Source of the DNA: Trichothermofontia sichuanensis B231
Lineage (GTDB): Bacteria; Cyanobacteriota; Cyanobacteriia; B231
Direction of reading: 5' to 3'
DNA length: 64,000 nt
Assembly: GCF_026240635.1 (NCBI RefSeq)
Contig: NZ_CP110848.1
Span: 3,429,741 to 3,493,740 of the forward strand
Position numbers and translations under genes: made by a program. The notes below the pieces were generated by a model that saw only the letters and a program-made list of their open reading frames with translations, was not told where the DNA came from and did no database searches. Below, piece after piece: positions 1 to 64,000 of the stretch (the stretch's first letter is position 1; each line of letters begins with the position of its first letter).

Positions 1-665
1 TCACCCAGATAATAAATTAAATCCCCCCAGCCAATATCCAACATTGACCCGATCGAAATGAAGGCACTAAAGCCCACATTTTCCGGAAAACTCCAGTCCA
101 GCACGGCAGTACACAGAGCACCACTCTGGCTAATAAAGCCCACATTCCCCGGTCGTGCCATCGTACTGGCAAAAGTAGCATTCAAACCCCGCCGGGGATT
201 CATTAACCCCAGACAATTGGGACCTAGTAACCGTAATTGGCTCGATCGCAAATGCTCAACAATTTGGCGCTCCAGCGCTATCCCCGCTTCCCCCGCTTCC
301 CGAAAGCCCGCCGAAATCACGATCGCACTTTTCACGCCGATATCGACGCAATCACGAATGATATCGGGAATCGTCGGGGCTGGTGTCGCAATCACGGCTA
401 GATCAATCGGTTCGGGAATGGCGCGTAAATTGGGATACGCTTTAATCCCCAAAATGTTGTTGCGCTTCGGATTAACCGGAAAAACGGTTCCCCCAAAGGG
501 ACTACTAATCAAATTCCAAATCAGGGTACGACCCACACTCCCCGGACGATCGGTCGCACCGACCACGGCAACGGTTTCAGGTGCGAAGAGCGATCGCAAG
601 GGCTGATGTTCCGATCGCAAAATGTCATAGGCCGGATCGGTCGTCGGTTTCAGTGGTTTCAGCAT
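1..665 (-). CDS. Acyl-CoA synthetase (ADP-forming) / acetate-CoA ligase family protein, 3' end beyond the window
   Basis: The reverse strand reads openly from an ATG at 665 to the window edge (221 codons). The N-terminus holds a CoA-binding Rossmann domain: [17 protein letters not shown], then [43 protein letters not shown] and [12 protein letters not shown], the order seen in succinyl-CoA synthetase alpha and ADP-forming acetyl-CoA synthetases. It continues into [16 protein letters not shown], the start of the ligase domain with the conserved SQSG. Cyanobacterial homologues of this type are often long proteins that add ATP-grasp and GNAT acetyltransferase domains; whether this one does cannot be seen. 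Family call is firm; the exact substrate and the acetyltransferase fusion are inference. Confidence 0.85.
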
Positions 666-899
666 GGGATAACCCTCGCACTGTTGGACGTGTTAAGTTT
701 TGCGTTCAATCCGTTAAATCCATGCAAAATGCTTCGTCTTGGCCTGTTGTTGAGCGAGGCTACCAACGCTATCGCTGATCCCATCATCCGACGAAAGCCA
801 GACCGTTGTTACCGATCGATAAAAAACAATGCAAAAATCAAAGAAGTGCAATATAGGGAAGCCTGACTACCTATACCTGATTGACTGAGCAAACTCAAA

Positions 900-1035
900 C
901 TGCCCTCACCCCCACCCTGCTCTCCCACTCTGGGAAAGGGGCCTGCGAGCCAGGTTTTTGGGTTAAAGTCCCGTTGCCCCTGGTAGGAGAAGGCATTTAG
1001 GAGTGGGGATAGAGCAGTGAGAAGCGAGGGAAATC
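900..1035 (-). repeat. Degenerate repeat D in the 420-bp gap between the acyl-CoA synthetase and pilD
   Basis: The gap 666-1085 has no convincing gene. Its centre carries CCCTCACCCCCACC, a CTCTCCCACTCTGGGA palindrome, TTTTTGGGTTAAAGTCC, and AGAGCAGTGAGAAGCGAGG. The same blocks occur in the other orientation at about 15310-15490, and parts recur at 36566-36720, each time next to GGTTGACTGAGCAATC-like sequence (here GATTGACTGAGCAAAC at 881-896). It is a dispersed repeat with ragged ends, so the boundaries are approximate. Confidence 0.5.
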
Positions 1036-1085
1036 GTAGCGGTTCCACCTACCGTCGGTCTGCGCGCATTCCCGCTCGCCAATCA

Positions 1086-1937
1086 TTATCCTCCCATTGC
1101 AGGAAAAAAGAAGCGCACGTATAGATTCACTAGGGCCTCTCCCCAAATCAGGGTAATCAGTCCCCCCACGGCCAGAAATGGTCCAAACGGGATCGGTTGA
1201 CCCCGTTCTACCCAACCCAGTGCGATCGCGGCGCTACCCACAAACGCCCCCAGTACACAGGCTAGAAATGCCGCCAGCAACAAATGTTGCCAGCCCAACC
1301 AGGCCCCTAACATCGCTGCCAGCTTGGCATCGCCCCCCCCCATGACGGCCTGTTGAAAAACGATGGATCCCAAGTTCGTGATCGTGTCAAATAGCCAGAT
1401 CCCGACCACCATACCGATAATCCCTCCCATAACCGGTTGAATGATCGGGGCCAGCGCCATCTTACCCACCCCCACCTGGGCACCCAGCAAGCCCTGGAAG
1501 CCTAAGCCCACCAGCAGTCCCGACTGGGTCAGGGCATTGGGGAGAGTCAGAGTGTCCAAATCAATTACACTTAAGGCAATCAGCCAACTGGCAAAGGTCC
1601 AAGCGGCTACAGTTTGCCAGGAGTAGCCAAATTGCCAGAATAAAATCAGAAAGACCAAACCAGTCAGGGCTTCTACCATCGGATAGCGGGCAGCGATCGG
1701 GGCATGACAGTAGCGACACCGCCCCCGTAACCACAGCCAACCCAACACCGGAACATTATCGAGCGCACTCAGTCGATGCAAACAGTGGGGACAGCGTGAC
1801 GGCGGCCACAGGAGCGATTGGCCTGCCGGTAAGCGATAAATCACCACATTCAAAAAACTGCCGATCGCGGCTCCTATAGCCAATATAACCAGGGTATAGA
1901 GGATCGCAATCGCGAGATCCAGCAAGGAAACAAGCAT
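1086..1937 (-). CDS. pilD: Prepilin peptidase / leader methyltransferase (PilD-like, A24 family)
   Basis: Inner-membrane aspartic protease that cleaves type IV prepilin leaders and N-methylates the new N-terminus. The 283-aa protein shows the family order: a first helix (IAILYTLVILAIGAAIGSF), the motif SFLNVVIYRLP, a cytoplasmic zinc site made of two CxxC pairs (CPHC at about residues 49-52 and CRYC about 25 residues later), then a polytopic membrane core. Both catalytic aspartates are visible, in SVIDLDTLTLPNA and in MGGGDAKLAAM (family GxGDxK). Length is normal for the bifunctional enzyme, and the intact cysteines argue that methylation is retained. It stands alone, with no pilin gene beside it. 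Cyanobacteria use this pathway for twitching phototaxis and DNA uptake. Confidence 0.95.
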   Translation of the reverse strand: MLVSLLDLAIAILYTLVILAIGAAIGSFLNVVIYRLPAGQSLLWPPSRCPHCLHRLSALDNVPVLGWLWLRGRCRYCHAPIAARYPMVEALTGLVFLILFWQFGYSWQTVAAWTFASWLIALSVIDLDTLTLPNALTQSGLLVGLGFQGLLGAQVGVGKMALAPIIQPVMGGIIGMVVGIWLFDTITNLGSIVFQQAVMGGGDAKLAAMLGAWLGWQHLLLAAFLACVLGAFVGSAAIALGWVERGQPIPFGPFLAVGGLITLIWGEALVNLYVRFFFPAMGG

Positions 1938-2065
1938 GGACTGGACAGACTAAACAGAGCAAGGTAAATCCAGTGTGAGGAGAACAGGGCCTCGGATAGG
2001 GCGTAGGAGTAGGTTTTCTTGGCGCGTTTTTGGGGGAACGACCATGTTTTCTGTAGACCTACCCA

Positions 2066-2332
2066 CTAGTACAATTCCGACTCAATCTGTTCAAACGGGA
2101 CAAAGACCTCCTGCGGCAACAGGGCCGGTTTTCCCCGAAAGGTTACCTTGCCACGATAGGTATAGCGATCGACCACTACCCCACTCGGTCGATAGGGATA
2201 ATCCGGTCGCGCCTCGAAATAGGCTCGGTAAATATGCTTGGCAGCTCTCAACAGTGAGGGATCGATCGCAGCTCGATATTCCACATGCAGTTCTTGCCCC
2301 CGTACGGTTTCCCTTGGTGCAGTGTATACCAC
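2066..2332 (-). CDS. Small conserved hypothetical protein (88 aa)
   Basis: I do not recognise this protein. It reads with a GTG start at 2332, preceded on its strand by a run of G residues that could serve as ribosome-binding site. It is soluble and fairly polar, with an Arg/Tyr-rich middle (AAKHIYRAYFEARPDYPYR) and a C-terminal half with YTYRGKVTFRGKP, which recalls the YRG signature of the DUF4278 protein encoded about 340 bp away on the same strand. That likeness is too short to prove common origin. The codon pattern and the intact frame support a real gene; function unknown. Confidence 0.5.
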   Translation of the reverse strand: MVYTAPRETVRGQELHVEYRAAIDPSLLRAAKHIYRAYFEARPDYPYRPSGVVVDRYTYRGKVTFRGKPALLPQEVFVPFEQIESELY

Positions 2333-2670
2333 AGCCCCCCCTTTTTTTAGCCCGACTTTAGCCTATCTCAGCAAGGACAGCAAGGGGATTGCTCCACCCC
2401 AATATGCCCCTTCCCCTTTATTGCATGGATGTCAGTATTGTTACATTTTAATACACCCTGATACTCCCTTGAAATTCAATACCGAGCGTGTCCCTCAGGC
2501 CGTCACCCCATCCCACCCTAAATAACCCCCAAAATAGCATTAGGGGGAGTGCCCCCACCGCTTGTCTTGCAACCAAGCCATCTGGACTCACCCCCCCTTT
2601 GCCACCGTATAGCTAGAGGCCCCGCCGTGCCCAAGCAGCAGGCGAACACCCACCACCGGGGTTATGCCCC
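2333..2670. other. Intergenic stretch without a recognisable gene
   Basis: This 338-bp gap has no credible reading frame on either strand. It holds short C-rich runs (for example CACCCCCCCTTT near 2590) and no repeat copy like those found elsewhere in the window. It presumably carries the promoter of the 88-aa gene and the 3' end of the DUF4278 transcript. Confidence 0.5.
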
Positions 2671-3120
2671 TTAATACGCCAACTGTTGCAGTTCCTGCTC
2701 TAACAGTTGCACCAACCGGGCATCCCCCTTTTGGCGGGCGACTTCCAGACGACGTTCAGTCGAAAGACGCATATTCTGACGATGGCGTTGCCAGGTTTCA
2801 CTCAATAATTCTCGTTTTGACTTGCGGGGAAAGTGAAAAGCGGCCACCGCCGCACCTTGGGCCAGGATATCCTGGGGCATTGCTGACTGCGGGGCTGTCG
2901 CCACACTAGGTTCTGGTGCATGGACTGGCGCATGGCAAAGATGCGCCGCGTAGGGCACCCCCCGGTAGGTAAGTTGAACCGATGGCTGCAACACCGGCGC
3001 TTGCTGGGGACGATGTCTCCGCCAAACGGCGCCCCGATAAATGCCACCAACGGGTTCTTCCACCACGGGTAAGGTTGAAGGAGCTGGCTCGTAACTAACA
3101 CCGCGATATGTGAGTTTCAT
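2671..3120 (-). CDS. DUF4278 domain-containing protein
   Basis: The ATG at 3120 is chosen because it gives the family N-terminus MKLTYRGVSYEP and is preceded by AGGAGG about 12 bases upstream; an extension to a TTG at 3144 would pass through that site. The 149-aa product repeats the tyrosine-arginine-glycine motif three times (LTYRGVSY, GIYRGAVWRRH, LTYRGVPYAAH). The second half is basic and helical (KSKRELLSETWQRHRQNMRLSTERRLEVARQKGD). DUF4278 proteins are small, mainly cyanobacterial and of unknown function. No membrane segment or signal peptide is visible. Confidence 0.75.
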   Translation of the reverse strand: MKLTYRGVSYEPAPSTLPVVEEPVGGIYRGAVWRRHRPQQAPVLQPSVQLTYRGVPYAAHLCHAPVHAPEPSVATAPQSAMPQDILAQGAAVAAFHFPRKSKRELLSETWQRHRQNMRLSTERRLEVARQKGDARLVQLLEQELQQLAY

Positions 3121-3352
3121 AAACTGTCTTCGCCTCCTAGGCAAAATTAGATATCTAACGTCGATAGAGGCGCGTTCCTTCGGGATCGATCCCTACTTCC
3201 GTCTTTTTCGGCCCTTTACCTCAGCTTTACCACTTGATAAATGCCCGAAAAAGATGAACGATTTCATTTACTACTGTAGCTTACTTTACCGTTTTCTGGG
3301 GAAGCAACATTTTTTATCCTTATTTAGAAAGTCTCTAAGAAGTTTTACATTC

Positions 3353-3583
3353 TGATACGGTCTTTACCTCAATCATAAAGCACAGCTTTACCTGGATAGA
3401 GACTGGAGGTATCCCCCTCGTGTGGCCCTTACCCGAAATCCCCCTCTAGCTCTGGGAGAGGGATTTCGGGTGAGGGTTGCCTTCGCCCCGTTTGGGAGAA
3501 GGAGCAAAGGGGATGCGGGCTGCTGATCGGACCCGATCCGAACCTGAATGGTGTCCTGAGTCAATTAGGTCAAGACTGTAACA
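3353..3583 (-). repeat. Repeat family B, copy 1 (MITE-like, inverted orientation)
   Basis: It begins TGATACGGTCTTTACCTC and ends TCAATTAGGTCAAGACTGTA, imperfect terminal inverted repeats that match the ends of the copy at 47571-47804 (family ends TGATACAGTCTTTACCTCAA and ATACAGCCTTTACCTAATTT). Inside are the family blocks ATCATAAAGCACAG, a CTCTAGCTCTGGGAGAG palindrome, and GGATGCGGGCTGCTGATCGG. No protein is encoded. Outside this copy and the adjoining 29-bp repeat, the region 3121-4013 shows no gene. Confidence 0.7.
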
Positions 3584-3617
3584 TCGAAGTCAATGAGGTC
3601 AAGGCTGTAACATCGAA
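3560..3617. repeat. 29-bp tandem direct repeat at the end of repeat B copy 1
   Basis: Two adjacent copies start GTCAATTAGGTCAAGACTG (3560) and GTCAATGAGGTCAAGGCTG (3589) and both end TAACATCGAA. They match at 27 of 29 positions. The first copy contains the terminal inverted repeat of the neighbouring B element, so the element end itself has been duplicated. Confidence 0.8.
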
Positions 3618-4013
3618 CCCTACGCTAGCATCTGGTACAGAATCGCTAGGAATCAAAGGGATTGTAGTTGAGCCAATGAATATTCCTCTGCTAGAGAAAT
3701 AAAAAAATATCAAATTGAAGGTCACTATCGCAATGACCAAAATGTAAAGAAATCATACTGTTCCCGGTGGCATCGGAGGCTGCTCAGGCAGGTATCGGCC
3801 TGCAGGCGGGTATCGGCCTGATCGACGATCGGGGCTTAAACGAAGGTGATCCCCTCTGGCAGATCAGTCACCGGAAGGTATACGCTCACAAGTCCTGGGA
3901 GCTAATCCTGACGATTGGATAAAAAAGTTAATTATTGTTGAAGCGCATACCCTAGAATGATTAAGTCAGCTTATAAAAAGCTGGTTGCCTTATACTGTGG
4001 TCCCTTGAGTTCC

Positions 4014-4409
4014 ATGTTTCACCTTTTCCATTCCTTGGCCGATTTCTCCCGTAGCCACTGCCTGAGTATTTGTGCCTGGCTGGTCCCAGCCAATCTGCTG
4101 ACCAGTGCAGTGATCCTGGGGCTGGTGGGTTGGCGGGGTTTGGGGAATCTGGTCCGGGTTGCGGTTGGCGTTAGTAGCCTGTGGGCGGGCCTGATGGTGT
4201 TGCATGTGTTGAGTTGGTTCACGATCGGGGTTGTGCAAGTCCCTACCTTTGTCCTGTGTGGCTTAGCGATCGTCTGTCTGGGGATTAATGCCTGGGCGAT
4301 CGCCCAGCCGGCCCATTTACAACATTGTTTACGCTGGCTGGTGCTGGCGGCGATCGCCGTGGGCAGCCGCCGTCTCTACCCCAGGCTCGATTCTGAGGAG
4401 GGGGTTTGA
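4014..4409 (+). CDS. Conserved small membrane protein (131 aa)
   Basis: The frame is open from an ATG at 3957, but the ATG at 4014 gives MFHLFHSLADFSRSHC, which fits the start of small cyanobacterial membrane proteins as I remember them. Four hydrophobic segments follow: around SICAWLVPANLLTSAVILGLV, a Leu/Val-rich stretch near residues 45-75, VPTFVLCGLAIVCLGINAWAI, and LRWLVLAAIAVG, ending in a short basic-acidic tail. No enzymatic motif is visible and I assign no function. It lies about 90 bp upstream of the TldE/PmbA gene and could be co-transcribed with it. Confidence 0.65.
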   Translation: MFHLFHSLADFSRSHCLSICAWLVPANLLTSAVILGLVGWRGLGNLVRVAVGVSSLWAGLMVLHVLSWFTIGVVQVPTFVLCGLAIVCLGINAWAIAQPAHLQHCLRWLVLAAIAVGSRRLYPRLDSEEGV

Positions 4410-4500
4410 ACCGATATTGGATTTGGATGGATGAATTGGGTTAGGTTTAGTTAAGTTTGGTTAAATTTCTGGACAAGGTACGCAACCATCGGAGAGCAAC

Positions 4501-5847
4501 GTGACCCTGACTAACGCCCCGATTCTACCGAGCGAAGACCAGGCGCTAGCGTTGATTGATACGGTGCTGGCTGAATCAGTTGCTGATGCGGCCTTTGTTA
4601 GCTTTAGTGTGGGGGAAGAAGCCCTCAGCCGGTTTTCTGAGAACCAGATGAGCCAGAACCTGAGCCGAACCCACCTGAAGGTGACGGTGACCAGTAGTTT
4701 TGGCCAACGCAGTGCTGCCAGCGCCACCAATGACCTAGATCTCGACGCCCTGCGCAAAACCCTGCGTCGCTCTGAAGATCTGGCCCGTATTGCCCCGGTT
4801 GATCCGGAGTGGGTGCCGCCCCTTCCCCCCCAAGACTATGGCGATCGCCCCGCTGCCTTTGATCGGGCGACGGCGGCCCTGTCGCCACTGACCCGTGGGC
4901 AAGTGATTCAGACGGTGTGTGATCACTGTCGGCAGGCGGGAGTTGAGGGGGCGGGCACCTTCAGTACGGAAGCCTCCCTCCTGGCGATTGGCAACTCGTT
5001 GGGACTCCGGGCCGTGGGCTGTTGGACGGAAGCCAGTTTTAATCTCACGGCGCGCATGGACGATGGGTCTGCCTGGGATCACCGCACGGCCTGGGCCTGG
5101 GAAGCGTTACCAATTGCGACTTTGACCGAGCAGGTTATCCAGAAAGCAGTGCGATCGCGGCAACCGCGTGACTTGGCCCCTGGCGTTTACCCCGTGATTT
5201 TGACCGGAGCCGCCTTTGCCGACTTACTCAGTTACGTCATCTGGAGCCTGGATGCTCGCAGTGCCGATGAGGGCCGATCGTTCATGTCCCGGATTGATGC
5301 CACGGGGCAAGCCAGCGGGAACTACTTGGGTGAACCTCTGTTCAGCCCCTTGATTGACCTACGCCGCGATCCCACTCACCTCCTGCTGCAAACCCTGCCC
5401 TTTGGCCGCGATGGGCTACCTAAATCGGTTTTGCCCATTATTCAGGCAGGGGTGCCCCAAACGCTTGCCTATTCTCGCTATTGGGCCAATCAACAGGGAC
5501 GGCAGCCCACCGGTTCCCTCTTTCCGGTCGTCATGGCTGGGAGTGATCACAGCCTCGCTGATCTGATTGCCCAGAGCGATCGCACCCTTTTGATCAGTCG
5601 TGCCTGGTATGTGCAGCACGTTAACCCGCGAACCCTGGAAGTTACCGGCATAACCCGCGATGGTACCTTCTGGATTGAAGCGGGCCAGATTGCCTATCCG
5701 GTCAAAAATCTCCGCTTTAACCAAAGTCTGCCCGATATGCTGCGGGATCTCGATGCCCTCGGCAGTAGCCAGCGTTTTGGGAGCATGGTGGTGCCCGATG
5801 TGCGGGTGAAGGCATTCCGGTTTAGCAGCGTCACTGATAGCATCTGA
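4501..5847 (+). CDS. pmbA: TldE/PmbA family protein (TldD-TldE protease partner)
   Basis: The GTG at 4501 follows GGAGAG at a suitable distance. The 448-aa product has the TldD/PmbA fold: an N-terminal domain with FVSFSVGEEALSRFSENQMS, and a C-terminal domain with GVYPVILTGAAFADLLSYV, DEGRSFMSRIDATGQ, and the closing stretch ITRDGTFWIEAGQIAYPVKN. TldD and TldE form a heterodimeric metalloprotease that in other bacteria trims unfolded peptides and matures ribosomal peptides. The metal-binding HExxxH belongs to TldD, and I see none here, as expected for the TldE subunit. Its tldD partner is not in this window. No RiPP precursor is apparent nearby. Confidence 0.85.
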   Translation: MTLTNAPILPSEDQALALIDTVLAESVADAAFVSFSVGEEALSRFSENQMSQNLSRTHLKVTVTSSFGQRSAASATNDLDLDALRKTLRRSEDLARIAPVDPEWVPPLPPQDYGDRPAAFDRATAALSPLTRGQVIQTVCDHCRQAGVEGAGTFSTEASLLAIGNSLGLRAVGCWTEASFNLTARMDDGSAWDHRTAWAWEALPIATLTEQVIQKAVRSRQPRDLAPGVYPVILTGAAFADLLSYVIWSLDARSADEGRSFMSRIDATGQASGNYLGEPLFSPLIDLRRDPTHLLLQTLPFGRDGLPKSVLPIIQAGVPQTLAYSRYWANQQGRQPTGSLFPVVMAGSDHSLADLIAQSDRTLLISRAWYVQHVNPRTLEVTGITRDGTFWIEAGQIAYPVKNLRFNQSLPDMLRDLDALGSSQRFGSMVVPDVRVKAFRFSSVTDSI

Positions 5848-5881
5848 ATACAGATAGCATTTGCGTCAGTGGTGTTGCGTC

Positions 5882-6229
5882 ATGGCTGCCCTATCTTCCT
5901 CGCCCTCGCCTCCTGATCGCGCCACGTCTCCTCAGGAGCATGGCCCGGACACGTCTACCCGTGTCTGTGCCCATGTCTGGATTTCGGGTCAGGTGCAGGG
6001 GGTGTTCTATCGTGGTGCCACCCAGGCTCAAGCGCAGCAGCGGGGGGTGAATGGTTGGGTGCGTAATCTCGCGGATGGTCGCGTGGAAGCCTGCTTCGAG
6101 GGAAGTCCGGCCCAGGTGGCTGCCATGATTGATTGGTGTCATCAGGGCCCCCCTGCTGCGATCGTTAGCCACGTACAGGTGCAATATGAAACGCCCACGG
6201 CCATCCAGGGCTTCGAGGTGCGCCGTTAG
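5882..6229 (+). CDS. acyP: Acylphosphatase
   Basis: Small enzyme hydrolysing carboxyl-phosphate bonds of acyl phosphates. After a 30-residue Ser/Pro-rich leader the fold begins: CAHVWISGQVQGVFYRGAT contains the phosphate-binding GxVQGVxxR loop with the catalytic arginine, followed by GVNGWVRNLADGRVEA, which carries the catalytic asparagine (WVRNxxDGxVE), then FEGSPAQVAAMIDWC and the last strand. The ATG at 5882 is preferred over an upstream TTG at 5861. The N-terminal extension is longer than in minimal acylphosphatases (about 90 aa) and looks disordered. It starts 34 bp after pmbA and may be co-transcribed. Confidence 0.9.
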   Translation: MAALSSSPSPPDRATSPQEHGPDTSTRVCAHVWISGQVQGVFYRGATQAQAQQRGVNGWVRNLADGRVEACFEGSPAQVAAMIDWCHQGPPAAIVSHVQVQYETPTAIQGFEVRR

Positions 6230-6299
6230 CTGATCCAGTGGCGTAGGGGACTGGTCTGCTTAAAATGGAGACAACCATCAACGCAGAGGGGAAATTCGG

Positions 6300-6623
6300 A
6301 TGCAAAGCCAAGAGTACGGCACCGTTGTCGCCGGGGAAGAGCCGCGTGTACTCCAAATGACCGTCTATTTTGTGAATGGTCAGACAGAAACCTTTAATAT
6401 CTATGACGTGTCTGAGTTAGGCAGCCCATCTCAAGAGCTACGCCAGGATGTGCGGCGTTTCCTGCGGGAGGATTGGTGGACCTTGCACCTGCTGGATCAA
6501 ACCGTTTTTATCCACACAGCCAATGTCCTGAAGGTGGAGATTAAACCCCGGCTAGAAGGCTTCCAGGGGGAAGGGGTCTTCCAAGAGGCGGAACGGGTGA
6601 CGGCCTTTAATCGCTATCGCTAG
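6300..6623 (+). CDS. Conserved hypothetical protein (107 aa)
   Basis: Soluble 107-residue protein, start ATG preceded by AGAGGGGAAA. The sequence is acidic, with strand-like segments (QMTVYFVNGQTETFNIYDV) and a Trp-rich central part (RRFLREDWWTLHLLDQTVFI), ending in a segment rich in Glu, Arg and Tyr. No transmembrane helix, cysteine pair or known motif is present. It resembles short cyanobacterial proteins of unknown function, but I cannot name the family. It follows acyP by 70 bp on the same strand. Confidence 0.65.
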   Translation: MQSQEYGTVVAGEEPRVLQMTVYFVNGQTETFNIYDVSELGSPSQELRQDVRRFLREDWWTLHLLDQTVFIHTANVLKVEIKPRLEGFQGEGVFQEAERVTAFNRYR

Positions 6624-6702
6624 GTCCTCCGCCACTCCAGTAAACATAAAGTTTCGCAACGTTGGTAGTAAGATTTTAGTTGTTGCTGGCTAAAGCCAGA
6701 AC

Positions 6703-6808
6703 TATGGTCAATCTAAATAAGAACGATACAGTTTTCACTCCCCTCTCCCGCTCTGGGAGAGGGGCTGGGGGTGAGGGGGCTGTTTCAGGCTAAATTGCAA
6801 TGACTATA
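6703..6808 (+). repeat. Repeat family A, copy 1 (106-bp MITE-like element)
   Basis: It begins TATGGTCAATCTAAATAAG and ends TAAATTGCAATGACTATA. The outer ends are imperfect inverted repeats of each other (TATGGTCAAT against TATAGTCATT). The middle contains CTCTCCCGCTCTGGGAGAGG, a strong palindrome, followed by CTGGGGGTGAGGGGGC. Its last base abuts the stop codon of the PRC-barrel gene at 6809. Other copies: 12938-13043 (-), 22818-22924 (-), 36721-36827 (+), with 5'-truncated copies ending at 15558 and 44336. Confidence 0.85.
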
Positions 6809-7522
6809 CTAGTGGCTGTCAGGGTTAGATGTCCCTGAAGTTGGGGCAGTTGGGTTTGAGAGGTGGTAGGTGCGTTGGAGAGGAATGGCAGGTAAGGCAG
6901 TGATCGCGGCCCGATCGCAGTTGAGGTAGACCCGATCTTCATAGGTATGGGCGATCGCGGTGATCGGGATCGTCCACTCATGCCGTCCCCAAAGGTGCCC
7001 TTCCCGCACCACGAGGTGAGTGACACAGGTGGTTGCTGGGTCCAGCAGGAATTCTGCCACCTGACCCAAATCCCCATCGGTGGCTTTTACCTGGGCACCG
7101 CGTTGGACAGCAATTTCCCCAGAGGGAATGCATTCTTGGTGGACGGGATTGTAGACTATCCGTTTGGGTAGGACGTAGGGCAAGAAGCGACACCGTTCTG
7201 CATCATAGCCACAGAAATCGGGCACCTCTTGCTTGATGTAGTGCAGTTCCAGAAACGGGGGGAATTGGGCTACTTGTTCCCGGCGACAGTGGAGCCGAAT
7301 TTGTTGGGGACCCGTTGTGGCAATCTCGGCGATCGGCACCAAGCGTGGTCCCACCTGCTCAGGCGTCCCCACGGTGGGCACATCCACAACCAGATGGGTG
7401 ACCTGGCCATTGGTCGGATTAAGGATGATATGGGTGGAGTGGCCACAGGGGCCATCGATCGCCACTACCTCAGCCCGGATCGGGATATCCAGCACAGTTA
7501 AGGGATCGTCATGCGGCGGCAT
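6809..7522 (-). CDS. PRC-barrel domain protein
   Basis: The 237-aa product (ATG 7522, giving MPPHDDPLTVLDIPI) contains two PRC-barrel-like halves. The first runs around VVAIDGPCGHSTHIILNP and VTHLVVDVP, the second around QVKATDGDLGQVAEFLLDP and VTHLVVREG, each with the characteristic THLVV strand. A Pro/Tyr-rich linker (EVPDFCGYDAERCRFLPY) joins them. PRC barrels are small beta domains in photosynthetic reaction-centre H subunits and RNA-processing proteins; the role here is unknown. An upstream ATG at 7600 would overlap the antiporter gene by 14 bp and is possible, as the genes share a strand and may be coupled. Repeat A1 touches its stop codon. Confidence 0.75.
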   Translation of the reverse strand: MPPHDDPLTVLDIPIRAEVVAIDGPCGHSTHIILNPTNGQVTHLVVDVPTVGTPEQVGPRLVPIAEIATTGPQQIRLHCRREQVAQFPPFLELHYIKQEVPDFCGYDAERCRFLPYVLPKRIVYNPVHQECIPSGEIAVQRGAQVKATDGDLGQVAEFLLDPATTCVTHLVVREGHLWGRHEWTIPITAIAHTYEDRVYLNCDRAAITALPAIPLQRTYHLSNPTAPTSGTSNPDSH

Positions 7523-7586
7523 AGGGACATAGCGGTATCTGCGAGTGTGAGTCTTTACTATTATCCGCCAGTGATCTCGCCAGCCA

Positions 7587-8981
7587 CTAGCCACCGGCAT
7601 CCGGCTTTACCTTCAGATTCACCGGCGCAGACGTATCGCTAAAGACGAAGTGGAGCAGGACCGGGGCCAGAAAGGTGGTGGCAATGACCATCAAAATCAG
7701 GGCGGCATCGGTGGTTGAGTCCAGGACGCCCGTTGCTGTCCCTAACCCCACAAAAATCAGGCCCACTTCGCCTCTGGGGACCATGCCCGTTCCGATCGCC
7801 AGCCGATTGACCGGGTCCGAACCGAAGATGGCAAAGCCCGCCGCTAGTTTACCGACGATCGCAACCACAATCAGGAAAGTGGCCATCAATAATCCGGGCC
7901 AGTTGCTGGGTTCCAGGGGATTAAACAAGCTCAGATCAATTTCGACGCCAATCAGGACAAAGAAAATCGTTGCAAATAAGGTCACCAGTGGCTTCATTTC
8001 TTCTTCAAGTTGCTTCGCCAACTGGGTGCTGCCCATGACCAGACCAGCGGCGAAGGCCCCTAAGGCAGACTCCAGGCGCAGCCCCATAGCTACCATTGCC
8101 ATGACAAAGATAACCATGACGCCTAACATAACGGGGCTGCCTTCCACCTCAAACTTCTCGGCGAGGGCATTAAAGAAGGGGATGCCGTAGCGACTCAGGA
8201 GCAATGCTCCCCCCACAAAAAAGATGGTGTTCAGAATCAGATAGGCGATCTGGGAGAATTCGACGTTACCTTCCTTAACCAGAGCGACCACAATGGCTAA
8301 GATAACAATTCCCAAAATATCGTCTAGAACGGCAGCCCCAATGATAATTTGGCCTTCCTTAGAGGAGAGTTGACCTAAATCCTTGAGCACACTGGCCGTA
8401 ATCCCAATACTGGTTGCGGTCAGTGCGGCTCCGGCAAATAGGGCCACAATCACGGGGGCGTGGAACAGGTAGATCAACCCCAGCATCCCCAGGATAAAGG
8501 GCAAGATAACCCCAACGATAGCCACGGTTGCGGCTTGCCACCCCACGCGGATCATTTCATCAAGATCGGACTCTAGACCCGTTAGAAATAATAAGCAGAG
8601 TAGCCCTAGGCCGCCAATCCGCTCGATAGTGATAAACTGGGATTCATAGTCCTCAATAATCTCGGCAGGGGTGGCATGGGAGATGGCCGCGATCGCATTG
8701 ACCAAACCGGGACTCAGACTCGCAGCTGCCTCCCCTGGGACAACCCAATGCAACCCAGAAGTCCCCAGGATAACGCCTGCTAGCAAACACCCCAGGATAG
8801 AGGGTAATTTGAAACGGGCCAGGATTTCAGCCAGGAGCACTGCTAACCCGAAAATTAGAAGGACACGTACCCCGGACATAAGGAAACTGGCTAGTTCGAT
8901 ATTGGCATCTTCACCCACACTCGCCAGGAACCAGGGGGCATGGGACAGGAATAAACGGTCAATCATTAGGTTCAATTCCAT
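7587..8981 (-). CDS. Cation:proton antiporter (CPA2 / KefB-type)
   Basis: The 464-aa integral membrane protein has about twelve hydrophobic helices. Family landmarks are ILARFKLPSILGCLLAGVIL near the N-terminus, LFLTGLESDLDEMIRVGWQA in the fourth to fifth helix region, the GAALTATSIGITASVLKDLG segment with the conserved polar breaks of the exchange site, AAVLDDILGIVILAIVVAL with the paired aspartates, and GMVPRGEVGLIFVGLG late in the protein. It ends shortly after the last helix, with no TrkA-N domain, so it resembles the Na+(K+)/H+ exchangers of cyanobacteria rather than full-length KefB. The transported ion cannot be told from sequence. The PRC-barrel gene lies directly downstream. Confidence 0.9.
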   Translation of the reverse strand: MELNLMIDRLFLSHAPWFLASVGEDANIELASFLMSGVRVLLIFGLAVLLAEILARFKLPSILGCLLAGVILGTSGLHWVVPGEAAASLSPGLVNAIAAISHATPAEIIEDYESQFITIERIGGLGLLCLLFLTGLESDLDEMIRVGWQAATVAIVGVILPFILGMLGLIYLFHAPVIVALFAGAALTATSIGITASVLKDLGQLSSKEGQIIIGAAVLDDILGIVILAIVVALVKEGNVEFSQIAYLILNTIFFVGGALLLSRYGIPFFNALAEKFEVEGSPVMLGVMVIFVMAMVAMGLRLESALGAFAAGLVMGSTQLAKQLEEEMKPLVTLFATIFFVLIGVEIDLSLFNPLEPSNWPGLLMATFLIVVAIVGKLAAGFAIFGSDPVNRLAIGTGMVPRGEVGLIFVGLGTATGVLDSTTDAALILMVIATTFLAPVLLHFVFSDTSAPVNLKVKPDAGG

Positions 8982-9174
8982 GAAGCGTGTTCACCAGTGG
9001 CAAAGGTTAATACCCGATCGTCCCAGTCGATCGCCCAGTTAACTAAGGATGATCGGCAGACTCATGATCAGCACAAAGAAAGCCCGCCAAAGCGGACTTT
9101 GATCAAAGGCAACGATCGGAAAAGCTGAGCATATACAGAACTCCCAGGAGTGATGTTCGCAGGGGATAGACACA

Positions 9175-9414
9175 TCAATGCCAGCCCCAAGTTAGTTCTC
9201 CTTTATTAATCTTTTCGATAATCAGTGTGCGGTAGAGTTCAACTTCCTGGGGTGTAATTTTGCCATCATGGATCGTGAGGGATCGAATCTGGGCAAGTTC
9301 CCCTTGAGTAATTTTACCATCAGCAACCGCGCGATCGATGACCGCTTTTAGTTTCTCCAGATCTTCCAACTCTTCGGGGGTTGGGGCTGGTGCTTGGGGT
9401 CGAGAAATTTCCAT
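9175..9414 (-). CDS. Small hypothetical protein with two DGKIT repeats (79 aa)
   Basis: The ATG at 9414 gives MEISRPQAPAPTPEELEDLEKLKAVID; the longer reading frame to 9510 has an unlikely basic N-terminus. Two short repeats, ADGKITQGELAQIRSL and HDGKITPQEVELYRTL, have the Asp-Gly-Lys spacing seen in degenerate EF-hand or TerB-like helices, separated by 19 residues. A calcium-binding role is only a guess, because the acidic loop positions are incomplete. The flanking gap 9415-9754 (340 bp) shows no gene and carries the upstream region of trmH. Confidence 0.6.
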   Translation of the reverse strand: MEISRPQAPAPTPEELEDLEKLKAVIDRAVADGKITQGELAQIRSLTIHDGKITPQEVELYRTLIIEKINKGELTWGWH

Positions 9415-9754
9415 CCACAATTGCTCCCAAAAACTTGATTTTCTTCTAGTGTAAGCCAGGTATGGATAAAGGGTTGGCAACTTAATCTTTACTCTAGATA
9501 CCCTGACCATCCCTGCACATCAGCGGTGTGGGGGAAGGGCACACAGTATGGTACGATTAAGCACCTCAGTTGTAGTCTGCCCAGTGGGCCAGCCCTTACA
9601 CCTGGCTCATGATGAGGGTGTAACGGACAAAGCTGAGGCGATAGGCAGTCCAGTGGATCGCAGTGATCGCGGGATCAGGCGTTGTCCCTTGTTGTCGATT
9701 CCCTTGCGGTGTCGTGTTTGTCCCAATCGTCCGGAGATGGTGTGTTTTATCTAG

Positions 9755-10444
9755 ATGGCGACTCCAGCCCCACCCCCCGAGGCAATTATTAATTACTTAA
9801 AGCAATTTGTCACGGCTAATCGTTGGCAAAAAATGCAGGCTGTGCTGCACCAGCGAACCCGCCAAGTAACTGTGGTGTTGGAAGATATTTACCAGCCCCA
9901 CAACGCCAGTGCCGTGTTGCGCAGTTGTGATGCCTTTGGTGTTCAGGATGTCCATCTGATTCAAAATAAAAATCGGTTTGAGCTAGCTAAGGGAGTAGCC
10001 CTAGGGACAGAGCAATGGCTGACGTTATATCACTACCGGGACACAACGCTGGATAATACAACTGCCTGTCTAACTCAACTCAGGCGGCAGGGGTATACCC
10101 TGGTTGCAACCACGCCCCACTTCCAAGGAATTAGCATTACTGACGTTCCGATCACTGCTAAAATCGCCCTCCTCTTTGGTACCGAACTGAGTGGTTTATC
10201 CGAGGGAGCTTTGGCGCAAGCGGATCTATTTGCGACGATTCCCATGCTAGGCTTTTGTGAGAGCTTGAATATTTCGGTGAGCGTCGCCGTATGTTTATAT
10301 GAGATTACGACTCGTTTGCGGCGATCGGCCCATCCTTGGCAGTTAAGTGAGGCCGAAAAAGCGGATCTGCAACTGACGTGGTTACGCCGATCAGTGAAGG
10401 GAGCCGATCACCTCGAAAAGCAGTTTCGAGCCAATTATAAATAG
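9755..10444 (+). CDS. trmH: tRNA (guanosine(18)-2'-O)-methyltransferase TrmH
   Basis: SpoU-class (SPOUT) methyltransferase that methylates the ribose of G18 in the D-loop of tRNAs using S-adenosylmethionine. The 229-aa protein shows all three SPOUT motifs: motif 1 in HNASAVLRSCDAFGVQDVHL with the catalytic arginine, motif 2 in LLFGTELSGLSEGALAQAD, and motif 3 in IPMLGFCESLNISVSVAV, the knot that binds the cofactor. An N-terminal helical segment precedes the fold as in Thermus TrmH. The gene converges with the zinc-ribbon membrane protein gene; the stop codons are only a few bases apart. Confidence 0.93.
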   Translation: MATPAPPPEAIINYLKQFVTANRWQKMQAVLHQRTRQVTVVLEDIYQPHNASAVLRSCDAFGVQDVHLIQNKNRFELAKGVALGTEQWLTLYHYRDTTLDNTTACLTQLRRQGYTLVATTPHFQGISITDVPITAKIALLFGTELSGLSEGALAQADLFATIPMLGFCESLNISVSVAVCLYEITTRLRRSAHPWQLSEAEKADLQLTWLRRSVKGADHLEKQFRANYK

Positions 10445-10451
10445 CCTATCC

Positions 10452-11702
10452 TTAACTCGTCTGTGCCTGTCCTTCGCTGGACTGTAAGAATTGACCACAG
10501 GCACGGCAGTAATGTGAAAATTTGTAGGTACGGTGGTGACAATAGGGGCATTCCTGGTATTGCTCAAAGCCACAATGGGGACAGTAGGGATCAGGAGTAC
10601 GCAAGCGAGCATTACACCGAATACAGCGAGACTTCTGAATCCGTTTTTTGGCTTGAATTTGGGGATTAAAAACAAAGCGTTGGAGAAATTTGATCAGTCC
10701 AAATCCCACAAGGGGAATTACCAGAATCAAAAGGTAGCTAGCAACAAATAGCAGGCCACCTACTAAGGCAACCATCAAATCAATGACCCAACGAACCAGG
10801 TTGCCAAATTGGAGGAAGCTAAAAACCTTGATCAGTAACGGAATGCAAAAGATCAGGAGTAAATGCCAACTGAGGAGAATTTGTAGACCTCGATGGTGAT
10901 TAACTGCACTGCTATGCCACCAGTAGGCGATCGCAATCAGAGGAGCTAGGAACAGCAGTTGCAGCAAAAATTGAAGATTGGGATACCAAAATTGGGCCGA
11001 CTCATAGCCTCGCTTGAGGGTTGCATAGGTTTCCTGGTTACCCAAGGCATCCAGGTAAGTGATCACAACTGGGGTAGCCAGTAATTCCTGCTGAATCTGT
11101 TTAACCTGTTGTTGCTTTTCTTGAATTTGGCGTTTAGCGCTTTCAATATCAGCCTTTGTCCTTTCTGCCGTTGATTGATTAATGGATTGTTCAGGTGCTT
11201 GCTCAGCAATTTTTTCGAGTAGGGTTGAATCGTATTGAGCCTGGAGCGTTGCGATCCTCTGTTTCAGGGTATCAATCTCAGTGCTTAAGGCGGCGATCGC
11301 ATCTTGTCGTTTAACGTTCTCTGGTGTGGGCACTGCTTGCTTCAGGCGTTTATGCTCAACACAGAGGGGATTAACACTGCCAATGCGATGGCGATCGTCA
11401 GAGAGTGGTTGCCAACCCTGAGCATCAGCAATTACCTGGGCAATTGTCTGGGTATCAACCTGGAAAGGATCCTGTCGTTCCCGTTCGTTTTGATAGGTTT
11501 GGTAAGCCCCATAGCAGGGAAAGGTTTCCTCTGGACTCAGGGGCCAGTTAGCAATATTATCGAGACCTGCAAAAACATTAATCAGGACGAAGATATCGAC
11601 CAGAATCAGGATAATCAGGCTAACCCGATTGAGGGGTTCCTGGGCGACTTGGGTAGACTTGCGCACGAACAGGCGCGTTATCCGTCGAAAAAATGCCAAC
11701 AT
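10452..11702 (-). CDS. Membrane protein with coiled coil and double zinc ribbon (416 aa)
   Basis: I chose the ATG at 11702 (MLAFFRRITRLFVRK) because AGGGTGAG lies just upstream. Order: a basic N-terminus, one hydrophobic helix (VSLIILILVDIFVLINVF), a soluble domain with a Gln/Glu-rich coiled coil (residues about 140-210, with ESAKRQIQEKQQQVKQIQ), three or four further membrane segments, and a C-terminal cytoplasmic tail with two zinc ribbons (CIRCNARLRTPDPYCPHC and CPYCHHRTYKFSHYCRAC). Such double ribbons usually mediate protein contacts. No enzymatic domain is visible and no function is assigned. Convergent with trmH. Confidence 0.75.
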   Translation of the reverse strand: MLAFFRRITRLFVRKSTQVAQEPLNRVSLIILILVDIFVLINVFAGLDNIANWPLSPEETFPCYGAYQTYQNERERQDPFQVDTQTIAQVIADAQGWQPLSDDRHRIGSVNPLCVEHKRLKQAVPTPENVKRQDAIAALSTEIDTLKQRIATLQAQYDSTLLEKIAEQAPEQSINQSTAERTKADIESAKRQIQEKQQQVKQIQQELLATPVVITYLDALGNQETYATLKRGYESAQFWYPNLQFLLQLLFLAPLIAIAYWWHSSAVNHHRGLQILLSWHLLLIFCIPLLIKVFSFLQFGNLVRWVIDLMVALVGGLLFVASYLLILVIPLVGFGLIKFLQRFVFNPQIQAKKRIQKSRCIRCNARLRTPDPYCPHCGFEQYQECPYCHHRTYKFSHYCRACGQFLQSSEGQAQTS

Positions 11703-11900
11703 AGACTCACCCTGGGGCTGAATTAGGTTCCTAATTATCAGGCTAGGTTCTGAACCCGTCCAGTAATAACAGCGCTGGGCCAATTTTGCCAGTGGTTACT
11801 TCGAGCGGCTGTTTCGCCTAACCCTAAACCAGATATCCTGGAGACCCCTCACCCCAGCGATCGCGGGCACACAGCACTCAGGTAATGACAATCCCGGCAA

Positions 11901-12581
11901 TCACAAGATGAGATCAGATTGCAAGGTGAGGTTGAGATCCCCCTGATTTGGTTCAACCACAATCACTTCCGCTGAGCGTTTTCCCCGGATCAGCCAACCT
12001 GTAAGAGCACCCAACCCGGCACCCCCCAGCACTTCAGCAACTTCAATTACCCGATCGCCCGTAATGCCGGCAATGACCGCTGCTGCTGCTGCCCCCACGG
12101 CGGCCCCGGTCAGGATCGATCGCGTATTGGTGCCCTTCTTAATGGTTTCGCGGCGATTAACCACCCCGGAAACGGCATTGATCGCCTGTTGTCGATTACT
12201 GTTACGGATCACGATTGTCTTGGCGACAAATTGCGTCCCCTCGTTGTTACCCACCGGGCGCAACTCTCCCCGAATCGTACTGCCCGCAGGGACCAAAATT
12301 GTTCCCAGCGAAGACCGAATATCACTGGCGACGACGAGTTCCACCGGTGCGGTTTCTTCTGGCGTCACCACAATCCGCTCAGCTTTGGTAAAGCGGGTGG
12401 GGATATAAGTCCCGGCAGGAATGCGCACTTGGGTTTGGGCAAATGGGGTCAGGAGGCGACCCTGGCTAGGGGTACTTTGGGCGATCGCTGGAGCGGCGAT
12501 CGGTGGCAGGAGGGAAGTCGTCATTAACCCCAGGCTCAAGACCCAAGCCGTTGGTCGAAGATAGCCCTGTGATCGCACCAT
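11901..12581 (-). CDS. Secreted glycine/alanine-rich hypothetical protein (226 aa)
   Basis: The N-terminus is a clear Sec signal peptide: a basic start, a hydrophobic core (WVLSLGLMTTSLLPPIAAP) and cleavage around PAIAQST. A beta-rich domain follows (VRIPAGTYIPTRFTKAERIV, ILVPAGSTIRGELRPV), then a basic stretch, then a small-residue helix (ILTGAAVGAAAAAVIAGITG) and GGAGLGALTGWLIRGKR, which may insert into or lie against a membrane. The VPAGSTIRGEL-like motif is also seen in proteins related to conjugation or pilus assembly, but no such genes are nearby. Function unknown; periplasmic or envelope location inferred from the signal peptide. Confidence 0.7.
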   Translation of the reverse strand: MVRSQGYLRPTAWVLSLGLMTTSLLPPIAAPAIAQSTPSQGRLLTPFAQTQVRIPAGTYIPTRFTKAERIVVTPEETAPVELVVASDIRSSLGTILVPAGSTIRGELRPVGNNEGTQFVAKTIVIRNSNRQQAINAVSGVVNRRETIKKGTNTRSILTGAAVGAAAAAVIAGITGDRVIEVAEVLGGAGLGALTGWLIRGKRSAEVIVVEPNQGDLNLTLQSDLIL

Positions 12582-12654
12582 GATTACCTCTCTCTTCTAC
12601 AACGCAACATCTACAACCAGCAAAGACTGGGGAGCATCTCAGTTGGGCAAGATG

Positions 12655-12785
12655 CAGCCCTCATCCCCCAACCCCTTCTCCCAAGTGGGGAAAAGGGGAG
12701 CCGGATTTTCAAGTCCCTCTCCCGCTCTGGGAGAGGGATTTAGGGTGAGGGCCGCACAAGTGAGTGCACCCAAAGACTGTTACCG
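12655..12785 (+). repeat. Repeat family B, central part only
   Basis: This segment shares the core of repeat B: CCCTCATCCCCCAACCCC, TTCTCCCAAGTGGGGA, GGAGCCGGATTTTCAAGTCC, a CTCTCCCGCTCTGGGAGAG palindrome and GATTTAGGGTGAGGGCCGCA, nearly base for base as at 29040-29140 and 47640-47740. The terminal inverted repeats are missing, so it is a fragment. It lies between the secreted-protein gene (divergent) and a C element. Confidence 0.7.
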
Positions 12786-12880
12786 AGATTGACCCTCATG
12801 CTGGCGCATAAGTTCCCTGGTGTGGATAGGTTAGCACCCAGGTAGCGTGGCCCTAGCCATCCTCCAGAAAACGACACAGT

Positions 12881-13095
12881 GGTTCTTCTGGGTTTATGGT
12901 GGGGACGCGTAGCGCTCCCACCATAAACCCAGCGTTTTATAGTCATCGCAATTTAGGCTGAAACAGTACCCTCACCCCCAGCCCCTCTCCCAGAGCGGGA
13001 GAAGGGAGTGAAAACTGTATCGCTCTTATTTGGATTGACCATAGTTCTTTAATTTGCAGCTTTTTGTACTGTTACACCAAAATCTCAGGAGAGCC
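12881..13095 (+). repeat. Repeat family C, copy 1, split by a repeat A element
   Basis: It begins GGTTCTTCTGGGTTTATGG and ends AATCTCAGGAGAGCC; these are imperfect inverted repeats (GGYTCTYCTG against GGCTCTCCTG). It is flanked by GACACAGT (12873-12880) and GACACAAT (13096-13103), a 7/8 match that looks like an 8-bp target duplication. After GCGTTT it is interrupted at 12938-13043 by a repeat A copy and then resumes GTTCTTTAATTTGCAGC. The other full copy is at 56687-56798. The right duplication ends one base before the stop codon of the DUF445 gene. Confidence 0.85.
12938..13043 (-). repeat. Repeat family A, copy 2, nested in repeat C
   Basis: In inverted orientation it reads TATAGTCATCGCAATTTAGG to TTATTTGGATTGACCATA, 106 bp, with the CTCTCCCAGAGCGGGAGA palindrome in the centre. 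Its boundaries coincide with a break in the surrounding C element when that is compared with the copy at 56687-56798. TA lies at both junctions, consistent with a TA target duplication. Confidence 0.88.
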
Positions 13096-13103
13096 GACAC
13101 AAT

Positions 13104-14333
13104 TTAGCGAAACAGCAAAATCACGACCTGCAGACAGCCGACAATAAAGCCGAGGATACCGCCCAAGTTTACGATCGCCTGCAATTCACTCCGGACAATG
13201 CCCTGGATGGCCAGTTCTAGATTGCGCGGGGACGTGGCCTTGACTCGCTCCACGATAACCTGGTCAATATTGAGAATCGGAATGACCTGGGTGACGATCG
13301 TTTCCAAATCTTTTTCTAAATAACGCTCTAACACCAAGGCTAACTCGCTACTCACCCCTACTAGGGAACTGCTCACCACTGTAGAGTTGCGTAATCGATT
13401 GAGAATCAGCGTTGCAATATGCTCCCAATTAACCGATTGGGCTAGGCCCTGGAGCAGATCCGCCCCTTGCTCTTGCAAATAGGTCCGCACCGTTTCCCGC
13501 ATTGTTTGGCGCAGTTGCCGTACCGTAGAAACCGGTAGATTTTGCAGGGAGAGATTTTGGAGCCATTCCTGTAACCGTTGCCGAATCTGCAGGGCAACAA
13601 CCAGTTCAGCAATACGGGTGTTACTGGCTTCCTTTTCGTCCAGACAGTAGGTGCGTAATCGGAGGAGAGCATTGCGGACCCCAAATAGATTGGCAATTAC
13701 CCAATAGGTACCACTGGTTTTTTCCCGAAACCCTTCGTCAATAACCTGAATATTATGATCCGTCAGAAAATCAATTAAAATCTGACGAATCGCATCCGGT
13801 GGCAATGCCGTTTCCAAAATCCAATCAGCCAATTGGGCGGCTTGCACACGGCTTAATTGCAGTTCCAGTAAAACCTGATCAAAAATATGATTGAGTTGGG
13901 CTTCAAGAAAGTCTTCACGACGGGCCAATACCCGCAATAACCGCGGCATCGAGTCACCCAGAAGATCGTGCAAAATACCCGCCAGAATTTTGGCCGTCTT
14001 CTGTTCGGTATCCGATCGCACCTGCTCCAGGGCCGATAACAATAACCAATGGATTGCCCCTTGTACGCGTTCGGTTTGCAGTAAACGACGGGCCAGCTTT
14101 TGCAATTCCGCCGGCGTTAGCAGCGACCCCATGATCGTGTCGGCGATGCGTTTGGCCAGCCGTTCTTGGTTACTGGGAATCAGACCAGGGGTAAAGGGAA
14201 TCCGCCACTGGCCCAAGTAATAGGCACGGTAGGGGCGGAACAGCATTTTGATCGCAATATCATTGGTGAAGTAGCCAATGATGCTACCCGTAATGGGTGG
14301 GACAAAATAAATCCACAGGCTGGCGAGGTTCAA
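13104..14333 (-). CDS. DUF445 family membrane protein
   Basis: The 409-aa protein opens with a membrane helix ([20 protein letters not shown]) and the family signature [20 protein letters not shown], followed by [18 protein letters not shown], and closes with a second hydrophobic helix ([19 protein letters not shown]). The body in between is long and amphipathic, with leucine-rich helices ([20 protein letters not shown]) probably peripheral to the membrane. DUF445 (YheB-like) proteins are widespread and poorly characterised. It is followed at 14462 by another membrane protein gene on the same strand. A repeat C target duplication abuts its stop codon. Confidence 0.85.
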
Positions 14334-14461
14334 GGTAATTCTCGTTCAGAGGGCGATGCGTCTAGGAAGACACGGCGCGAACATGGTTTAGGGACTGGGT
14401 TCCTCTTTGATCTTAAGCCGTAGATCTGAAGCCGTCAGCAGATGAGTGGGGGAATTCTGCC

Positions 14462-15094
14462 CTAGCCCTCTACCCCTTCATCGGTGGCTAAGGGGGTTGG
14501 CACGAAAGGGATGCGATCGACGGGCCACCCTAACCTCGTAAAGTCTTGGGCAATTTCTGCGGTGGGGTAGGGTTCTAATGCTGCTAGCTCAGCTTCAGGG
14601 GTCAACAACACTTGCAAGACCGCGAGGGGAACCTGGGTCATGAGGTTGGCCAGTGTGAAAGCCCCGATCGCGATCGCTAACCCCACTACATGCCAACTGG
14701 CAGGTAAAGGACTCAGGCGACTGACAAGGGGAGCCAAGCGATATAGTTGCCAGACGATCACTGCCCATACCAGCGGGACGGCCAAAATGATTAAATAATT
14801 GCGGCGATCGTACAGTTGGCGCAAAATCTGGCGCTGGGATTTAGCCAACTGCCCAGCCCGTAGAATCAGCCCCGGAATACTAAAGATGTAAAACGGACGC
14901 ACCAATTGCATCCCAGCGGGCAAGGCCCCCCCCACTAGGGCCACAATACCCACCTCCAACGGCACAGGCAGCAGGGGACTCCCCGTCGCTAGCCCCAACC
15001 AACCCAACTCTAGCCAGATGGGTACGGCTGCCAACCCTGCTAAATGAATCCAAAGGAACGGTTCTGATTTAAACTCCGATTTAACTAAAGACAT
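14462..15094 (-). CDS. Low-complexity-tail-type membrane protein (210 aa)
   Basis: The N-terminus FKSEPFLWIHLAGLAAVPIW matches the opening of a cyanobacterial family commonly called low-complexity tail membrane protein. Four hydrophobic segments are visible: near residues 18-40, VPLEVGIVALVGGALPAG, YLIILAVPLVWAVIVWQLY, and VVGLAIAIGAFTLANLM. The C-terminus here is a short Pro/Glu-rich stretch that ends quickly rather than the long repetitive tail that gave the family its name. Function unknown. The frame starts at an ATG near 15094 and lies in the same direction as the DUF445 gene about 130 bp downstream. Confidence 0.75.
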   Translation of the reverse strand: MSLVKSEFKSEPFLWIHLAGLAAVPIWLELGWLGLATGSPLLPVPLEVGIVALVGGALPAGMQLVRPFYIFSIPGLILRAGQLAKSQRQILRQLYDRRNYLIILAVPLVWAVIVWQLYRLAPLVSRLSPLPASWHVVGLAIAIGAFTLANLMTQVPLAVLQVLLTPEAELAALEPYPTAEIAQDFTRLGWPVDRIPFVPTPLATDEGVEG

Positions 15095-15309
15095 TTCTAG
15101 TAACGCTAGCTGGGCCAGCTACGAACAATAGGCAACGAGAATCGGCTGTTTTAGGGGCAAAGGGCTAGCAACAGACAGGGATTGTCCGACAGCCAGAGGG
15201 CATACAACGCTGGAAAATCGCCCCTGTGATTCTCGATAATTTATACCACGCGATGGGGCAAGCCACGGGCTATCCTTGCCCCGACATTCGTTCAAACCCC
15301 TGTCTGATT

Positions 15310-15490
15310 ACCGGGTTGACTGAGCAATCTTTTCCCCTTACCTGAGGAGAGAGCAGTGAGGAGAGAGCAGTGAGGTCAGCAGGCGGCAAGGCCCTCTGCT
15401 CCGGGTTGACTGACCAGTCTTTGCCCCTCATCCCTACATCCCTTCTCCCACGAGGGGCAAAAGGACTTTAACCCAAAACCCTGGCTCGAA
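15310..15490 (+). repeat. Repeat D with a 14-bp tandem duplication
   Basis: The 473-bp gap 15095-15567 contains no gene. It holds GGTTGACTGAGCAATCTTTT (15314-15333), an exact GAGGAGAGAGCAGT duplication at 15344-15371, a second GGTTGACTGACCAGTC, then CCCTTCTCCCACGAGGGGCA and GACTTTAACCCAAAACC. The same modules occur inverted at about 900-1035 and partly at 36566-36720. It runs directly into a truncated repeat A. Confidence 0.6.
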
Positions 15491-15558
15491 GCCTCTCCCG
15501 CTCTGGGAGAGGGGCTGGGGGTGAGGGTGCTGTTTCAGTCTAAATTGCAATGACTATA
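15491..15558 (+). repeat. Repeat family A, truncated copy 3
   Basis: Only the right two-thirds remains: the CTCTCCCGCTCTGGGAGAGG palindrome, CTGGGGGTGAGGGTGCTG, and the terminus TAAATTGCAATGACTATA. The left end is replaced by repeat D sequence. It stops 9 bp short of the murJ stop codon. Confidence 0.8.
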
Positions 15559-15567
15559 AAGTCATCG

Positions 15568-17184
15568 CTACGATCGCCGCCAGCGTTGCTGCAGGCGAGC
15601 CAGAAGCAGTTCGGTTTCCGGGAGTTTTAAAAAATGGGTTAAAACGGCAAAAATGCCCAGCCCTACGATTCCTGCAAGACTTAATAGCCCTAACTGGGCC
15701 AGAAAACCAACCTTGGGGACGAACTGCACCAGGGTCGTATAGAAGCCCCAACTGCCTACCCCGGCGATGCCACTAAAGGCCGTTAAGGCCACGATCGGGA
15801 TCGCCCATTGGCCTAGGGGCAGTCCCTGTAATCGGCGATCAAGGAGCCAGAGAAACATCAGCAACGAAACCATATTCACCCCCACCGTCGCCAACACTAG
15901 ACCAGAGGCACCGAAGGGACCAATCAGCCAATAATCCAGAAGGGCATTGAGAAAGATATTGAACACACTAATCCGAAAAGGCGTTTGGGCATCTCCCAAG
16001 GCATAAAACACCCGCACCAGGACATCCCGCCCCAGATAGACAAACATTCCCACCCCATAGGCCATCAACACCGCGGCTACCAGCTTGGACGCATCACTTT
16101 GGAAGGCTCCCCGTTCATAAACGACCCGCACGATGGGATCGGCCAAGACCACCATCAGCGCCCCCAAAGGCAACATCGACAGAGCCGTCAGAATCAACCC
16201 CTGGCGAATCCGCTCCTTCAACGCCGGCCAATCCTGGGGGTCAGTGAGCCGCGAGAACACCGGCAACAAGGGCACCAGAATCATATTCGATAGGATGCCT
16301 AGGGGCGTTTGCACCAGCAAGCCTGCGTAGCCCAAGGCCGAAGCGGCTGGGGGGATAAAGGACGCAAAAAACAAATCAGTGTACACATTGATCTGCATCA
16401 TGCCGGAGGCAAAGGTGGCTGGCCCCATGATTTTCAGGACCTCCTGGACCCCGGCATGGCGGAAGTCAAACCGTAATCGCAGGCTACCCATGCCACTGCG
16501 CCACTGGGCCACCACCTGCACCAGCCATTGCAATACTGCTCCCAGCAATGTTCCGACGGCCAGCACAATACCCCCCAACATCGCATATTCGGGGGTGGCA
16601 ATATCTGGACCCAAGTTTAGGGCCAATACCACGAGGCCCCCAATGACCGTCAAGCTGGAGAACAGAGGGCTGATTGACGGCAACCAATACTGATCCGAGG
16701 CATTCAACGTGCCAAAGCCAATGCCAATCAACCCAGCGAATAGGGCCATGGGAGCCATCAATTGCAACTGACGCACCGCGATCGCCCGAATTGCCAACCC
16801 GGCGGGCGTCTGGCCCAACCCCGGCGCCACCAATTCAATCAACGGTCCCGCAAACACAATGACAAGGATCGTGACGATCAACAGCACCCCGCTCACTAGG
16901 GTCGTGATCGACTCCACCAGCGGTGCTGCCTCCCGCTGGTCTCGCTTGGCCAGAACACTCACCATCGCGCTATGGAAGGGGCCGTTAATGCCCCCCAACA
17001 GGATCAGTAAAAAGCCAGGCACCACATAGGCATAGTTATAGGCTTCAAAAGCAGGGCCGACCCCAAACGCTGCGGCGATCGCCTGTTGCCGCACGAGGCC
17101 AAACAACTTACTAATCAGGGTGGCAATGGCGACAATGCCCGCAATTCTTGCCAACGAACGCTTTGCTTGGGGTTGCTCAGTCAC
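15568..17184 (-). CDS. murJ: Lipid II flippase MurJ (MviN family)
   Basis: Polytopic MOP-superfamily transporter that flips the peptidoglycan precursor lipid II across the inner membrane. I place the start at a GTG at 17184 (reading VTEQPQAKRSLARIAGIVA, 538 aa), since the sequence upstream to 17250 is unlike the family and no ATG fits. Landmarks: ATLISKLFGLVRQQAIAAAFG at the N-terminus, LLILLGGINGPFHSAMVSVL, the GMMQINVYTDLFFASFIPP helix, GLLVQTPLGILSNMILVPLL with the typical charged breaks, and VYERGAFQSDASKLVAAVL. Fourteen helices are plausible. It is transcribed away from the ccm operon. Confidence 0.93.
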   Translation of the reverse strand: MTEQPQAKRSLARIAGIVAIATLISKLFGLVRQQAIAAAFGVGPAFEAYNYAYVVPGFLLILLGGINGPFHSAMVSVLAKRDQREAAPLVESITTLVSGVLLIVTILVIVFAGPLIELVAPGLGQTPAGLAIRAIAVRQLQLMAPMALFAGLIGIGFGTLNASDQYWLPSISPLFSSLTVIGGLVVLALNLGPDIATPEYAMLGGIVLAVGTLLGAVLQWLVQVVAQWRSGMGSLRLRFDFRHAGVQEVLKIMGPATFASGMMQINVYTDLFFASFIPPAASALGYAGLLVQTPLGILSNMILVPLLPVFSRLTDPQDWPALKERIRQGLILTALSMLPLGALMVVLADPIVRVVYERGAFQSDASKLVAAVLMAYGVGMFVYLGRDVLVRVFYALGDAQTPFRISVFNIFLNALLDYWLIGPFGASGLVLATVGVNMVSLLMFLWLLDRRLQGLPLGQWAIPIVALTAFSGIAGVGSWGFYTTLVQFVPKVGFLAQLGLLSLAGIVGLGIFAVLTHFLKLPETELLLARLQQRWRRS

Positions 17185-17250
17185 AAGACCTATCCTGAAC
17201 CAAACGGACCATCGGTAACGATGTGAATCCAGAATAGAGGACAACGCCAA

Positions 17251-17596
17251 CCCATGACTAACCCAGGACCCGCTTCTCCCCCGATCGCCGACCGGTGTAG
17301 GGTCCCTATCAAGATCCGCCTCAGTTCACCCCAGACGCCAGTAGCCTCCACCCCATCAACGCCTGAGAAGCTGATCTCATCAGGGTTTTGAGCCTACGCT
17401 CATTGAACTATTACTATTGTTAATATTTTCGATTTTGAATCAGGATTATGATCAAGATTGTCAAGTGATCCAATTCAACTTACGCTTAATTTATTAAAGA
17501 AAACCACAATTTTACTGTGGCTGTTCCCGTGGTAAATATCCCTGGTGGCAACCCTAGGGATCATTAAGCATTGCACTTAGTTAAAGGATTTGAACC
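17251..17596 (+). promoter_or_regulatory. Upstream region of the ccm operon
   Basis: A 346-bp AT-rich gap separates the divergent murJ and ccmK2. It contains TTGAACTATTACTATTG and a small perfect hairpin, CCACA-ATTTTACT-TGTGG in outline (arms 17503-17507 and 17516-17520), about 75 bp before the ccmK2 start. ccmK2 itself is preceded by TTAAAGGATTTGAACC, with AAAGGA as a reasonable ribosome-binding site. Carbon-limitation regulators of the LysR type control ccm genes in some cyanobacteria, but I could not identify a convincing operator here. Confidence 0.35.
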
Positions 17597-17905
17597 ATGC
17601 CAATTGCAGTAGGGATGATTGAAACAAAGGGGTTTCCTGCGGTTGTGGAAGCGGCGGATGCGATGGTGAAGGCCGCGCGGGTGACACTGGTGGGCTATGA
17701 GAAAATTGGCAGTGGCCGGGTAACCGTCATTGTACGGGGCGATGTCTCGGAAGTTCAAGCCTCCGTGTCGGCAGGGTTGGACTCGGCCCGACGGGTAGCT
17801 GGCGGTGAAATCCTATCCCACCATATTATTGCCCGTCCCCACGAAAACCTGGAATACGTCCTCCCCATTCGCTACACGCCTGAAGTTGAGCAGTTCCGGG
17901 TGTAG
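17597..17905 (+). CDS. ccmK2: Carboxysome shell protein CcmK (CcmK2-like)
   Basis: Single BMC-domain protein of 102 aa whose hexamers tile the flat facets of the beta-carboxysome shell. The sequence begins [20 protein letters not shown] and includes the edge motif [20 protein letters not shown], where the KIGSG loop lines the central pore, then [19 protein letters not shown] and [16 protein letters not shown]. Length and position as first gene of the operon match CcmK2 of Synechocystis (103 aa). It lies 107 bp before a second, very similar ccmK and shares exact DNA stretches with it. Confidence 0.96.
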
Positions 17906-18012
17906 TTTTAACCCACATGTGCGATCGCACGCCTGCTAAGGGACGATCCACTCAGCAGGGTGGACAAAACTGTTAACTGAACCTTTAACCCAACATTTAG
18001 AGGAAAGCAACC

Positions 18013-18351
18013 ATGCCAATTGCGGTCGGGATGATTGAAACCCTGGGTTTCCCAGCGGTTGTGGAAGCGGCGGATGCGATGGTGAAGGCGGCCCGCGTTA
18101 CCTTGGTCGGCTACGAAAAAATTGGCAGTGGCCGGGTAACCGTCATTGTCCGGGGGGATGTCTCGGAAGTGCAGGCCTCTGTATCGGCGGGACTGGATTC
18201 CGTCAAGCGTGTGGCGGGGGGCCAAATGCTCTCCCACCACATCATTGCCCGTCCCCACGAAAACCTGGAATACGTCCTCCCCATTCGCTATACCGAAGCG
18301 GTGGAACAATTCCGTGAGAACGCGAATGCGGTTCGGCCCTATCGGGCATAG
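18013..18351 (+). CDS. ccmK1: Carboxysome shell protein CcmK (CcmK1-like)
   Basis: Second BMC hexamer protein, 112 aa, preceded by AGAGGAAAG. The first 95 residues differ from the upstream paralogue at only a few positions (ETLGFPAV for [19 protein letters not shown] for [11 protein letters not shown]). It adds a ten-residue C-terminal tail ending ANAVRPYRA. The tail is the usual difference between CcmK1 and CcmK2, and both form hexamers with the same KIGSG pore. It is 11 bp from ccmL, so co-transcription is nearly certain. K1 and K2 may form mixed shell layers; that is family knowledge, not visible here. Confidence 0.95.
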
Positions 18352-18362
18352 ATAGGTAAGCC

Positions 18363-18668
18363 ATGCTCATTGCCAAAGTGCGGGGCACCGTCGTGAGTAC
18401 CTATAAGGAACCCAGCCTGCAAGGGGTGAAGCTCCTGGTTCTCCAATTTATGGATGACGAAGGCGAACCCCTACCGGGCTACGAGGTCGCTGCCGATACG
18501 GTGGGCGCAGGTGTGGGCGAGTGGGTGCTAGTCAGTCGGGGGAGTCCTGCCCGTCAGGTGCGGGGGAGCCTCGAACGTCCGATCGATGCCGCTGTCGTGG
18601 CCATCATTGACACGATTAACGTCGAAAACCGCTTGATCTATAGCAAGCGGGCAGACGAGGCTCGATAA
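18363..18668 (+). CDS. ccmL: Carboxysome vertex protein CcmL
   Basis: The 101-aa protein of the CcmL/EutN family forms pentamers that cap the twelve vertices of the icosahedral shell. It opens MLIAKVRGTVVSTYKEPSLQ and continues GVKLLVLQFMDDEGEPLPGY, VAADTVGAGVGEWVLVSRGS and AVVAIIDTINVENRLIYSKR, the standard order of OB-fold strands. It starts 11 bp downstream of ccmK1. A 291-bp gap (18669-18959) without a credible gene follows before ccmM, wider than other spacings in the operon. Confidence 0.96.
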   Translation: MLIAKVRGTVVSTYKEPSLQGVKLLVLQFMDDEGEPLPGYEVAADTVGAGVGEWVLVSRGSPARQVRGSLERPIDAAVVAIIDTINVENRLIYSKRADEAR

Positions 18669-18959
18669 GAACTGCACGGATTCAGTCTACAGGGGGTTGA
18701 GTCTAGACGGGTTAGTTTGTGGCCTGGTTGTCACGGAGGAGGAAAATCACTGGTTTGGAACTTGGCTTGGGACAATAACCAGAGTGGACCGAAACCCAGA
18801 CGGATCGCCGATACCCGCAGCAGCCTCCTTGTCGGACAGTGGCCACTGCCATTACCAACTGCCATTACTGGCTTTTGGTTGATTGCTGTTGGGTAATTAT
18901 TGCTTTGCACGCTTAGCTTTGCACACTTGAGATGCGCTGAGTTTAAGAGGTTTCACGCT

Positions 18960-21023
18960 ATGGTTGTCCATTCAACTCCCCAAGGGTTTGCGACACGCGC
19001 GGCGGCTCCCCCAACGCCTTGGTCCCAGACCCTGGCAGAACCCAAGATCCATGCGACGGCCTATGTCCATGCCTCCGCCAGTATTATTGGTGATGTGCGG
19101 GTCGGTGCAAATGTCCTGATTGCCCCCGGAACCTCTGTGCGGGCGGATGAAGGTGCACCGTTTCGCATTGGTGAGGGCAGCAATATTCAAGATGGGGTGG
19201 TCATTCATGGTCTGGAGCGGGGGCGGGTGTTGGGGGATGACCAGCAGGAGTATTCCGTTTGGATTGGCCAGAATACTTCGATTACCCACAAGGCTCTGAT
19301 TCATGGCCCTTGTTATATTGGCAATGACTGTTTTATCGGCTTCCGCTCGACCGTATTTAATGCCCGGATTGGTCACGGTTGCATCGTGATGATGCACGTG
19401 CTGATCCAGGACGTGGAAATTCCGCCGGGGAAATACGTGCCCTCTGGGGCGGTGATTACTAACCAGCAGCAAGTCGATCGCCTGACGGACGTGCGGGCCG
19501 AGGACTTGAACTTTGCCAGCCACGTTATTTCAATTAACGATGCCCTGCGGGCTGGTTACCACTGTGCTGAAGATGCCAGTTGTATTAACCCGATCCGCAA
19601 TCATGTTACACCCGATCACACACATACACACACGCATGGACGCAGCGACGCGACTGAAGGAGGCAGGAGTATGAGCTATGGACTCAGTTCTGAGGTAGTG
19701 ACTCAGGTTCGCAATTTACTGTCACAGGGATACCGGGTGGGTACCGAACACGCCGATGCCCGCCGCTTCCGTACAGGATCTTGGCAGACCTGTGCACCCA
19801 TTTCGTCTACCTATGAGGCCGAGGTCCTCAAGGCGTTAGGGGCCTGTCTCCAGGAACATGCGGGGGAATATGTCCGCCTGCTGGGGATTGATACCCAGGC
19901 TAAGCGGCGGGTGCTGGAAATGATTATTCAACAACCGGATGGAAATCCCCCGGCCCCCAGCAGCAATGTGCGCATGGCGGCGGCCCCCACCCGTCAGTCT
20001 GGCAGTGGCGCTACTCAGGGGGGCGCGGGTCCTGATGTGGCTGCTCAAGTGCGTCAGTTCCTGGCTCAGGGCTATCGGGTGGGCTTGGAATATGCCAATG
20101 AGCGCCGCTTCCGCACCGGCTCCTGGCAGAGTGCGGCGCTGCAAGCTACCCACGAGGCAGGGATTCTCGCAGAACTGACTGCCTTCCTGCAAGAACATGC
20201 CAATGACTATGTGCGCCTGTTGGGGATTGATGCCCAGGCAAAGCGGCGGGTGGGTGAAGTTCTGATTCAACGGCCCGGTCAGGGGGTGGCGATCGCGGCT
20301 GACAGCCGGGGTAGTGCGCCTAGCCGCAGTGACAGTGCCCCTAGCTTTCGCAGTTATCGCCCGTCCGGCAATGGTCATGGCGGGGGGGAACTCGCCAACC
20401 AGGTGCGGCAACTCCTGGCACAGGGCTATCAGGTTGGGGTGGAGTATGCTAATGAACGCCGGTTCCGCACCGGGTCTTGGCAGAGTGGTTCAATCCAGGC
20501 TACCCATGAGGCTGGGATTATATCGGAACTGAATGCTTTTCTCCAGGAGCACGCGGGTGAGTACGTGCGTCTGCTGGGTATTGATGCCAATGCCAAGCGC
20601 CGCGTTTCTGAACAAATTATCCAGCGGCCCAACGGCCAATCTAGCAATGGATCGACGACGGCAACAACGGCAGGCAAGGGGTTTGGTCAATCGTCCTATA
20701 GCGGCGCAAAGTCCAGTGGACGCTCTACCAGTAATGGGTCGGGTAGTCGGGCAGGGGCGACTGCTTTAGCGGCTGATATTGTCACTCAGGTGCGTAAACT
20801 CCTGTCCCAGGGGTATCGCATTGGTACGGAGCACGCTACTCCCCGTCGCTTCCGTACTAGTTCGTGGGAAAGTTGTGCCCCGATTACCTCCACCTCAGAG
20901 CGGGAGGTGCTGCAAGCCTTGGAGGCGTGTCTCCAGGAACACCAGGGTGAATACGTCCGGCTGTTGGGGATTGATACCCAGGCTAAACGGCGGGTCTTGG
21001 AACAGGTGATCCAGACGCCTTAG
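18960..21023 (+). CDS. ccmM: Carboxysome assembly protein CcmM (gamma-carbonic anhydrase plus four SSUL modules)
   Basis: Scaffold of the beta-carboxysome core, 687 aa from ATG 18960. Residues 1-210 form a left-handed beta-helix gamma-carbonic anhydrase domain; zinc ligands are expected at His83 (VVIHG), His110 and His115 ([10 protein letters not shown]). Cys202 and Cys208 (HCAEDASC) have the same spacing as the Cys194-Cys200 pair whose disulfide activates the Thermosynechococcus domain. A His/Thr-rich linker (DHTHTHTHG) leads to four Rubisco-small-subunit-like modules starting near residues 240, 358, 476 and 606, each with QGYxxGxE and RRFRTxSW. Modules 1 and 4 carry a cysteine pair (SC/TC and ACLQEH); modules 2 and 3 do not. 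A second start at Met238 is likely. Confidence 0.97.
19657..19673 (+). promoter_or_regulatory. Internal ribosome-binding site and start for the short CcmM
   Basis: AAGGAGG at 19657-19663 lies 7 bases before an in-frame ATG at 19671 (Met238, MSYGLSSEV). This is the strongest Shine-Dalgarno sequence in the operon, inside the ccmM coding region and just before the first SSUL module. Translation here would give a 450-aa protein of four SSUL modules without the carbonic anhydrase domain, equivalent to the short CcmM forms (M35/M58) known from other cyanobacteria. Confidence 0.85.
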
Positions 21024-21062
21024 TCGACCCTTGTCTTCGTTGATCCCAGTCCTATCGAACCC

Positions 21063-21725
21063 ATGCACTTGCAACCGCTACGATCGCCAGAGTTGTCAAC
21101 CTACCTGAGTGGCGATGTGGTCATCCATCGTGATGCGGTGATTGCCCCAGGGGTGTTGATGCTAGCCGATCCGGGCAGTCGGATTATTATTGGTGCAGGG
21201 GTTTGTATTGGTCTGGGAGCGATCCTCCACGCCCACGGGGGAGACTTAACGATCGAAGCGGGTGTGACCTTGGGCGCGGGGGTGTTGGTGGTGGGGTCGG
21301 GCTGTATTGGGGCCAATACCTGTGTGGGGGCGGCAACAACGGTCTTTAATACCTCGATCGATCGAGGGCAACTGATTCCTCCCGCTTCTGTGTTAGGTGA
21401 TACCAGTCGGCAGGTTACGGGCGCGGCAGCAACTCCCATCCTGGAGGCGGAGCATACAGTCTTCCACTCGGAGGTGCGCTATGGGGTTCCGGCTGAAGCG
21501 GGAGGGACCCCACCGCCCTCACCCCCAGAAGCCCCTCCATCGTCAGCAGCGGTTCCTGAGACGTCTGCGACTTCAGGCATACCGGCCTCCCCTGAGGCTA
21601 GGTCTGAGCCGGCGTCGCCGCCTAGACCGCAGGGGGCTGTCTATGGCAAGGCCCATTTTGAACGGTTACGGTATCATTTATTCTCGCGACCCTCACCGGG
21701 AGCATCCTCAGCAGGGGGTGAGTAA
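21063..21725 (+). CDS. ccmN: Carboxysome adaptor protein CcmN
   Basis: The 220-aa protein joins the CcmM-Rubisco core to the shell. Residues 1-120 are hexapeptide repeats of a left-handed beta-helix (VVIHRDAVIAPGVLMLADPG, RIIIGAGVCIGLGAILHAHG, TLGAGVLVVGSGCIGANTC). A long disordered Pro/Ala/Ser linker follows (about residues 140-195). The C-terminus carries the amphipathic encapsulation peptide VYGKAHFERLRYHLF, matching the VYGKxxFxxxR pattern through which CcmN binds CcmK. A further 13-residue tail follows the peptide. Located 39 bp downstream of ccmM. Confidence 0.93.
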   Translation: MHLQPLRSPELSTYLSGDVVIHRDAVIAPGVLMLADPGSRIIIGAGVCIGLGAILHAHGGDLTIEAGVTLGAGVLVVGSGCIGANTCVGAATTVFNTSIDRGQLIPPASVLGDTSRQVTGAAATPILEAEHTVFHSEVRYGVPAEAGGTPPPSPPEAPPSSAAVPETSATSGIPASPEARSEPASPPRPQGAVYGKAHFERLRYHLFSRPSPGASSAGGE

Positions 21726-21910
21726 GTGGGAATGCGCATAGACTTGATCGGCTTCGCGGGTGAGCTAAGCGTTTTGGCTGTTGCTTGCTCTGGGGGAACA
21801 GCCGTGGCAGTTGCGGGTTTGTCTGTCGTCCGAGTGTGCCCATCGCCCCGACGTCCGTAGCACCGAATGGGGTTTCTGTGTCACCATTGAATTGGTCAGT
21901 TGAGAATACC

Positions 21911-22756
21911 ATGCAGATTCACCCCCAAGTTACAGCGTCTTCTCCGAGTCGGCGGGACAGTGGTTCCCTGGATCTGAGGCCCAGTGGTGAGTTGCCCCCG
22001 ACCCAGTCGGATTTGGGGGCATTGGGGTTAGTCTCTACCCAGAGTTTTCCTGCCATTATTGGTACAGCGGACATGATGCTCAAGTCAGCCGATGTCAAGC
22101 TGGTGGGTTATGAGAAAACGGGGAGTGGTTTCTGTACGGCGATCGTGCGGGGCCGGTTTGCAGATGTGCGCTTGGCGGTGAGTCAGGGGACTGAAACAGC
22201 AAAACAGTTTGAACAATTTGTTTCCAGCTTGGTGTTGCCGCGGCCTTTGCCGAATTTGGAACGAGTCTTGCCCATTAGTAAGGATTTTGCGCGGATTGCG
22301 GCCCAACAAGAAGGTAGTCGGATGAGTATCCATGCGGTGGGGTTGCTAGAAACGCGGGGCTTCCCGGCAATGGTGGGGGCAGCGGATGCCATGCTTAAGT
22401 CGGCCAATGTGCAACTGGTGGGCTATGAGACAATCGGGGATGGGCTGTGTACGGCGATCGTGCAGGGCCGGGTGAGTGATGTGACGATCGCGGTGGAAGC
22501 CGGGATGTATGAAGCTGAACGTATTGGGGAACTGCACGCGATCATGGTGATTCCGCGACCGCTGGAGGAATTAATGCAAATTCTGCCGTTGGCTCATCTC
22601 CAGGCGGAAGAACCCCAACCGCTCCGCTTCCCCGTGGTGATCAAGGAGAAAACCGCGGAAACGCTGATGGCCCAATTACCGGAATCCCAGGCAACCCCTT
22701 TGGTGATGGAAGAGGTGCCTACCCACGAGGAGCAGGGTTGGATTCAACAATCTTGA
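21911..22756 (+). CDS. ccmO: Carboxysome shell protein CcmO (tandem BMC domains)
   Basis: From the ATG at 21911 (MQIHPQVTASSPSRR) the product is 281 aa. A 40-residue polar leader precedes two BMC domains: LGLVSTQSFPAIIGTADMML with LVGYEKTGSGFCTAIVRGR, and AVGLLETRGFPAMVGAADAM with LVGYETIGDGLCTAIVQGR. Tandem BMC proteins assemble as trimers imitating a hexamer, and CcmO is required for shell formation in Synechococcus. A charged tail follows the second domain. The frame is open further upstream, but only to a TTG at 21785 without homology. It is the last gene of the cluster; a repeat A element follows at 22818. Confidence 0.92.
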   Translation: MQIHPQVTASSPSRRDSGSLDLRPSGELPPTQSDLGALGLVSTQSFPAIIGTADMMLKSADVKLVGYEKTGSGFCTAIVRGRFADVRLAVSQGTETAKQFEQFVSSLVLPRPLPNLERVLPISKDFARIAAQQEGSRMSIHAVGLLETRGFPAMVGAADAMLKSANVQLVGYETIGDGLCTAIVQGRVSDVTIAVEAGMYEAERIGELHAIMVIPRPLEELMQILPLAHLQAEEPQPLRFPVVIKEKTAETLMAQLPESQATPLVMEEVPTHEEQGWIQQS

Positions 22757-22817
22757 ACGATGCCAGTTCCTTCACCCAATCAGGAATATCTAAGTCCTTA
22801 AAATCTCCCTCCTTAAG

Positions 22818-22924
22818 TATGGTCATTGCCATTTAGGCTGAAACAGCACCCTCACCCCCAGCTCCTCTCCCAGAGCGGGAGAGGGGAGTGAACAACTGTA
22901 TCGTTCTGATTTGGATTGACCATA
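22818..22924 (-). repeat. Repeat family A, copy 4, downstream of ccmO
   Basis: Inverted copy reading TATGGTCATTGCCATTTAGG to GATTTGGATTGACCATAAC, with CTCTCCCAGAGCGGGAGAGG in the middle. It sits 62 bp after the ccmO stop codon. The central palindrome followed by no T-run argues against a classical terminator, although the folded RNA could still slow transcript decay or protect the 3' end. Confidence 0.85.
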
Positions 22925-23117
22925 ACTTTTACTGCCCTACCATACAGGGGTAAAATCGGTTTCATAGTAGGTGAGATGGTATACATTGCTGTTCGGATGA
23001 TTCCCGTCAAAAGGCACTATCTAGTACCCCTTAGTTAGACTCTCAGGTAGGTAGGAGATGACCGACCTCCCAAAGGCTGGCTGGTGTTTGATGACTCAAT
23101 AACTCAAGGATAACCTC

Positions 23118-23600
23118 ATGGAACTTCACGTTGTTGATCTCACGTTACCCGCAGGAAGTAACCTAATTCTGGGCCAAAGCCATTTTATTAAAACGGTTGA
23201 AGATCTTTATGAAGTATTAGTCGGGACCTCTCCCCAGGTTAAATTTGGGCTGGCGTTCTGTGAAGCATCCGGTCCGTGTTTAATTCGTACCGTTGGGAAT
23301 GATGAGACTTTACAAGCAGCGGCGATCGCTAATGCCCAAGCGATCGGGGCTGGTCACAGCTTTATTATTCTGCTCAAAGACGCCTATCCCATCAATTTTC
23401 TAAATGGTATTAAACAATGCCCAGAAGTTTGTTCAATCTACTGTGCAACGGCTAATCCAGTTCAGGTAATTGTTGCAGAAACCGAGCAGGGGCGCGGTAT
23501 TTTGGGTGTGATTGATGGCGCTTCGCCTCAGGGAGTAGAAGGTCCGACCGAGATTGAAGCACGGCGATCGTTCCTGCGCCAAATTGGTTATAAACTCTAA
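23118..23600 (+). CDS. Adenosine-specific kinase family protein
   Basis: The 160-aa protein matches the small family (DUF355) described as adenosine-specific kinase, known mainly from archaea and some bacteria. Landmarks: NLILGQSHFIKTVEDLYEVL, PQVKFGLAFCEASGPCLIRT, an acidic turn VGNDETL, AIGAGHSFIILLKDAYPINF, and the conserved core ending GRGILGVIDGASPQGVE. Length is typical. The start ATG follows AAGGATAACCTC. It stands alone between the ccm operon and recG. The biochemical activity is taken from family annotation and has not been widely tested. Confidence 0.8.
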   Translation: MELHVVDLTLPAGSNLILGQSHFIKTVEDLYEVLVGTSPQVKFGLAFCEASGPCLIRTVGNDETLQAAAIANAQAIGAGHSFIILLKDAYPINFLNGIKQCPEVCSIYCATANPVQVIVAETEQGRGILGVIDGASPQGVEGPTEIEARRSFLRQIGYKL

Positions 23601-23620
23601 AAAATTTCTGTACAAACCAA

Positions 23621-23746
23621 AATTTAACGTAGGGGCGGGTTTTCCCAGAAATTTGGCCAGAAAACTAACGATCTCAATAAACCCGCCCATCTCTAGACAT
23701 CGGGTTACCCCAAAATTTAACGTACGGGCAGGTTTTCCCAAAAATC
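23621..23746 (+). repeat. Pair of 35-bp direct repeats 90 bp apart
   Basis: CCAAAATTTAACGTAGGGGC followed by GGGTTTTCCCAGAAAT, and CCAAAATTTAACGTACGGGC followed by AGGTTTTCCCAAAAAT, differ at only a few positions. Between them the sequence AATAAACCCGCCC is complementary to GGGCGGGTTT, so a hairpin can form. The block fills the short gap between the kinase gene and the end of recG, which are convergent; it may act as a transcript end, but no T-tract is present. Confidence 0.65.
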
Positions 23747-23757
23747 CAAATCACCCA

Positions 23758-26337
23758 TCAAATCAAAATCGCACCGCCCAACAATCGTTGATAGCGATAG
23801 ATTAACTCCTGTTTCATTAACGGCCAACGTTCCAGAGTGGGATCTTGTTGCATCACCCGCTCCGCCGCCCCACGGGCCAGATTTAAGATTTCTTGATCGT
23901 CCAGTAGACTAGCCAGGGCAAAATCCGGTAATCCCGATTGGCGCGTTCCCAACACCTCCCCCGGTCCCCGGAATCGCAGATCCATTTCCGAGATAAAAAA
24001 GCCATCCTGGGACTGTTCCAATACTCGTAACCGCTGTTGGGCCACCTCTGACTTAGCACTACTCATGAGTAAACAATAGGACTGCTGTGCTCCTCGTCCT
24101 ACCCGACCGCGCAATTGGTGCAATTGAGACAGACCAAACCGTTCCGCATGTTCAATCAACATCACCGTCGCATTGGGGATATCAACCCCCACCTCAATCA
24201 CCGTTGTGGAAACCAAAATGTGTAGTTGTTTATCCCGAAATTGGTTAATCACAGCATCCTTATCGGCTGAACTCATGCGGCCATGCAATAGCCCCACCCG
24301 GAATTCGGGAAAGATAACTTCTTGGAGCCGCTGATATTCTGCTGTCGCTGATTTCAGATCCATCTTTTCCGATTCTTCCACCAGGGGAAGCACAACATAA
24401 ACCTGACGGCCCTGGGCAATTTCCCGGCGCATTAGGTCATAGGCATGGGGCCGATCGCGGTTAAATAAGACGGTTGTTTGAATGGCCTGCCGACCAGGGG
24501 GTAATTCATCAATTTGACTCACATCTAAATCACCGTGTAGGGTTAAGGTCAGCGTCCGGGGAATGGGAGTTGCTGTCATCGTTAACACATGGGGATCAAT
24601 GCCCTTTTGTTGGAGTTTGGCCCGTTGTTCAACCCCAAACCGGTGTTGCTCATCAATCACAATGAGACCTAATTGGTGAAATTGCACCGTATCTTGAATG
24701 AGGGCATGGGTACCAACAATCAGGGGAAGTTCACCCGTTGCTAATTGACGATAGATTTCCCGCCGTTTTGCTGTCCGCGTTGACCCCGTGAGCAGTTCCA
24801 CCGGGAGTTGCAAGAGGTTGAACCACTCCACTAATTTGCGATAGTGCTGCTCTGCTAGGACTTCCGTGGGGGCCATCATAGCCCCCTGATACCCCGCCTG
24901 GATGGCCGCCAACAGGGCTACCACCGCAACCACCGTTTTCCCAGACCCCACATCCCCCTGCACCAGACGATTCATGGGTTGGGGCTGTTGTAAGTCGCTG
25001 AGAATCTCGTTAATGACCCGCTGCTGTGCACCAGTGAGTTGAAAGGGGAGCAGTTGATAGAACTGGTCGATCAGTTTGCCCGTGGGAGGCAGGGCAACAC
25101 TGCGCTGGCTCTGGCGTTGTTGGTGTCGCCGTTGCAGCAGACTCAGTTGTAAATAGAAAAATTCCTCGAACACCAGCCGCCGTCGGGCCAGGGCACCGCT
25201 GTCAGGATCTGGGGGATAATGAATGTGGGCGATCGCGGTGGGTAAGTCAATCAGACCATACTTCTGGCGTAGGGCTTGGGGCAAGGGGTCCTTGAGTTGT
25301 TTCGCCGCGGGCAAGGCAGCCAATACCGCTCGCCGGATCACATCAGCCCCGATATTACCCGTGAGGGAATAGACCGGCACCACCCGCCCCACCTTCAGCG
25401 AAGTAATCTGACTGCCCTGGTGATCGAGGACCTCGATTTCCGCCTGCTCGATCGTTAAGCCATACTTACTGTCCTTAACCAAGCCAGAGGCCGCCACGAT
25501 CGCCCCTGGGGGATAGCGCCGCCGTTGTTGCTCCTGCCAGCCGCGATTGGCAAACCGTGCCCCTGGCATAAAGCGACTAAGCTTAATTTGCCCGGTATGG
25601 TCCTGGAGAACCCATTCCAGAATCGTTAGTTTACTATTGCGAGGACTGGTGAAACAGTTACAGCGCTTGACCGTAGCCACGATCGTCACCGTCTCCCCCG
25701 GCTCCAGATCCCGAATGGTAACCTGACGGGCATAGTCAATGTAATCCCGCGGGAAGTAGTACAAGAGATCCCGAACAGTGATTAACCCCAACTCGCCCAA
25801 TTGTTTTCCCTGCCGGGGACCCACACCATTGAGTTGGGTGAGGGCTTGATCCAGAGAGAGACTCTGCTGTCCCTGACTCTGAGGGGGAATCAGATCTGTA
25901 GTTCGAGGCCGTTTCGCGGGCGGTCTTACTAGGACCTCTCCCCTGCTACTCTGAGTGGTAGAGTAGGCATTCCGCTTGCCTGTCTCTTCAACAACCTGCC
26001 CCTCGGCCCCCTTAGAGGAAGAATCTGTTGCCAGGGCCAAACTTAACTGTTGGGTCGCTTCCCACGATCGTCGGGTTTGGTAGATCACGTTGCGAGTTTC
26101 GGCGACCAAGTGTTGGCGTTGGGCAAAGGTTAGGTCTGGATAGCAGGCATAACGATCGGCAAGGCGTTGCCAGCGTTCCTGGTAATCGGCGGGGAGATGG
26201 CCACTGGCTTGGCGCAGGCTCAGGCCGAGAAACTCGCTAAAGCGATATTGACGGCCCACGAGGTCGTTAAACCCCTGTTCCGCCTCTTTCGCCAGCGCCT
26301 TCTGGAGTCTTGGCCAATCGGGTTGCTCAGGTATCAC
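23758..26337 (-). CDS. recG: ATP-dependent DNA helicase RecG
   Basis: Superfamily 2 helicase that remodels stalled replication forks and branched recombination intermediates. The 859-aa protein has a cyanobacterial-type N-terminal extension of about 160 residues, then the wedge/OB domain (LNGVGPRQGKQLGELGLITV, YYFPRDYIDY), and the motor domain: Walker A VQGDVGSGKTVVAVVALL, MAPTEVLAEQH, motif II IVIDEQHRFGVEQR, motif III MTATPIPRTL, and motifs V-VI with VSTTVIEVGVDIPNATVM and LHQLRGRVGRGAQQSYC. It ends with the RecG hook region GTRQSGLPDFALAS. It starts at a GTG overlapping the stop of the upstream ORF as GTGA, suggesting translational coupling. Confidence 0.96.
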   Translation of the reverse strand: MIPEQPDWPRLQKALAKEAEQGFNDLVGRQYRFSEFLGLSLRQASGHLPADYQERWQRLADRYACYPDLTFAQRQHLVAETRNVIYQTRRSWEATQQLSLALATDSSSKGAEGQVVEETGKRNAYSTTQSSRGEVLVRPPAKRPRTTDLIPPQSQGQQSLSLDQALTQLNGVGPRQGKQLGELGLITVRDLLYYFPRDYIDYARQVTIRDLEPGETVTIVATVKRCNCFTSPRNSKLTILEWVLQDHTGQIKLSRFMPGARFANRGWQEQQRRRYPPGAIVAASGLVKDSKYGLTIEQAEIEVLDHQGSQITSLKVGRVVPVYSLTGNIGADVIRRAVLAALPAAKQLKDPLPQALRQKYGLIDLPTAIAHIHYPPDPDSGALARRRLVFEEFFYLQLSLLQRRHQQRQSQRSVALPPTGKLIDQFYQLLPFQLTGAQQRVINEILSDLQQPQPMNRLVQGDVGSGKTVVAVVALLAAIQAGYQGAMMAPTEVLAEQHYRKLVEWFNLLQLPVELLTGSTRTAKRREIYRQLATGELPLIVGTHALIQDTVQFHQLGLIVIDEQHRFGVEQRAKLQQKGIDPHVLTMTATPIPRTLTLTLHGDLDVSQIDELPPGRQAIQTTVLFNRDRPHAYDLMRREIAQGRQVYVVLPLVEESEKMDLKSATAEYQRLQEVIFPEFRVGLLHGRMSSADKDAVINQFRDKQLHILVSTTVIEVGVDIPNATVMLIEHAERFGLSQLHQLRGRVGRGAQQSYCLLMSSAKSEVAQQRLRVLEQSQDGFFISEMDLRFRGPGEVLGTRQSGLPDFALASLLDDQEILNLARGAAERVMQQDPTLERWPLMKQELIYRYQRLLGGAILI

Positions 26338-26612
26338 TGGGTTATGCCTGCTGAAAATTCAAACCCGCCAGCAGCAGCGACAGCACTGTCACGGCTAATG
26401 CCTGATGCCTGCCCCTGTTGCTGTCCTTGTTGCCATTCTTCCTCGTCAGGGTCGCAGTAGACACGGGTTTCTTCCAGGATAGTTTCCGTCAGACCGAGCA
26501 TGGCTTCGATCTCCTCACGGCTGAGCGCAGCAAACTTGTAAACCACGATCGTGGTGACTATCTCTATTATCTTGTCTAGCCCTAAGGATCTCAGGTCAGG
26601 CTTGCTGGACAC
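26334..26612 (-). CDS. Short ORF resembling the C-terminal end of Rpn/DUF2887-type nucleases
   Basis: The 92-aa frame contains IIEIVTTIVVYKFAALSREE and IEAMLGLTETILEETRVY, close to the conserved C-terminal stretch of the PD-(D/E)XK recombination-promoting nuclease/putative transposase family (YKFPxLSREEIExMxGLS). The nuclease core that should precede it is absent, so this is probably a remnant, or a small gene built from one. A glutamine-rich tail (EEEWQQGQQQGQASG) and an unrelated end follow. The start is a GTG at 26612. Its TGA overlaps the recG GTG. The 419-bp gap upstream (26613-27031) shows no gene. Confidence 0.5.
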   Translation of the reverse strand: MSSKPDLRSLGLDKIIEIVTTIVVYKFAALSREEIEAMLGLTETILEETRVYCDPDEEEWQQGQQQGQASGISRDSAVAAAGGFEFSAGITQ

Positions 26613-27031
26613 GCTTAGTGCTTTCCCTAGGCGCGATCGCCCTCTGTGGCTCCGGCAAGATGATCAGTTTTCTGGCGCTTCTGAGAGTATGGGGGGCACT
26701 ACGCATTTCCCAATAAACTCAACATGATTCAGGGTGGGGCTGTATTTGGGCAATAGCTAACTATCAAGATTGCTCAAAAAACTTTTGCTAAAAAATTATG
26801 CAGAAATTATTTCGGGATTGATTGTAGATGAGAAGTATAGACTACTGGCAGAGTGGCGCTTAGAGAGGGTGACTGCTGATGCGAGAAGGCAAGAACGGTC
26901 GGACAAGCCCTTCGCCCACCCCCCGTTCATCGATTAACGTCCATTTCAAGTTATGGGCATCTACTTGCAACTTGGTAAGCTTTGCGCCATCCTGGATAGA
27001 CTCTGACGCTCTCACATCAAAGGAGAATGCT

Positions 27032-28030
27032 ATGGCACGGAAGAGCCGCAGTACAAGACCAGCCTCTGGTACCCCCGCCAGCAGTAAACCGAAAGTTAGT
27101 GGACGGCCCACCGCCGCAAGTGCCCGATCGGCAGCCGCAACCGGTCCTGCATCGTCAGCCGCTACTCCCCCGGTGAGCCAATCGGATAGCCCCGCCTCAG
27201 CCGTGCCCATCGTACCCGCTGCCGCGAGTCAGACCCAATCCCCCTCGGTTGCCAAGTCCGCTGCCTTAGCAACGAATACAGTAGACCGCTCTTCAGACCG
27301 CTCTTCACCTTCCCCCCACCCGGCACCAGCCACTGCTGCATCCCTAGACGTCCTACAAGCACAACTCGATCGCCAGAATGCTGAGCAGGCCGCCTTGCAG
27401 GCGCGCTGTGAAGCACTTCAGCAAACTCAGGAGACGCAAACAGCTACGATCGCCCAGTTGCAACAACAATTGGCAGAAAAAGTGCAGCAACTCCAGGAAC
27501 AAGAGCAGCAGATCCAGACCCTAACAACTGCCCAGGCTACACTTGAGCAACAGCTCGAACACCACGCCACGGAGTGGGCAACAGCCCAGGCACAGTGGCA
27601 GGAGAGGCTACAGGCTAAGGAAACCGCACTGGTGGCCGCAACAACAGCCCAGCAGGAGGCTCAGCAGGTTGTCCAGCAACTGCAACAACAGGTAACGGCC
27701 CAGGCTCAAGTCATCACTCAGTTGGAACAACAATTGGCGGCAGCGAAACAAGACGCGCAGGCTTGGCGATCGCAAAGTCAGCAAATGCAGGCACAACTGA
27801 CCCACCAGCAAGCGACGATTGCGGATCTAGAAACGCAAGTGACAGCCCTCCAAACGGTTCTAGATCAGCACCAGGCAGACTCTGCCCAGTGGGAAGTGGC
27901 ACAGCAAACTTTGACTGAGCAGATCGCCTGCCAGAGTCAGACGATCGCTGAACTGCAAGCACGTCTGCGCGACCTACAAAGGACTGCGACGATCGGGGAC
28001 TTCTATCTACACAAATGGCAACGCCGCTAA
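27032..28030 (+). CDS. Ala/Gln-rich coiled-coil protein (332 aa)
   Basis: The ATG at 27032 is preceded by AAAGGAGA and is preferred over an earlier open frame. The first 105 residues are a basic, Ser/Pro/Ala-rich disordered segment (KSRSTRPASGTPASSKPKVS). From about residue 110 to 315 the sequence is a long heptad-patterned coiled coil rich in Gln, Ala, Leu and Glu, with no aromatic residue for long stretches. It ends TIGDFYLHKWQRR. An exact 12-bp tandem duplication (27283-27306) lies in the disordered part. No family can be named. The gene sits 183 bp upstream of ccaA on the same strand. Confidence 0.75.
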   Translation: MARKSRSTRPASGTPASSKPKVSGRPTAASARSAAATGPASSAATPPVSQSDSPASAVPIVPAAASQTQSPSVAKSAALATNTVDRSSDRSSPSPHPAPATAASLDVLQAQLDRQNAEQAALQARCEALQQTQETQTATIAQLQQQLAEKVQQLQEQEQQIQTLTTAQATLEQQLEHHATEWATAQAQWQERLQAKETALVAATTAQQEAQQVVQQLQQQVTAQAQVITQLEQQLAAAKQDAQAWRSQSQQMQAQLTHQQATIADLETQVTALQTVLDQHQADSAQWEVAQQTLTEQIACQSQTIAELQARLRDLQRTATIGDFYLHKWQRR

Positions 28031-28213
28031 CAGCTTGCCCCTGACCTGCTCCCCTTCCCCTGGGTGACTTGGTGCAGAGTATCAATATCAATTGGCCACT
28101 CAAGGGGGTAGGATAAGAACTGGGTTCGGCAGAACTGCGGTCAACAGTCGCCATCTTCTCAGGCAGGGAAGGGTGAGCAGCAGAACCCTATTCGCCTACG
28201 GGAGGGGGTTAGT

Positions 28214-28960
28214 GTGGAAAAAGCGATTCCGGGGCTGAGAAGCTTCAAGGCAGGCTATTTTTGTAGCCATCAGGAGCTGTTTGAACAACTGGCTGATGGG
28301 CAAAAACCCAGAATTCTCTTTATTGCCTGTTCCGACTCGCGCGTTGACCCGAACCTGATTACCCAATCAGACTTGGGTGAGTTACTTGTCCTGCGCAATG
28401 CGGGAAATATCGTCCCGCCCTATGGGGCTGCCAATGGCGGCGAAGGGGCCGCGATCGAGTATGCCATTCATGCCCTGGGAATTGAACAGGTGGTCGTCTG
28501 TGGGCATACCCATTGCGGTGCCATGAAGGGACTCTTGAAATTGAACGAGATCGCGGACTCCATGCCACTCGTGCATGAGTGGCTCAAACATACTGAAGCA
28601 ACCCGCCGCCTATTACTGGAAAACTATCGCCAGCGCGATCATGAAGAACTGGTTGAGCTGGCGGTGGCCGAAAACGTCTTAACCCAATTGGAAAACCTGC
28701 GTACCTATCCGGTGGTGCGATCGCGGCTCCATCAGGGTAAATTAAAGCTCTACGGCTGGATTTATCAAATTGAGAAGGGTGAAGTGTTGTCCTATGATCC
28801 GGAGCAACAAGCCTTTGTCCCCATTCACACCAGCCTGCCAACGTGTGATCTGCCTCGACCAACCGTCACCGCAACCCCTACCCCCACTGCCCATGGCATG
28901 AGTTGGCTGTCACCAGAGCAGGCCGATCGTATCTATCGGGGGTCAGTGTCGGTGCGCTAA
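28214..28960 (+). CDS. ccaA: Carboxysomal beta-carbonic anhydrase CcaA
   Basis: Converts bicarbonate to CO2 for Rubisco inside the carboxysome. The 248-aa protein starts at a GTG (28214) after GGGAGGGGG. The zinc site of beta-CAs is complete: Cys with Asp and Arg in IACSDSRVDPNLITQS, and His plus second Cys in VVVCGHTHCGAMKGLL. RNAGNIVPPYGAANGGEGAA is the conserved active-site helix region. After the catalytic domain (GWIYQIEKGEVLSYDPE) comes a short linker and the terminal motif WLSPEQADRIYRGS, equivalent to the C-terminal end of Synechocystis CcaA that is needed for carboxysome targeting. The linker is shorter than in Synechocystis CcaA (274 aa). It is separate from the ccm operon, about 5.5 kb away. 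Confidence 0.93.
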   Translation: MEKAIPGLRSFKAGYFCSHQELFEQLADGQKPRILFIACSDSRVDPNLITQSDLGELLVLRNAGNIVPPYGAANGGEGAAIEYAIHALGIEQVVVCGHTHCGAMKGLLKLNEIADSMPLVHEWLKHTEATRRLLLENYRQRDHEELVELAVAENVLTQLENLRTYPVVRSRLHQGKLKLYGWIYQIEKGEVLSYDPEQQAFVPIHTSLPTCDLPRPTVTATPTPTAHGMSWLSPEQADRIYRGSVSVR

Positions 28961-28977
28961 CGTTGAAGTATCACGAA

Positions 28978-29205
28978 ATATAGCCTTTACCTAATTTACT
29001 CAGTACACAGTGAAGGCTTGGATCTCGATCCGACCGGCAGCCCGCATCCCCCAACCCCTTCTCCCCACTTAGGAGAAGGGGAGCCGGATATTCAAGTCCC
29101 TATCCCGCTCTGGGAGAGGGATTTAGGGTGAGGGCCTCACCCGCGGGGTGCACCTAGCCTACCCCGGTGACACTGTACTTTATGATTAAGGTAAAAACTG
29201 TATCA
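28978..29205 (+). repeat. Repeat family B, copy 2
   Basis: Nearly complete copy: it starts TATAGCCTTTACCTAATTTA and ends TGATTAAGGTAAAAACTGTATCA in outline, with CAGCCCGCATCCCCCAACCC, GGAGCCGGATATTCAAGTCC, a CTATCCCGCTCTGGGAGAG palindrome and GATTTAGGGTGAGGGCCTCA between. It lies in the short space between the convergent ccaA and HAF-repeat genes. Confidence 0.82.
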
Positions 29206-29210
29206 CCTTT

Positions 29211-29261
29211 AGATTAGACATCTAGATTAGACATCTAGATTAGACATCTAGATTAGACATC
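29211..29261. repeat. 13-bp tandem repeat, four copies, running into a stop codon
   Basis: AGATTAGACATCT is repeated four times (last copy one base short). The final copy contains the stop codon (TAA, reverse strand, 29253-29255) and the last codons of the HAF-repeat gene. Copies are exact, which suggests recent slippage. There are no spacers and no direct-repeat/spacer periodicity, so it is not a CRISPR array. Confidence 0.9.
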
Positions 29262-30077
29262 AGGTTGGGCTGGCGTCAGTAAAAAGGCCCGCTCCTCGCC
29301 GCTAGCGGTTTTTCCACGACCAACGATTTGACCCCAGTCATTAAGGGCAGTTGCCCGTTCCAACGTCCACCCTAATTTGGGATCAATGGCCAGGGTTAAG
29401 TCACGCATCCCTGCCCGTGTCCATAAAAAAGCGCGATCGCCGCTGCCGGTATGTAAGGTACCAATCACGTGGCCGTGATTATTAATATCTGTGGCGCTAC
29501 TGTCCAAACCAAGCGCCCCCAAGCTCCGCAGGCCATCCTGGGCATCCCAAAGAAACGCCCGCCAACCATCGCTCGTACAAAGGTTCCCCACAATCTGACC
29601 CCAGTTGTTGAGGCCGCCTGCAATACACCCGCGATCGCCGATCGGGATGAGTTGCAATCCCGTCTGTGCCTGCCACTCAAAGGTGTCGTGGTGTTGACCC
29701 CGGTGAATAAATCCCACTACTTGCTGAGCATCATTAATCCCCGTCGCTCGACTCCAGTTCGGCCCGATCGCCACCAATGCCTCAAGGGGGGTTCCAACCT
29801 GCCAGAAGAAGGCGGCATAGCCCTCTAGGGTTTCGGAATAGCCAACCACTTGCCCGCGATTATTGATGGCAGTTGCTCGACTCCAACCGCCTCCCAAGGT
29901 ACCCAGGTGCACCATGCCGGTCTGAGGCGACCAGTAAAAGGCTCGGTGACCAGCACTAGTGTTGGTAATCCCAACCATCTCACCCTCATTATTGAGGCCG
30001 TAGGCATAGCTATCCTGCCATTCTGGCCCAAGATCACCTAAATCCGTCAAAGTGTAGGTGACACCTGCAACCAACAT
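29253..30077 (-). CDS. HAF-repeat (beta-propeller-like) protein
   Basis: The ATG at 30077 (MLVAGVTYTLTDLG) follows GGGGGAAAGA and is chosen over an upstream TTG. The 274-aa product is made of about six repeats of 40-46 residues with the pattern AxxINxxGQVVGxxxxxxxxxAFxW (for example INNRGQVVGYSET, INDAQQVVGFIHRG, LNNWGQIVGNLCT, INNHGHVIGTLHT). The family is named after the frequent H/R-AF tripeptide (GHRAFYWS, GDRAFLWT). Repeats of this kind fold as beta-propellers and are often exported, yet no signal peptide is seen. Function unknown. The 3' end overlaps a 13-bp tandem repeat. Confidence 0.8.
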   Translation of the reverse strand: MLVAGVTYTLTDLGDLGPEWQDSYAYGLNNEGEMVGITNTSAGHRAFYWSPQTGMVHLGTLGGGWSRATAINNRGQVVGYSETLEGYAAFFWQVGTPLEALVAIGPNWSRATGINDAQQVVGFIHRGQHHDTFEWQAQTGLQLIPIGDRGCIAGGLNNWGQIVGNLCTSDGWRAFLWDAQDGLRSLGALGLDSSATDINNHGHVIGTLHTGSGDRAFLWTRAGMRDLTLAIDPKLGWTLERATALNDWGQIVGRGKTASGEERAFLLTPAQPDV

Positions 30078-30186
30078 TCTTTCCCCCAAATCCAGGGCTG
30101 GCTTGGGGTTGCCACTGCTCTGGATTGCTGGTGTTGTACTGAAATGACCAATCGCCACAGGCTGCCTCCCATCCAAAAGTGCAACC

Positions 30187-30220
30187 CTATCTCTGCGACT
30201 TTACTATCTCTGCGACTTTA
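30187..30220. repeat. 17-bp perfect tandem duplication
   Basis: CTATCTCTGCGACTTTA occurs twice with no gap, in the gap between the HAF-repeat gene and bioA. The rest of 30078-30458 shows no gene. Confidence 0.9.
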
Positions 30221-30458
30221 TATGATTGTCGCAAGTGTTCAAGTCGCAGGTACCAAAGCTACCACTGCCAATTTGGGCATCGAGAAGGTAGAGCACACCC
30301 ACTGCCGTTTAGGTGACTGCCGCTAAACACAGTATGGCTTTAGTATTGACGATCGGCTGACCTTAGGCAAGGGCTAGCTCCTGCTTTCATCGCCCTAGTG
30401 CAGCGCCGGATGACTAACCCATAATGACTAGCACATGATTAATTGTGATTTTGCAACC

Positions 30459-30560
30459 TATAGTTATTTCAGATTAGAAAGAGATGTCTAAGCCCCTCTC
30501 CCACAGGGGGAGAGGGGTTGGGGGTGAGGGGGCTGTTTCAGTCTCAATTGAAATGACTAT
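30459..30560 (+). repeat. Repeat family A, variant left end (copy 5)
   Basis: The left end TATAGTTATTTCAGATTAG differs from the main A family, but it is shared with the copy at 56444-56544, as is GAGATGTCTAAG. The right half is standard: CCCTCTCCCACAGGGGGAGA, TTGGGGGTGAGGGGGCTG and CAATTGAAATGACTAT. This defines a second A subfamily. Confidence 0.8.
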
Positions 30561-30562
30561 CA

Positions 30563-30662
30563 GGGCTGCTTGAAACATTCAAATTTTCGCAACCGTGTTC
30601 ACGCAATCATAAAGGGTTAAGGTAGGCGGCAGAGCCACCCACCCCAATTAATCGAGGTTCCC
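30563..30662 (+). repeat. Repeat family E, copy 1 (100 bp), abutting the bioA stop codon
   Basis: GGGCTGCTTGAAACATTC at the left and AATTAATCGAGGTTCCC at the right, with TTTTCGCAACCGTGTTCACG and AAAGGGTTAAGGTAGGCGGC between. It aligns over its whole length, without large gaps, with the copy at 56562-56661 (also 100 bp). The inverted ends here are more decayed than in that copy. The next base begins the bioA stop codon. Confidence 0.82.
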
Positions 30663-31949
30663 TTAATTGTGCAGCATTGTTTCAATTAATTGGATTATGC
30701 CCCTGTATACATGCGCGAGTTCGGCCTCTGTAATACAGTAGGGGGGCATCAGATACAGGACATTCCCTAGGGGACGTAACAATAACCCCTGCTCAAGGGC
30801 TGCTTGGCGGATACGAGGGGCGATCTGGTTAAAGTAACCAGGGGTGTCCGGGGTAATGAGATCTAGGGCTGCGATCGTCCCCATGACGCGCAACTTTTCA
30901 ACCTGGGGAAGTGACTGGAGGGCAGGAAAATGGCTGAGATGTTTGGCTTCTAGGCCCTCAAAAGCGGGTTTAAATTCCTCTAGGAGTTCTAAAGAAGCCA
31001 GCGCTGCGGCGCAACCGAGGGGATTGGCCGTATAGCTATGGCCATGATAGAGAGCCTTGTAAATATCGTCACTATAAAAGGCGTTGTAGATCATCTCGCT
31101 GCAAACGGTGACTGCCAGGGGTAAGAAGCCGCCTGTAATGCCTTTCGACAGGCAGATAATATCGGGAGCCACGCCCGCCCGATCGCTGGCAAAAACCGAT
31201 CCAGTCCGCCCAAAGCCAGTCATGACTTCGTCAAAAATGAGCAATACGTTAAACGCCTGGCTAATGTGACGCAGTTGTTGGATAAACTCAGGCCGACAGA
31301 GGCGCATTCCTCCAGCCCCTTGCACCAGCGGTTCAATGATAATGGCTGCATAGCGATCGGGGTTTTGGCTCAAACAATTTTCCAGTTGATTAATCACCAA
31401 AGATTCCCGTAGAGATACTTCCTGATCCTGGAGATGGGTTGCGGGGAAGGGTAGAAATTCAACCTCAAACAGGAGATCCGTAAAAGCCTGAGAAAAGGGC
31501 GATCGCGATCCCACGGACATGGCCCCGAAGGTATCGCCATGATAACTACCTTCAAAGGCAATAAAAGCCGAGCGTTTTTGACCCAGATTGATCCAGTATT
31601 GATATGCCATTTTTAGAGCAACTTCTACCGCAGTCGATCCGTCATCTGAGAAAAAAACTCGACTCAGATTACTCGGCAATAATGCGGTCAACCGCTCTGC
31701 TAATTGCTCAGCCGGTTCATGGGTAAACCCAGCAAAAATGACATGTTCTAGTTGTTGTGCTTGCTGAAAAATCGCTTGAGCAATTTTGGGATGAGCATGG
31801 CCATAGAGATTGACCCACCAACTGGAAATACAATCGATAATTCTTCGCCCATCTTCTAGTTCTAACCAGATCCCTTTAGCCGCTTTAACCTTCAAGGGTT
31901 CTAGGGCAGTTTTAGCTTGAGAGAAAGGATACCAAATATGGGGATCCAT
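30663..31949 (-). CDS. bioA: Adenosylmethionine-8-amino-7-oxononanoate aminotransferase BioA
   Basis: PLP-dependent class III aminotransferase that makes 7,8-diaminopelargonate in biotin synthesis, using S-adenosylmethionine as amino donor. The 428-aa protein opens HIWYPFSQAKTALEPLKV, then ISSWWVNLYGHAHPKIAQAI (the substrate-binding tryptophans), FFSDDGSTAVEVALKMAYQY (phosphate-binding loop), FEGSYHGDTFGAMSVG, LIFDEVMTGFGRTGSVFA with the PLP-ring aspartate, and DIICLSKGITGGFLPLAVTV with the Schiff-base lysine. GHSYTANPLGCAAALASL is also standard. It lies 6 bp downstream of bioD, forming a biotin operon. Element E1 abuts its stop. Confidence 0.96.
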   Translation of the reverse strand: MDPHIWYPFSQAKTALEPLKVKAAKGIWLELEDGRRIIDCISSWWVNLYGHAHPKIAQAIFQQAQQLEHVIFAGFTHEPAEQLAERLTALLPSNLSRVFFSDDGSTAVEVALKMAYQYWINLGQKRSAFIAFEGSYHGDTFGAMSVGSRSPFSQAFTDLLFEVEFLPFPATHLQDQEVSLRESLVINQLENCLSQNPDRYAAIIIEPLVQGAGGMRLCRPEFIQQLRHISQAFNVLLIFDEVMTGFGRTGSVFASDRAGVAPDIICLSKGITGGFLPLAVTVCSEMIYNAFYSDDIYKALYHGHSYTANPLGCAAALASLELLEEFKPAFEGLEAKHLSHFPALQSLPQVEKLRVMGTIAALDLITPDTPGYFNQIAPRIRQAALEQGLLLRPLGNVLYLMPPYCITEAELAHVYRGIIQLIETMLHN

Positions 31950-31955
31950 GAAATA

Positions 31956-32591
31956 CTAATGCCAATTGAGTTGGGAAAAGGCTTGCCGCAGGGTAGCAGG
32001 ATTAATGGTTGCTAATGGAGGAACTTGACCAATCATTTTGACGTTACCATAGTGAGCGATCGCGCGACAGTTCTCAATATTTTCTGGCCCATTGACTATA
32101 ATACCAAGAATGGGAATCTCAAACCGTCGCAATTGGGCGATCGACAACAGGGTATGGTTAATCGTCCCCAGGGTACTGCGGGCAACTAAGCAAACGGGTA
32201 GCCCCCAAGTTGCTATCAGATCAATGATGTAATGCCGATCGTTAATCGGGACCATCACCCCCCCGGCACCTTCAACGATTAACGGCCTGTGGGCTACCTG
32301 GCTGGGTAATTGCAGATCGGATAGGGCGATCGTGATACCATCGAGCGCGGCAGATAGGTGGGGAGAAAGCGGCTGGGTTAACCGAAAGCGCTCCGGTAGA
32401 AAGTGCTCATCAGCTAGTTGAGTCACTTGCTTGACATAATCGGTATCCGTAATACCCTCTAACCCCGATTGAATTGGTTTCCAGTAGGTGCCCCCGGTCC
32501 CAGCCAGTAGCATCGCCGAGATGACTGTTTTACCAACGTTGGTATCTGTACCTGTTACAAAAAAGCGATCGGGCCAGTCATAACTATTCAT
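31956..32591 (-). CDS. bioD: Dethiobiotin synthetase BioD
   Basis: ATP-dependent enzyme that closes the ureido ring of dethiobiotin from diaminopelargonate and CO2, the step after BioA. The P-loop FFVTGTDTNVGKTVISAML is at the N-terminus; TYWKPIQSGLEGITDTDYV provides the substrate-binding lysine; ILGIIVNGPEN and the IVEGAGGVMVPIND motif are also present. Three in-frame ATGs (32624, 32606 and 32591) precede the fold and lie in a small duplication containing CTATGAATAG; I use the one nearest the P-loop. About 211 aa. Overall length is normal. First gene of the bioD-bioA pair. Confidence 0.93.
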   Translation of the reverse strand: MNSYDWPDRFFVTGTDTNVGKTVISAMLLAGTGGTYWKPIQSGLEGITDTDYVKQVTQLADEHFLPERFRLTQPLSPHLSAALDGITIALSDLQLPSQVAHRPLIVEGAGGVMVPINDRHYIIDLIATWGLPVCLVARSTLGTINHTLLSIAQLRRFEIPILGIIVNGPENIENCRAIAHYGNVKMIGQVPPLATINPATLRQAFSQLNWH

Positions 32592-32679
32592 AGATCCACT
32601 ATTCATAGATTTGATCCCATTCATTCGTTTTTAGCATAACTTTTTAGCATAATTTGTATACTTAAGTGAAAGGAGGTGT

Positions 32680-32753
32680 CTTACAGCCTTTACCGAATTG
32701 ACTCAGTACACCGTTAAGGTTTAGACCTTGATCCGAACGGCAGCCCGCATCCT
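32680..32753 (+). repeat. Repeat family B, left-end fragment
   Basis: TTACAGCCTTTACCGAATTG, ACTCAGTACACCGTTAAGG and ATCCGAACGGCAGCCCGCAT match the left end of repeat B; the right part is missing. An ORF of 63 codons on the reverse strand is only a read-through of this fragment and its flank. Confidence 0.7.
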
Positions 32754-32972
32754 TAACAAACGATGGGTAGTATGAGTAGGCGCTGTCACCACAGAGAAGC
32801 TCATCGTCTTCTACTTCCTGCCTGAGTTTTGCCAGGTCTTTGATTAAATACATCCTATGGGAATTTTAACAGCCAAGGTATGCTTTTGTTCATTGAGGAC
32901 ATACTGTTTGGAGATTTCGAGCATTACTAAGCCTTAAGGTCTTATCTAAATAAGCTAAGGTGTGCTGATGGT

Positions 32973-33559
32973 ATGATAAAGGAATTTTGGCCAAAGAAAA
33001 GATCGATTTTAATTGATGGAACCGAGATTAACCTAGCTTTAACGCATTTATGTGCCCGCGCACCAAAAGGTAAACGAGCGCCTGGTAAGCATCCCCAGAA
33101 ACGGGGTAAGAATGTTTCGGTTATTGGTGTGATTGGTCTCCAGGTAATGATTGCGTATGTGGCCGTGATGAGGAGTCTTGGTAAACTGAAATTTGAAGCG
33201 TTCATTGCCTGTGAATTAGTCCCAAAACTATGGGCAGGTGCTGATGTGATTATGGACAATGCAGCGATTCATTGCTGGCAGACGCGCTTGAGACAGCTTT
33301 TAAGCAAGTTTCTCAAACCCATATTGAGCACTGGTATACTAATTGCTGTTACTGTACATCAAAGACTAGGAAATTCTATATTGTACCCGCTGTTTTAGCA
33401 CTATTTATAATTCTGAAATCCTTGCATTCAAAGTATCCAATTTATCTGGAACTATCTCCTATCGATTTCTTCTCGATTGAAGAATTCAGAACTGTAATTC
33501 CGTTATTAAAATACCAGAACTTCTCAGGCTCGGATCGTAGAGTATCTATTAATGTTTGA
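32973..33559 (+). pseudogene. Decayed IS630-family transposase
   Basis: The first frame (32973-33398) has the DDE-core features of IS630/Tc1-type transposases: ILIDGTEINLALTHL with the first aspartate, ARAPKGKRAPGKHPQKRGKN, and LVPKLWAGADVIMDNAAIH with the second aspartate. The expected third motif (SPYSPDFNPIExxWS) is not in this frame. A shifted frame (33272-33559) contains YLELSPIDFFSIEEF, a likely decayed version of it. The N-terminal helix-turn-helix domain is also absent. So the gene is truncated at 5' and frameshifted. It may be the last trace of an element able to move TA-flanked repeats such as family A, but no direct link is visible. Confidence 0.8.
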
Positions 33560-33588
33560 TTTATATCTGCCTCTCCTAAAAACATTCT

Positions 33589-33628
33589 AATATTTGGATC
33601 AAATAGATAATATTTGGATCAAATAGAT
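33589..33628. repeat. 20-bp perfect tandem duplication
   Basis: AATATTTGGATCAAATAGAT occurs twice without a gap, between the transposase remnant and acnA. The remaining AT-rich segment to 33826 has no gene. A reverse-strand reading through 33640-33800 contains [10 protein letters not shown], faintly transposase-like, but no intact domain. Confidence 0.9.
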
Positions 33629-33826
33629 GTGGATAGTAGATATTCCATAATTCTGCTATATCTAGAGCTGCTACGCGACCATAAATGCTTGATATGGCTC
33701 TCGACATTGGCCCCATTCAAATTCCGATCGCTATCTAGCCTACAGCAGTGGTCTCTGACAATCCGGTTGGATATACGATGTAAGATTGCACCGTTGCCTA
33801 ATCGTGTATTGATAGAGACCACCATC

Positions 33827-36508
33827 GTGAATAGCTTCAACGCCAAACAAACCCTCAACGTCAACGGCAAAGCCTACCAGATCTATTCCCTGCCAGCAGC
33901 GGCTGAACATCTGGGTGACTTCAGCCGTCTGCCCTACTCCCTGAAGGTGTTGCTGGAAAACCTGCTGCGCCATGAGGATGGCCGCACCGTCACCGCTGAT
34001 GACATCCGCGCGATCGCTGACTGGCAACAAACCCGCACGGCCACGAGGGAAATCGCCTACCGCCCCGCACGGGTGCTTATGCAAGACTTCACGGGTGTGC
34101 CTGCCGTCGTTGATCTGGCCGCGATGCGCGATGCGATGGTGGCCCTGGGGGGTGATCCCGATCAGATTAATCCCCTCTCGCCCGTTGATCTGGTGATTGA
34201 CCACTCGGTTATGGTCGATACCTATGGCAATGCGAGCGCCTTTGCCGCTAACGTTGAGTACGAATTCCAACGCAATCGCGAACGCTACGCCTTTTTGCGC
34301 TGGGGTCAGCAAGCCTTCAACAACTTCCGCGTCGTTCCCCCCGGCACTGGTATCTGCCACCAAGTCAACTTGGAATACCTGGCCCAGGTCGTCTGGACCA
34401 AGGACGAAAATGGGGAAACGATCGCCTATCCTGATACCCTCGTGGGTACCGATAGCCACACCACCATGATCAATGGCCTCGCTGTTCTCGGTTGGGGGGT
34501 GGGCGGCATTGAAGCCGAAGCCGCGATGCTGGGACAACCAATTTCTATGCTTATCCCGGAAGTCGTTGGGATGAAACTCACCGGCCAACTGCCCGAAGGG
34601 GCGACGGCGACTGATCTGGTGCTCACGGTCACCCAACGGCTGCGGCAACAGGGGGTTGTCGGTAAATTTGTCGAATTCTATGGCGATGGCCTCAACCACC
34701 TCACCCTCGCTGATCGCGCCACCATCAGCAACATGGCTCCGGAATATGGGGCCACCTGCGGCTTCTTCCCCATCGACGCCGAAACCATTGCCTACCTGCG
34801 CTTCACTGGACGGGATAGCGATCGCATTGATCTGGTGGAAGCCTACGCCAAGGCACAAGGACTCTGGCGCGATGCCGACAGCCCCGACCCCGTGTTCACC
34901 ACCACCCTGGAACTGGATCTCGGCACGATCGAACCCTCCATGGCTGGCCCCAAACGGCCCCAGGATCGGGTTATCCTCTCTCAAGTCGCCGCCCAGTTCA
35001 AAACTAAAGATTTCCCCGGCTTCAGCGGTTTGGACTATACTCAAGCCCGGACCGTCCCCGTGGCTGGTACCGACTATAGCCTGAGCGATGGGGCCGTCGT
35101 CATTGCTGCGATCACCAGTTGCACCAACACCTCCAACCCCTCCGTGATGCTGGCAGCGGGTCTGGTCGCCCGTAAAGCGCGGGAAAAGGGCCTCACGGTC
35201 AAGCCCTGGGTGAAAACCTCCCTCGCCCCCGGTAGCCAAGTGGTCTCCGACTACCTGGAGAAAGCCGGCTTGCAGGCTGACCTCGATGCCCTCGGCTTTA
35301 ACCTGGTGGGCTACGGCTGCACCACCTGCATTGGTAACTCCGGGCCGCTGGCTGACCCGATCGTGGAAGCCATTTCCTCGCAAGATCTCGTCGTTGGAGC
35401 CGTCCTCTCTGGGAATCGCAACTTTGAGGGGCGTGTCAATCCCCACACTAAGGCGAACTACCTGGCCTCACCGCCGCTGGTAGTGGCCTACGCGATCGCG
35501 GGTAATTTGGCGATCGACCTGACCACCGAACCGCTGGGGCATGATGCCAACGGCAACCCCGTTTATCTGCGCGACATTTGGCCCAGCAGCCAGGAAATCC
35601 GGGACATAATGCAAACGGCCCTGACGCCGGAAATGTTCCGCAGTCGTTACCGCAACGTCTTTGCTGGAAATGCTGCGTGGCAGCAGATCGACACCGCCAC
35701 CAGCAAAACCTACCCCTGGCAGAGCAGCAGCACCTACGTCCAAAATCCGCCTTACTTCACGGGCATGAAACCTACCGCCAGTGCGGCCACAATCGCCAAC
35801 ATCTACAATGCCCGTCCCCTGGCTATCCTGGGTGATAGCATCACCACCGACCACATCTCCCCTGCCGGGGCCATCAAACCTGACAGTCCCGCTGGTAGCT
35901 ACCTCACCAGCCACCATGTTATCCCTGCTGACTTCAACTCCTACGGCTCCCGTCGCGGCAACCATGAGGTGATGATGCGGGGTACCTTTGCTAACATTCG
36001 CCTGAAAAATGAAATGGTTCCCGGCTCCACGGGTGGCGTTACCAAATTCATGCCCAGTGGCGAGGTGATGTCGATCTATGATGCCGCCATGAAGTATCAA
36101 GCCGAAGGTACCCCCCTGATTGTGATTGCGGGTAAGGAATACGGTACTGGCTCCTCCCGCGACTGGGCTGCTAAGGGTACCCGGTTGCTAGGCGTACAAG
36201 CCATGGTGGCCGAAAGCTATGAACGCATTCACCGTTCCAACCTGGTGGGCATGGGCGTGCTACCGTTGCAATTCCCAGCGGGCAGCGATCGTCATACCCT
36301 CAACCTGGATGGCAGCGAAACCTTCGACCTCTCGGGCCTAGAGAACGGGATTACCCCCGGTATGACAGTGACCTTAACCGTGCATCGGGCCGATGGTAGC
36401 CAGACACAAGTTCCACTCCTGTGCCGGATTGATACCCTGGACGAAGTGGAATACTACCGCCATGGGGGGATCTTACAGTACGTCCTGCGGCAGTTGTTAG
36501 CCGTATAG
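33827..36508 (+). CDS. acnA: Aconitate hydratase, AcnA type
   Basis: [4Fe-4S] enzyme of the TCA cycle that isomerises citrate and isocitrate. The GTG at 33827 (reading [15 protein letters not shown]) gives 893 aa, the usual AcnA length. Cluster ligands are in [14 protein letters not shown] and [14 protein letters not shown]. Long stretches agree with proteobacterial Acn[93 protein letters not shown], and [19 protein letters not shown]. Most cyanobacteria I know of carry the unrelated-architecture AcnB. An IS630 remnant and tandem repeats lie just upstream. HIP1 sites are present inside the gene, so any transfer is not recent. Confidence 0.95.
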
Positions 36509-36565
36509 AAGTGTCACCCTTCAGGCAAAAAGAGCGGCTGGCGTGAGGGCAAAGTGGGGGATCTG

Positions 36566-36720
36566 GTTGACTGAGCAATCTTTTCCCCTTTCACAAGGAG
36601 AGAGGAGAGAAAAAAGAGAACAGAGAAAAGAGAACAGAGATAGTCGCTCAGTTTCCCTCGCTTCTCACTTCTATATCCTCACTCCTAAAATGCCTTCTCC
36701 CACTAGGGGCGAAGGGACTC
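36566..36720 (+). repeat. Repeat D fragment
   Basis: GGTTGACTGAGCAATCTTTT at the start is identical to 15314-15333. It continues with a purine-rich imperfect tandem (AAAAAGAGAACAGAG and AAAAGAGAACAGAG), CTCGCTTCTCACTTC and CCTTCTCCCACTAGGGGCGA, and then meets repeat A. The region 36509-37103 has no gene. Confidence 0.6.
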
Positions 36721-36827
36721 TATGGTCAATCCAAATAAGAACGATACAGCTTTTCACTCCCCTCTCCCAGAACGGGAGAGGGGCTGGGGGTGAGGGGAAT
36801 GTCTCAGCCTAAATTGCAATGACTATA
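36721..36827 (+). repeat. Repeat family A, copy 6
   Basis: Complete copy: TATGGTCAATCCAAATAAG at the left, CTCTCCCAGAACGGGAGAGG in the centre, and TAAATTGCAATGACTATA at the right, 107 bp. It interrupts repeat D-like sequence, as copy 3 does at 15491. Confidence 0.88.
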
Positions 36828-36944
36828 GTTGGGGAGGAGCGTGTCTGAGGCATGGGCAGGTTGGCATTGCATTTCCAGAAGAGGATGAACGAATTCGATA
36901 CATCATGTCCTCATGCTATCGAGCTTTACCCAGGCGGTTTTTGT

Positions 36945-37003
36945 GGCTCTCCTGAGTTTATGGTAGGGGCGCTACGCGCCCCTACCATAAACTCGGTGTT
37001 TCA
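36945..37003 (+). repeat. Repeat family C, left half (hairpin)
   Basis: GGCTCTCCTGAGTTTATGG starts the element, followed by a perfect 19-bp inverted repeat with a TAC loop (GAGTTTATGGTAGGGGCGC and its complement). Compared with the copy at 56687, a G in one arm is A here and the matching base in the other arm has changed too. The right half of the element is absent. Confidence 0.8.
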
Positions 37004-37103
37004 GACATGTCACAATAGGAAAGACTTAAGGTAAGGGTTCTTAGGAAGGAACCTGACTGTCATCGCTTCAGTTCTGTGCGTCACGATCTCTGCGTCATTA
37101 TCT

Positions 37104-37769
37104 ATGCGTCTTCCTTTACCCCAATTTACGGCCCAAAACCGCGACCCAGATCATATTGCGGAGGTGATTGAAACGGCCACCTCAGAATTCCTAGCCCAAT
37201 GCCTTGAACCGAATGATCTCGCCTTTCCCATCATGCCCCCCTTTGGCAGTTGGGTGAAGGCACTGGATGAAGAGTCGGGTAATCAGATCTATGCCGTGAT
37301 CTACTATGCCACCACCAGCCCGATCGACTCCGTACACCGTGCCCGTGCCCTGGGGTTATCCCTACAAGAACTGCGGGAACAACAGCCCCAAATCTTTGCC
37401 ATGCTCAAGACCGAATTCCGGGCCGCGATCGTCGGTTTTTTACCGCCGCTGAACCATAACGGCTCCGGTCCCAAGTCTGCGGATTTCTATCACCATCTGC
37501 CTCCCCGCCCGCCCCAAATTCACCAGGCTGTGTATCAGTGTTCTCCGGAAGAGGTGATGGCTTTCACTGAACATTTTGACTTCCTGCGCACGCTGTTACA
37601 ACTAACGGCAGCCCCGGTAGACGCCTTGATTGCAGCGGTTCTGCGAGAGGTCTATCGTCTCCGGCAAGCCGATCGCCCGTGGCTGGTCAAGGCCAGCCGT
37701 GCTTTAGGAGTAATCCTGAAGGATGACTACGATCGTCTTCAGGTCATTCTGAATCAGGTGCGCTTATAA
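37104..37769 (+). CDS. HAS-barrel-like conserved cyanobacterial protein (221 aa)
   Basis: The sequence MRLPLPQFTAQNRDPDHIAEVIETA, then PPFGSWVKALDEESGNQIYAVIYYATTSP in outline, fits cyanobacterial proteins annotated as HAS-barrel domain proteins. The HAS barrel is a small beta domain named after HerA and ATP synthase. A strand-rich N-terminal half (FGSWVKALDEESG, IYAVIYYATT) is followed by a helical half (EVMAFTEHFDFLRTLLQL, ALIAAVLREVYRLRQADRPW). There is no ATPase motif, so it is not a HerA helicase itself. A partner or regulatory role is possible but unproven. The family name is from memory and should be treated as moderate. Confidence 0.65.
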   Translation: MRLPLPQFTAQNRDPDHIAEVIETATSEFLAQCLEPNDLAFPIMPPFGSWVKALDEESGNQIYAVIYYATTSPIDSVHRARALGLSLQELREQQPQIFAMLKTEFRAAIVGFLPPLNHNGSGPKSADFYHHLPPRPPQIHQAVYQCSPEEVMAFTEHFDFLRTLLQLTAAPVDALIAAVLREVYRLRQADRPWLVKASRALGVILKDDYDRLQVILNQVRL

Positions 37770-37799
37770 CCTCTATAACCTCATTCCTAGGTCTACCGT

Positions 37800-39299
37800 T
37801 CAATTTCCCCCGTCGGGTAATTCTGAGGTAATCATACAGGTTGGGTCAATCAATAAATCCATAATGCCTGTACCGTACCCATCATCCGCTGCATACACCC
37901 GGAACATTGCCACGTCAATATAGCGGGCTAAATGGGTGAGGCTTTCGCCATCGATAATGCCTGACACCCCAGCATTGAGGAAATACACCCCCGGTTGCAG
38001 CAAACATTGAAAGCGAAACTGCACCGTCACCCGACTACCAGTGGTGATCTCATCCGCTAACTCCGGCGCGATCGGAAACGCTGAACCGCCCAACTCAAAA
38101 CCACTAATCGTCTTCACCAACATACCAAATTGAATGCGATGGGCAGGTTGCAAAAACTCAACCGTATAGGTGTAGATGTACGATCGCCGCGCAATTAAAT
38201 GATTGACCCGCTTCCCATCGAGTGTGGTAATTCGGGGATCATGGATTTTGGCTCCCTTGGTAATGTAGGCGATCGTCGTCGTCGGCACTAAATTCGGATC
38301 ATACGCTTCCAGGGCATCTAAATCAGTCTCAACAGTGCCATTGCCATTATTACCATTGCCATTCCCCTTCCCGTTACCATTGTCGGATTCTAGCGTTCGG
38401 GCAGCAGCTTCAGCGGGGAATCGCAGTTTACCGTTCCCGTTCTCCCCGCTACTATCCATCGAAGCGAGTCTGGCTTGATAGATTTCCTTACGAACCGCAT
38501 TGACTTGGCTAGGGGGGGCATAAATCAACTTCTGATACTTAGCCACCACCGTCTTCGGGGTACCGGCAAGCAGCATTTCCCCACTGTCGAGCAAAATCGC
38601 CCGATCGCAGAGGCTAATAATCGTCGGAGCGGCATGGGAGACAAAGAGAATCGTCCCCCCCCGTTCGCGAATGGCATGAATCCGGGCAAAACACTTGCGC
38701 TGAAACGCCTCATCTCCCACCGACAGTGCCTCATCCACAATCAAAATATCCGGTTCCACACTGGTGGCAACGGCAAAGGCCAAGCGCACAAACATCCCGC
38801 TGGAGTAGGTTTTTACCGGCTGATCAATGAAATGACCAATATCGGCAAACGCGGCAATCTCGTCAAATTTGGCCGCGATCGCCTGTCGGCTTAAGCCCAT
38901 AAGTTGGCCATTAAAAAACACATTCTGGCGACCCGTAAATTCGGGATTAAAACCACTCCCTAGTTCCAGTAACGCCGATACCCGCCCATTAACCTGGACC
39001 TGCCCCCGCGTCGGCGTGAGCGTGCCCACAATAATTTGCAGCAACGTACTTTTCCCCGACCCATTGCGGCCCACAATCCCCAGGGTTTGCCCACGGGGAA
39101 CTTCCAAGTTAATGTCCTGAAGCGCCCAAAATAACTCGGCCTTGCCCGTGTTGGGTAACAACAGTTCCTTCAGCCGATCAACAGGATGGTGATACTGCTT
39201 AAAGCACTTCGCCACATTTTGGACCACGATCGCAGGCGTATCCGACGGTCGGGAAGACCGAGAAGGCCGGGATGGGGATTGGGCATCAGAGATAATCAT
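37800..39299 (-). CDS. Polysaccharide ABC transporter ATP-binding protein (Wzt-like)
   Basis: Cytoplasmic ATPase that powers export of a surface polysaccharide with the permease encoded next to it. The 499-aa protein has Walker A (GIVGRNGSGKSTLLQIIVG), Q-loop region FNPEFTGRQNVFFNG, the ABC signature TYSSGMFVRLAFAVATSV, Walker B (DILIVDEALSVGDEAFQRKC) and switch histidine (ILFVSHAAPTIISLC). After residue 260, a low-complexity Gly/Asn linker (NGNGKGNGNGNNGNG) leads to a C-terminal Wzt-C-type beta domain (residues about 340-495) that in O-antigen exporters reads the chain-terminating cap. No glycosyltransferase lies in this window, so the polymer is unknown. Confidence 0.9.
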   Translation of the reverse strand: MIISDAQSPSRPSRSSRPSDTPAIVVQNVAKCFKQYHHPVDRLKELLLPNTGKAELFWALQDINLEVPRGQTLGIVGRNGSGKSTLLQIIVGTLTPTRGQVQVNGRVSALLELGSGFNPEFTGRQNVFFNGQLMGLSRQAIAAKFDEIAAFADIGHFIDQPVKTYSSGMFVRLAFAVATSVEPDILIVDEALSVGDEAFQRKCFARIHAIRERGGTILFVSHAAPTIISLCDRAILLDSGEMLLAGTPKTVVAKYQKLIYAPPSQVNAVRKEIYQARLASMDSSGENGNGKLRFPAEAAARTLESDNGNGKGNGNGNNGNGTVETDLDALEAYDPNLVPTTTIAYITKGAKIHDPRITTLDGKRVNHLIARRSYIYTYTVEFLQPAHRIQFGMLVKTISGFELGGSAFPIAPELADEITTGSRVTVQFRFQCLLQPGVYFLNAGVSGIIDGESLTHLARYIDVAMFRVYAADDGYGTGIMDLLIDPTCMITSELPDGGN

Positions 39300-39361
39300 G
39301 AGCGCGGCTAGCAGGCCAAAGGCCAGGATGGAAGTTCCTCACACGTGAGTGATTGTAACGC

Positions 39362-40207
39362 TTAAAGCACATCCGCGAAGGCCGGTCGGAGGCGTTGATA
39401 AACCCATAGGCCCCCCAGGAAGAGCAGCAAGGCTAAGATTGTGGCAAAGGCCCACTCGCCCCAGTGTTGCATTTTCCCCACCAGTACTAGATCGCGATAG
39501 GTCTCCACGATCGCGGCTAGGGGATTGAGCCAGAGAACCCAATACCGCCAGGGCAAGGGGATCACATGGGCGGGATACACGATCGGCGTTAAGTAAAACC
39601 ATAAATTCACAATCACAACCAGGCTTTGGGGGATATCCCGCAGAAACACCGTAAAACTCGCCACCAGATACCCCAGCCCCGCCGTCAACAACAGTTGGGG
39701 TAACCAGGCCAGGGGGAGTAACCAGATCGCTGTATTAAAGCTGTGGGAGAGAACCCCCACCAACAACACCAGAATCGCTAACCCCATCAAACTCTCGATA
39801 AACGCTGAACAAATTGGCACTAGGGGTAATAGACGCAGAGGGAACACCACCTTTTTCACCAGATTCGGTTGGGTGACCAGGCTATTGGCCGACTGCAACA
39901 GGCCCGCCGTAAAGGCATTCCAGGGCAATAATCCAGCAAACAACCAGAGGCTAAAGCTCACATTGCCATTGGGCATACTGGCGAGATCCAGCTTTACCTG
40001 CAGGACGATCGAAAAGACATAGGTATAGATCAAAAGCTGGGAAAGCTGGTTCAAAAGGGGCCACAGGTTGCCTAAGATCGACCCCTTGTAGCGGGCCTCC
40101 AGATCCCGTTGTACCAGTGTTTTTAGCAGCGACAGCTTCAATTGCCACGGTTCTGACAGGGTGAACCAAGACCTAATCTGCCTGTGCTTGCGACTTCTTC
40201 CTTGCAT
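39362..40207 (-). CDS. ABC-2 type polysaccharide export permease (Wzm-like)
   Basis: The 281-aa membrane protein has six hydrophobic helices and the ABC-2 permease signature: LLKTLVQRDLEARYKGSILG at the N-terminus, then YTYVFSIVLQVKLDLASMPN, SFSLWLFAGLLPWNAFTAGL with the WLFAGLLPW motif, NLVKKVVFPLRLLPLVPICS, and FLRDIPQSLVVIVNLWFYLTPIVYP in outline with the FxRDI cytoplasmic helix. It is upstream of the Wzt-like gene on the same strand, with 62 bp between, so they form an operon. Together they export an undecaprenyl-linked glycan or capsular polymer across the inner membrane. Confidence 0.9.
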   Translation of the reverse strand: MQGRSRKHRQIRSWFTLSEPWQLKLSLLKTLVQRDLEARYKGSILGNLWPLLNQLSQLLIYTYVFSIVLQVKLDLASMPNGNVSFSLWLFAGLLPWNAFTAGLLQSANSLVTQPNLVKKVVFPLRLLPLVPICSAFIESLMGLAILVLLVGVLSHSFNTAIWLLPLAWLPQLLLTAGLGYLVASFTVFLRDIPQSLVVIVNLWFYLTPIVYPAHVIPLPWRYWVLWLNPLAAIVETYRDLVLVGKMQHWGEWAFATILALLLFLGGLWVYQRLRPAFADVL

Positions 40208-40390
40208 TCACCTTTGCCATAGAGTGGAGTTATTTATGCCTTAGTTGTTTATGCCTATCGACATCGCCCGCCTATTTTAGCAAACTCGATTACCCCTGAC
40301 CGCCGCACGGCCAAACCCCACGCAACCAGACACCGCGGCCAACCGGAGACGTGAGGGCTAGCCAGTGAGCCAAAAATTTGTCAATGCCGG

Positions 40391-41305
40391 CTAAATCAGC
40401 GGTCGCGAGGAGGAGATTTGCGATTTTTCAGGGGAGACGCGCTGCGATCGCGGTTGGGTTAACACACCGTAGCGGGGGCTAAACAAGAGGGTGAGCATAA
40501 ACAGGCTAAAGGAAACCAGCACGATCGCCGGACCCGAGGGGACATTGAACCAATAACTTAAATACATGCCACTCATACTCGCAGCAATGCCCAATGCAGC
40601 TCCCAATGCCATCATCTGATGCAACCGGGTTACCCATAAATAGGCCGTTGCCCCCGGTGTAATCAACAGGGCCAGCACCAAGACAACCCCCACAGCTTTC
40701 AAACTAGCCACCACCGTTAGGGCAATTAAAGCCATGAGACCAAAATTCAACAGATGTACCGGTAAACCCGCTGCCTCGGCTCCCAAGGGATCGAAGGTAA
40801 AAAATAATAGTTCTTTATAAATCAGGAAGATAACAACGCCCACGATCGCGGTAATGATTGCCGTATCCCGCACATCGGCACTCGTCACCCCCAGAATATT
40901 GCCAAACAGAAAGTGATTCAGATCGATCTTGTTATGCTTTTGAATCACGGTAATGAGGGTAATGCCAAAGGCAAAAAAGGCTGAAAATACAATCCCCATT
41001 GCCGCATCTTCCTTAATCGGCGATCGCGCCTGAATCCAGGCAATCAGCAGGGTACTAACCACCCCCGCAATAAACGCCCCAACGAAAATATTGCCCCCCA
41101 GCCAAAAGGCGATCGCTAGCCCTGGTAATACGGAATGGCTAATGGCATCTCCGAGCAACGCCAACCGCCGCACCATCAGGTAACAACCCACTAGGGAACA
41201 GACCAGACCCACGAATACCGCAATGATCAGCGATCGCTGCATGAAACCATACTGGAGCGGTTCCAGTAGCGGTGTGAATATACCGGCTAGGGTCAGGGCC
41301 AACAT
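40391..41305 (-). CDS. mntB: Metal ABC transporter permease (MntB/ZnuB family)
   Basis: Inner-membrane channel subunit of a Mn/Zn importer, 304 aa with eight or nine helices. Family landmarks: EPLQYGFMQRSLIIAVFVGL, GCYLMVRRLALLGDAISHSV (the conserved ALLGDAISH loop that contacts the ATPase), VLPGLAIAFWLGGNIFVGAF, FTFDPLGAEAAGLPVHLLN, and LKAVGVVLVLALLITPGATA. The C-terminal tail is cytoplasmic and Arg/Ser-rich. Its start overlaps the end of the ATPase gene by one base, so the two are coupled. Mn is preferred over Zn because the divergent binding protein resembles MntC. Confidence 0.9.
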   Translation of the reverse strand: MLALTLAGIFTPLLEPLQYGFMQRSLIIAVFVGLVCSLVGCYLMVRRLALLGDAISHSVLPGLAIAFWLGGNIFVGAFIAGVVSTLLIAWIQARSPIKEDAAMGIVFSAFFAFGITLITVIQKHNKIDLNHFLFGNILGVTSADVRDTAIITAIVGVVIFLIYKELLFFTFDPLGAEAAGLPVHLLNFGLMALIALTVVASLKAVGVVLVLALLITPGATAYLWVTRLHQMMALGAALGIAASMSGMYLSYWFNVPSGPAIVLVSFSLFMLTLLFSPRYGVLTQPRSQRVSPEKSQISSSRPLI

Positions 41306-42072
41306 TAGGCTGCCTCCGCTGCAAAGAAGCGCACGTGCCCCCCGTAGGCCCGTTCCAGGTTGAGGGCGTTTAAGACCTGCTGCCGCGGACCACTCGCGAT
41401 CAGGGTTCGATTCAGCAAGATCAGGTCATCAAAGTGGGTAATACTTTCTCCGAGGTCATGGTTGACCACCAACACAATTTTCCCAGCAGCGGCTAACTCG
41501 TGGAATACGTCAAATAACACGGCTTCTGTTGTCCGATCGACCCCCACAAACGGCTCATCGAAACAGAAAATATCAACCGCTTGGACAAGGGAACGGGCGA
41601 GAAAAACCCGCTGTTGTTGACCGCCGGAAAGTTGACCAATCGGACGATCACGCAAGGCCAGCATCCCCACCCGCTCCAACGCTGCCGCCGCCAACCGCCG
41701 ACTGGTGGCCGAAAAGGGCTGGAACCACCCCGTCGATCGCACCCGGCCCATCATCACCACATCCCACACCGTCGCCGGATAGGTCCAATCCACCTGGGTG
41801 CGTTGGGGCACGTAGGCCACCCGCTGCCGCTGCTCGGCTAGGGGGCGATCGCCATACATCACCGTTCCCTGCACCACCGGCGCCATGCCTAACAGGGCCT
41901 TAACCAGCGTACTTTTGCCCGCCCCATTGGGACCAATGAGTCCCGTCAGCCGACCGGGTTGGATCGTCACCGTAACCTCTTCAAGGGCGTTGATTTCGCG
42001 ATATTGCACCCCTACATGGTTCACGCGAATGCTATCCGCAGCGGCCTGCGGCCAAGTGGCAACGGCGTGCAT
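41305..42072 (-). CDS. mntA: Metal ABC transporter ATP-binding protein (MntA-like)
   Basis: 255-aa ATPase for the MntB permease. Walker A is GLIGPNGAGKSTLVKALLG, the Q-loop AYVPQRTQVDWTYP, the signature IGQLSGGQQQRVFLARSLVQ, Walker B DIFCFDEPFVGVDRTTE, and the switch region ILVVNHDLGESITHFDD. The start ATG at 42072 follows GGGAGGG. The DWTYPATVWDVVMMGR stretch is typical of Mn/Zn importers. It is divergent from the binding-protein gene, with 77 bp between starts that hold paired direct repeats. Confidence 0.92.
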   Translation of the reverse strand: MHAVATWPQAAADSIRVNHVGVQYREINALEEVTVTIQPGRLTGLIGPNGAGKSTLVKALLGMAPVVQGTVMYGDRPLAEQRQRVAYVPQRTQVDWTYPATVWDVVMMGRVRSTGWFQPFSATSRRLAAAALERVGMLALRDRPIGQLSGGQQQRVFLARSLVQAVDIFCFDEPFVGVDRTTEAVLFDVFHELAAAGKIVLVVNHDLGESITHFDDLILLNRTLIASGPRQQVLNALNLERAYGGHVRFFAAEAA

Positions 42073-42088
42073 GGTCCCTCCCAGAAAA

Positions 42089-42136
42089 ATGAAACAACTA
42101 TGAAAAGTCTAGCAAAATATGAAACGATAATGAAAA
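42089..42136. promoter_or_regulatory. Paired 18-bp direct repeats between divergent metal-transport genes
   Basis: ATGAAACAACTATGAAAA (42089-42106) and ATGAAACGATAATGAAAA (42119-42136) share 14 of 18 bases and start exactly 30 bp apart, close to three helical turns. Each unit is itself a repeat of ATGAAA spaced 11 bp. They lie between the mntA start (42072) and the mntC start (42150), so a regulator bound there could control both directions. Which regulator (for example the Mn-sensing ManR, Fur-type or MntR-type) cannot be told. Confidence 0.55.
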
Positions 42137-42149
42137 AAGAAGGTGGCGC

Positions 42150-43169
42150 ATGATGCTGCGATTGGGACTGATGCCGGGTGGTTGGTTTGGGCTAACTTCA
42201 CGCCGACTCCAGGTGCTTTGGTTCGGGATGCTGCTGGGGTTCGGGATGGTTGCCTGCACACCGGAGGCGGCTCAACGTCAGGGGGAGACGAACACGCCCC
42301 AGGTGGTGGCAACAACGACGATCGTGGCGGATCTGACGGACCAGATTGGGGGGAGTGCGATCCAATTAACCCGTCTCCTGAAGCCAGGAGATGATCCCCA
42401 TACTTACGAACCCGTGCCTACCGATAGCGTTGCCCTGGAGCAAGCCGATCTGATTCTCTATAACGGCTTCAATCTGGAACCGGGGGTGATGCGGTTGATG
42501 AATGCGGTGGGGATGCGAGCCAGCAAGCTAGCAGTGGGTGAAGTCGTTACTCCTTTAGACATAGAATATGAAGGTCAAAAGGTGCCCGATCCCCATGTAT
42601 GGGGCGATGTTGAGAACGCGATCGCAATGGTAGCGGCGATCAAAACCGCCCTGATTGATCTGGTCCCAACACAGCGACAGCAAATTCAGCAAAATGCCGA
42701 TCGCCTGACGGCTGCGCTAGAGCAACTGGATGCCTGGGTCAAACAGCAAATTGCGACGATTCCGGCAAACAACCGTCAGTTAGTCACAACCCACGATGCC
42801 TTTCAATACTATGCCCATGCCTATGGTCTCCGGATTGTCGGGACCTTAATTGGCCTCAGTACCGAGGAGCAACCCAGTGCCCAAACGATCCGATCGCTGG
42901 TGGCGGCCATTAAACAAACTGGGGTCCCGGCCATTTTTGCTGAAACAACAGTTAATCCGGCACTCATTACGACGGTTGCGGAGGAAGCAGGTGTCCAGTT
43001 AGCGCCTCGCCCGCTTTATGCGGACGCGATCGGTGCCCCTGGCAGTGACGGGGATTCCTATCTCAAAATGATTGAGGCCAATACGCGCACGATCGTGGAA
43101 GCCTTGGGGGGCACCTACACCCCGTTGCAAACAGGGGAGGCCGCCAATTCAGGACACACAAACCGTTAA
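42150..43169 (+). CDS. mntC: Manganese ABC transporter substrate-binding lipoprotein (MntC-like)
   Basis: Periplasmic, lipid-anchored receptor that captures Mn2+ (or Zn2+) for the divergently encoded MntAB. The 339-aa protein has a lipobox with cysteine in FGMVACTPEAA. Metal ligands of the cluster A-I family are visible: His in PGDDPHTYEPVPTD, His in KVPDPHVWGDVENA, Glu in PAIFAETTVNPAL, and Asp in PLYADAIGAPG. The His-rich acidic loop usual for ZnuA is absent. Phrases such as DLILYNGFNLEPG and EYEGQKVPDPHVWGD agree with Synechocystis MntC. The starting ATG follows AAGGTGG. Confidence 0.9.
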   Translation: MMLRLGLMPGGWFGLTSRRLQVLWFGMLLGFGMVACTPEAAQRQGETNTPQVVATTTIVADLTDQIGGSAIQLTRLLKPGDDPHTYEPVPTDSVALEQADLILYNGFNLEPGVMRLMNAVGMRASKLAVGEVVTPLDIEYEGQKVPDPHVWGDVENAIAMVAAIKTALIDLVPTQRQQIQQNADRLTAALEQLDAWVKQQIATIPANNRQLVTTHDAFQYYAHAYGLRIVGTLIGLSTEEQPSAQTIRSLVAAIKQTGVPAIFAETTVNPALITTVAEEAGVQLAPRPLYADAIGAPGSDGDSYLKMIEANTRTIVEALGGTYTPLQTGEAANSGHTNR

Positions 43170-43350
43170 CAGGGCCAGCCAAGAGCGCCGTTATCGATGT
43201 TGCCGTGTTTCTAGCCAGTCTCTCCCAGTGATCATGACCTCAGCGAGGACATCCGCCAGCGGCCTTGTTTAGGTGTAGGGTATTAGGGTAATAACCTGAT
43301 CGCCTGATATCCCAACTTTCCCAAGCTTCCGATTGCCTTGAGGACTTGCC

Positions 43351-43920
43351 ATGTCAGATCCTTCTGAATATCCCTCTCTGCCCACAGCGGTTCAACGGGC
43401 GGCTGCTGGATTTCACACGGCTGGTTGGACTGGATTTTGGGTGCAGGTGGTATTAGCCGTTGTCGCAACGATTATCCTGTTGTTTGCCGCTAGTAGCCGC
43501 ACTATTGCCCCCGCTGTGGCCAGCCCAGGTCGAGGGTTTGGCGTTTTTTTTGCGATTTGCGGTCTGGTGGCCCTCTATGCCAGCATTTTCTGGACGTTTC
43601 GCTATACCCGCCTATCGAAACAACTGCAAACGCCTGATCCAGCCCTGCGCCCCCGTAAAGCTGACACCATAGAACTGCTGCGCATGGGGGTCATGATTAA
43701 CCTCATTGGGCTGCTGCTCATTATCCTCGGTGCTCAGGCGATCGTGGGTGCCCTGTTAGCTAAATCTCTCTCTCAGGTCCAAGGTTTGGGAGCACTGGAC
43801 CCCAGCCGTCAGATCCAGCCCCTCGATATTTTCGTCGTCCAGGCCAATACCCACGCGATCACGGCCCACTTTGCTGGACTGGTGACTTCCCTCTGGTTGC
43901 TCAACCGCCTCAGTCGCTAG
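43351..43920 (+). CDS. DUF3611 family membrane protein
   Basis: The 189-aa protein has a polar N-terminus (MSDPSEYPSLPTAVQRAAAG) and four hydrophobic helices: WVQVVLAVVATIILLFAASS, GFGVFFAICGLVALYASIFW, RMGVMINLIGLLLIILGAQA, and ITAHFAGLVTSLWLLNRLSR at the end. The sequence between the second and third helix (RYTRLSKQLQTPDPALRPRK) is characteristic of DUF3611, a family confined to cyanobacteria and plastids with no settled function. It starts about 180 bp after mntC on the same strand and is probably independent. Confidence 0.8.
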   Translation: MSDPSEYPSLPTAVQRAAAGFHTAGWTGFWVQVVLAVVATIILLFAASSRTIAPAVASPGRGFGVFFAICGLVALYASIFWTFRYTRLSKQLQTPDPALRPRKADTIELLRMGVMINLIGLLLIILGAQAIVGALLAKSLSQVQGLGALDPSRQIQPLDIFVVQANTHAITAHFAGLVTSLWLLNRLSR

Positions 43921-43936
43921 GCGATCGCGGTACTAG

Positions 43937-43964
43937 CGAATCACTGCTGCCGAATCACTGCTGC
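43937..43964. repeat. 14-bp perfect tandem duplication
   Basis: CGAATCACTGCTGC occurs twice without a gap, followed by CGAATG, 17 bp after the DUF3611 stop codon. Confidence 0.9.
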
Positions 43965-44242
43965 CGAATGATGATCCTGGCTTGCTGCACGCTTACGGCA
44001 GTGGATTCGGAACTAGATCGCTTAACCTGAATTGTTGAGTAGTAGTTACAGCGAAAAACTTACTCAGGCTCCTGATTCAACTGGTATATCTGATTCAACT
44101 GCTATACAACCGTCGGATGTCATCAAGAGTGTTGGCAGTACGGAGGGTTTGCAGAATCGTTTGCAGGGCGTCTACAGAGTCGATCGAGCGAATTTCCGGC
44201 AGCAATTGCAAACCCGCCTCACCAAACTTCACCTCCAATGTT

Positions 44243-44336
44243 GGGTTTATGATGAGAGCACTACGCGCTCCTAGCCCGCTGTGGGAGAGGGGCTGGGGGT
44301 AAGGGTGCTGTTTCAGCCTAAATTGCAATGACTATA
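44243..44336 (+). repeat. Chimeric fragment of repeats C and A
   Basis: GGGTTTATGATGAGAGCACTACGCGCTC resembles the hairpin of repeat C but stops inside the second arm. It joins directly to the centre and right end of repeat A (GTGGGAGAGGGGCTGGGG, CTGTTTCAGCCTAAATTGC, ATGACTATA). No gene is present in 43965-44372. Confidence 0.65.
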
Positions 44337-44372
44337 GAGCCGCTCATGCCTAAGTTAAGCCTTGAGTAAGCA

Positions 44373-46097
44373 TCACTGCAAACCATGACTCTTGCCGATC
44401 ACCCAATGTCGCCGGAAAAACCGCGCCAGGGTCGACTCCTCCAAGGCCAGGTAAATTGGACGCCCGTGGGGACAGGTGTGAGGCTGTCGCGTTTGTTGCC
44501 ACTGATCCAGTAACGCTTGCATTTCCGATAATGTTAATGGTGTACCATTACGAATCGCACTGCGGCAGGCCGTTGCCACTTGGGCCGCTTGCACATCCCC
44601 TGCCAAACTCAGCTCGACAAGCGCTGCCGGACAGTCCTCTCTGCTAGCCAACACAGCCGGGGCCTGACGGATGGCCCAGAGCGTTTCCCCAAACGGCTCT
44701 ACCGTAATTCCTAACCGCTCTAACTGCTCCCGTTGCGCCACTGTTAACCCTGCCAAAATTACCGGCGGCTCCAACGGAACCAACTGCCAACGATCGCACA
44801 ATTCCTCATACAACACCCGCTCATGGGCAATATGCTGCTCCACCAACCACAGACCGCTGGGATGCTCCGCCAAAATATAGGTTTGATGCACCTGGGCCAT
44901 CGCCCGCAGGGAAATTAAGGGAGGGTCGGAAGGGTGAATGTTGAATTTGACAGTTGCAAAGGAGCCATACACCCCCTCTGCTTCAGCACTTTTTAATACC
45001 TGTTGCATACGATCGCTGTATAACCCTCCCGTCACTTCCCCCGTGTCTTGGGTTTCGAGTTGGAAGATCTGTTCAATAGCCGCCTGGACCTCAGCCTGCC
45101 AATGTTCCAGATAACGCAAATAGATCTCCGTTTTAGCTGGATGGCGATGCCAATCAACAGCGGTGGGGGGAAGTTGCAGATGCAGAAAACAGACGGGATA
45201 GCGATCGCGGGGGAGGGTACGCCCAAACCCACTGAGCAAGGCCTGCTCCAACTCTGGCGAGTGGATCAGACGCCCATTCACCGCTACCTTCACCCAATCC
45301 GGACGACGACGATGGCAGCGATCGGGTAACCCCAGCACTAGGCTCAGGGAGGCATCCGCTGAAGCTGGATAGTTGACAGTCTCGGACATCCTTGGCAAGG
45401 GGATCGCCCGCGTCAATTCCCGCAAATCATGCTCAGCCACCCCTCGTAACACTTGGGGGATAATTACTCGCGCCGAAGATCCCGGATAGAGACTAAACCA
45501 GGGACGATTGTGCTGGGATACCTGCCAGGTGATGTGGGGATGGCAGAGGGCCAGGTGTTGGATCGTGAGCTGGACCGCCCGCAGTTGTTGAGCGATCGTT
45601 GGTAAACTCTGGCGACGGCTAGGCCAGTGACCAAAAAGATTATCCACTTGGGCAATCGTGCCAGGCGCGATCGCGATCGTCTCGACCTGTTGTGGATGAC
45701 CTTGGGCATCATAGGTAACCCCCCAACCCGTAGATGCTTCCGGGTTATCCTGGGGACGGCTACATAATCGCAACTCCGCCAACTGGGCCAAACTATGCAA
45801 CGCTTCCCCCCGAAAGCCCAGACTGGTAATTTGCCAGAGGTCTGCACCACTGCGGATCTTACTGGTGCGATGGGGTAGAGCTGCCTGTTGCAGATCCGCC
45901 AAAGTCATCCCTGTCCCATTATCCGTCACTTGCAGCCCGCCCCGCTCCGGCCAGAGGGCGATCGTGATCCGCGTCGCGCCCGCATCGATCGCATTTTCCA
46001 CCAACTCGCGCACCGCCGCTGCCAGCGAGTCAATTACCTCCCCCGCCACCATCAGCGACACCACATCATCCGGCAATGGTTGAATACCAGCGACCAT
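44373..46097 (-). CDS. mutL: DNA mismatch repair protein MutL
   Basis: GHKL ATPase coordinating mismatch repair. The 574-aa protein has the N-terminal ATPase motifs AAVRELVENAIDAGATRITI (motif I), DNGTGMTLADLQQAALPHRT (motif II), ITSLGFRGEALHSLAQLAEL (motif III), then the transducer domain (DWVKVAVNGRLIHSPELEQA, DWHRHPAKTEIYLRYLEHW). The C-terminal dimerisation domain includes MAQVHQTYILAEHPSGLWLVEQHIAHERVLYE in outline. The endonuclease motif DQHAxxExxxxE is replaced here by VEQHIAHERVLYEEL, so conservation of nicking activity should be checked. CPHGRPIYLAL near the end is the conserved zinc-site motif of nicking MutLs, which supports activity. Confidence 0.94.
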   Translation of the reverse strand: MVAGIQPLPDDVVSLMVAGEVIDSLAAAVRELVENAIDAGATRITIALWPERGGLQVTDNGTGMTLADLQQAALPHRTSKIRSGADLWQITSLGFRGEALHSLAQLAELRLCSRPQDNPEASTGWGVTYDAQGHPQQVETIAIAPGTIAQVDNLFGHWPSRRQSLPTIAQQLRAVQLTIQHLALCHPHITWQVSQHNRPWFSLYPGSSARVIIPQVLRGVAEHDLRELTRAIPLPRMSETVNYPASADASLSLVLGLPDRCHRRRPDWVKVAVNGRLIHSPELEQALLSGFGRTLPRDRYPVCFLHLQLPPTAVDWHRHPAKTEIYLRYLEHWQAEVQAAIEQIFQLETQDTGEVTGGLYSDRMQQVLKSAEAEGVYGSFATVKFNIHPSDPPLISLRAMAQVHQTYILAEHPSGLWLVEQHIAHERVLYEELCDRWQLVPLEPPVILAGLTVAQREQLERLGITVEPFGETLWAIRQAPAVLASREDCPAALVELSLAGDVQAAQVATACRSAIRNGTPLTLSEMQALLDQWQQTRQPHTCPHGRPIYLALEESTLARFFRRHWVIGKSHGLQ

Positions 46098-46115
46098 TGG
46101 CCCTACTCTAGCGTG

Positions 46116-46322
46116 CTAACGCAGGGATTCGATCAAAATAGCGATGAAAAAAGCGCAAATCGCTAAAATTGCCCACCGTCCCAAAAGGTCAACAACCCAA
46201 TCAAACCAGGCTTCGACAAACTCCGTGGCATTAAACACAACCCCTAGGAGCAGGGCAATGGATGCGAGGAAGGTGGCCACGAATAAGCCCTTGAGCAGGA
46301 GACAGGCAAGGTTGAAAAGCAT
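46116..46322 (-). CDS. Small membrane protein (68 aa)
   Basis: The ATG at 46322 gives MLFNLACLLLKGLFVATFLASIALLLG, then an amphipathic segment (ATEFVEAWFDWVVDLLGRW) and a second hydrophobic helix (AILAICAFFIAILIESLR). A GTG three codons upstream is an alternative start. Two membrane segments with both ends short and no motif. I do not recognise a family. It lies 18 bp upstream of mutL on the same strand and could be co-transcribed with it. Confidence 0.55.
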   Translation of the reverse strand: MLFNLACLLLKGLFVATFLASIALLLGVVFNATEFVEAWFDWVVDLLGRWAILAICAFFIAILIESLR

Positions 46323-46594
46323 AGATGGCACCCCAGATTAATGGTATTCGAGACCGTTCCCAGAAAAAGTGAGTCGCCAAAAACGAGTGACCAACCGAGA
46401 CGCTGAAATAGGGGCAAAAAACTAAGGAGATCCCAGCACAATTCCTTCTCCCTCCCCCGATCGCAGCTCAATGCCAAAGAGGTATAGCTCATACAACACG
46501 CCAGACAGTTCGTCCCGATCGCACCCTCAAGGAGCCTTAGCGATGATTCTGATCAAACGCTCTACATCCTGGGGAGCGGTCTCCTCTGGCGGGC

Positions 46595-46930
46595 CTATTG
46601 GCTCACATACTCCCTGGGGCAGACCGATGGGCTAACGAGTGCGTTAACCGACTGTGCCCCCAATCCTAGGGTAGGGTCTAGGGCAGATGCCGTCAGTGCT
46701 GTCAGACTGAAGGTCGGTGCTGCCGAGGTCGGTGCCGCCGATGGCATATCCAATGGGTTAGCCGGTGAGGGGGATGGCGTCTCGGTAATGGGTTCCACAA
46801 TGAGGGTGATGCGATCAATCCCAACCACCTGGACAGGTTGCCCCTGACATAACACGATTCCCAGAGGGCAGTGAGCGGGCCACCACGACGCCTTAAACCA
46901 AACCCGCCCCCGTTGCCCTGGCAAGATCAA
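46595..46930 (-). CDS. NfeD-like OB-domain protein, start uncertain
   Basis: The segment LILPGQRGRVWFKASWWPAH, GIVLCQGQPVQVVGIDRITLIVEP in outline, is the C-terminal OB-fold of NfeD-like proteins (PGxxGxVxxxGxxWxA, then VxVVGxxxxTLxVxP). No ATG or GTG exists in frame between this domain and an upstream stop near 47033; the only usable start here is the TTG at 46930. A Pro/Ala/Ser-rich low-complexity tail follows the domain. Short cyanobacterial NfeD-like proteins exist without the membrane part, so this may be a complete small protein with a rare start or a truncated remnant. Confidence 0.5.
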   Translation of the reverse strand: MILPGQRGRVWFKASWWPAHCPLGIVLCQGQPVQVVGIDRITLIVEPITETPSPSPANPLDMPSAAPTSAAPTFSLTALTASALDPTLGLGAQSVNALVSPSVCPREYVSQ

Positions 46931-47570
46931 GCTGGCAACGATCGCCCGCCCATGCTGATAATTGGCAAAAATATGTTGCGGCTTGGGCAGTAACCTAGAT
47001 GTTCCTTGGGCTTTAGCCTGCCGCCGTGGGAAAAACTATCCCAGTAGATTAGGTAAGGTAGACATTGCACACCTCCACAAATGGGTGACGCCTTTAAATT
47101 GAGCTAGTTAATTGAGCTAGCGGAGTGTATTCCCGTCCTTTATGTACTAAATGCCCCCATGCTTTAGGCATCTGCATTAGTGTAATTAGACCCCAAGCAT
47201 GGCGGTTGTTGTGAGTAAGTATGCTCCCGCGACGTTAGCTACCTTGCAGTGTTTTGCAGCCTAATCCCCCAAAGCTTGTATCGATGAGTGCCTTGGCTTC
47301 CATGCTACTGTCTTGTTTGGGTAGCAAAAAGGACATCAACATTTCTAAAGGACATCAACATTTCTTGAGCTTGGCAATGGCAGCAGTGGATAGCCCAAAT
47401 AATAGCGACAACAACCTAGAGCGATGGGTATAAATTGACTTGAGTTTGCATAAAAGTACACCTGTTAACGCACTTGAGTGTGGTGGCAGGATAACTAATG
47501 TTAGTAATACTTTTGCGTGAGGCGATGATAGTTATGGGGGAAAGCGGTAACGCTTTTCACTGGATTAAAT
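46931..47570. other. Non-coding stretch with a stem-loop and a tandem duplication
   Basis: No convincing gene is present. There is an 8-bp inverted pair CCATGCTT (47157-47164) and AAGCATGG (47195-47202), a near-repeat of GAGCTAGTTAATTGAGCTAG around 47101-47120, and a 19-bp exact tandem duplication AAAGGACATCAACATTTCT at 47328-47365. The segment could hold a small RNA or promoters for the signalling island, but I could not match it to tmRNA, RNase P RNA or SRP RNA. Confidence 0.45.
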
Positions 47571-47804
47571 TGATCCATACAGCCTTTACCTAATTTACTC
47601 AGTACACAGTTAAGGTTTGGATCTCAATCCAACCCGCAGTCCTCATCCCCCACCCCCTTCTCCCAAGTGGGCAGAAGGCCAGCGGGATTTTCAAGTCCCT
47701 CTCCCAGAGCGGGAGCGGGATTTAGGGTGAGGGCCGTACCAGCGGGCTGCACCCAGCCTACTTCTGTAAAACTATACTTTATGATTGAGGTAAAGACTGT
47801 ATCA
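47571..47804 (+). repeat. Repeat family B, copy 3 (best full-length copy)
   Basis: It runs from TGATCCATACAGCCTTTACC to GAGGTAAAGACTGTATCA, 234 bp. The ends are inverted repeats (TACAGCCTTTACCTAATTT against TACAGTCTTTACCTCAATC). Inside: ACTCAGTACACAGTTAAGG, CAGTCCTCATCCCCCACCC, GCGGGATTTTCAAGTCCC, a CTCTCCCAGAGCGGGAGCG palindrome, and ACTATACTTTATGATTGAGG. No coding capacity. Other copies: 3353-3583 (-), 28978-29205 (+), 56234-56816 (-, with insertions). Confidence 0.88.
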
Positions 47805-47857
47805 TATCCATATCATATCACGTTTGTCTATATCACGATATAAATCTTGTCTTGCTT

Positions 47858-47909
47858 AAGACTATTACAAGATAGATCAGATTAAGACTATTACAAGATA
47901 GATCAGATT
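47858..47909. repeat. 26-bp perfect tandem duplication
   Basis: AAGACTATTACAAGATAGAT followed by CAGATT occurs twice with no gap, about 180 bp upstream of the multi-receiver regulator gene, where a promoter is expected. Confidence 0.92.
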
Positions 47910-48086
47910 GTGATCCCGCATGGCCGCGATCGCCAGTGACAGAGGGCACTGCTCTACCGAAAGGGAGCGAGTATCCTCAAAAATAGGGAAAAGAGATAAC
48001 TGCCGTACTCCGCACGGTTAGACGATAGCTACGATCAGGGGGAGCTTACCCATTGCCTAAACTAACCGCACAAATGAGTCATTGGT

Positions 48087-51000
48087 ATGCGCATCCTGTT
48101 AATTGATGACGACGAAAGTCTGACCCAGACGATCGCTGCCGTTCTGGCTCAGCAGCAGCACCTGACTGATATTGCCTCCGATGGGCTGGCGGGTTGGGAA
48201 CTCGCTACCCTGGTCACCTATGACTTGCTGTTGCTGGATGTGATGTTGCCCAAATTAGATGGGATTTCCCTCTGCCGCCAGTTACGTCAACGTCAAAACT
48301 CGGTGCCAATCTTGATGATGACGGCGCGGGATACCCGTATGGATAAGGTCATGGCGCTGGACGCAGGAGCTGATGATTATCTTGTGAAACCCTTTGATCT
48401 CGAAGAACTGGCAGCACGGGTGCGTGCCCTCTTGCGCCGCAGCGGGAATACGGCCCAGCCCGCGATCGTCTGGGGAGACCTGCGCCTTGATCCCAAGACC
48501 GGCAGCGTCACCTACCGCGATCGTCCGTTGCAACTGTCGCCCAAGGAATACGCCCTATTGGAACTGCTGCTCCGACATCCTCAACGGCTGTTTAGCCGCA
48601 GTGCCATTTTGGACCACCTCTGGTCCTTTGAGGAACCTCCCGGTGAGGATACGGTTAAAGCCCATATCAAGGGGCTGCGCCATAAGCTCAAAGCAGCAGG
48701 CGCCACTGCTGATCTAATCGAAACCGTCTATGGTCGCGGCTATCGCCTCAATGCCCACTATGGCCCCACCCATGCGGCTACCCTCGCCAGCGATGCCCAC
48801 GGCGATCGGGAGGGATCACCGCAACCTGCCGCCGGCAGCCGGGTGGTGCTGCCCCTAACCCCCGCCGCCCCCTTGTCTTCCCCCCTCCCGACAGAGGGGG
48901 CGGTGGGGGCGGCGGCTCAGGTCCGGGCGGCTGTGGCCAAGATCTGGCAGCACACGAGGCCCATCAATCTGGAACGGCTAGCGGTGATTGAGCAAGCCAT
49001 TACGGCCCTGAAACTGGGACATCTTGAAGCCGAACTGCATCACCAAGCCCAGCAGGCGGCCCACAAACTGGTGGGTTCCCTGGGCACCTTCGGGTTGACG
49101 GAAGGTTCCATGCTGGCCCGGCAACTCGAAGCCCATCTCCGTCAGGTAGTGCCTGAGTGGGAGAGCCATAGACAGCCCCATACGGGGACGCATGAGTGTA
49201 CTCATGCGTCTGCCCAAGGTCAGCCCTCTGATCTGAGCACCCTGATCCCCGGCCTGAATCAGCAGGCTCAGCGCTTGCGCAAGTTGCTAGAGCAGACCCT
49301 ACTCGCCCCCGAGTTGGAGGAGGGAGTAGTTTATCCACAGGTAGCAGGGGGGATACAGCCCGTCCCCCCCCAGTATCAAGGTCGCCCCCCCTGTCTTCTC
49401 ATTGTGGATGATGATACAACCCTGGTAGAACGGCTGGCGATCGAGGCGATCGCCTGGGGGATTCATCCCGAAATTGCCCTCGATTTGGCCACTGCCCGCA
49501 CCCTCTGCACCCAGATTCACCCCCAGGCAGTATTACTGGATCTGTCTTTTGATCAGGGTGACGCCGATGCCTTGGGCTTTCTCTCGGAACTGCGTAGCCG
49601 CCAGCCCTATTTACTGGTTCTGGTTGCCAGTGGGAGGGCCGATCTGGAGGTCCGCATTGAGGTGGCTCGACGGGGGGCGGTGGCCTTTTTACAAAAACCG
49701 ATCGCGGCTAACCGGGTCTTGGCGACTGTTGCCCACATTCTCCGGCAAACCGAAGCCGGCCCGATCAAGGTACTTGCGGTTGATCAGGATGAGGCTTTTC
49801 TGCAAACCCTGGCCCCCCGCTTGGCCCCTGCAGGGATTGAGGTAATTCCCCTGTGCCAGCCCACGCAGTTTTGGGAAGTTCTCGAAGCAACGGCTCCCCA
49901 GCTCTTGCTCTTGGGCGTGGAGATGACGCCCTGTAGCGGTATCGATTTAGGCCAGATTGTCCGCAATGATCCTTTCTGGAATTTCTTACCGATTCTATTT
50001 TTGGGATCCCAAACCGAAGCCTTGGCCAAACAGCACCTGTGTCTGATGGGTGCGGACGACTATGTGGAACGGACGATCGCAACAGACCTGCTGACCGCTC
50101 GCATTCTCCAGCAGGTGGAGCGCAGTCAACGCCTCCGCCAACAGGCCGGGTGCGATCCCTTAACCCGCCTCGAAAATCGTCAGCACGCGATCGTCCTGCT
50201 CGATCGCCTGCTCAGCTTAGCCAAACGCCATAACCACCCCTTCACGATCGCCCGCTTGACCCTCACTCCCTCCCCCAATGCTCACCTCCAACCGGTGACC
50301 ACTGCCAATCAAGCCCTCAAACGTCTGGCGATGGAACTGACCAAACGGTTACGGTATGAAGATGTGATTGCCCGCTGGGGTCCCTGGGAACTGCTGGTCG
50401 GGATGTATGGTGCCCGTCGAACGGATGGACTCGAACGGATCGCCGAAGTGTTAGAAGCCTTGAACGCTGAGTCGCTCGCTGCTGCCGTCACCCCTGCTCA
50501 GCCCTCCCCCGCTAGCCCCCTGACTATTAGTGCCGGGGTTGCCCAATATCCCCAGGATAGTACGGACTGGCCCACCCTCTATCAACAGGCTGGCGCCGCC
50601 ATGACCCAGGCCCAAGCCCAGGGCGGCGATCGCGTCCTCCCAACCGGTTGGCATCCCCCCCGACCGGATGTCCCCTTTGATACTGACATCGCCCTGATCC
50701 AGCCCGTAGCCTCTCTGGCCATGCCCCTGCTCCAAGCCCTTGAACGGCGGGGTTACCATACCTGCTGGTTAGCCAGTGCAACTGCTGCCGTTGCCCAACT
50801 GGTGGAGTCCCCCTTTCGGGCTAAGACGATCGTCCTTGCACCCACCGTCTTTACCTGCGAAGCTGCATCTGAAGCTGCATCTGAGGAGACGCTACACAAA
50901 CAGCACCAGGCCACGATCGCTTTCCTCAAACCGCTGCAACGCCAGACCATTCTCCAGCAAAGCCGTTTGATCTTGTTGCTCAGCGATTCTACCCACACCG

Positions 51001-51104
51001 AAACCTACCTGGCTATGGGAGTCTTTGACTATGTGATGGTGCCTTGCCCGATCGCCGTTCTCTTACAACGCATCCGTACGGCCCTAGCCCAGCAACCCAG
51101 CTAA
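48087..51104 (+). CDS. Multi-domain response regulator: REC, winged helix, HPt, REC, REC, degenerate GGDEF, REC-like
   Basis: 1005-aa regulator. Residues 1-118 form an OmpR-type receiver with acidic DDD cluster, Asp51 (LLLLDVMLPKLDG) and Lys in ADDYLVKPF. Residues about 127-225 are a winged-helix DNA-binding domain (LSPKEYALLELLLRHPQRLF, VYGRGYRLN). Residues 275-370 are an HPt domain with His326 (AHKLVGSLGTFG). REC2 (about 437-555) has Asp485. REC3 (about 560-680) has Gly in place of the phospho-Asp (LLLLGVEMTP). Residues 683-850 are GGDEF-like, with DPLTRLENRQHA and ISAGVAQYPQDS intact, but the catalytic loop reads RWGPWEL, so cyclase activity is unlikely. A fourth receiver-like domain ends the protein. 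The sensor kinase follows 123 bp downstream. Confidence 0.88.
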   Translation: MRILLIDDDESLTQTIAAVLAQQQHLTDIASDGLAGWELATLVTYDLLLLDVMLPKLDGISLCRQLRQRQNSVPILMMTARDTRMDKVMALDAGADDYLVKPFDLEELAARVRALLRRSGNTAQPAIVWGDLRLDPKTGSVTYRDRPLQLSPKEYALLELLLRHPQRLFSRSAILDHLWSFEEPPGEDTVKAHIKGLRHKLKAAGATADLIETVYGRGYRLNAHYGPTHAATLASDAHGDREGSPQPAAGSRVVLPLTPAAPLSSPLPTEGAVGAAAQVRAAVAKIWQHTRPINLERLAVIEQAITALKLGHLEAELHHQAQQAAHKLVGSLGTFGLTEGSMLARQLEAHLRQVVPEWESHRQPHTGTHECTHASAQGQPSDLSTLIPGLNQQAQRLRKLLEQTLLAPELEEGVVYPQVAGGIQPVPPQYQGRPPCLLIVDDDTTLVERLAIEAIAWGIHPEIALDLATARTLCTQIHPQAVLLDLSFDQGDADALGFLSELRSRQPYLLVLVASGRADLEVRIEVARRGAVAFLQKPIAANRVLATVAHILRQTEAGPIKVLAVDQDEAFLQTLAPRLAPAGIEVIPLCQPTQFWEVLEATAPQLLLLGVEMTPCSGIDLGQIVRNDPFWNFLPILFLGSQTEALAKQHLCLMGADDYVERTIATDLLTARILQQVERSQRLRQQAGCDPLTRLENRQHAIVLLDRLLSLAKRHNHPFTIARLTLTPSPNAHLQPVTTANQALKRLAMELTKRLRYEDVIARWGPWELLVGMYGARRTDGLERIAEVLEALNAESLAAAVTPAQPSPASPLTISAGVAQYPQDSTDWPTLYQQAGAAMTQAQAQGGDRVLPTGWHPPRPDVPFDTDIALIQPVASLAMPLLQALERRGYHTCWLASATAAVAQLVESPFRAKTIVLAPTVFTCEAASEAASEETLHKQHQATIAFLKPLQRQTILQQSRLILLLSDSTHTETYLAMGVFDYVMVPCPIAVLLQRIRTALAQQPS

Positions 51105-51227
51105 CAACCAGAAACTTGCTAAAGACAGCGGTTTTCAGACATGCCTTAACGCAACGGCCCCCTCTGACTGCATCCTACCCGATCCCTACCCCCAGTCCCT
51201 GACTAGCCATTCTCGCCAGCATTGCCC

Positions 51228-54200
51228 ATGTCCCCCGCTTCCCCTGACACCATCCTGGTTTTAGCCCGGTCTACCCATTTCCCTACCTCCCTATCCGACG
51301 ATTTACGCCGAGCCGGGTGGCAGGTGATCCAAATTGAGGACCTCGCGACTGCCGAGGACTCGCAGGCACACGCGGCCAAGTTGAGGGGACTGGAGGTCAC
51401 GCGTCTGGCTGCCATTATTGGGGATCTCGATCGCCTCACCGACCAGATGGCGAGCGTGAATGTCCTCCTCGCGGGCGATGCGGGGGGGACCATGCACCAG
51501 GATGCGACCGCCGCGACACCCAGTGAACCCACGAACACTGAGGTAACCCTGGTCATTGCTGATACTGTGCCCATTATCGCCCTAGTGGCTAGTGATACAG
51601 AGTTAGTCGAAGCCACAAGCCACGCGCTAGCGTTCATGCCGCAACTGCCTAGGAGAATGCTGGCGCCTGGTGCTTGGCCGATTGTTGACTACCTCACGCT
51701 CCCCCTGACGGCCCCGACAGCACTAATGCGCTTGCAGTGTCACCTAGAACGACGAGCGCTGCGGCAACAACTGGCCCTAGCCCAACGTGCTCAACAGTAC
51801 GCAGGGACGGCTTACGCCCAGCAACAGCACTTTTTTCGCGCCTTGTTTGAGCAGGCGGTGATGGGCATGACCTTGAACACCCTCGATGGTTATTTCATCC
51901 AGGTGAATCAGCGGTTCTGTAACCTGGTGGGCTATACCGCCGCCGAACTGTTACAACTAACCTTCCGCGAGATTACTTACCCAGCCGATCGGGAGGTTGA
52001 TGCCGAGTTAACTGAGCGGCTCAAGCGCGGCGAAATTGAGAGTTTTTCGCTGGAAAAGCGCTATATCCATAAGAACGGCGAACTCATCTGGGCCAAAATC
52101 AATGTTTCGCTGGCGCGGGACCCAGCCCACCATCCCCAGTTCTATGTGGCGGTAATTGAGGATATCCGCGATCGCAAACAGGCCGAGTTGGATCGCCAAC
52201 GGCAACGCCAGCGGGAACAGTTGTTCGGGTCTATGACCCAACGCATTCGTCAATCGCTCCAGGTAGACGCGATCCTGTCAGCAACCGTAGAAGAGGTTCG
52301 GGCCTTTTTGGACACCGATCGCGTCTTAATTTATCAATTTAACCCTGACTGGAGCGGGAAAGTGGTGGCTGAGTCGGTAGCGGCGGGCTGGGTTGCGATG
52401 CTGGGAGAGACGATCCACGATGCCTGCCTCTCCTTACAACTGTGTATTCAACCCTATGTCCGGGGATCATTTCAGGCGATCGCGGATATTTATACGGCGG
52501 GACTGGCCCCATGCTATGTGGCGTTGTTGGCTCGCTATCAAGTACGGGCCAACCTGGTAATCCCGATCCTCAAAGGAGCGACCCAATTGCACCCGTCGGA
52601 CACCGACCGCTCGGAAGACGAATCCCTTTGGGGGTTATTAGTAGTCCAACACTGTGCCGCGGCCCGTTCCTGGCCAGAGTCCGAAATCAAGCTGTTGCAG
52701 CAATTGGCGACCCAGGTGGCGATCGCCCTGAATCAGGCCGAACTTTACGAGCGAGCTACGCAGGAGTTAGAGGAGCGTCGCCAGATCGAAGCCTCCCTGC
52801 GGTTGAGTGAAATGCGGTTACGGGCCATTTTTGAACAGGCGGCTGTTGGGATCGACTATTGCGACCTCCAGGGGAACTTTGTCACCGTTAACCAAAAGTT
52901 GTGTGATCTGGTGGGTTATACGTCCTCCGAATTACTCACGATGTCCTTCCGCGACATCACCTATACCGAAGACTTAGCACTGGATCTAGACCACAAAGGC
53001 CGACTAATTGCTGGCGAGATACCAGCCTATTCCCTCGAAAAGCGCTACGTTCGCAAGGACGGTACCTTGACTTGGGTGCACATTACCGTGTCCCTCGTGC
53101 AAGATCCCGTAACCCATCAGCCCTTTCTGGTTGCCATTAGTGAAGATATCAACGATCGCAAGCAAGCAGAAATGGCCTTACGCCAGAGCGAAGAGCGCTG
53201 GCAACTCATTCTTCAGGCCAATAATGATGGGATATGGGACTGGAACGCGACCACCAACCAAACCTTTTATTCACCCCAGTGGCGGGAAATGCTCGGCTAT
53301 GCCGACGGGGCTGTTATCCAGTCCAATGATGAATGGATCCACCGCATCCATCCTGAGGATCAGGGACGGGTCTTAGCGCTACGGGATGCCTATCTTCGCC
53401 GCGAAATCCCGCGCTACAGCGTCGAGTATCGGCTGCGGCATCAGAATGGGTCTTACCTGTGGGTCAATACCCGTGCGCAAGCCCTCTGGGATGAGGCAGG
53501 CCGCCCTATACGTATGGTGGGGGCTAGCCGGGATGTCACCGCCCGCCGGCAAATGGAAGAAGCCCTGCGACAACAACTGAATCGCGCGGTGCTGCACCGG
53601 GAACTGACGGCAGCCATTCGCTCCCAAATTGATATTCAGCAAATTTTTACCACCACGGCCAACCAGATTGGCCAAACTTTTGGGGTAAGCCGCTGCCACG
53701 TGGTGGTCTACCACGAAGGCCCCCCAACCTGTTTGCGCATTGTTGCGGAGTATCTCGCCCCCGGCCAAAGTCCCTTTCCCCATGCCAGCATTCCCCTGCT
53801 TGATAATCCCCATGCCCAAAAAATTATGGCCCAGGATCAGGCCGTGGCGACGACGGATGTCTATGCTGAACCGCTCCTAGCCAACGTTACCGCGTTTTGC
53901 CGGGTGGCTCAACTCAAGTCCTTGCTGGCCATCCGCACGTCCTACCAGGGGGAAGCCAATGGTGGCATTAGCCTGAACCAGTGCGATCGCTATCGCCAGT
54001 GGCAAGCGGACGAAATTGAACTGCTCGAAGAAGTCGCCGCCCAAGTGGGGATTGCCCTCGCCCAGGCAAAACTGTTGCAACAGGAACAGCAGCGCCGTCA
54101 AGAGTTGGATCAACGCAATACCCAACTCAAACACGCGATTCGTGAACGCAGCCGATTTGAAACCTTGCTGGCAGGCCAGAGCCGCATTTTGAAAATGATA

Positions 54201-56162
54201 GCCAGTGGCACCCCCCTGGCAACGGTATTAACGGACCTAGCCCAGTTTGTGGAAGCTCAGATCGAGTCCTGTGTGTGTAGCATCATGCTGGTGAATGAAG
54301 CCGGTACCCATCTCTACACCGCGGCTGCACCCAGTATGCCCCCAGCCTATGTATCGGCCCTCGGATCGGTACCGATCGGTCCAGATAACGGCTCCTGTGG
54401 GGCGGCAGCCTACTACAAGGAAATGGTGATTGCAACGGATATTGCCACCGATCTCCACTGGGAACAGAACTGGGAAATCGCCGTCAGTCATGGACTGCGG
54501 GGCTGCTGGTCTGTCCCCGTACTCTCCACCGGGGAGGAGGTATTGGGGACTGTAGGGGTCTATTTCCGGTCTGAGTCATCGCAGGGGGCAGAGGCAACGC
54601 GCCCCCCCCAAATCCGGGAGCAGCAATTCTTGACCCGTGTCACTGACCTAGTCCGGATCGCGATCGAACGTCAACGGGCAGAAGTTGCCCTAGCCCGCAG
54701 TGAACAGCAATATCGCCACCTGGTCGAAACCTCCCAGGACCTAATTTGGTCAATGGATCGACAACTGCGGATTACCTTTATCAACCAGGCAGCTCGCCAC
54801 ATCTTTGGCTGTGACCCTGAGAACCTGATCGGACGCTCCGTCGCCGAGGTCATGACCCCCCAGGATTTCGAGCAGGTACAACCCTTGTTTGAGCGCATCC
54901 TCGGTGGCGCTTCTGCTCGCCAGCACGAAATGACAGTCCTTTCGGCAGCGGGCAATGCCTGTTGCATCCTTTGCAATACAGTTCCCCTCCACGATGACCA
55001 GGGTACGATCGTGGGTATCACCAGTACCGCCAGTGACATCACGGCACGCAAGCAGGCCGAGGCGGCCCTGCTCCAGTTGGCGGCGATCGTGGAATCGTCT
55101 GGCGATGCAATTATCGGGCTTGACTTAAATCAGCGCATCACCAGTTGGAATCTAGGGGCAGCCATTATCTATGGCTACCAAGCGGAAGAGGCGATCGGAC
55201 AACCAATTACAACCCTGTTGTTGCCGCCAGAAGATCCCACCCCGGACTGGGAGGCCCTCACGGCCCAAACCTACACCTATCATCAGGCCCAACACTGCCG
55301 CAAGGATGGTAAACGCATCGATGTGTTTGTCACCCTATCGCCCATTAAGGCGGCAACGGGAGGCATCACGGGTTACTCCTTAATCGCCAAGGATATTAGC
55401 GATCGCGCCGCGATTGCACGCATGAAGGATGAGTTTATCTCGATCGTCAGCCACGAACTGCGCACACCGCTGACCTCGATCCGGGCGTCTTTGGGGCTGC
55501 TGCTGACCAACAAATTGGGGACGCTGGAAGACAAAGGTCGTCGCATGTTGGAGATTGCGGTTAACAACAGCGATCGGCTGATTCGGCTGGTCAGCGACAT
55601 TCTGGATCTGGAACGGCTGGAGTCGCGGCGGGTGAGCCTAAACCTCACAATGCAGGACTTTGGTGAGTTAATGTTGCAAGCGGTGGAAGTGGTGCAATCA
55701 ATGGCGGACAAGGCAAGCATTGAACTCCTGGTTGTTCCCCTCTCAGTCCAGGTGAAGGTGGATAGTGATCACATCCTTCAGGTTTTGACAAACCTGTTGA
55801 GTAACGCGATCAAATTTTCCGATGCCCACAGTCTTGTCTCCCTCACCGCCCAAGTCCAATTTCCCGCCTCCGTCTTGCCCTCAGGCGCATCGGAATGGTC
55901 AGCACCACTCCCCCCTAGCCCCCCAACCCCTTATCTGCGTGTCCAAGTGCAGGATCAGGGGCGGGGCATTCCCCCCGATATGTTGGAGACGATTTTCGAT
56001 CGTTTTCAACAGGTGGACGCCTCAGACTCACGCCAGAAGGGGGGGTCAGGACTAGGACTGGCGATTTGTCGCAGCATCGTACAGCAACATGGGGGCAGGA
56101 TTTGGGCAGAAAATAATCCCGATCGGGGATGTACCTTCTCATTTACCTTGCCACTAGCCTAG
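51228..56162 (+). CDS. Multi-PAS/GAF sensor histidine kinase with a cyanobacteriochrome-like GAF
   Basis: 1644-aa kinase (ATG 51228). Order: degenerate receiver-like N-terminus (1-175), PAS (about 201-315), GAF1 (about 325-515), PAS (525-650), PAS (655-780), GAF (790-955), GAF (972-1145), PAS (1157-1280), PAS (1281-1400), HisKA with phospho-His1409 (SIVSHELRTPLTSIRAS), and HATPase_c (NLLSNAIKFSD; DQGRGIPPDMLETIFDRF; GSGLGLAICRSIVQQHGG). GAF1 (DRVLIYQFNPDWSGKVVAES, ADIYTAGLAPCYVALLARYQ) is of the phytochrome/cyanobacteriochrome type, with Cys429 at the bilin-attachment position and Cys400 in DACL, where dual-cysteine proteins have DXCF. No transmembrane helix is visible, so it is cytoplasmic. 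It lacks its own C-terminal receiver. Confidence 0.9.
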   Translation: MSPASPDTILVLARSTHFPTSLSDDLRRAGWQVIQIEDLATAEDSQAHAAKLRGLEVTRLAAIIGDLDRLTDQMASVNVLLAGDAGGTMHQDATAATPSEPTNTEVTLVIADTVPIIALVASDTELVEATSHALAFMPQLPRRMLAPGAWPIVDYLTLPLTAPTALMRLQCHLERRALRQQLALAQRAQQYAGTAYAQQQHFFRALFEQAVMGMTLNTLDGYFIQVNQRFCNLVGYTAAELLQLTFREITYPADREVDAELTERLKRGEIESFSLEKRYIHKNGELIWAKINVSLARDPAHHPQFYVAVIEDIRDRKQAELDRQRQRQREQLFGSMTQRIRQSLQVDAILSATVEEVRAFLDTDRVLIYQFNPDWSGKVVAESVAAGWVAMLGETIHDACLSLQLCIQPYVRGSFQAIADIYTAGLAPCYVALLARYQVRANLVIPILKGATQLHPSDTDRSEDESLWGLLVVQHCAAARSWPESEIKLLQQLATQVAIALNQAELYERATQELEERRQIEASLRLSEMRLRAIFEQAAVGIDYCDLQGNFVTVNQKLCDLVGYTSSELLTMSFRDITYTEDLALDLDHKGRLIAGEIPAYSLEKRYVRKDGTLTWVHITVSLVQDPVTHQPFLVAISEDINDRKQAEMALRQSEERWQLILQANNDGIWDWNATTNQTFYSPQWREMLGYADGAVIQSNDEWIHRIHPEDQGRVLALRDAYLRREIPRYSVEYRLRHQNGSYLWVNTRAQALWDEAGRPIRMVGASRDVTARRQMEEALRQQLNRAVLHRELTAAIRSQIDIQQIFTTTANQIGQTFGVSRCHVVVYHEGPPTCLRIVAEYLAPGQSPFPHASIPLLDNPHAQKIMAQDQAVATTDVYAEPLLANVTAFCRVAQLKSLLAIRTSYQGEANGGISLNQCDRYRQWQADEIELLEEVAAQVGIALAQAKLLQQEQQRRQELDQRNTQLKHAIRERSRFETLLAGQSRILKMIASGTPLATVLTDLAQFVEAQIESCVCSIMLVNEAGTHLYTAAAPSMPPAYVSALGSVPIGPDNGSCGAAAYYKEMVIATDIATDLHWEQNWEIAVSHGLRGCWSVPVLSTGEEVLGTVGVYFRSESSQGAEATRPPQIREQQFLTRVTDLVRIAIERQRAEVALARSEQQYRHLVETSQDLIWSMDRQLRITFINQAARHIFGCDPENLIGRSVAEVMTPQDFEQVQPLFERILGGASARQHEMTVLSAAGNACCILCNTVPLHDDQGTIVGITSTASDITARKQAEAALLQLAAIVESSGDAIIGLDLNQRITSWNLGAAIIYGYQAEEAIGQPITTLLLPPEDPTPDWEALTAQTYTYHQAQHCRKDGKRIDVFVTLSPIKAATGGITGYSLIAKDISDRAAIARMKDEFISIVSHELRTPLTSIRASLGLLLTNKLGTLEDKGRRMLEIAVNNSDRLIRLVSDILDLERLESRRVSLNLTMQDFGELMLQAVEVVQSMADKASIELLVVPLSVQVKVDSDHILQVLTNLLSNAIKFSDAHSLVSLTAQVQFPASVLPSGASEWSAPLPPSPPTPYLRVQVQDQGRGIPPDMLETIFDRFQQVDASDSRQKGGSGLGLAICRSIVQQHGGRIWAENNPDRGCTFSFTLPLA

Positions 56163-56443
56163 GAATACTCGCGACTGAATTTTCCCGTTTTTTGCATTTT
56201 GTCCTTACCGTTTGTAATCTATAGCCTGCTGCAGATACAGCTCCGCCCTCAAGCATAAAGTACAGTTTTACATTCGTTAAGATGGGGGCATTGCACTGCT
56301 GCAACCCTCACCTTTGTATCTTGAGGATAGAGAGGCAGAGAAACTTGCCAATCTGGCTCCCTTTCGCTCCGTTGGGGAGAAGGGGGGGTGGGGGATGAGG
56401 ACTGCCACCTGGGATACTGCCGGTAGGATCAAGGGTCAAACCT

Positions 56444-56544
56444 TATACTTATTTCAGATTAGAAGGAGATGTCTAAGCCTCTCCCGCTATGGGAGAGGGG
56501 TTGGGTGTGAGGGGGCTGTTTCAGCCTAAATTGCAATGACTATA
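56444..56544 (+). repeat. Repeat family A, variant left end (copy 8), nested in B
   Basis: Left end TATACTTATTTCAGATTAG and GAGATGTCTAAGCC as at 30459; centre CCTCTCCCGCTATGGGAGAGG in outline; right end TAAATTGCAATGACTATA. It interrupts B between CAAACCT and AACAGTGTACTG, with TA at both junctions. Confidence 0.87.
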
Positions 56545-56561
56545 ACAGTGTACTGAGTAAA

Positions 56562-56661
56562 GGGCACCTCAAAAAATTCAACTTTTCGCAACCGTGTTCA
56601 TGCAATGATAAAGGGTTGGGGTAGGCGGCGGAGCTGTCCACCCCCATTAATCGAGGTGCCC
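56562..56661 (+). repeat. Repeat family E, copy 2 (100 bp), with a 4-bp target duplication
   Basis: The termini are perfect inverted repeats, GGGCACCTC and GAGGTGCCC. TAAA flanks both sides (56558-56561 and 56662-56665), and the uninterrupted B sequence has a single TAAA at that place. The body (TTTTCGCAACCGTGTTCATG, AAAGGGTTGGGGTAGGCGGC) matches the copy at 30563-30662. Confidence 0.92.
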
Positions 56662-56686
56662 TAAATTAGGTAAAGGTAAATTAGGT

Positions 56687-56798
56687 GGCTCTCCTGAGTT
56701 TATGGTGGGGGCGCTACGCGCCCCCACCATAAACTCAACGTTTCCGATCGTTTATTTGTAGTTGCTGATACTGTTTACCCCAAAATCCCAGAAGAGCC
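56687..56798 (+). repeat. Repeat family C, complete copy, with an 8-bp target duplication
   Basis: It runs from GGCTCTCCTGAGTTTATGG to AATCCCAGAAGAGCC, 112 bp. A perfect 19-bp inverted repeat around a TAC loop (GAGTTTATGGTGGGGGCGC and its complement) fills the left half. AATTAGGT flanks both sides exactly (56679-56686 and 56799-56806). Confidence 0.92.
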
Positions 56799-56883
56799 AA
56801 TTAGGTAAAGGCTGTATTGTAGATAGTGCTACTCAAATCCTTTGCAATTGACGACTTGCTTAATACTGACAGGTATAGGATCA

Positions 56884-57300
56884 ATGTCTCCGCAACAGTC
56901 TCCGCAACAGTCTAATAAGCACATACTGATTATTGATGATGAAGATGATATTCGGGAAGTCGCCCAAGTTAGCCTGGAACTGATGGCCGGTTGGCAGATT
57001 TCGACGGCGGCCTCCAGCGCGGAGGGGATTACCCAGGCCAAAGCCCAGCAACCCGATGCCATTTTGCTAGATGTGATGCTACCCGATATAGATGGCCCAA
57101 CAACCTTTCGGATGCTCCAGAACGATCCGGAAACTCGCCATATCCCGGTGATTCTGCTCACGGCCAAGGTGCAGGCAACGGATCAGCGCCAATTTGCCGA
57201 CCTGGGGGTTGCCGCTGTGATTGCGAAACCCTTTGATCCGGTACTCCTGGCTGATCAGGTTGCCCGGTACTTGGGCTGGGAACCGCCTACCCATGCCTAG
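56884..57300 (+). CDS. Stand-alone response regulator receiver
   Basis: 138-aa single-receiver (CheY/PatA-like) protein starting at the ATG 56884. The tail MSPQQSPQQSNK arises from an exact 12-bp tandem duplication. The receiver has the acidic pair in IIDDEDDIREVA, phospho-acceptor Asp in AILLDVMLPDIDG, Thr in VILLTAKVQA and Lys in AVIAKPFDP. It has no output domain, so it probably acts by binding a partner or as an intermediate in a relay. It lies about 720 bp after the kinase gene, separated by the nested repeats, and may belong to the same pathway. Confidence 0.88.
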   Translation: MSPQQSPQQSNKHILIIDDEDDIREVAQVSLELMAGWQISTAASSAEGITQAKAQQPDAILLDVMLPDIDGPTTFRMLQNDPETRHIPVILLTAKVQATDQRQFADLGVAAVIAKPFDPVLLADQVARYLGWEPPTHA

Positions 57301-57400
57301 AACAATGTGTAGAGGGAGCGCAGGGGATGGGGACGTCGAGGGGGATCACTTGCCGTATCATAGGGTTTGACGTTAATTCAATCATGCTGAACAGAGCGTT

Positions 57401-57490
57401 ATGGATATCCTGACCCTCGGCTGGGTTTCTTTGTTAACTGTTTTTACGTTTTCGATCGCACTCGTCGTCTGGGGGCGCAACGGCTTCTAG
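57401..57490 (+). CDS. petN: Cytochrome b6f complex subunit 8 (PetN)
   Basis: A 29-aa single-helix membrane peptide: it starts [18 protein letters not shown] and ends VVWGRNGF, the standard PetN pattern in which a hydrophobic helix is followed by WGRNG(F/L). It is an essential small subunit of the thylakoid cytochrome b6f complex, which carries electrons from plastoquinol to plastocyanin. The reading frame is short, so recognition rests on near-complete identity with the family. Another 45-aa membrane peptide and hemF follow on the same strand. Confidence 0.93.
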
Positions 57491-57505
57491 ACTGCAATAG
57501 TGGCT

Positions 57506-57643
57506 ATGGAATTATCCGTCCAAACCGTTTTAGCCCTGACTGCCCTGGGTTTGCTGGTGGCGGTTACGGGTGGAATTGTATACCTGACGTTTGCCGAATG
57601 GCGCGATCGCCGACGCCAACAGCGGGAGCAACGCAAGCGCTAG
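57506..57643 (+). CDS. Small single-helix membrane protein (45 aa)
   Basis: It starts at the ATG 57506 (a GTG six bases upstream is possible) 15 bp after petN. The first 30 residues form one hydrophobic helix (VLALTALGLLVAVTGGIVYL), followed by an acidic-aromatic turn (FAEWRD) and a strongly basic tail (RRRQQREQRKR). The topology is that of a small thylakoid or plasma-membrane subunit with a positive cytoplasmic tail. I do not recognise a family name. The tight spacing suggests co-transcription with petN. Confidence 0.65.
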   Translation: MELSVQTVLALTALGLLVAVTGGIVYLTFAEWRDRRRQQREQRKR

Positions 57644-57697
57644 TCGGTTGTTAGATCGTCGCTAGATCCCGTTAGATCCTTGTTGTGAATTAACCCT

Positions 57698-58753
57698 ATG
57701 ACCTCCTCCTCCGAAACCCTTACGGCCCCCAAGACCTCTACCCCTGTTACTAGCGACGTTCCCCCTGCCGATTCTCGGCAACGGGTAGGTGACTTTATGC
57801 GCCAGTTACAGGACTGCATTTGTCAGGGGTTAACTGAATTGGATGGTGAAGCCCCGTTCCGGGAGGATAGCTGGGAGCGGACAGAGGGAGGCGGTGGTCG
57901 CTCCCGGGTGATGCAGGCGGGGCGGATTTTTGAACAGGCCGGGGTCAATTTCTCGGAAGTGTGGGGCGAACACCTGCCACCGTCCATTTTAGTGCAGCGT
58001 CCGGAAGCGGCTGGGCATGGCTTTTATGCCACGGGGACTTCAATGGTGCTGCATCCCCGGAGTCCCTATATTCCCACAGTCCATTTGAACTATCGCTATT
58101 TTGAGGCGGGTCCCATCTGGTGGTTTGGCGGTGGGGCTGATTTGACGCCCTACTATCCCTTCCGCGAAGATGTGGTCCATTTTCACCAGACCCTGAAGGC
58201 TGCCTGTGATGCCCATAACCCCCATTATTACTCGGTGTTCAAACCCTGGTGTGATGAGTATTTCTACCTGAAGCATCGGGGAGAAACCCGTGGGGTTGGG
58301 GGTATTTTCTTTGATTACCAGGATGGGGTTGGGGAACTATACCACGGTCCCGATCCGAATGGTGTGGCGGCGCAACGGAGTCGGGAAGTGGGGGCGATCG
58401 CGCCTCGGAGTTGGGAAGATCTCTTTGCCTTTATCCAAAGCTGTGGTAGCGCTTTTCTGCCTGCCTATGTGCCGATCGCACAACGGCGGCAAGAGTTGGA
58501 ATATGGCGAGCGTGAACGGCAGTTCCAACTCTATCGCCGGGGTCGCTATGTGGAGTTCAACCTGGTCTACGATCGGGGCACGTTATTTGGCCTGCAAACC
58601 CAGGGTCGTACCGAGTCGATCCTGATGTCCCTGCCGCCATTGGTGCGCTGGGAATACTGCTATCAACCGGAAGCGGGCACTCCGGAAGCCGAACTCTATG
58701 AAACCTTCCTTAAACCCCAGGATTGGTTGGGTGAAGCCACCCAAGCCGCGTAA
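57698..58753 (+). CDS. hemF: Oxygen-dependent coproporphyrinogen III oxidase HemF
   Basis: Oxidative decarboxylation of coproporphyrinogen III to protoporphyrinogen IX in haem and chlorophyll synthesis. The 351-aa protein carries the family blocks [91 protein letters not shown], and [21 protein letters not shown] Ser/Thr/Pro-rich 30-residue leader precedes the fold. Length is normal. It is the third gene after petN on the same strand; both supply the photosynthetic electron chain. The 400-bp gap behind it (58754-59232) has no gene but a 14-bp near-tandem repeat at 59116-59143. Confidence 0.96.
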
Positions 58754-59232
58754 CGCTGACTAATTGAATTGAATTGAACGTGGGATAGCCGTCGCGTCGA
58801 TCGGGATGGCGGGCCGGATGCCTAGCTAGTGGCTACGAGGGGACTAATGGCTGTGGCGAGCCAAATTACTGGCTTTCCCATTTCCCTATCGCCAGCGTCT
58901 ACCCCGGCGGAGTAGGCTAGATTATATGAGGCATCTCTGATATTGAGGTATCTCTGGCTCAGGATCGACCTCAGGATTGGCGGGTCTGGGTCAGCGCATC
59001 CCTATCCCAGGAAGAAGGTGGCCTGCATCACCAAGGATGGTGAATCTTTGGTGAAGTTGGGTAAACTTTAGGGATTACTCAGGGTAATGCCAGCAATCAG
59101 GGGGAGGGGGCATCCTTAACCGGAAGGTCTTAACCAGAAGGTCTGAATGAGCGTATGGGGGCACTGCCTGTCTCCCTGTGGGCAAACCGACTCAGATTTT
59201 TGAGCAACGTGACAAGAGGGTGGGCGATTTTC

Positions 59233-59595
59233 ATGGATCAAACAACGCACACAACCCAAGATGGCACTAAAGTAATTGTTCTCACCCCCAGTGGGCGGCT
59301 CGATATCACCACCGCTTGGCAGTTTCGCTTGAAATTACAAGAAGTTGTCAAGGAAAGTCCCCATATAGTTGTCAACCTAGGGACGGTCGACTTTATTGAT
59401 AGTTCAGGCTTGACCTCTTTAGTGGCCGGGATGCGGGATGCGGATAAGGCCAACGGTAGTTTTCGCATCTGTAATGTGCATCCCGAGGCGCGGCTGGTGT
59501 TTGAAGTGACGATGATGGATTCAGTGTTTGAGATTTTTGAGACTGAGGCGGAGGCGATCGAAGGGGTGCCACGGGGCATTGCCCGTCAGCGGTAA
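59233..59595 (+). CDS. STAS-domain anti-sigma factor antagonist
   Basis: The ATG at 59233 (MDQTTHTTQDGTKVIVLTPS) is preferred over an earlier frame. The 120-aa protein is a single STAS domain: strand VIVLTPSGRLDITTAWQFRL, then HIVVNLGTVDFIDSSGLTSL with the Asp-Ser-Ser-Gly switch where SpoIIAA/RsbV-type proteins are phosphorylated, then VAGMRDADKANGSFRICNV. It would release a partner when dephosphorylated. No anti-sigma kinase or PP2C phosphatase gene is next to it. It ends 9 bp before mutS2, which suggests a shared transcript. Confidence 0.87.
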   Translation: MDQTTHTTQDGTKVIVLTPSGRLDITTAWQFRLKLQEVVKESPHIVVNLGTVDFIDSSGLTSLVAGMRDADKANGSFRICNVHPEARLVFEVTMMDSVFEIFETEAEAIEGVPRGIARQR

Positions 59596-59604
59596 TCTAA
59601 CGGA

Positions 59605-62163
59605 ATGGCTATGTCTGTCCGCCACGCCTGCCAGACGGAAACGCTGGATCTCCTCGAATGGCCGCGTTTGTGCCAGCACCTTGCGACTTTTGCGGCGACT
59701 AAGCTGGGTGCCTTGGCCGCGCAGCACCTCCGCATTCCCACTACCCCCGCCGATAGTCTGGTCCTGCTGGCCCAAACCCGTGAGGTCTACCAACTGGAGG
59801 TGGCCTTGCCCCAAGGGTTGAGCTTTGCAGGGATTAGCGACATTGGGGCGGCGTTGGAACGGGCGGCACGCCAGGGGATTCTGTTGGGCGAGGAGTTATT
59901 GGCGATCGCGACAACGCTCGCGGGCAGTCGGCAACTGCGGCGGCTGATTGATCAGCATAACCATCCGGGGGAACTGGCGGCTGCCGATACGGTGCCCTAT
60001 CCAGTGTTGGGGGCTTTGGTGGCGGAATTGCGCACCTATCCGGAACTGGAGCAGGCGATCCATCGGTGTATTGATGATCAGGGCCAGGTGAGCGATCGCG
60101 CGAGTCCGACGCTGGCCCGGATTCGGGAAAAGCAGCGGCACTTGCGGGAAGACATTCAGCGCACGCTGCAGCAGCTCCTCCAGCGGCAAGCCCATGCCAT
60201 CCAGGAGCCAATTATTACCCAACGGGACGATCGCTTTGTGATCCCGGTCAAGTTCTCGCACAAGGATGCGATTCCGGGGATCGTTCATGATACCTCGGCC
60301 AGCGGGGCAACGCTGTATGTCGAACCCTATCGGGTGGTCGATCGCAACAACCAGTTGCGGCAATTGGTGCGACAGGAACAGGCCGAAGCGGAAGCTATCC
60401 GCCAAGCCCTCAGTCAACAGGTGGCGGAGGTGGCTGGGGATCTAGAGCGGTTGTTGGCGATCGTGACAACCCTGGATCTGGCTACAGCCCGCGCGCGTTA
60501 TAGTTTGTGGCTAGAGGCTAATCCGCCCCGTTTTATCGACCCCCAGGCAGGCGAAACCCTTACCCTGCGCGAATTACGGCATCCGCTGCTCGTTTGGCAA
60601 CAGCGCCATGAAAACGGTCATGCAGTTGTCCCTATTGATTTACGGGTTACACCGAACCTGCGGGTGGTGACAATTACGGGTCCCAATACGGGGGGAAAAA
60701 CCGTAACGTTAAAAACGCTGGGGCTAGCGGTGCTCATGGCGAAGGTGGGTCTGTTTGTCCCTGCCCGTGAACCGGTGGAGTTGCCTTGGTTTGCGCAGGT
60801 TTTGGCCGATATTGGCGATGAGCAGTCCTTGCAGCAGAATCTTTCCACCTTTTCAGGGCATATTCGCCGGATTAGTCGGATTTTGACGGCCCTAGCGGAA
60901 GCCGACCCCTTACCGCCTAGTGCCGCACCGGCAACGTTGGCAGCCCCTGCGCTAGCGAGCGGGCTTAACCCATCAGGCGGACAGGCCGGTGGAACGCCTT
61001 CCCCTCTGCCGCAACCTGTGAATGCTTTGGTGCTCTTGGATGAAATTGGTGCGGGGACTGATCCGACGGAGGGCAGTGCCTTAGCAAAGGCGTTACTGCA
61101 CTATCTGGCGGATCACGCGGGCTTAACGATCGCCACCACTCACTACGGTGAACTGAAGGCGCTGAAGTATCAGGACGATCGCTTTGAAAATGCGGCGGTG
61201 GAGTTTGATGAGGCCACCCTGTCACCGACCTATCGCTTGTTGTGGGGGATTCCAGGACGGTCCAACGCCCTGACGATCGCGCAACGGTTGGGGTTAAATC
61301 CTGAGATTGTGGCAGCGGCCAAACAGCAGTTGGCACCTGACACTGAGACTGATGTCAATCAGGTGATTGCTGGCTTAGAAGATCAGCGACGGCAACAGGA
61401 GGCCAAGGCACGAGCGGCCAGCCAACTCTTGGAACAAGCGGAACGGTTACACCGGGAAGTGGCCGACAAGGCAGCGATGCTGCGGGAACGGGAGCGGCAA
61501 TTGCAACAGGTGCAGGAACAGACCGTCCAGCAGGCGATCGCGGCGGCGAAGCAGGATATTGCCCGTGTGATTCGTAAGTTGCAACAGGGACCCCAGACGG
61601 CTCAGGCAGCCCAACGGGCAACGAAGGCCCTACAGGCGATCGCGGACAAGCATCTGCCGCCGCCCCCACCGGTTGCTCCCCCCAGTTTCATGCCCCAGGT
61701 GGGGGATAAAATCCGGATTCCACGCTTGAATGTCACAGCCGAGGTGTTGAGTGGTCCCGATCCAAGCGGTGCGTTAACCGTGCGTTTTGGACTGATGAAA
61801 ATGACGGTGGCCCTGGAGGAAATCGAATCCCTGCAGGGGGAAAAGCCCCAACGTCCCCTACCTGAAGGGGTGGAACCTCGCCCCAAACCTGTCGCAACCC
61901 CTGCCCCAGCCGAACCCGCGATCCGGACTTCGCGCAACACGCTGGATGTGCGGGGGATGCGGGTGGCCGATGCAGAAGTTGAGCTCGATCGCGCGCTCGC
62001 CCAGGCCCACGGTCCCCTCTGGGTGATTCACGGCCACGGCACCGGACGCCTCCGACGTGGGATTCATGCGTTTCTGGAACAGCATCCCCAGGTCGATCGC
62101 TTTGAACCAGCCGAAGCTGCCGATGGAGGCAGTGGCGTCACCGTGGTTTATCCCACCCCTTAG
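59605..62163 (+). CDS. mutS2: Endonuclease MutS2
   Basis: MutS paralogue without the mismatch-recognition domain, involved in suppressing recombination or in ribosome rescue, depending on the organism. The 852-aa protein shows core and clamp domains with coiled helices (KQRHLREDIQRTLQQLLQRQ), GIVHDTSASGATLYVEPY, Walker A (ITGPNTGGKTVTLKTLGLAV), LADIGDEQSLQQNLSTFSGH, Walker B (ALVLLDEIGAGTDPTEGSAL) and TIATTHYGELKALKYQ. A long coiled coil follows, then a KOW-like region (PQVGDKIRIPRLNVTAEVL), and the C-terminal Smr nuclease domain with LDVRGMRVADAEVELDRAL and HGHGTGRLRRGI. An Ala/Pro-rich insertion lies between Walker A and B (about residues 430-470). Confidence 0.95.
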   Translation: MAMSVRHACQTETLDLLEWPRLCQHLATFAATKLGALAAQHLRIPTTPADSLVLLAQTREVYQLEVALPQGLSFAGISDIGAALERAARQGILLGEELLAIATTLAGSRQLRRLIDQHNHPGELAAADTVPYPVLGALVAELRTYPELEQAIHRCIDDQGQVSDRASPTLARIREKQRHLREDIQRTLQQLLQRQAHAIQEPIITQRDDRFVIPVKFSHKDAIPGIVHDTSASGATLYVEPYRVVDRNNQLRQLVRQEQAEAEAIRQALSQQVAEVAGDLERLLAIVTTLDLATARARYSLWLEANPPRFIDPQAGETLTLRELRHPLLVWQQRHENGHAVVPIDLRVTPNLRVVTITGPNTGGKTVTLKTLGLAVLMAKVGLFVPAREPVELPWFAQVLADIGDEQSLQQNLSTFSGHIRRISRILTALAEADPLPPSAAPATLAAPALASGLNPSGGQAGGTPSPLPQPVNALVLLDEIGAGTDPTEGSALAKALLHYLADHAGLTIATTHYGELKALKYQDDRFENAAVEFDEATLSPTYRLLWGIPGRSNALTIAQRLGLNPEIVAAAKQQLAPDTETDVNQVIAGLEDQRRQQEAKARAASQLLEQAERLHREVADKAAMLRERERQLQQVQEQTVQQAIAAAKQDIARVIRKLQQGPQTAQAAQRATKALQAIADKHLPPPPPVAPPSFMPQVGDKIRIPRLNVTAEVLSGPDPSGALTVRFGLMKMTVALEEIESLQGEKPQRPLPEGVEPRPKPVATPAPAEPAIRTSRNTLDVRGMRVADAEVELDRALAQAHGPLWVIHGHGTGRLRRGIHAFLEQHPQVDRFEPAEAADGGSGVTVVYPTP

Positions 62164-62244
62164 TGCCCCCTTTAGTGCCCCTTCATGTCCTTCGTGTCTT
62201 CGTGGTTAGAAAGCGTTATGGCAACCCCAAGACCCCAAGATTAA

Positions 62245-64000
62245 TCACCGGCTCACAGGGAGGGCCGGTTGGGGGACGATCGGTCCCTTGCCATTACTCG
62301 CGCTCGGCTCCACTTCTTCCCGCAGCAAGATCTCGCGGATCAGGCGGGCGATCGCCCGTTGGGCCAAACCCGATACCACCTGTTGCCCCATTTCCTGGAC
62401 TTCAGGCCGGAAGAGAAGACCGACGAGGGCGGGCAGTTTTTGTAGGGGATCAAAGCCAGGGGTTTCCCCCAGAATGGTCAGGATACGCTGGATTGGCTCT
62501 AGCCCGTGGGCAGCCTGGGCTGTTTGGTGACCATTTTGGCTCGGTGCGGGGCTGCCAAACCATTGGGCAGCGATCGTTTGTACCGTTTTCACCGAGAAGG
62601 CATCTAATTGTTGTACCACCTCCTCAGTAATCCGGTGGCGGATAAGTGCCCCCCGTTCAGACAATAGAAACTCGATCGCCTGGTCAAAAGCTTGGTCAAA
62701 ATCATAGTCAGTGCTATTGCGGGCGTTGCGGAGCAGGTTTTCTAAGCGATTCCAGCGGAACCCATCCTCCCGGAAGAGTAAATCCCGCAGCGAAGCCCGT
62801 AATTCCGGCGCGGGATCAGTCAGCAACCGTTTGGCAATGTAGGGATAGGCTTTACTCAACACTTTGAAGTTAGGATCAACATTGATCGCAATGCCTTCGA
62901 GCGTAACTAGAGATCGAATAATCAGGGCATAGTAGGCAGGGACCTTAAAAGGATACTCGTACATTAATTCCGAGAGTTGATCAGTAATACTCTTAAAATT
63001 CAAATCTGCCACACTTGCACCTAGGGCATTGTTAAATACGTTGGCGAGGGCGGGCACGATCGGGCGCAGATCGGTTTCTGGATCGAGGAACTCCAATTTC
63101 ACATAGTCCTCGACCAAGCGTTCAAAATCCCGATTGACCATGTGAACCACTGCTTCGATCAGCCCATAGCGCTGGTAAGGTTTCACCTCCGACATCATGC
63201 CAAAGTCGAGATAGGCCAATTTCCCATTGGGCATGGCCATGAGGTTACCGGGATGGGGATCGGCATGGAAAAAACCATGTTCTAATAACTGGCGCAGGGA
63301 ACACTGAACCCCCACTTCAATCAGGTCAGTTGCATTAATCCCTTGCTTACTGAGTTCCTCTAACCTAGTTAGCTTAGTGCCTGCGATCCACTCCATTGTG
63401 AGTACCCGTCGGCGGGTATATTGCCAATAAATGCGAGGGACATAAATCCCCGGCAGGTGACCGTAGAGCTTGGCAAAGCGCTCGGCATTGCGCCCTTCAT
63501 GGGCATAGTCCATTTCTTCAAAAATTCGCGCCCCAAACTCATCCATGATGGCAACGAGATTGCTGCGCAACTTGAAGTGTCGCTGCCCCCAACTCGCTAA
63601 TTTCCGTAAAATATAGAGATCTAAGGTAATGCGCTCAGCTAAACCCGGACGTTGCACCTTCACTGCAACCATTTCACCCGTATGTAATTGGCCTTTGTAC
63701 ACCTGTCCGAGGGAAGCAGCAGAGACAGGTTCAGGGGTCAGTTTGGCGTAGATCTCCAAGGGCTTGCCCCCCAGTTCTTCCTCGATAAATCCATAGGCCA
63801 CTTCATTGGAAAACGGCGGTAGTTGATCCTGGAGTTGGGACAGTTCTTCGAGATACAGAGGCGGCACTAAATCAGGCCGTGTGGACAGGGCCTGACCAAC
63901 CTTGATAAAGGCAGGTCCCAAGCGGGTCAAGGTTTCGCGCAGTTGAATGGCACGACGCTTTTGATGGGCCTGGACTTTTCCCCACCGCCGGTCCCACCAA
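62245..64000 (-). CDS. ABC1/UbiB-family atypical kinase (AarF), 5' end beyond the window
   Basis: The frame is open to the window edge. The visible part starts WWDRRWGKVQAHQKRRAIQL, then LGPAFIKVGQALSTRPDLVP (the KxGQ motif), AASLGQVYKGQLHTGEMVAVKVQRPG in outline with the Ala-rich nucleotide loop and VAIK-type lysine, MDYAHEGRNAERFAKLYGH, LEHGFFHADPHPGNLMAMPN (catalytic loop) and LDFGMMSEVKPYQRYGL (DFG). These are unorthodox protein-like kinases acting on quinone or lipid metabolism; cyanobacterial and plastid members are tied to plastoquinone and tocopherol. A long C-terminal region with an Ala/Gln linker follows. The TTG at 63930 is not the start. Confidence 0.93.
   Translation of the reverse strand, partial: WWDRRWGKVQAHQKRRAIQLRETLTRLGPAFIKVGQALSTRPDLVPPLYLEELSQLQDQLPPFSNEVAYGFIEEELGGKPLEIYAKLTPEPVSAASLGQVYKGQLHTGEMVAVKVQRPGLAERITLDLYILRKLASWGQRHFKLRSNLVAIMDEFGARIFEEMDYAHEGRNAERFAKLYGHLPGIYVPRIYWQYTRRRVLTMEWIAGTKLTRLEELSKQGINATDLIEVGVQCSLRQLLEHGFFHADPHPGNLMAMPNGKLAYLDFGMMSEVKPYQRYGLIEAVVHMVNRDFERLVEDYVKLEFLDPETDLRPIVPALANVFNNALGASVADLNFKSITDQLSELMYEYPFKVPAYYALIIRSLVTLEGIAINVDPNFKVLSKAYPYIAKRLLTDPAPELRASLRDLLFREDGFRWNRLENLLRNARNSTDYDFDQAFDQAIEFLLSERGALIRHRITEEVVQQLDAFSVKTVQTIAAQWFGSPAPSQNGHQTAQAAHGLEPIQRILTILGETPGFDPLQKLPALVGLLFRPEVQEMGQQVVSGLAQRAIARLIREILLREEVEPSASNGKGPIVPQPALPVSR

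Follow-up and report, generated by a model that had tools for sequence, protein, structure and literature searches.

A 583-bp block between sensor-kinase and response-regulator genes of a cyanobacterium is best read as a nest of four MITEs

In this genome, a 583-bp block of repeated DNA separates a hybrid sensor-kinase gene from a response-regulator gene, and the question it raises is whether it is one repeat or several mobile elements inserted into one another. One flanking gene ends at position 56162 and the next starts near 56842 of the window, by which we mean the whole 64,000-nucleotide stretch that was analyzed. The genome is a single contig of 4,436,989 bp, cyanobacterial by its relatives and repeats, and each part of the block was searched against all of it. 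The block is wholly absent in one distant kinase/response-regulator neighbor pair, that of G005, a distant relative, in which approximately 16 bp separate the conserved residues of the two proteins versus approximately 740 bp here, a comparison in which the gene pairs may not be strictly orthologous. We read the block as four nested non-autonomous DNA transposons (miniature inverted-repeat transposable elements, MITEs), with a probability of roughly 93% for this reading together with the enzymes and the course of insertions proposed below. That ISL3, IS5, and IS630 enzymes did the moving, and the course of events, are the parts that we infer.

The initial annotation placed a family B element at 56234 to 56816 and had it carry three inserts, namely A with the target TA, E with TAAA, and C with AATTAGGT. 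Direct reading and the other copies in the genome bear out this arrangement almost to the base (Table 1); the right end of B stands, and its left end falls 2 bp later than proposed. The annotation further held that removing A, E, and C with one copy of each duplication restores a normal B end plus one tandem copy. Excision of all three inserts indeed yields ..CAAACCTTAACAGTGTACTGAGTAAATTAGGTAAAGG[TAAATTAGGTAAAGG]CTGTA, and the consensus of the other B copies, read from 30 loci, is ..CCAAACCTTAACTGTGTACTGAGTAAATTAGGTAAAGGCTGTA. The excised B thus has TAAATTAGGTAAAGG in excess of the consensus, and the additional 15-bp tandem copy is therefore real.

Table 1. Features of the nested block, in window coordinates
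Feature	Position	Strand	Reading and basis
B, host of the insertions	56236..56816	+	consensus 224 bp, TA|CAGCCTTTACCT...AGGTAAAGGCTG|TA; alignment with other B copies; by direct reading TACAG at 56236 and CTGTA ending at 56816
A, including TA on both sides	56444..56544	+	TATAGTTATT...AATGACTATA type, consensus 103 bp; TA at 56444-56445 and 56543-56544 by direct reading
Left target duplication of E, TAAA	56558..56561	+	direct reading; single TAAA here in the B consensus
E, 100 bp	56562..56661	+	perfect GGGCACCTC/GAGGTGCCC termini
Right target duplication of E, TAAA	56662..56665	+	direct reading
15-bp tandem repeat TAAATTAGGTAAAGG of the B end, first copy	56662..56676	+	direct reading; not in the B consensus
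15-bp tandem repeat, second copy	56677-56686 and 56807-56811, split by C, with one C duplicate left out of the count	+	direct reading
Left target duplication of C, AATTAGGT	56679..56686	+	direct reading
C, 112 bp	56687..56798	+	GGCTCT...AGAGCC; hairpin with 20-bp arms at 56695-56737
Right target duplication of C, AATTAGGT	56799..56806	+	direct reading

For each insert, we joined the flanks, dropped one duplicate, and aligned the result to uninterrupted paralogous sequence. The joined flanks of A in the window copy of B align without gaps to positions 163-208 of the B consensus, which has a single TA (46 bp, 87% identity), and those of E align to it equally without gaps (30 bp, 97%). For C, only about 22 bp (..GTAAATTAGGTAAAGGCTGTA) are comparable because the 15-bp tandem repeat adjoins the insert; this match was judged by eye and falls below the cut-off of the script. 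The same test gave gapless restored sites for A in B at several other places. It also gave restored sites for C in B at L050 and L015 (small gaps occur in other parts of the alignments) and for E in C at L167, where three or four bases are duplicated. At L030 and L185, the uninterrupted paralogues of the sequence that C interrupts appear to encode protein, and C therefore probably lands in genes too. The uninterrupted sites are paralogues in the same genome, plus distant relatives; at the paralogues, the single target copy that the annotation had expected of empty sites was seen.

A rival reading is that the block spreads as one composite repeat, with the apparent insertions as its internal parts. 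A and E do adjoin at a second site in the window, and L041 has A at the same position of B as the nest. At that second site, however, E and A are directly adjacent, with none of the B sequence that lies between them here. At L057, the same position of B is taken by A in the opposite orientation, so that this position received more than one insertion. The four elements also occur alone and in other combinations, with the boundaries given in Table 1. Among the matches listed in searches with the separate parts, none was a second copy of the whole 583-bp block, and we consider a composite unit extremely improbable. The target duplications, the uninterrupted paralogous sites, and the separate copies instead support the claim of the annotation that four non-coding families are, or were, mobile.

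Element C has many identical copies. Most are 90% to 100% identical to one of two subfamily sequences, and 23 of 74 are identical letter for letter. Exact 8-bp target duplications flank 53 of the 74 copies, none is exact at 9 to 12 bp, and pairing the left and right flanks of different copies as a control gave 0.2% at up to one mismatch. The longest stop-free run in C is 33 codons, which leaves no capacity to encode a transposase. Its right end matches the left end of an ISL3 remnant in the same genome at 28 of 36 positions, and its left end is identical (21/21) to the first 21 bp of a decayed 1346-bp ISL3-family element in another cyanobacterium, G034, although that element has no clear 8-bp duplication of its own. 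Open reading frames adjoining the C-like ends match Zn_ribbon_ISL3 in both cases, and in the remnant they match HTH_Tnp_ISL3 and DDE_Tnp_ISL3 as well. These common termini, along with the 8-bp duplications, support C as an ISL3-derived MITE, and we propose that it moved in trans.

The remnant (L100:905-1915, within C1:3637803-3641060) is the sole ISL3 transposase found in the genome; it is frame-shifted, shortened, and interrupted by a C copy flanked by the 8-bp duplication TGACTTAT. Directly upstream of the remnant is a C-like half with a hairpin. No intact ISL3-family element was found in this genome, though C has many identical copies. C is a useful case for asking how a MITE outlives its source. 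Two further observations concern C. A further repeat, ..CTGTATCGTTCTTATTTGGATTGACTATA, seen in the flanks at L016 and L074 and with at most 92 matches in the pool described below, is itself hit by C. In G007, a cyanobacterium of another family, there are C-like (approximately 80%) and E-like (84%, 249 first-look candidates) elements (loci L216 and L236).

Element E is rarer, with approximately eight copies that are 73% to 86% identical to the window copy. Its 4-bp duplications are exact in four of seven cases in this genome and within one mismatch in six of seven, against a control rate of 29%; the control is this high because the sites are AT-rich, and the case for E by itself is weaker as a result. 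Repeats of 4 bp also occur at most E-like copies in other cyanobacteria. A 1263-bp element in G326 has the same two ends as E (identical at 21/21 and 18/18 positions), and its transposase belongs to the IS5 family (NF033581, 290 bits). No 4-bp target duplication is visible around the IS5 element in L245, and no IS5-family element with E ends was found in this genome, where none of the five DDE_Tnp_1 matches has them. The common termini support E as a MITE tied to the IS5 family.

Element B resembles the IS630-family elements (DDE_3) of the same genome, several of which, approximately 1.0 kb long, carry B-like ends. The left end of B is identical to theirs at 15 of 20 positions and the right end at 11 of 20, so that the likeness on the right is modest. 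Given this resemblance, B was probably driven by a further transposase, other than those for C and E. Most full copies of B have TA at both ends, and few paralogous sites bear on whether this is a duplication or part of the termini. At A and B, the TA could partly represent terminal bases, except where uninterrupted B copies settle the matter. Two inverted B copies approximately 2.1 kb apart flank an IS630-family copy at L139 (C1:2925741).

Such uninterrupted copies are available for A, since several A inserts lie in B, and the uninterrupted sequence has a single TA in the joined-flank test; A insertion duplicates TA there. Searches for the end motifs of A around this genome's IS630-type and DDE_Tnp_1 genes, and in 390 genomes, gave no match, and A is left without a family assignment because no transposase-bearing element with its ends was found. 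Insertion sequences with matching termini therefore exist for C and E, and similar ones for B, weakly so at its right end. The three different transposases that the annotation read from the duplication lengths are accordingly upheld by common termini for C (ISL3) and E (IS5), and the case for A comes from its TA target. At two other places, L036 and L033 (window 30455-30668), an E copy adjoins or lies within the right end of A, perhaps owing to the AT-rich ends of A.

A and B have a palindromic CTCTCCC/GGGAGAG-type core in common despite their different termini (56329-56404 and 56478-56513). This core also matches in other cyanobacterial genomes, and hairpins are present in A, B, and C. These features would be expected of REP/REPIN-type intergenic palindromes, which spread or persist because of their hairpins and are not DNA transposons. 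Such repeats are palindromes without terminal repeats or target duplications, whereas here terminal inverted repeats lie outside the hairpins, target duplications have fixed lengths, paralogous sites are uninterrupted, and the termini are common to elements with DDE transposases. REP/REPIN sequences are spread by RAYT proteins, which are not expected to leave such duplications. We regard this explanation as very improbable, and all four elements are best read as MITEs.

How unusual is it for one B copy to hold three inserts? For unbiased counts, we pooled sixty evenly spaced 20-kb stretches and the window (1.264 Mb, 28% of the genome). Loci L001-L099 are best hits, and any statistic combining them with the pool is biased towards good copies. 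Scaled roughly from the pool, hits covering at least 60% of an element correspond to approximately 411 copies of A (~103 bp), 126 of B, 172 of C, and 14 of E per genome; counted by its ends, B has approximately 176. With full-length inserts only, there are approximately 0.12 per B, which gives a rough Poisson expectation of about 0.05 three-insert copies of B per genome. This value is too low because most A hits (at least 60%) were not scored as full-length, and the true expectation is higher.

The low expectation would fit a right-end region of B that is a preferred target, a factor that would add to the transposon nest and not replace it. Two B copies have more than one insert (the window copy and one near C1:81,000 with A and C), and the same TA was taken by A at least twice. 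However, the estimate understates the rate, as it counts full-length inserts only; inserts also occur in the left and middle parts of B, and AT-rich sites combined with avoidance of genes may suffice. On balance, we think target preference rather unlikely.

For the nest of MITEs itself, we propose the following course. B, an IS630-type MITE moved by an IS630-family transposase with a TA target, would have landed at TA between the hybrid sensor-kinase and response-regulator genes. A 15-bp tandem duplication would have arisen near its right end. A, E, and C would have inserted into B, with TA, TAAA, and AATTAGGT as their respective targets and in an order that the sequence does not reveal. C would have been moved in trans by an ISL3-family transposase with an 8-bp stagger, E by an IS5-family transposase with a 4-bp stagger, and A by some TA-targeting enzyme.

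A close parallel is found in Microcystis aeruginosa PCC 7806, which has a 187-nt MITE with GGCTCTTCG ends and 8-nt duplications that has been attributed to ISL3 (PMC11448079). The reports of such ISL3-driven MITEs in Microcystis, with GGCTCTTC ends and 8-bp duplications, include differences between a laboratory mutant and the wild type (PMC11448079). The Microcystis element and C are alike in the GGCTCTTC start of their ends, their 8-bp direct duplications, their many identical copies, their stem-loop, and the match of their ends to ISL3-family elements (PMC11448079); they differ in length (187 nt vs 112 bp), and the comparison is by ends alone. Microcystis has ISL3 transposase genes whose ends match those of its MITE; in this genome, only the broken remnant was found. 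Anabaena sp. 90 has approximately 150 short inverted-repeat elements, mostly intergenic and some in genes; no matching IS ends were found for its MITEs, in contrast to C, E, and in part B (PMC3542288). MITEs are common in other cyanobacteria as well (PMC3542288; PMC10969869).

The IS630, ISL3, and IS5 families have terminal repeats and target-duplication lengths in common with, or similar to, those of the elements here; unlike those insertion sequences, our elements are 100 to 224 bp long and have no transposase gene. The cyanobacterial MITE Nezha is reported to be active (Zhou et al. 2008, as cited in PMC10969869). The small dispersed repeats of cyanobacteria, the subject of Elhai et al. 2008, are reportedly short, mobile, and nested, and much shorter than these elements. 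As ISL3-driven MITEs have already been reported in Microcystis, the kind is already known, and A, B, C, and E are, as far as searched, new members of it. The nest can be taken as a textbook example of this kind, with three of its four elements (C, E, and probably B) tied to known transposase families. From the letters alone, four recurring non-coding families could be recognized as present or past mobile elements and likely enzymes named for three.

The hairpins hold one more signal. Of the C copies, 44 have TAC as the 3-nt hairpin loop and 19 have GTA, its reverse complement, and groups of C copies identical except for the loop split 23:4 and 10:10 (TAC vs GTA) in the two subfamilies. A change from TAC to GTA takes three substitutions or a single inversion. 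Both subfamilies hold both loop states, which requires a minimum of two turns or else exchange between copies. Both orientations also occur in A (GCTCT/AGAGC, 33:9) and B (CACTT/AAGTG, 5:4). We lean towards the view that hairpins in these elements turn far more frequently than mutations arise elsewhere in the element. If turning occurs during transposition, it would point to a step that involves a hairpin or a strand switch; if it occurs during replication, it would parallel in bacteria the small hairpin inversions that are documented for chloroplast DNA (PMC2903610). The loop orientations offer a ready test of short-palindrome inversion in bacteria.
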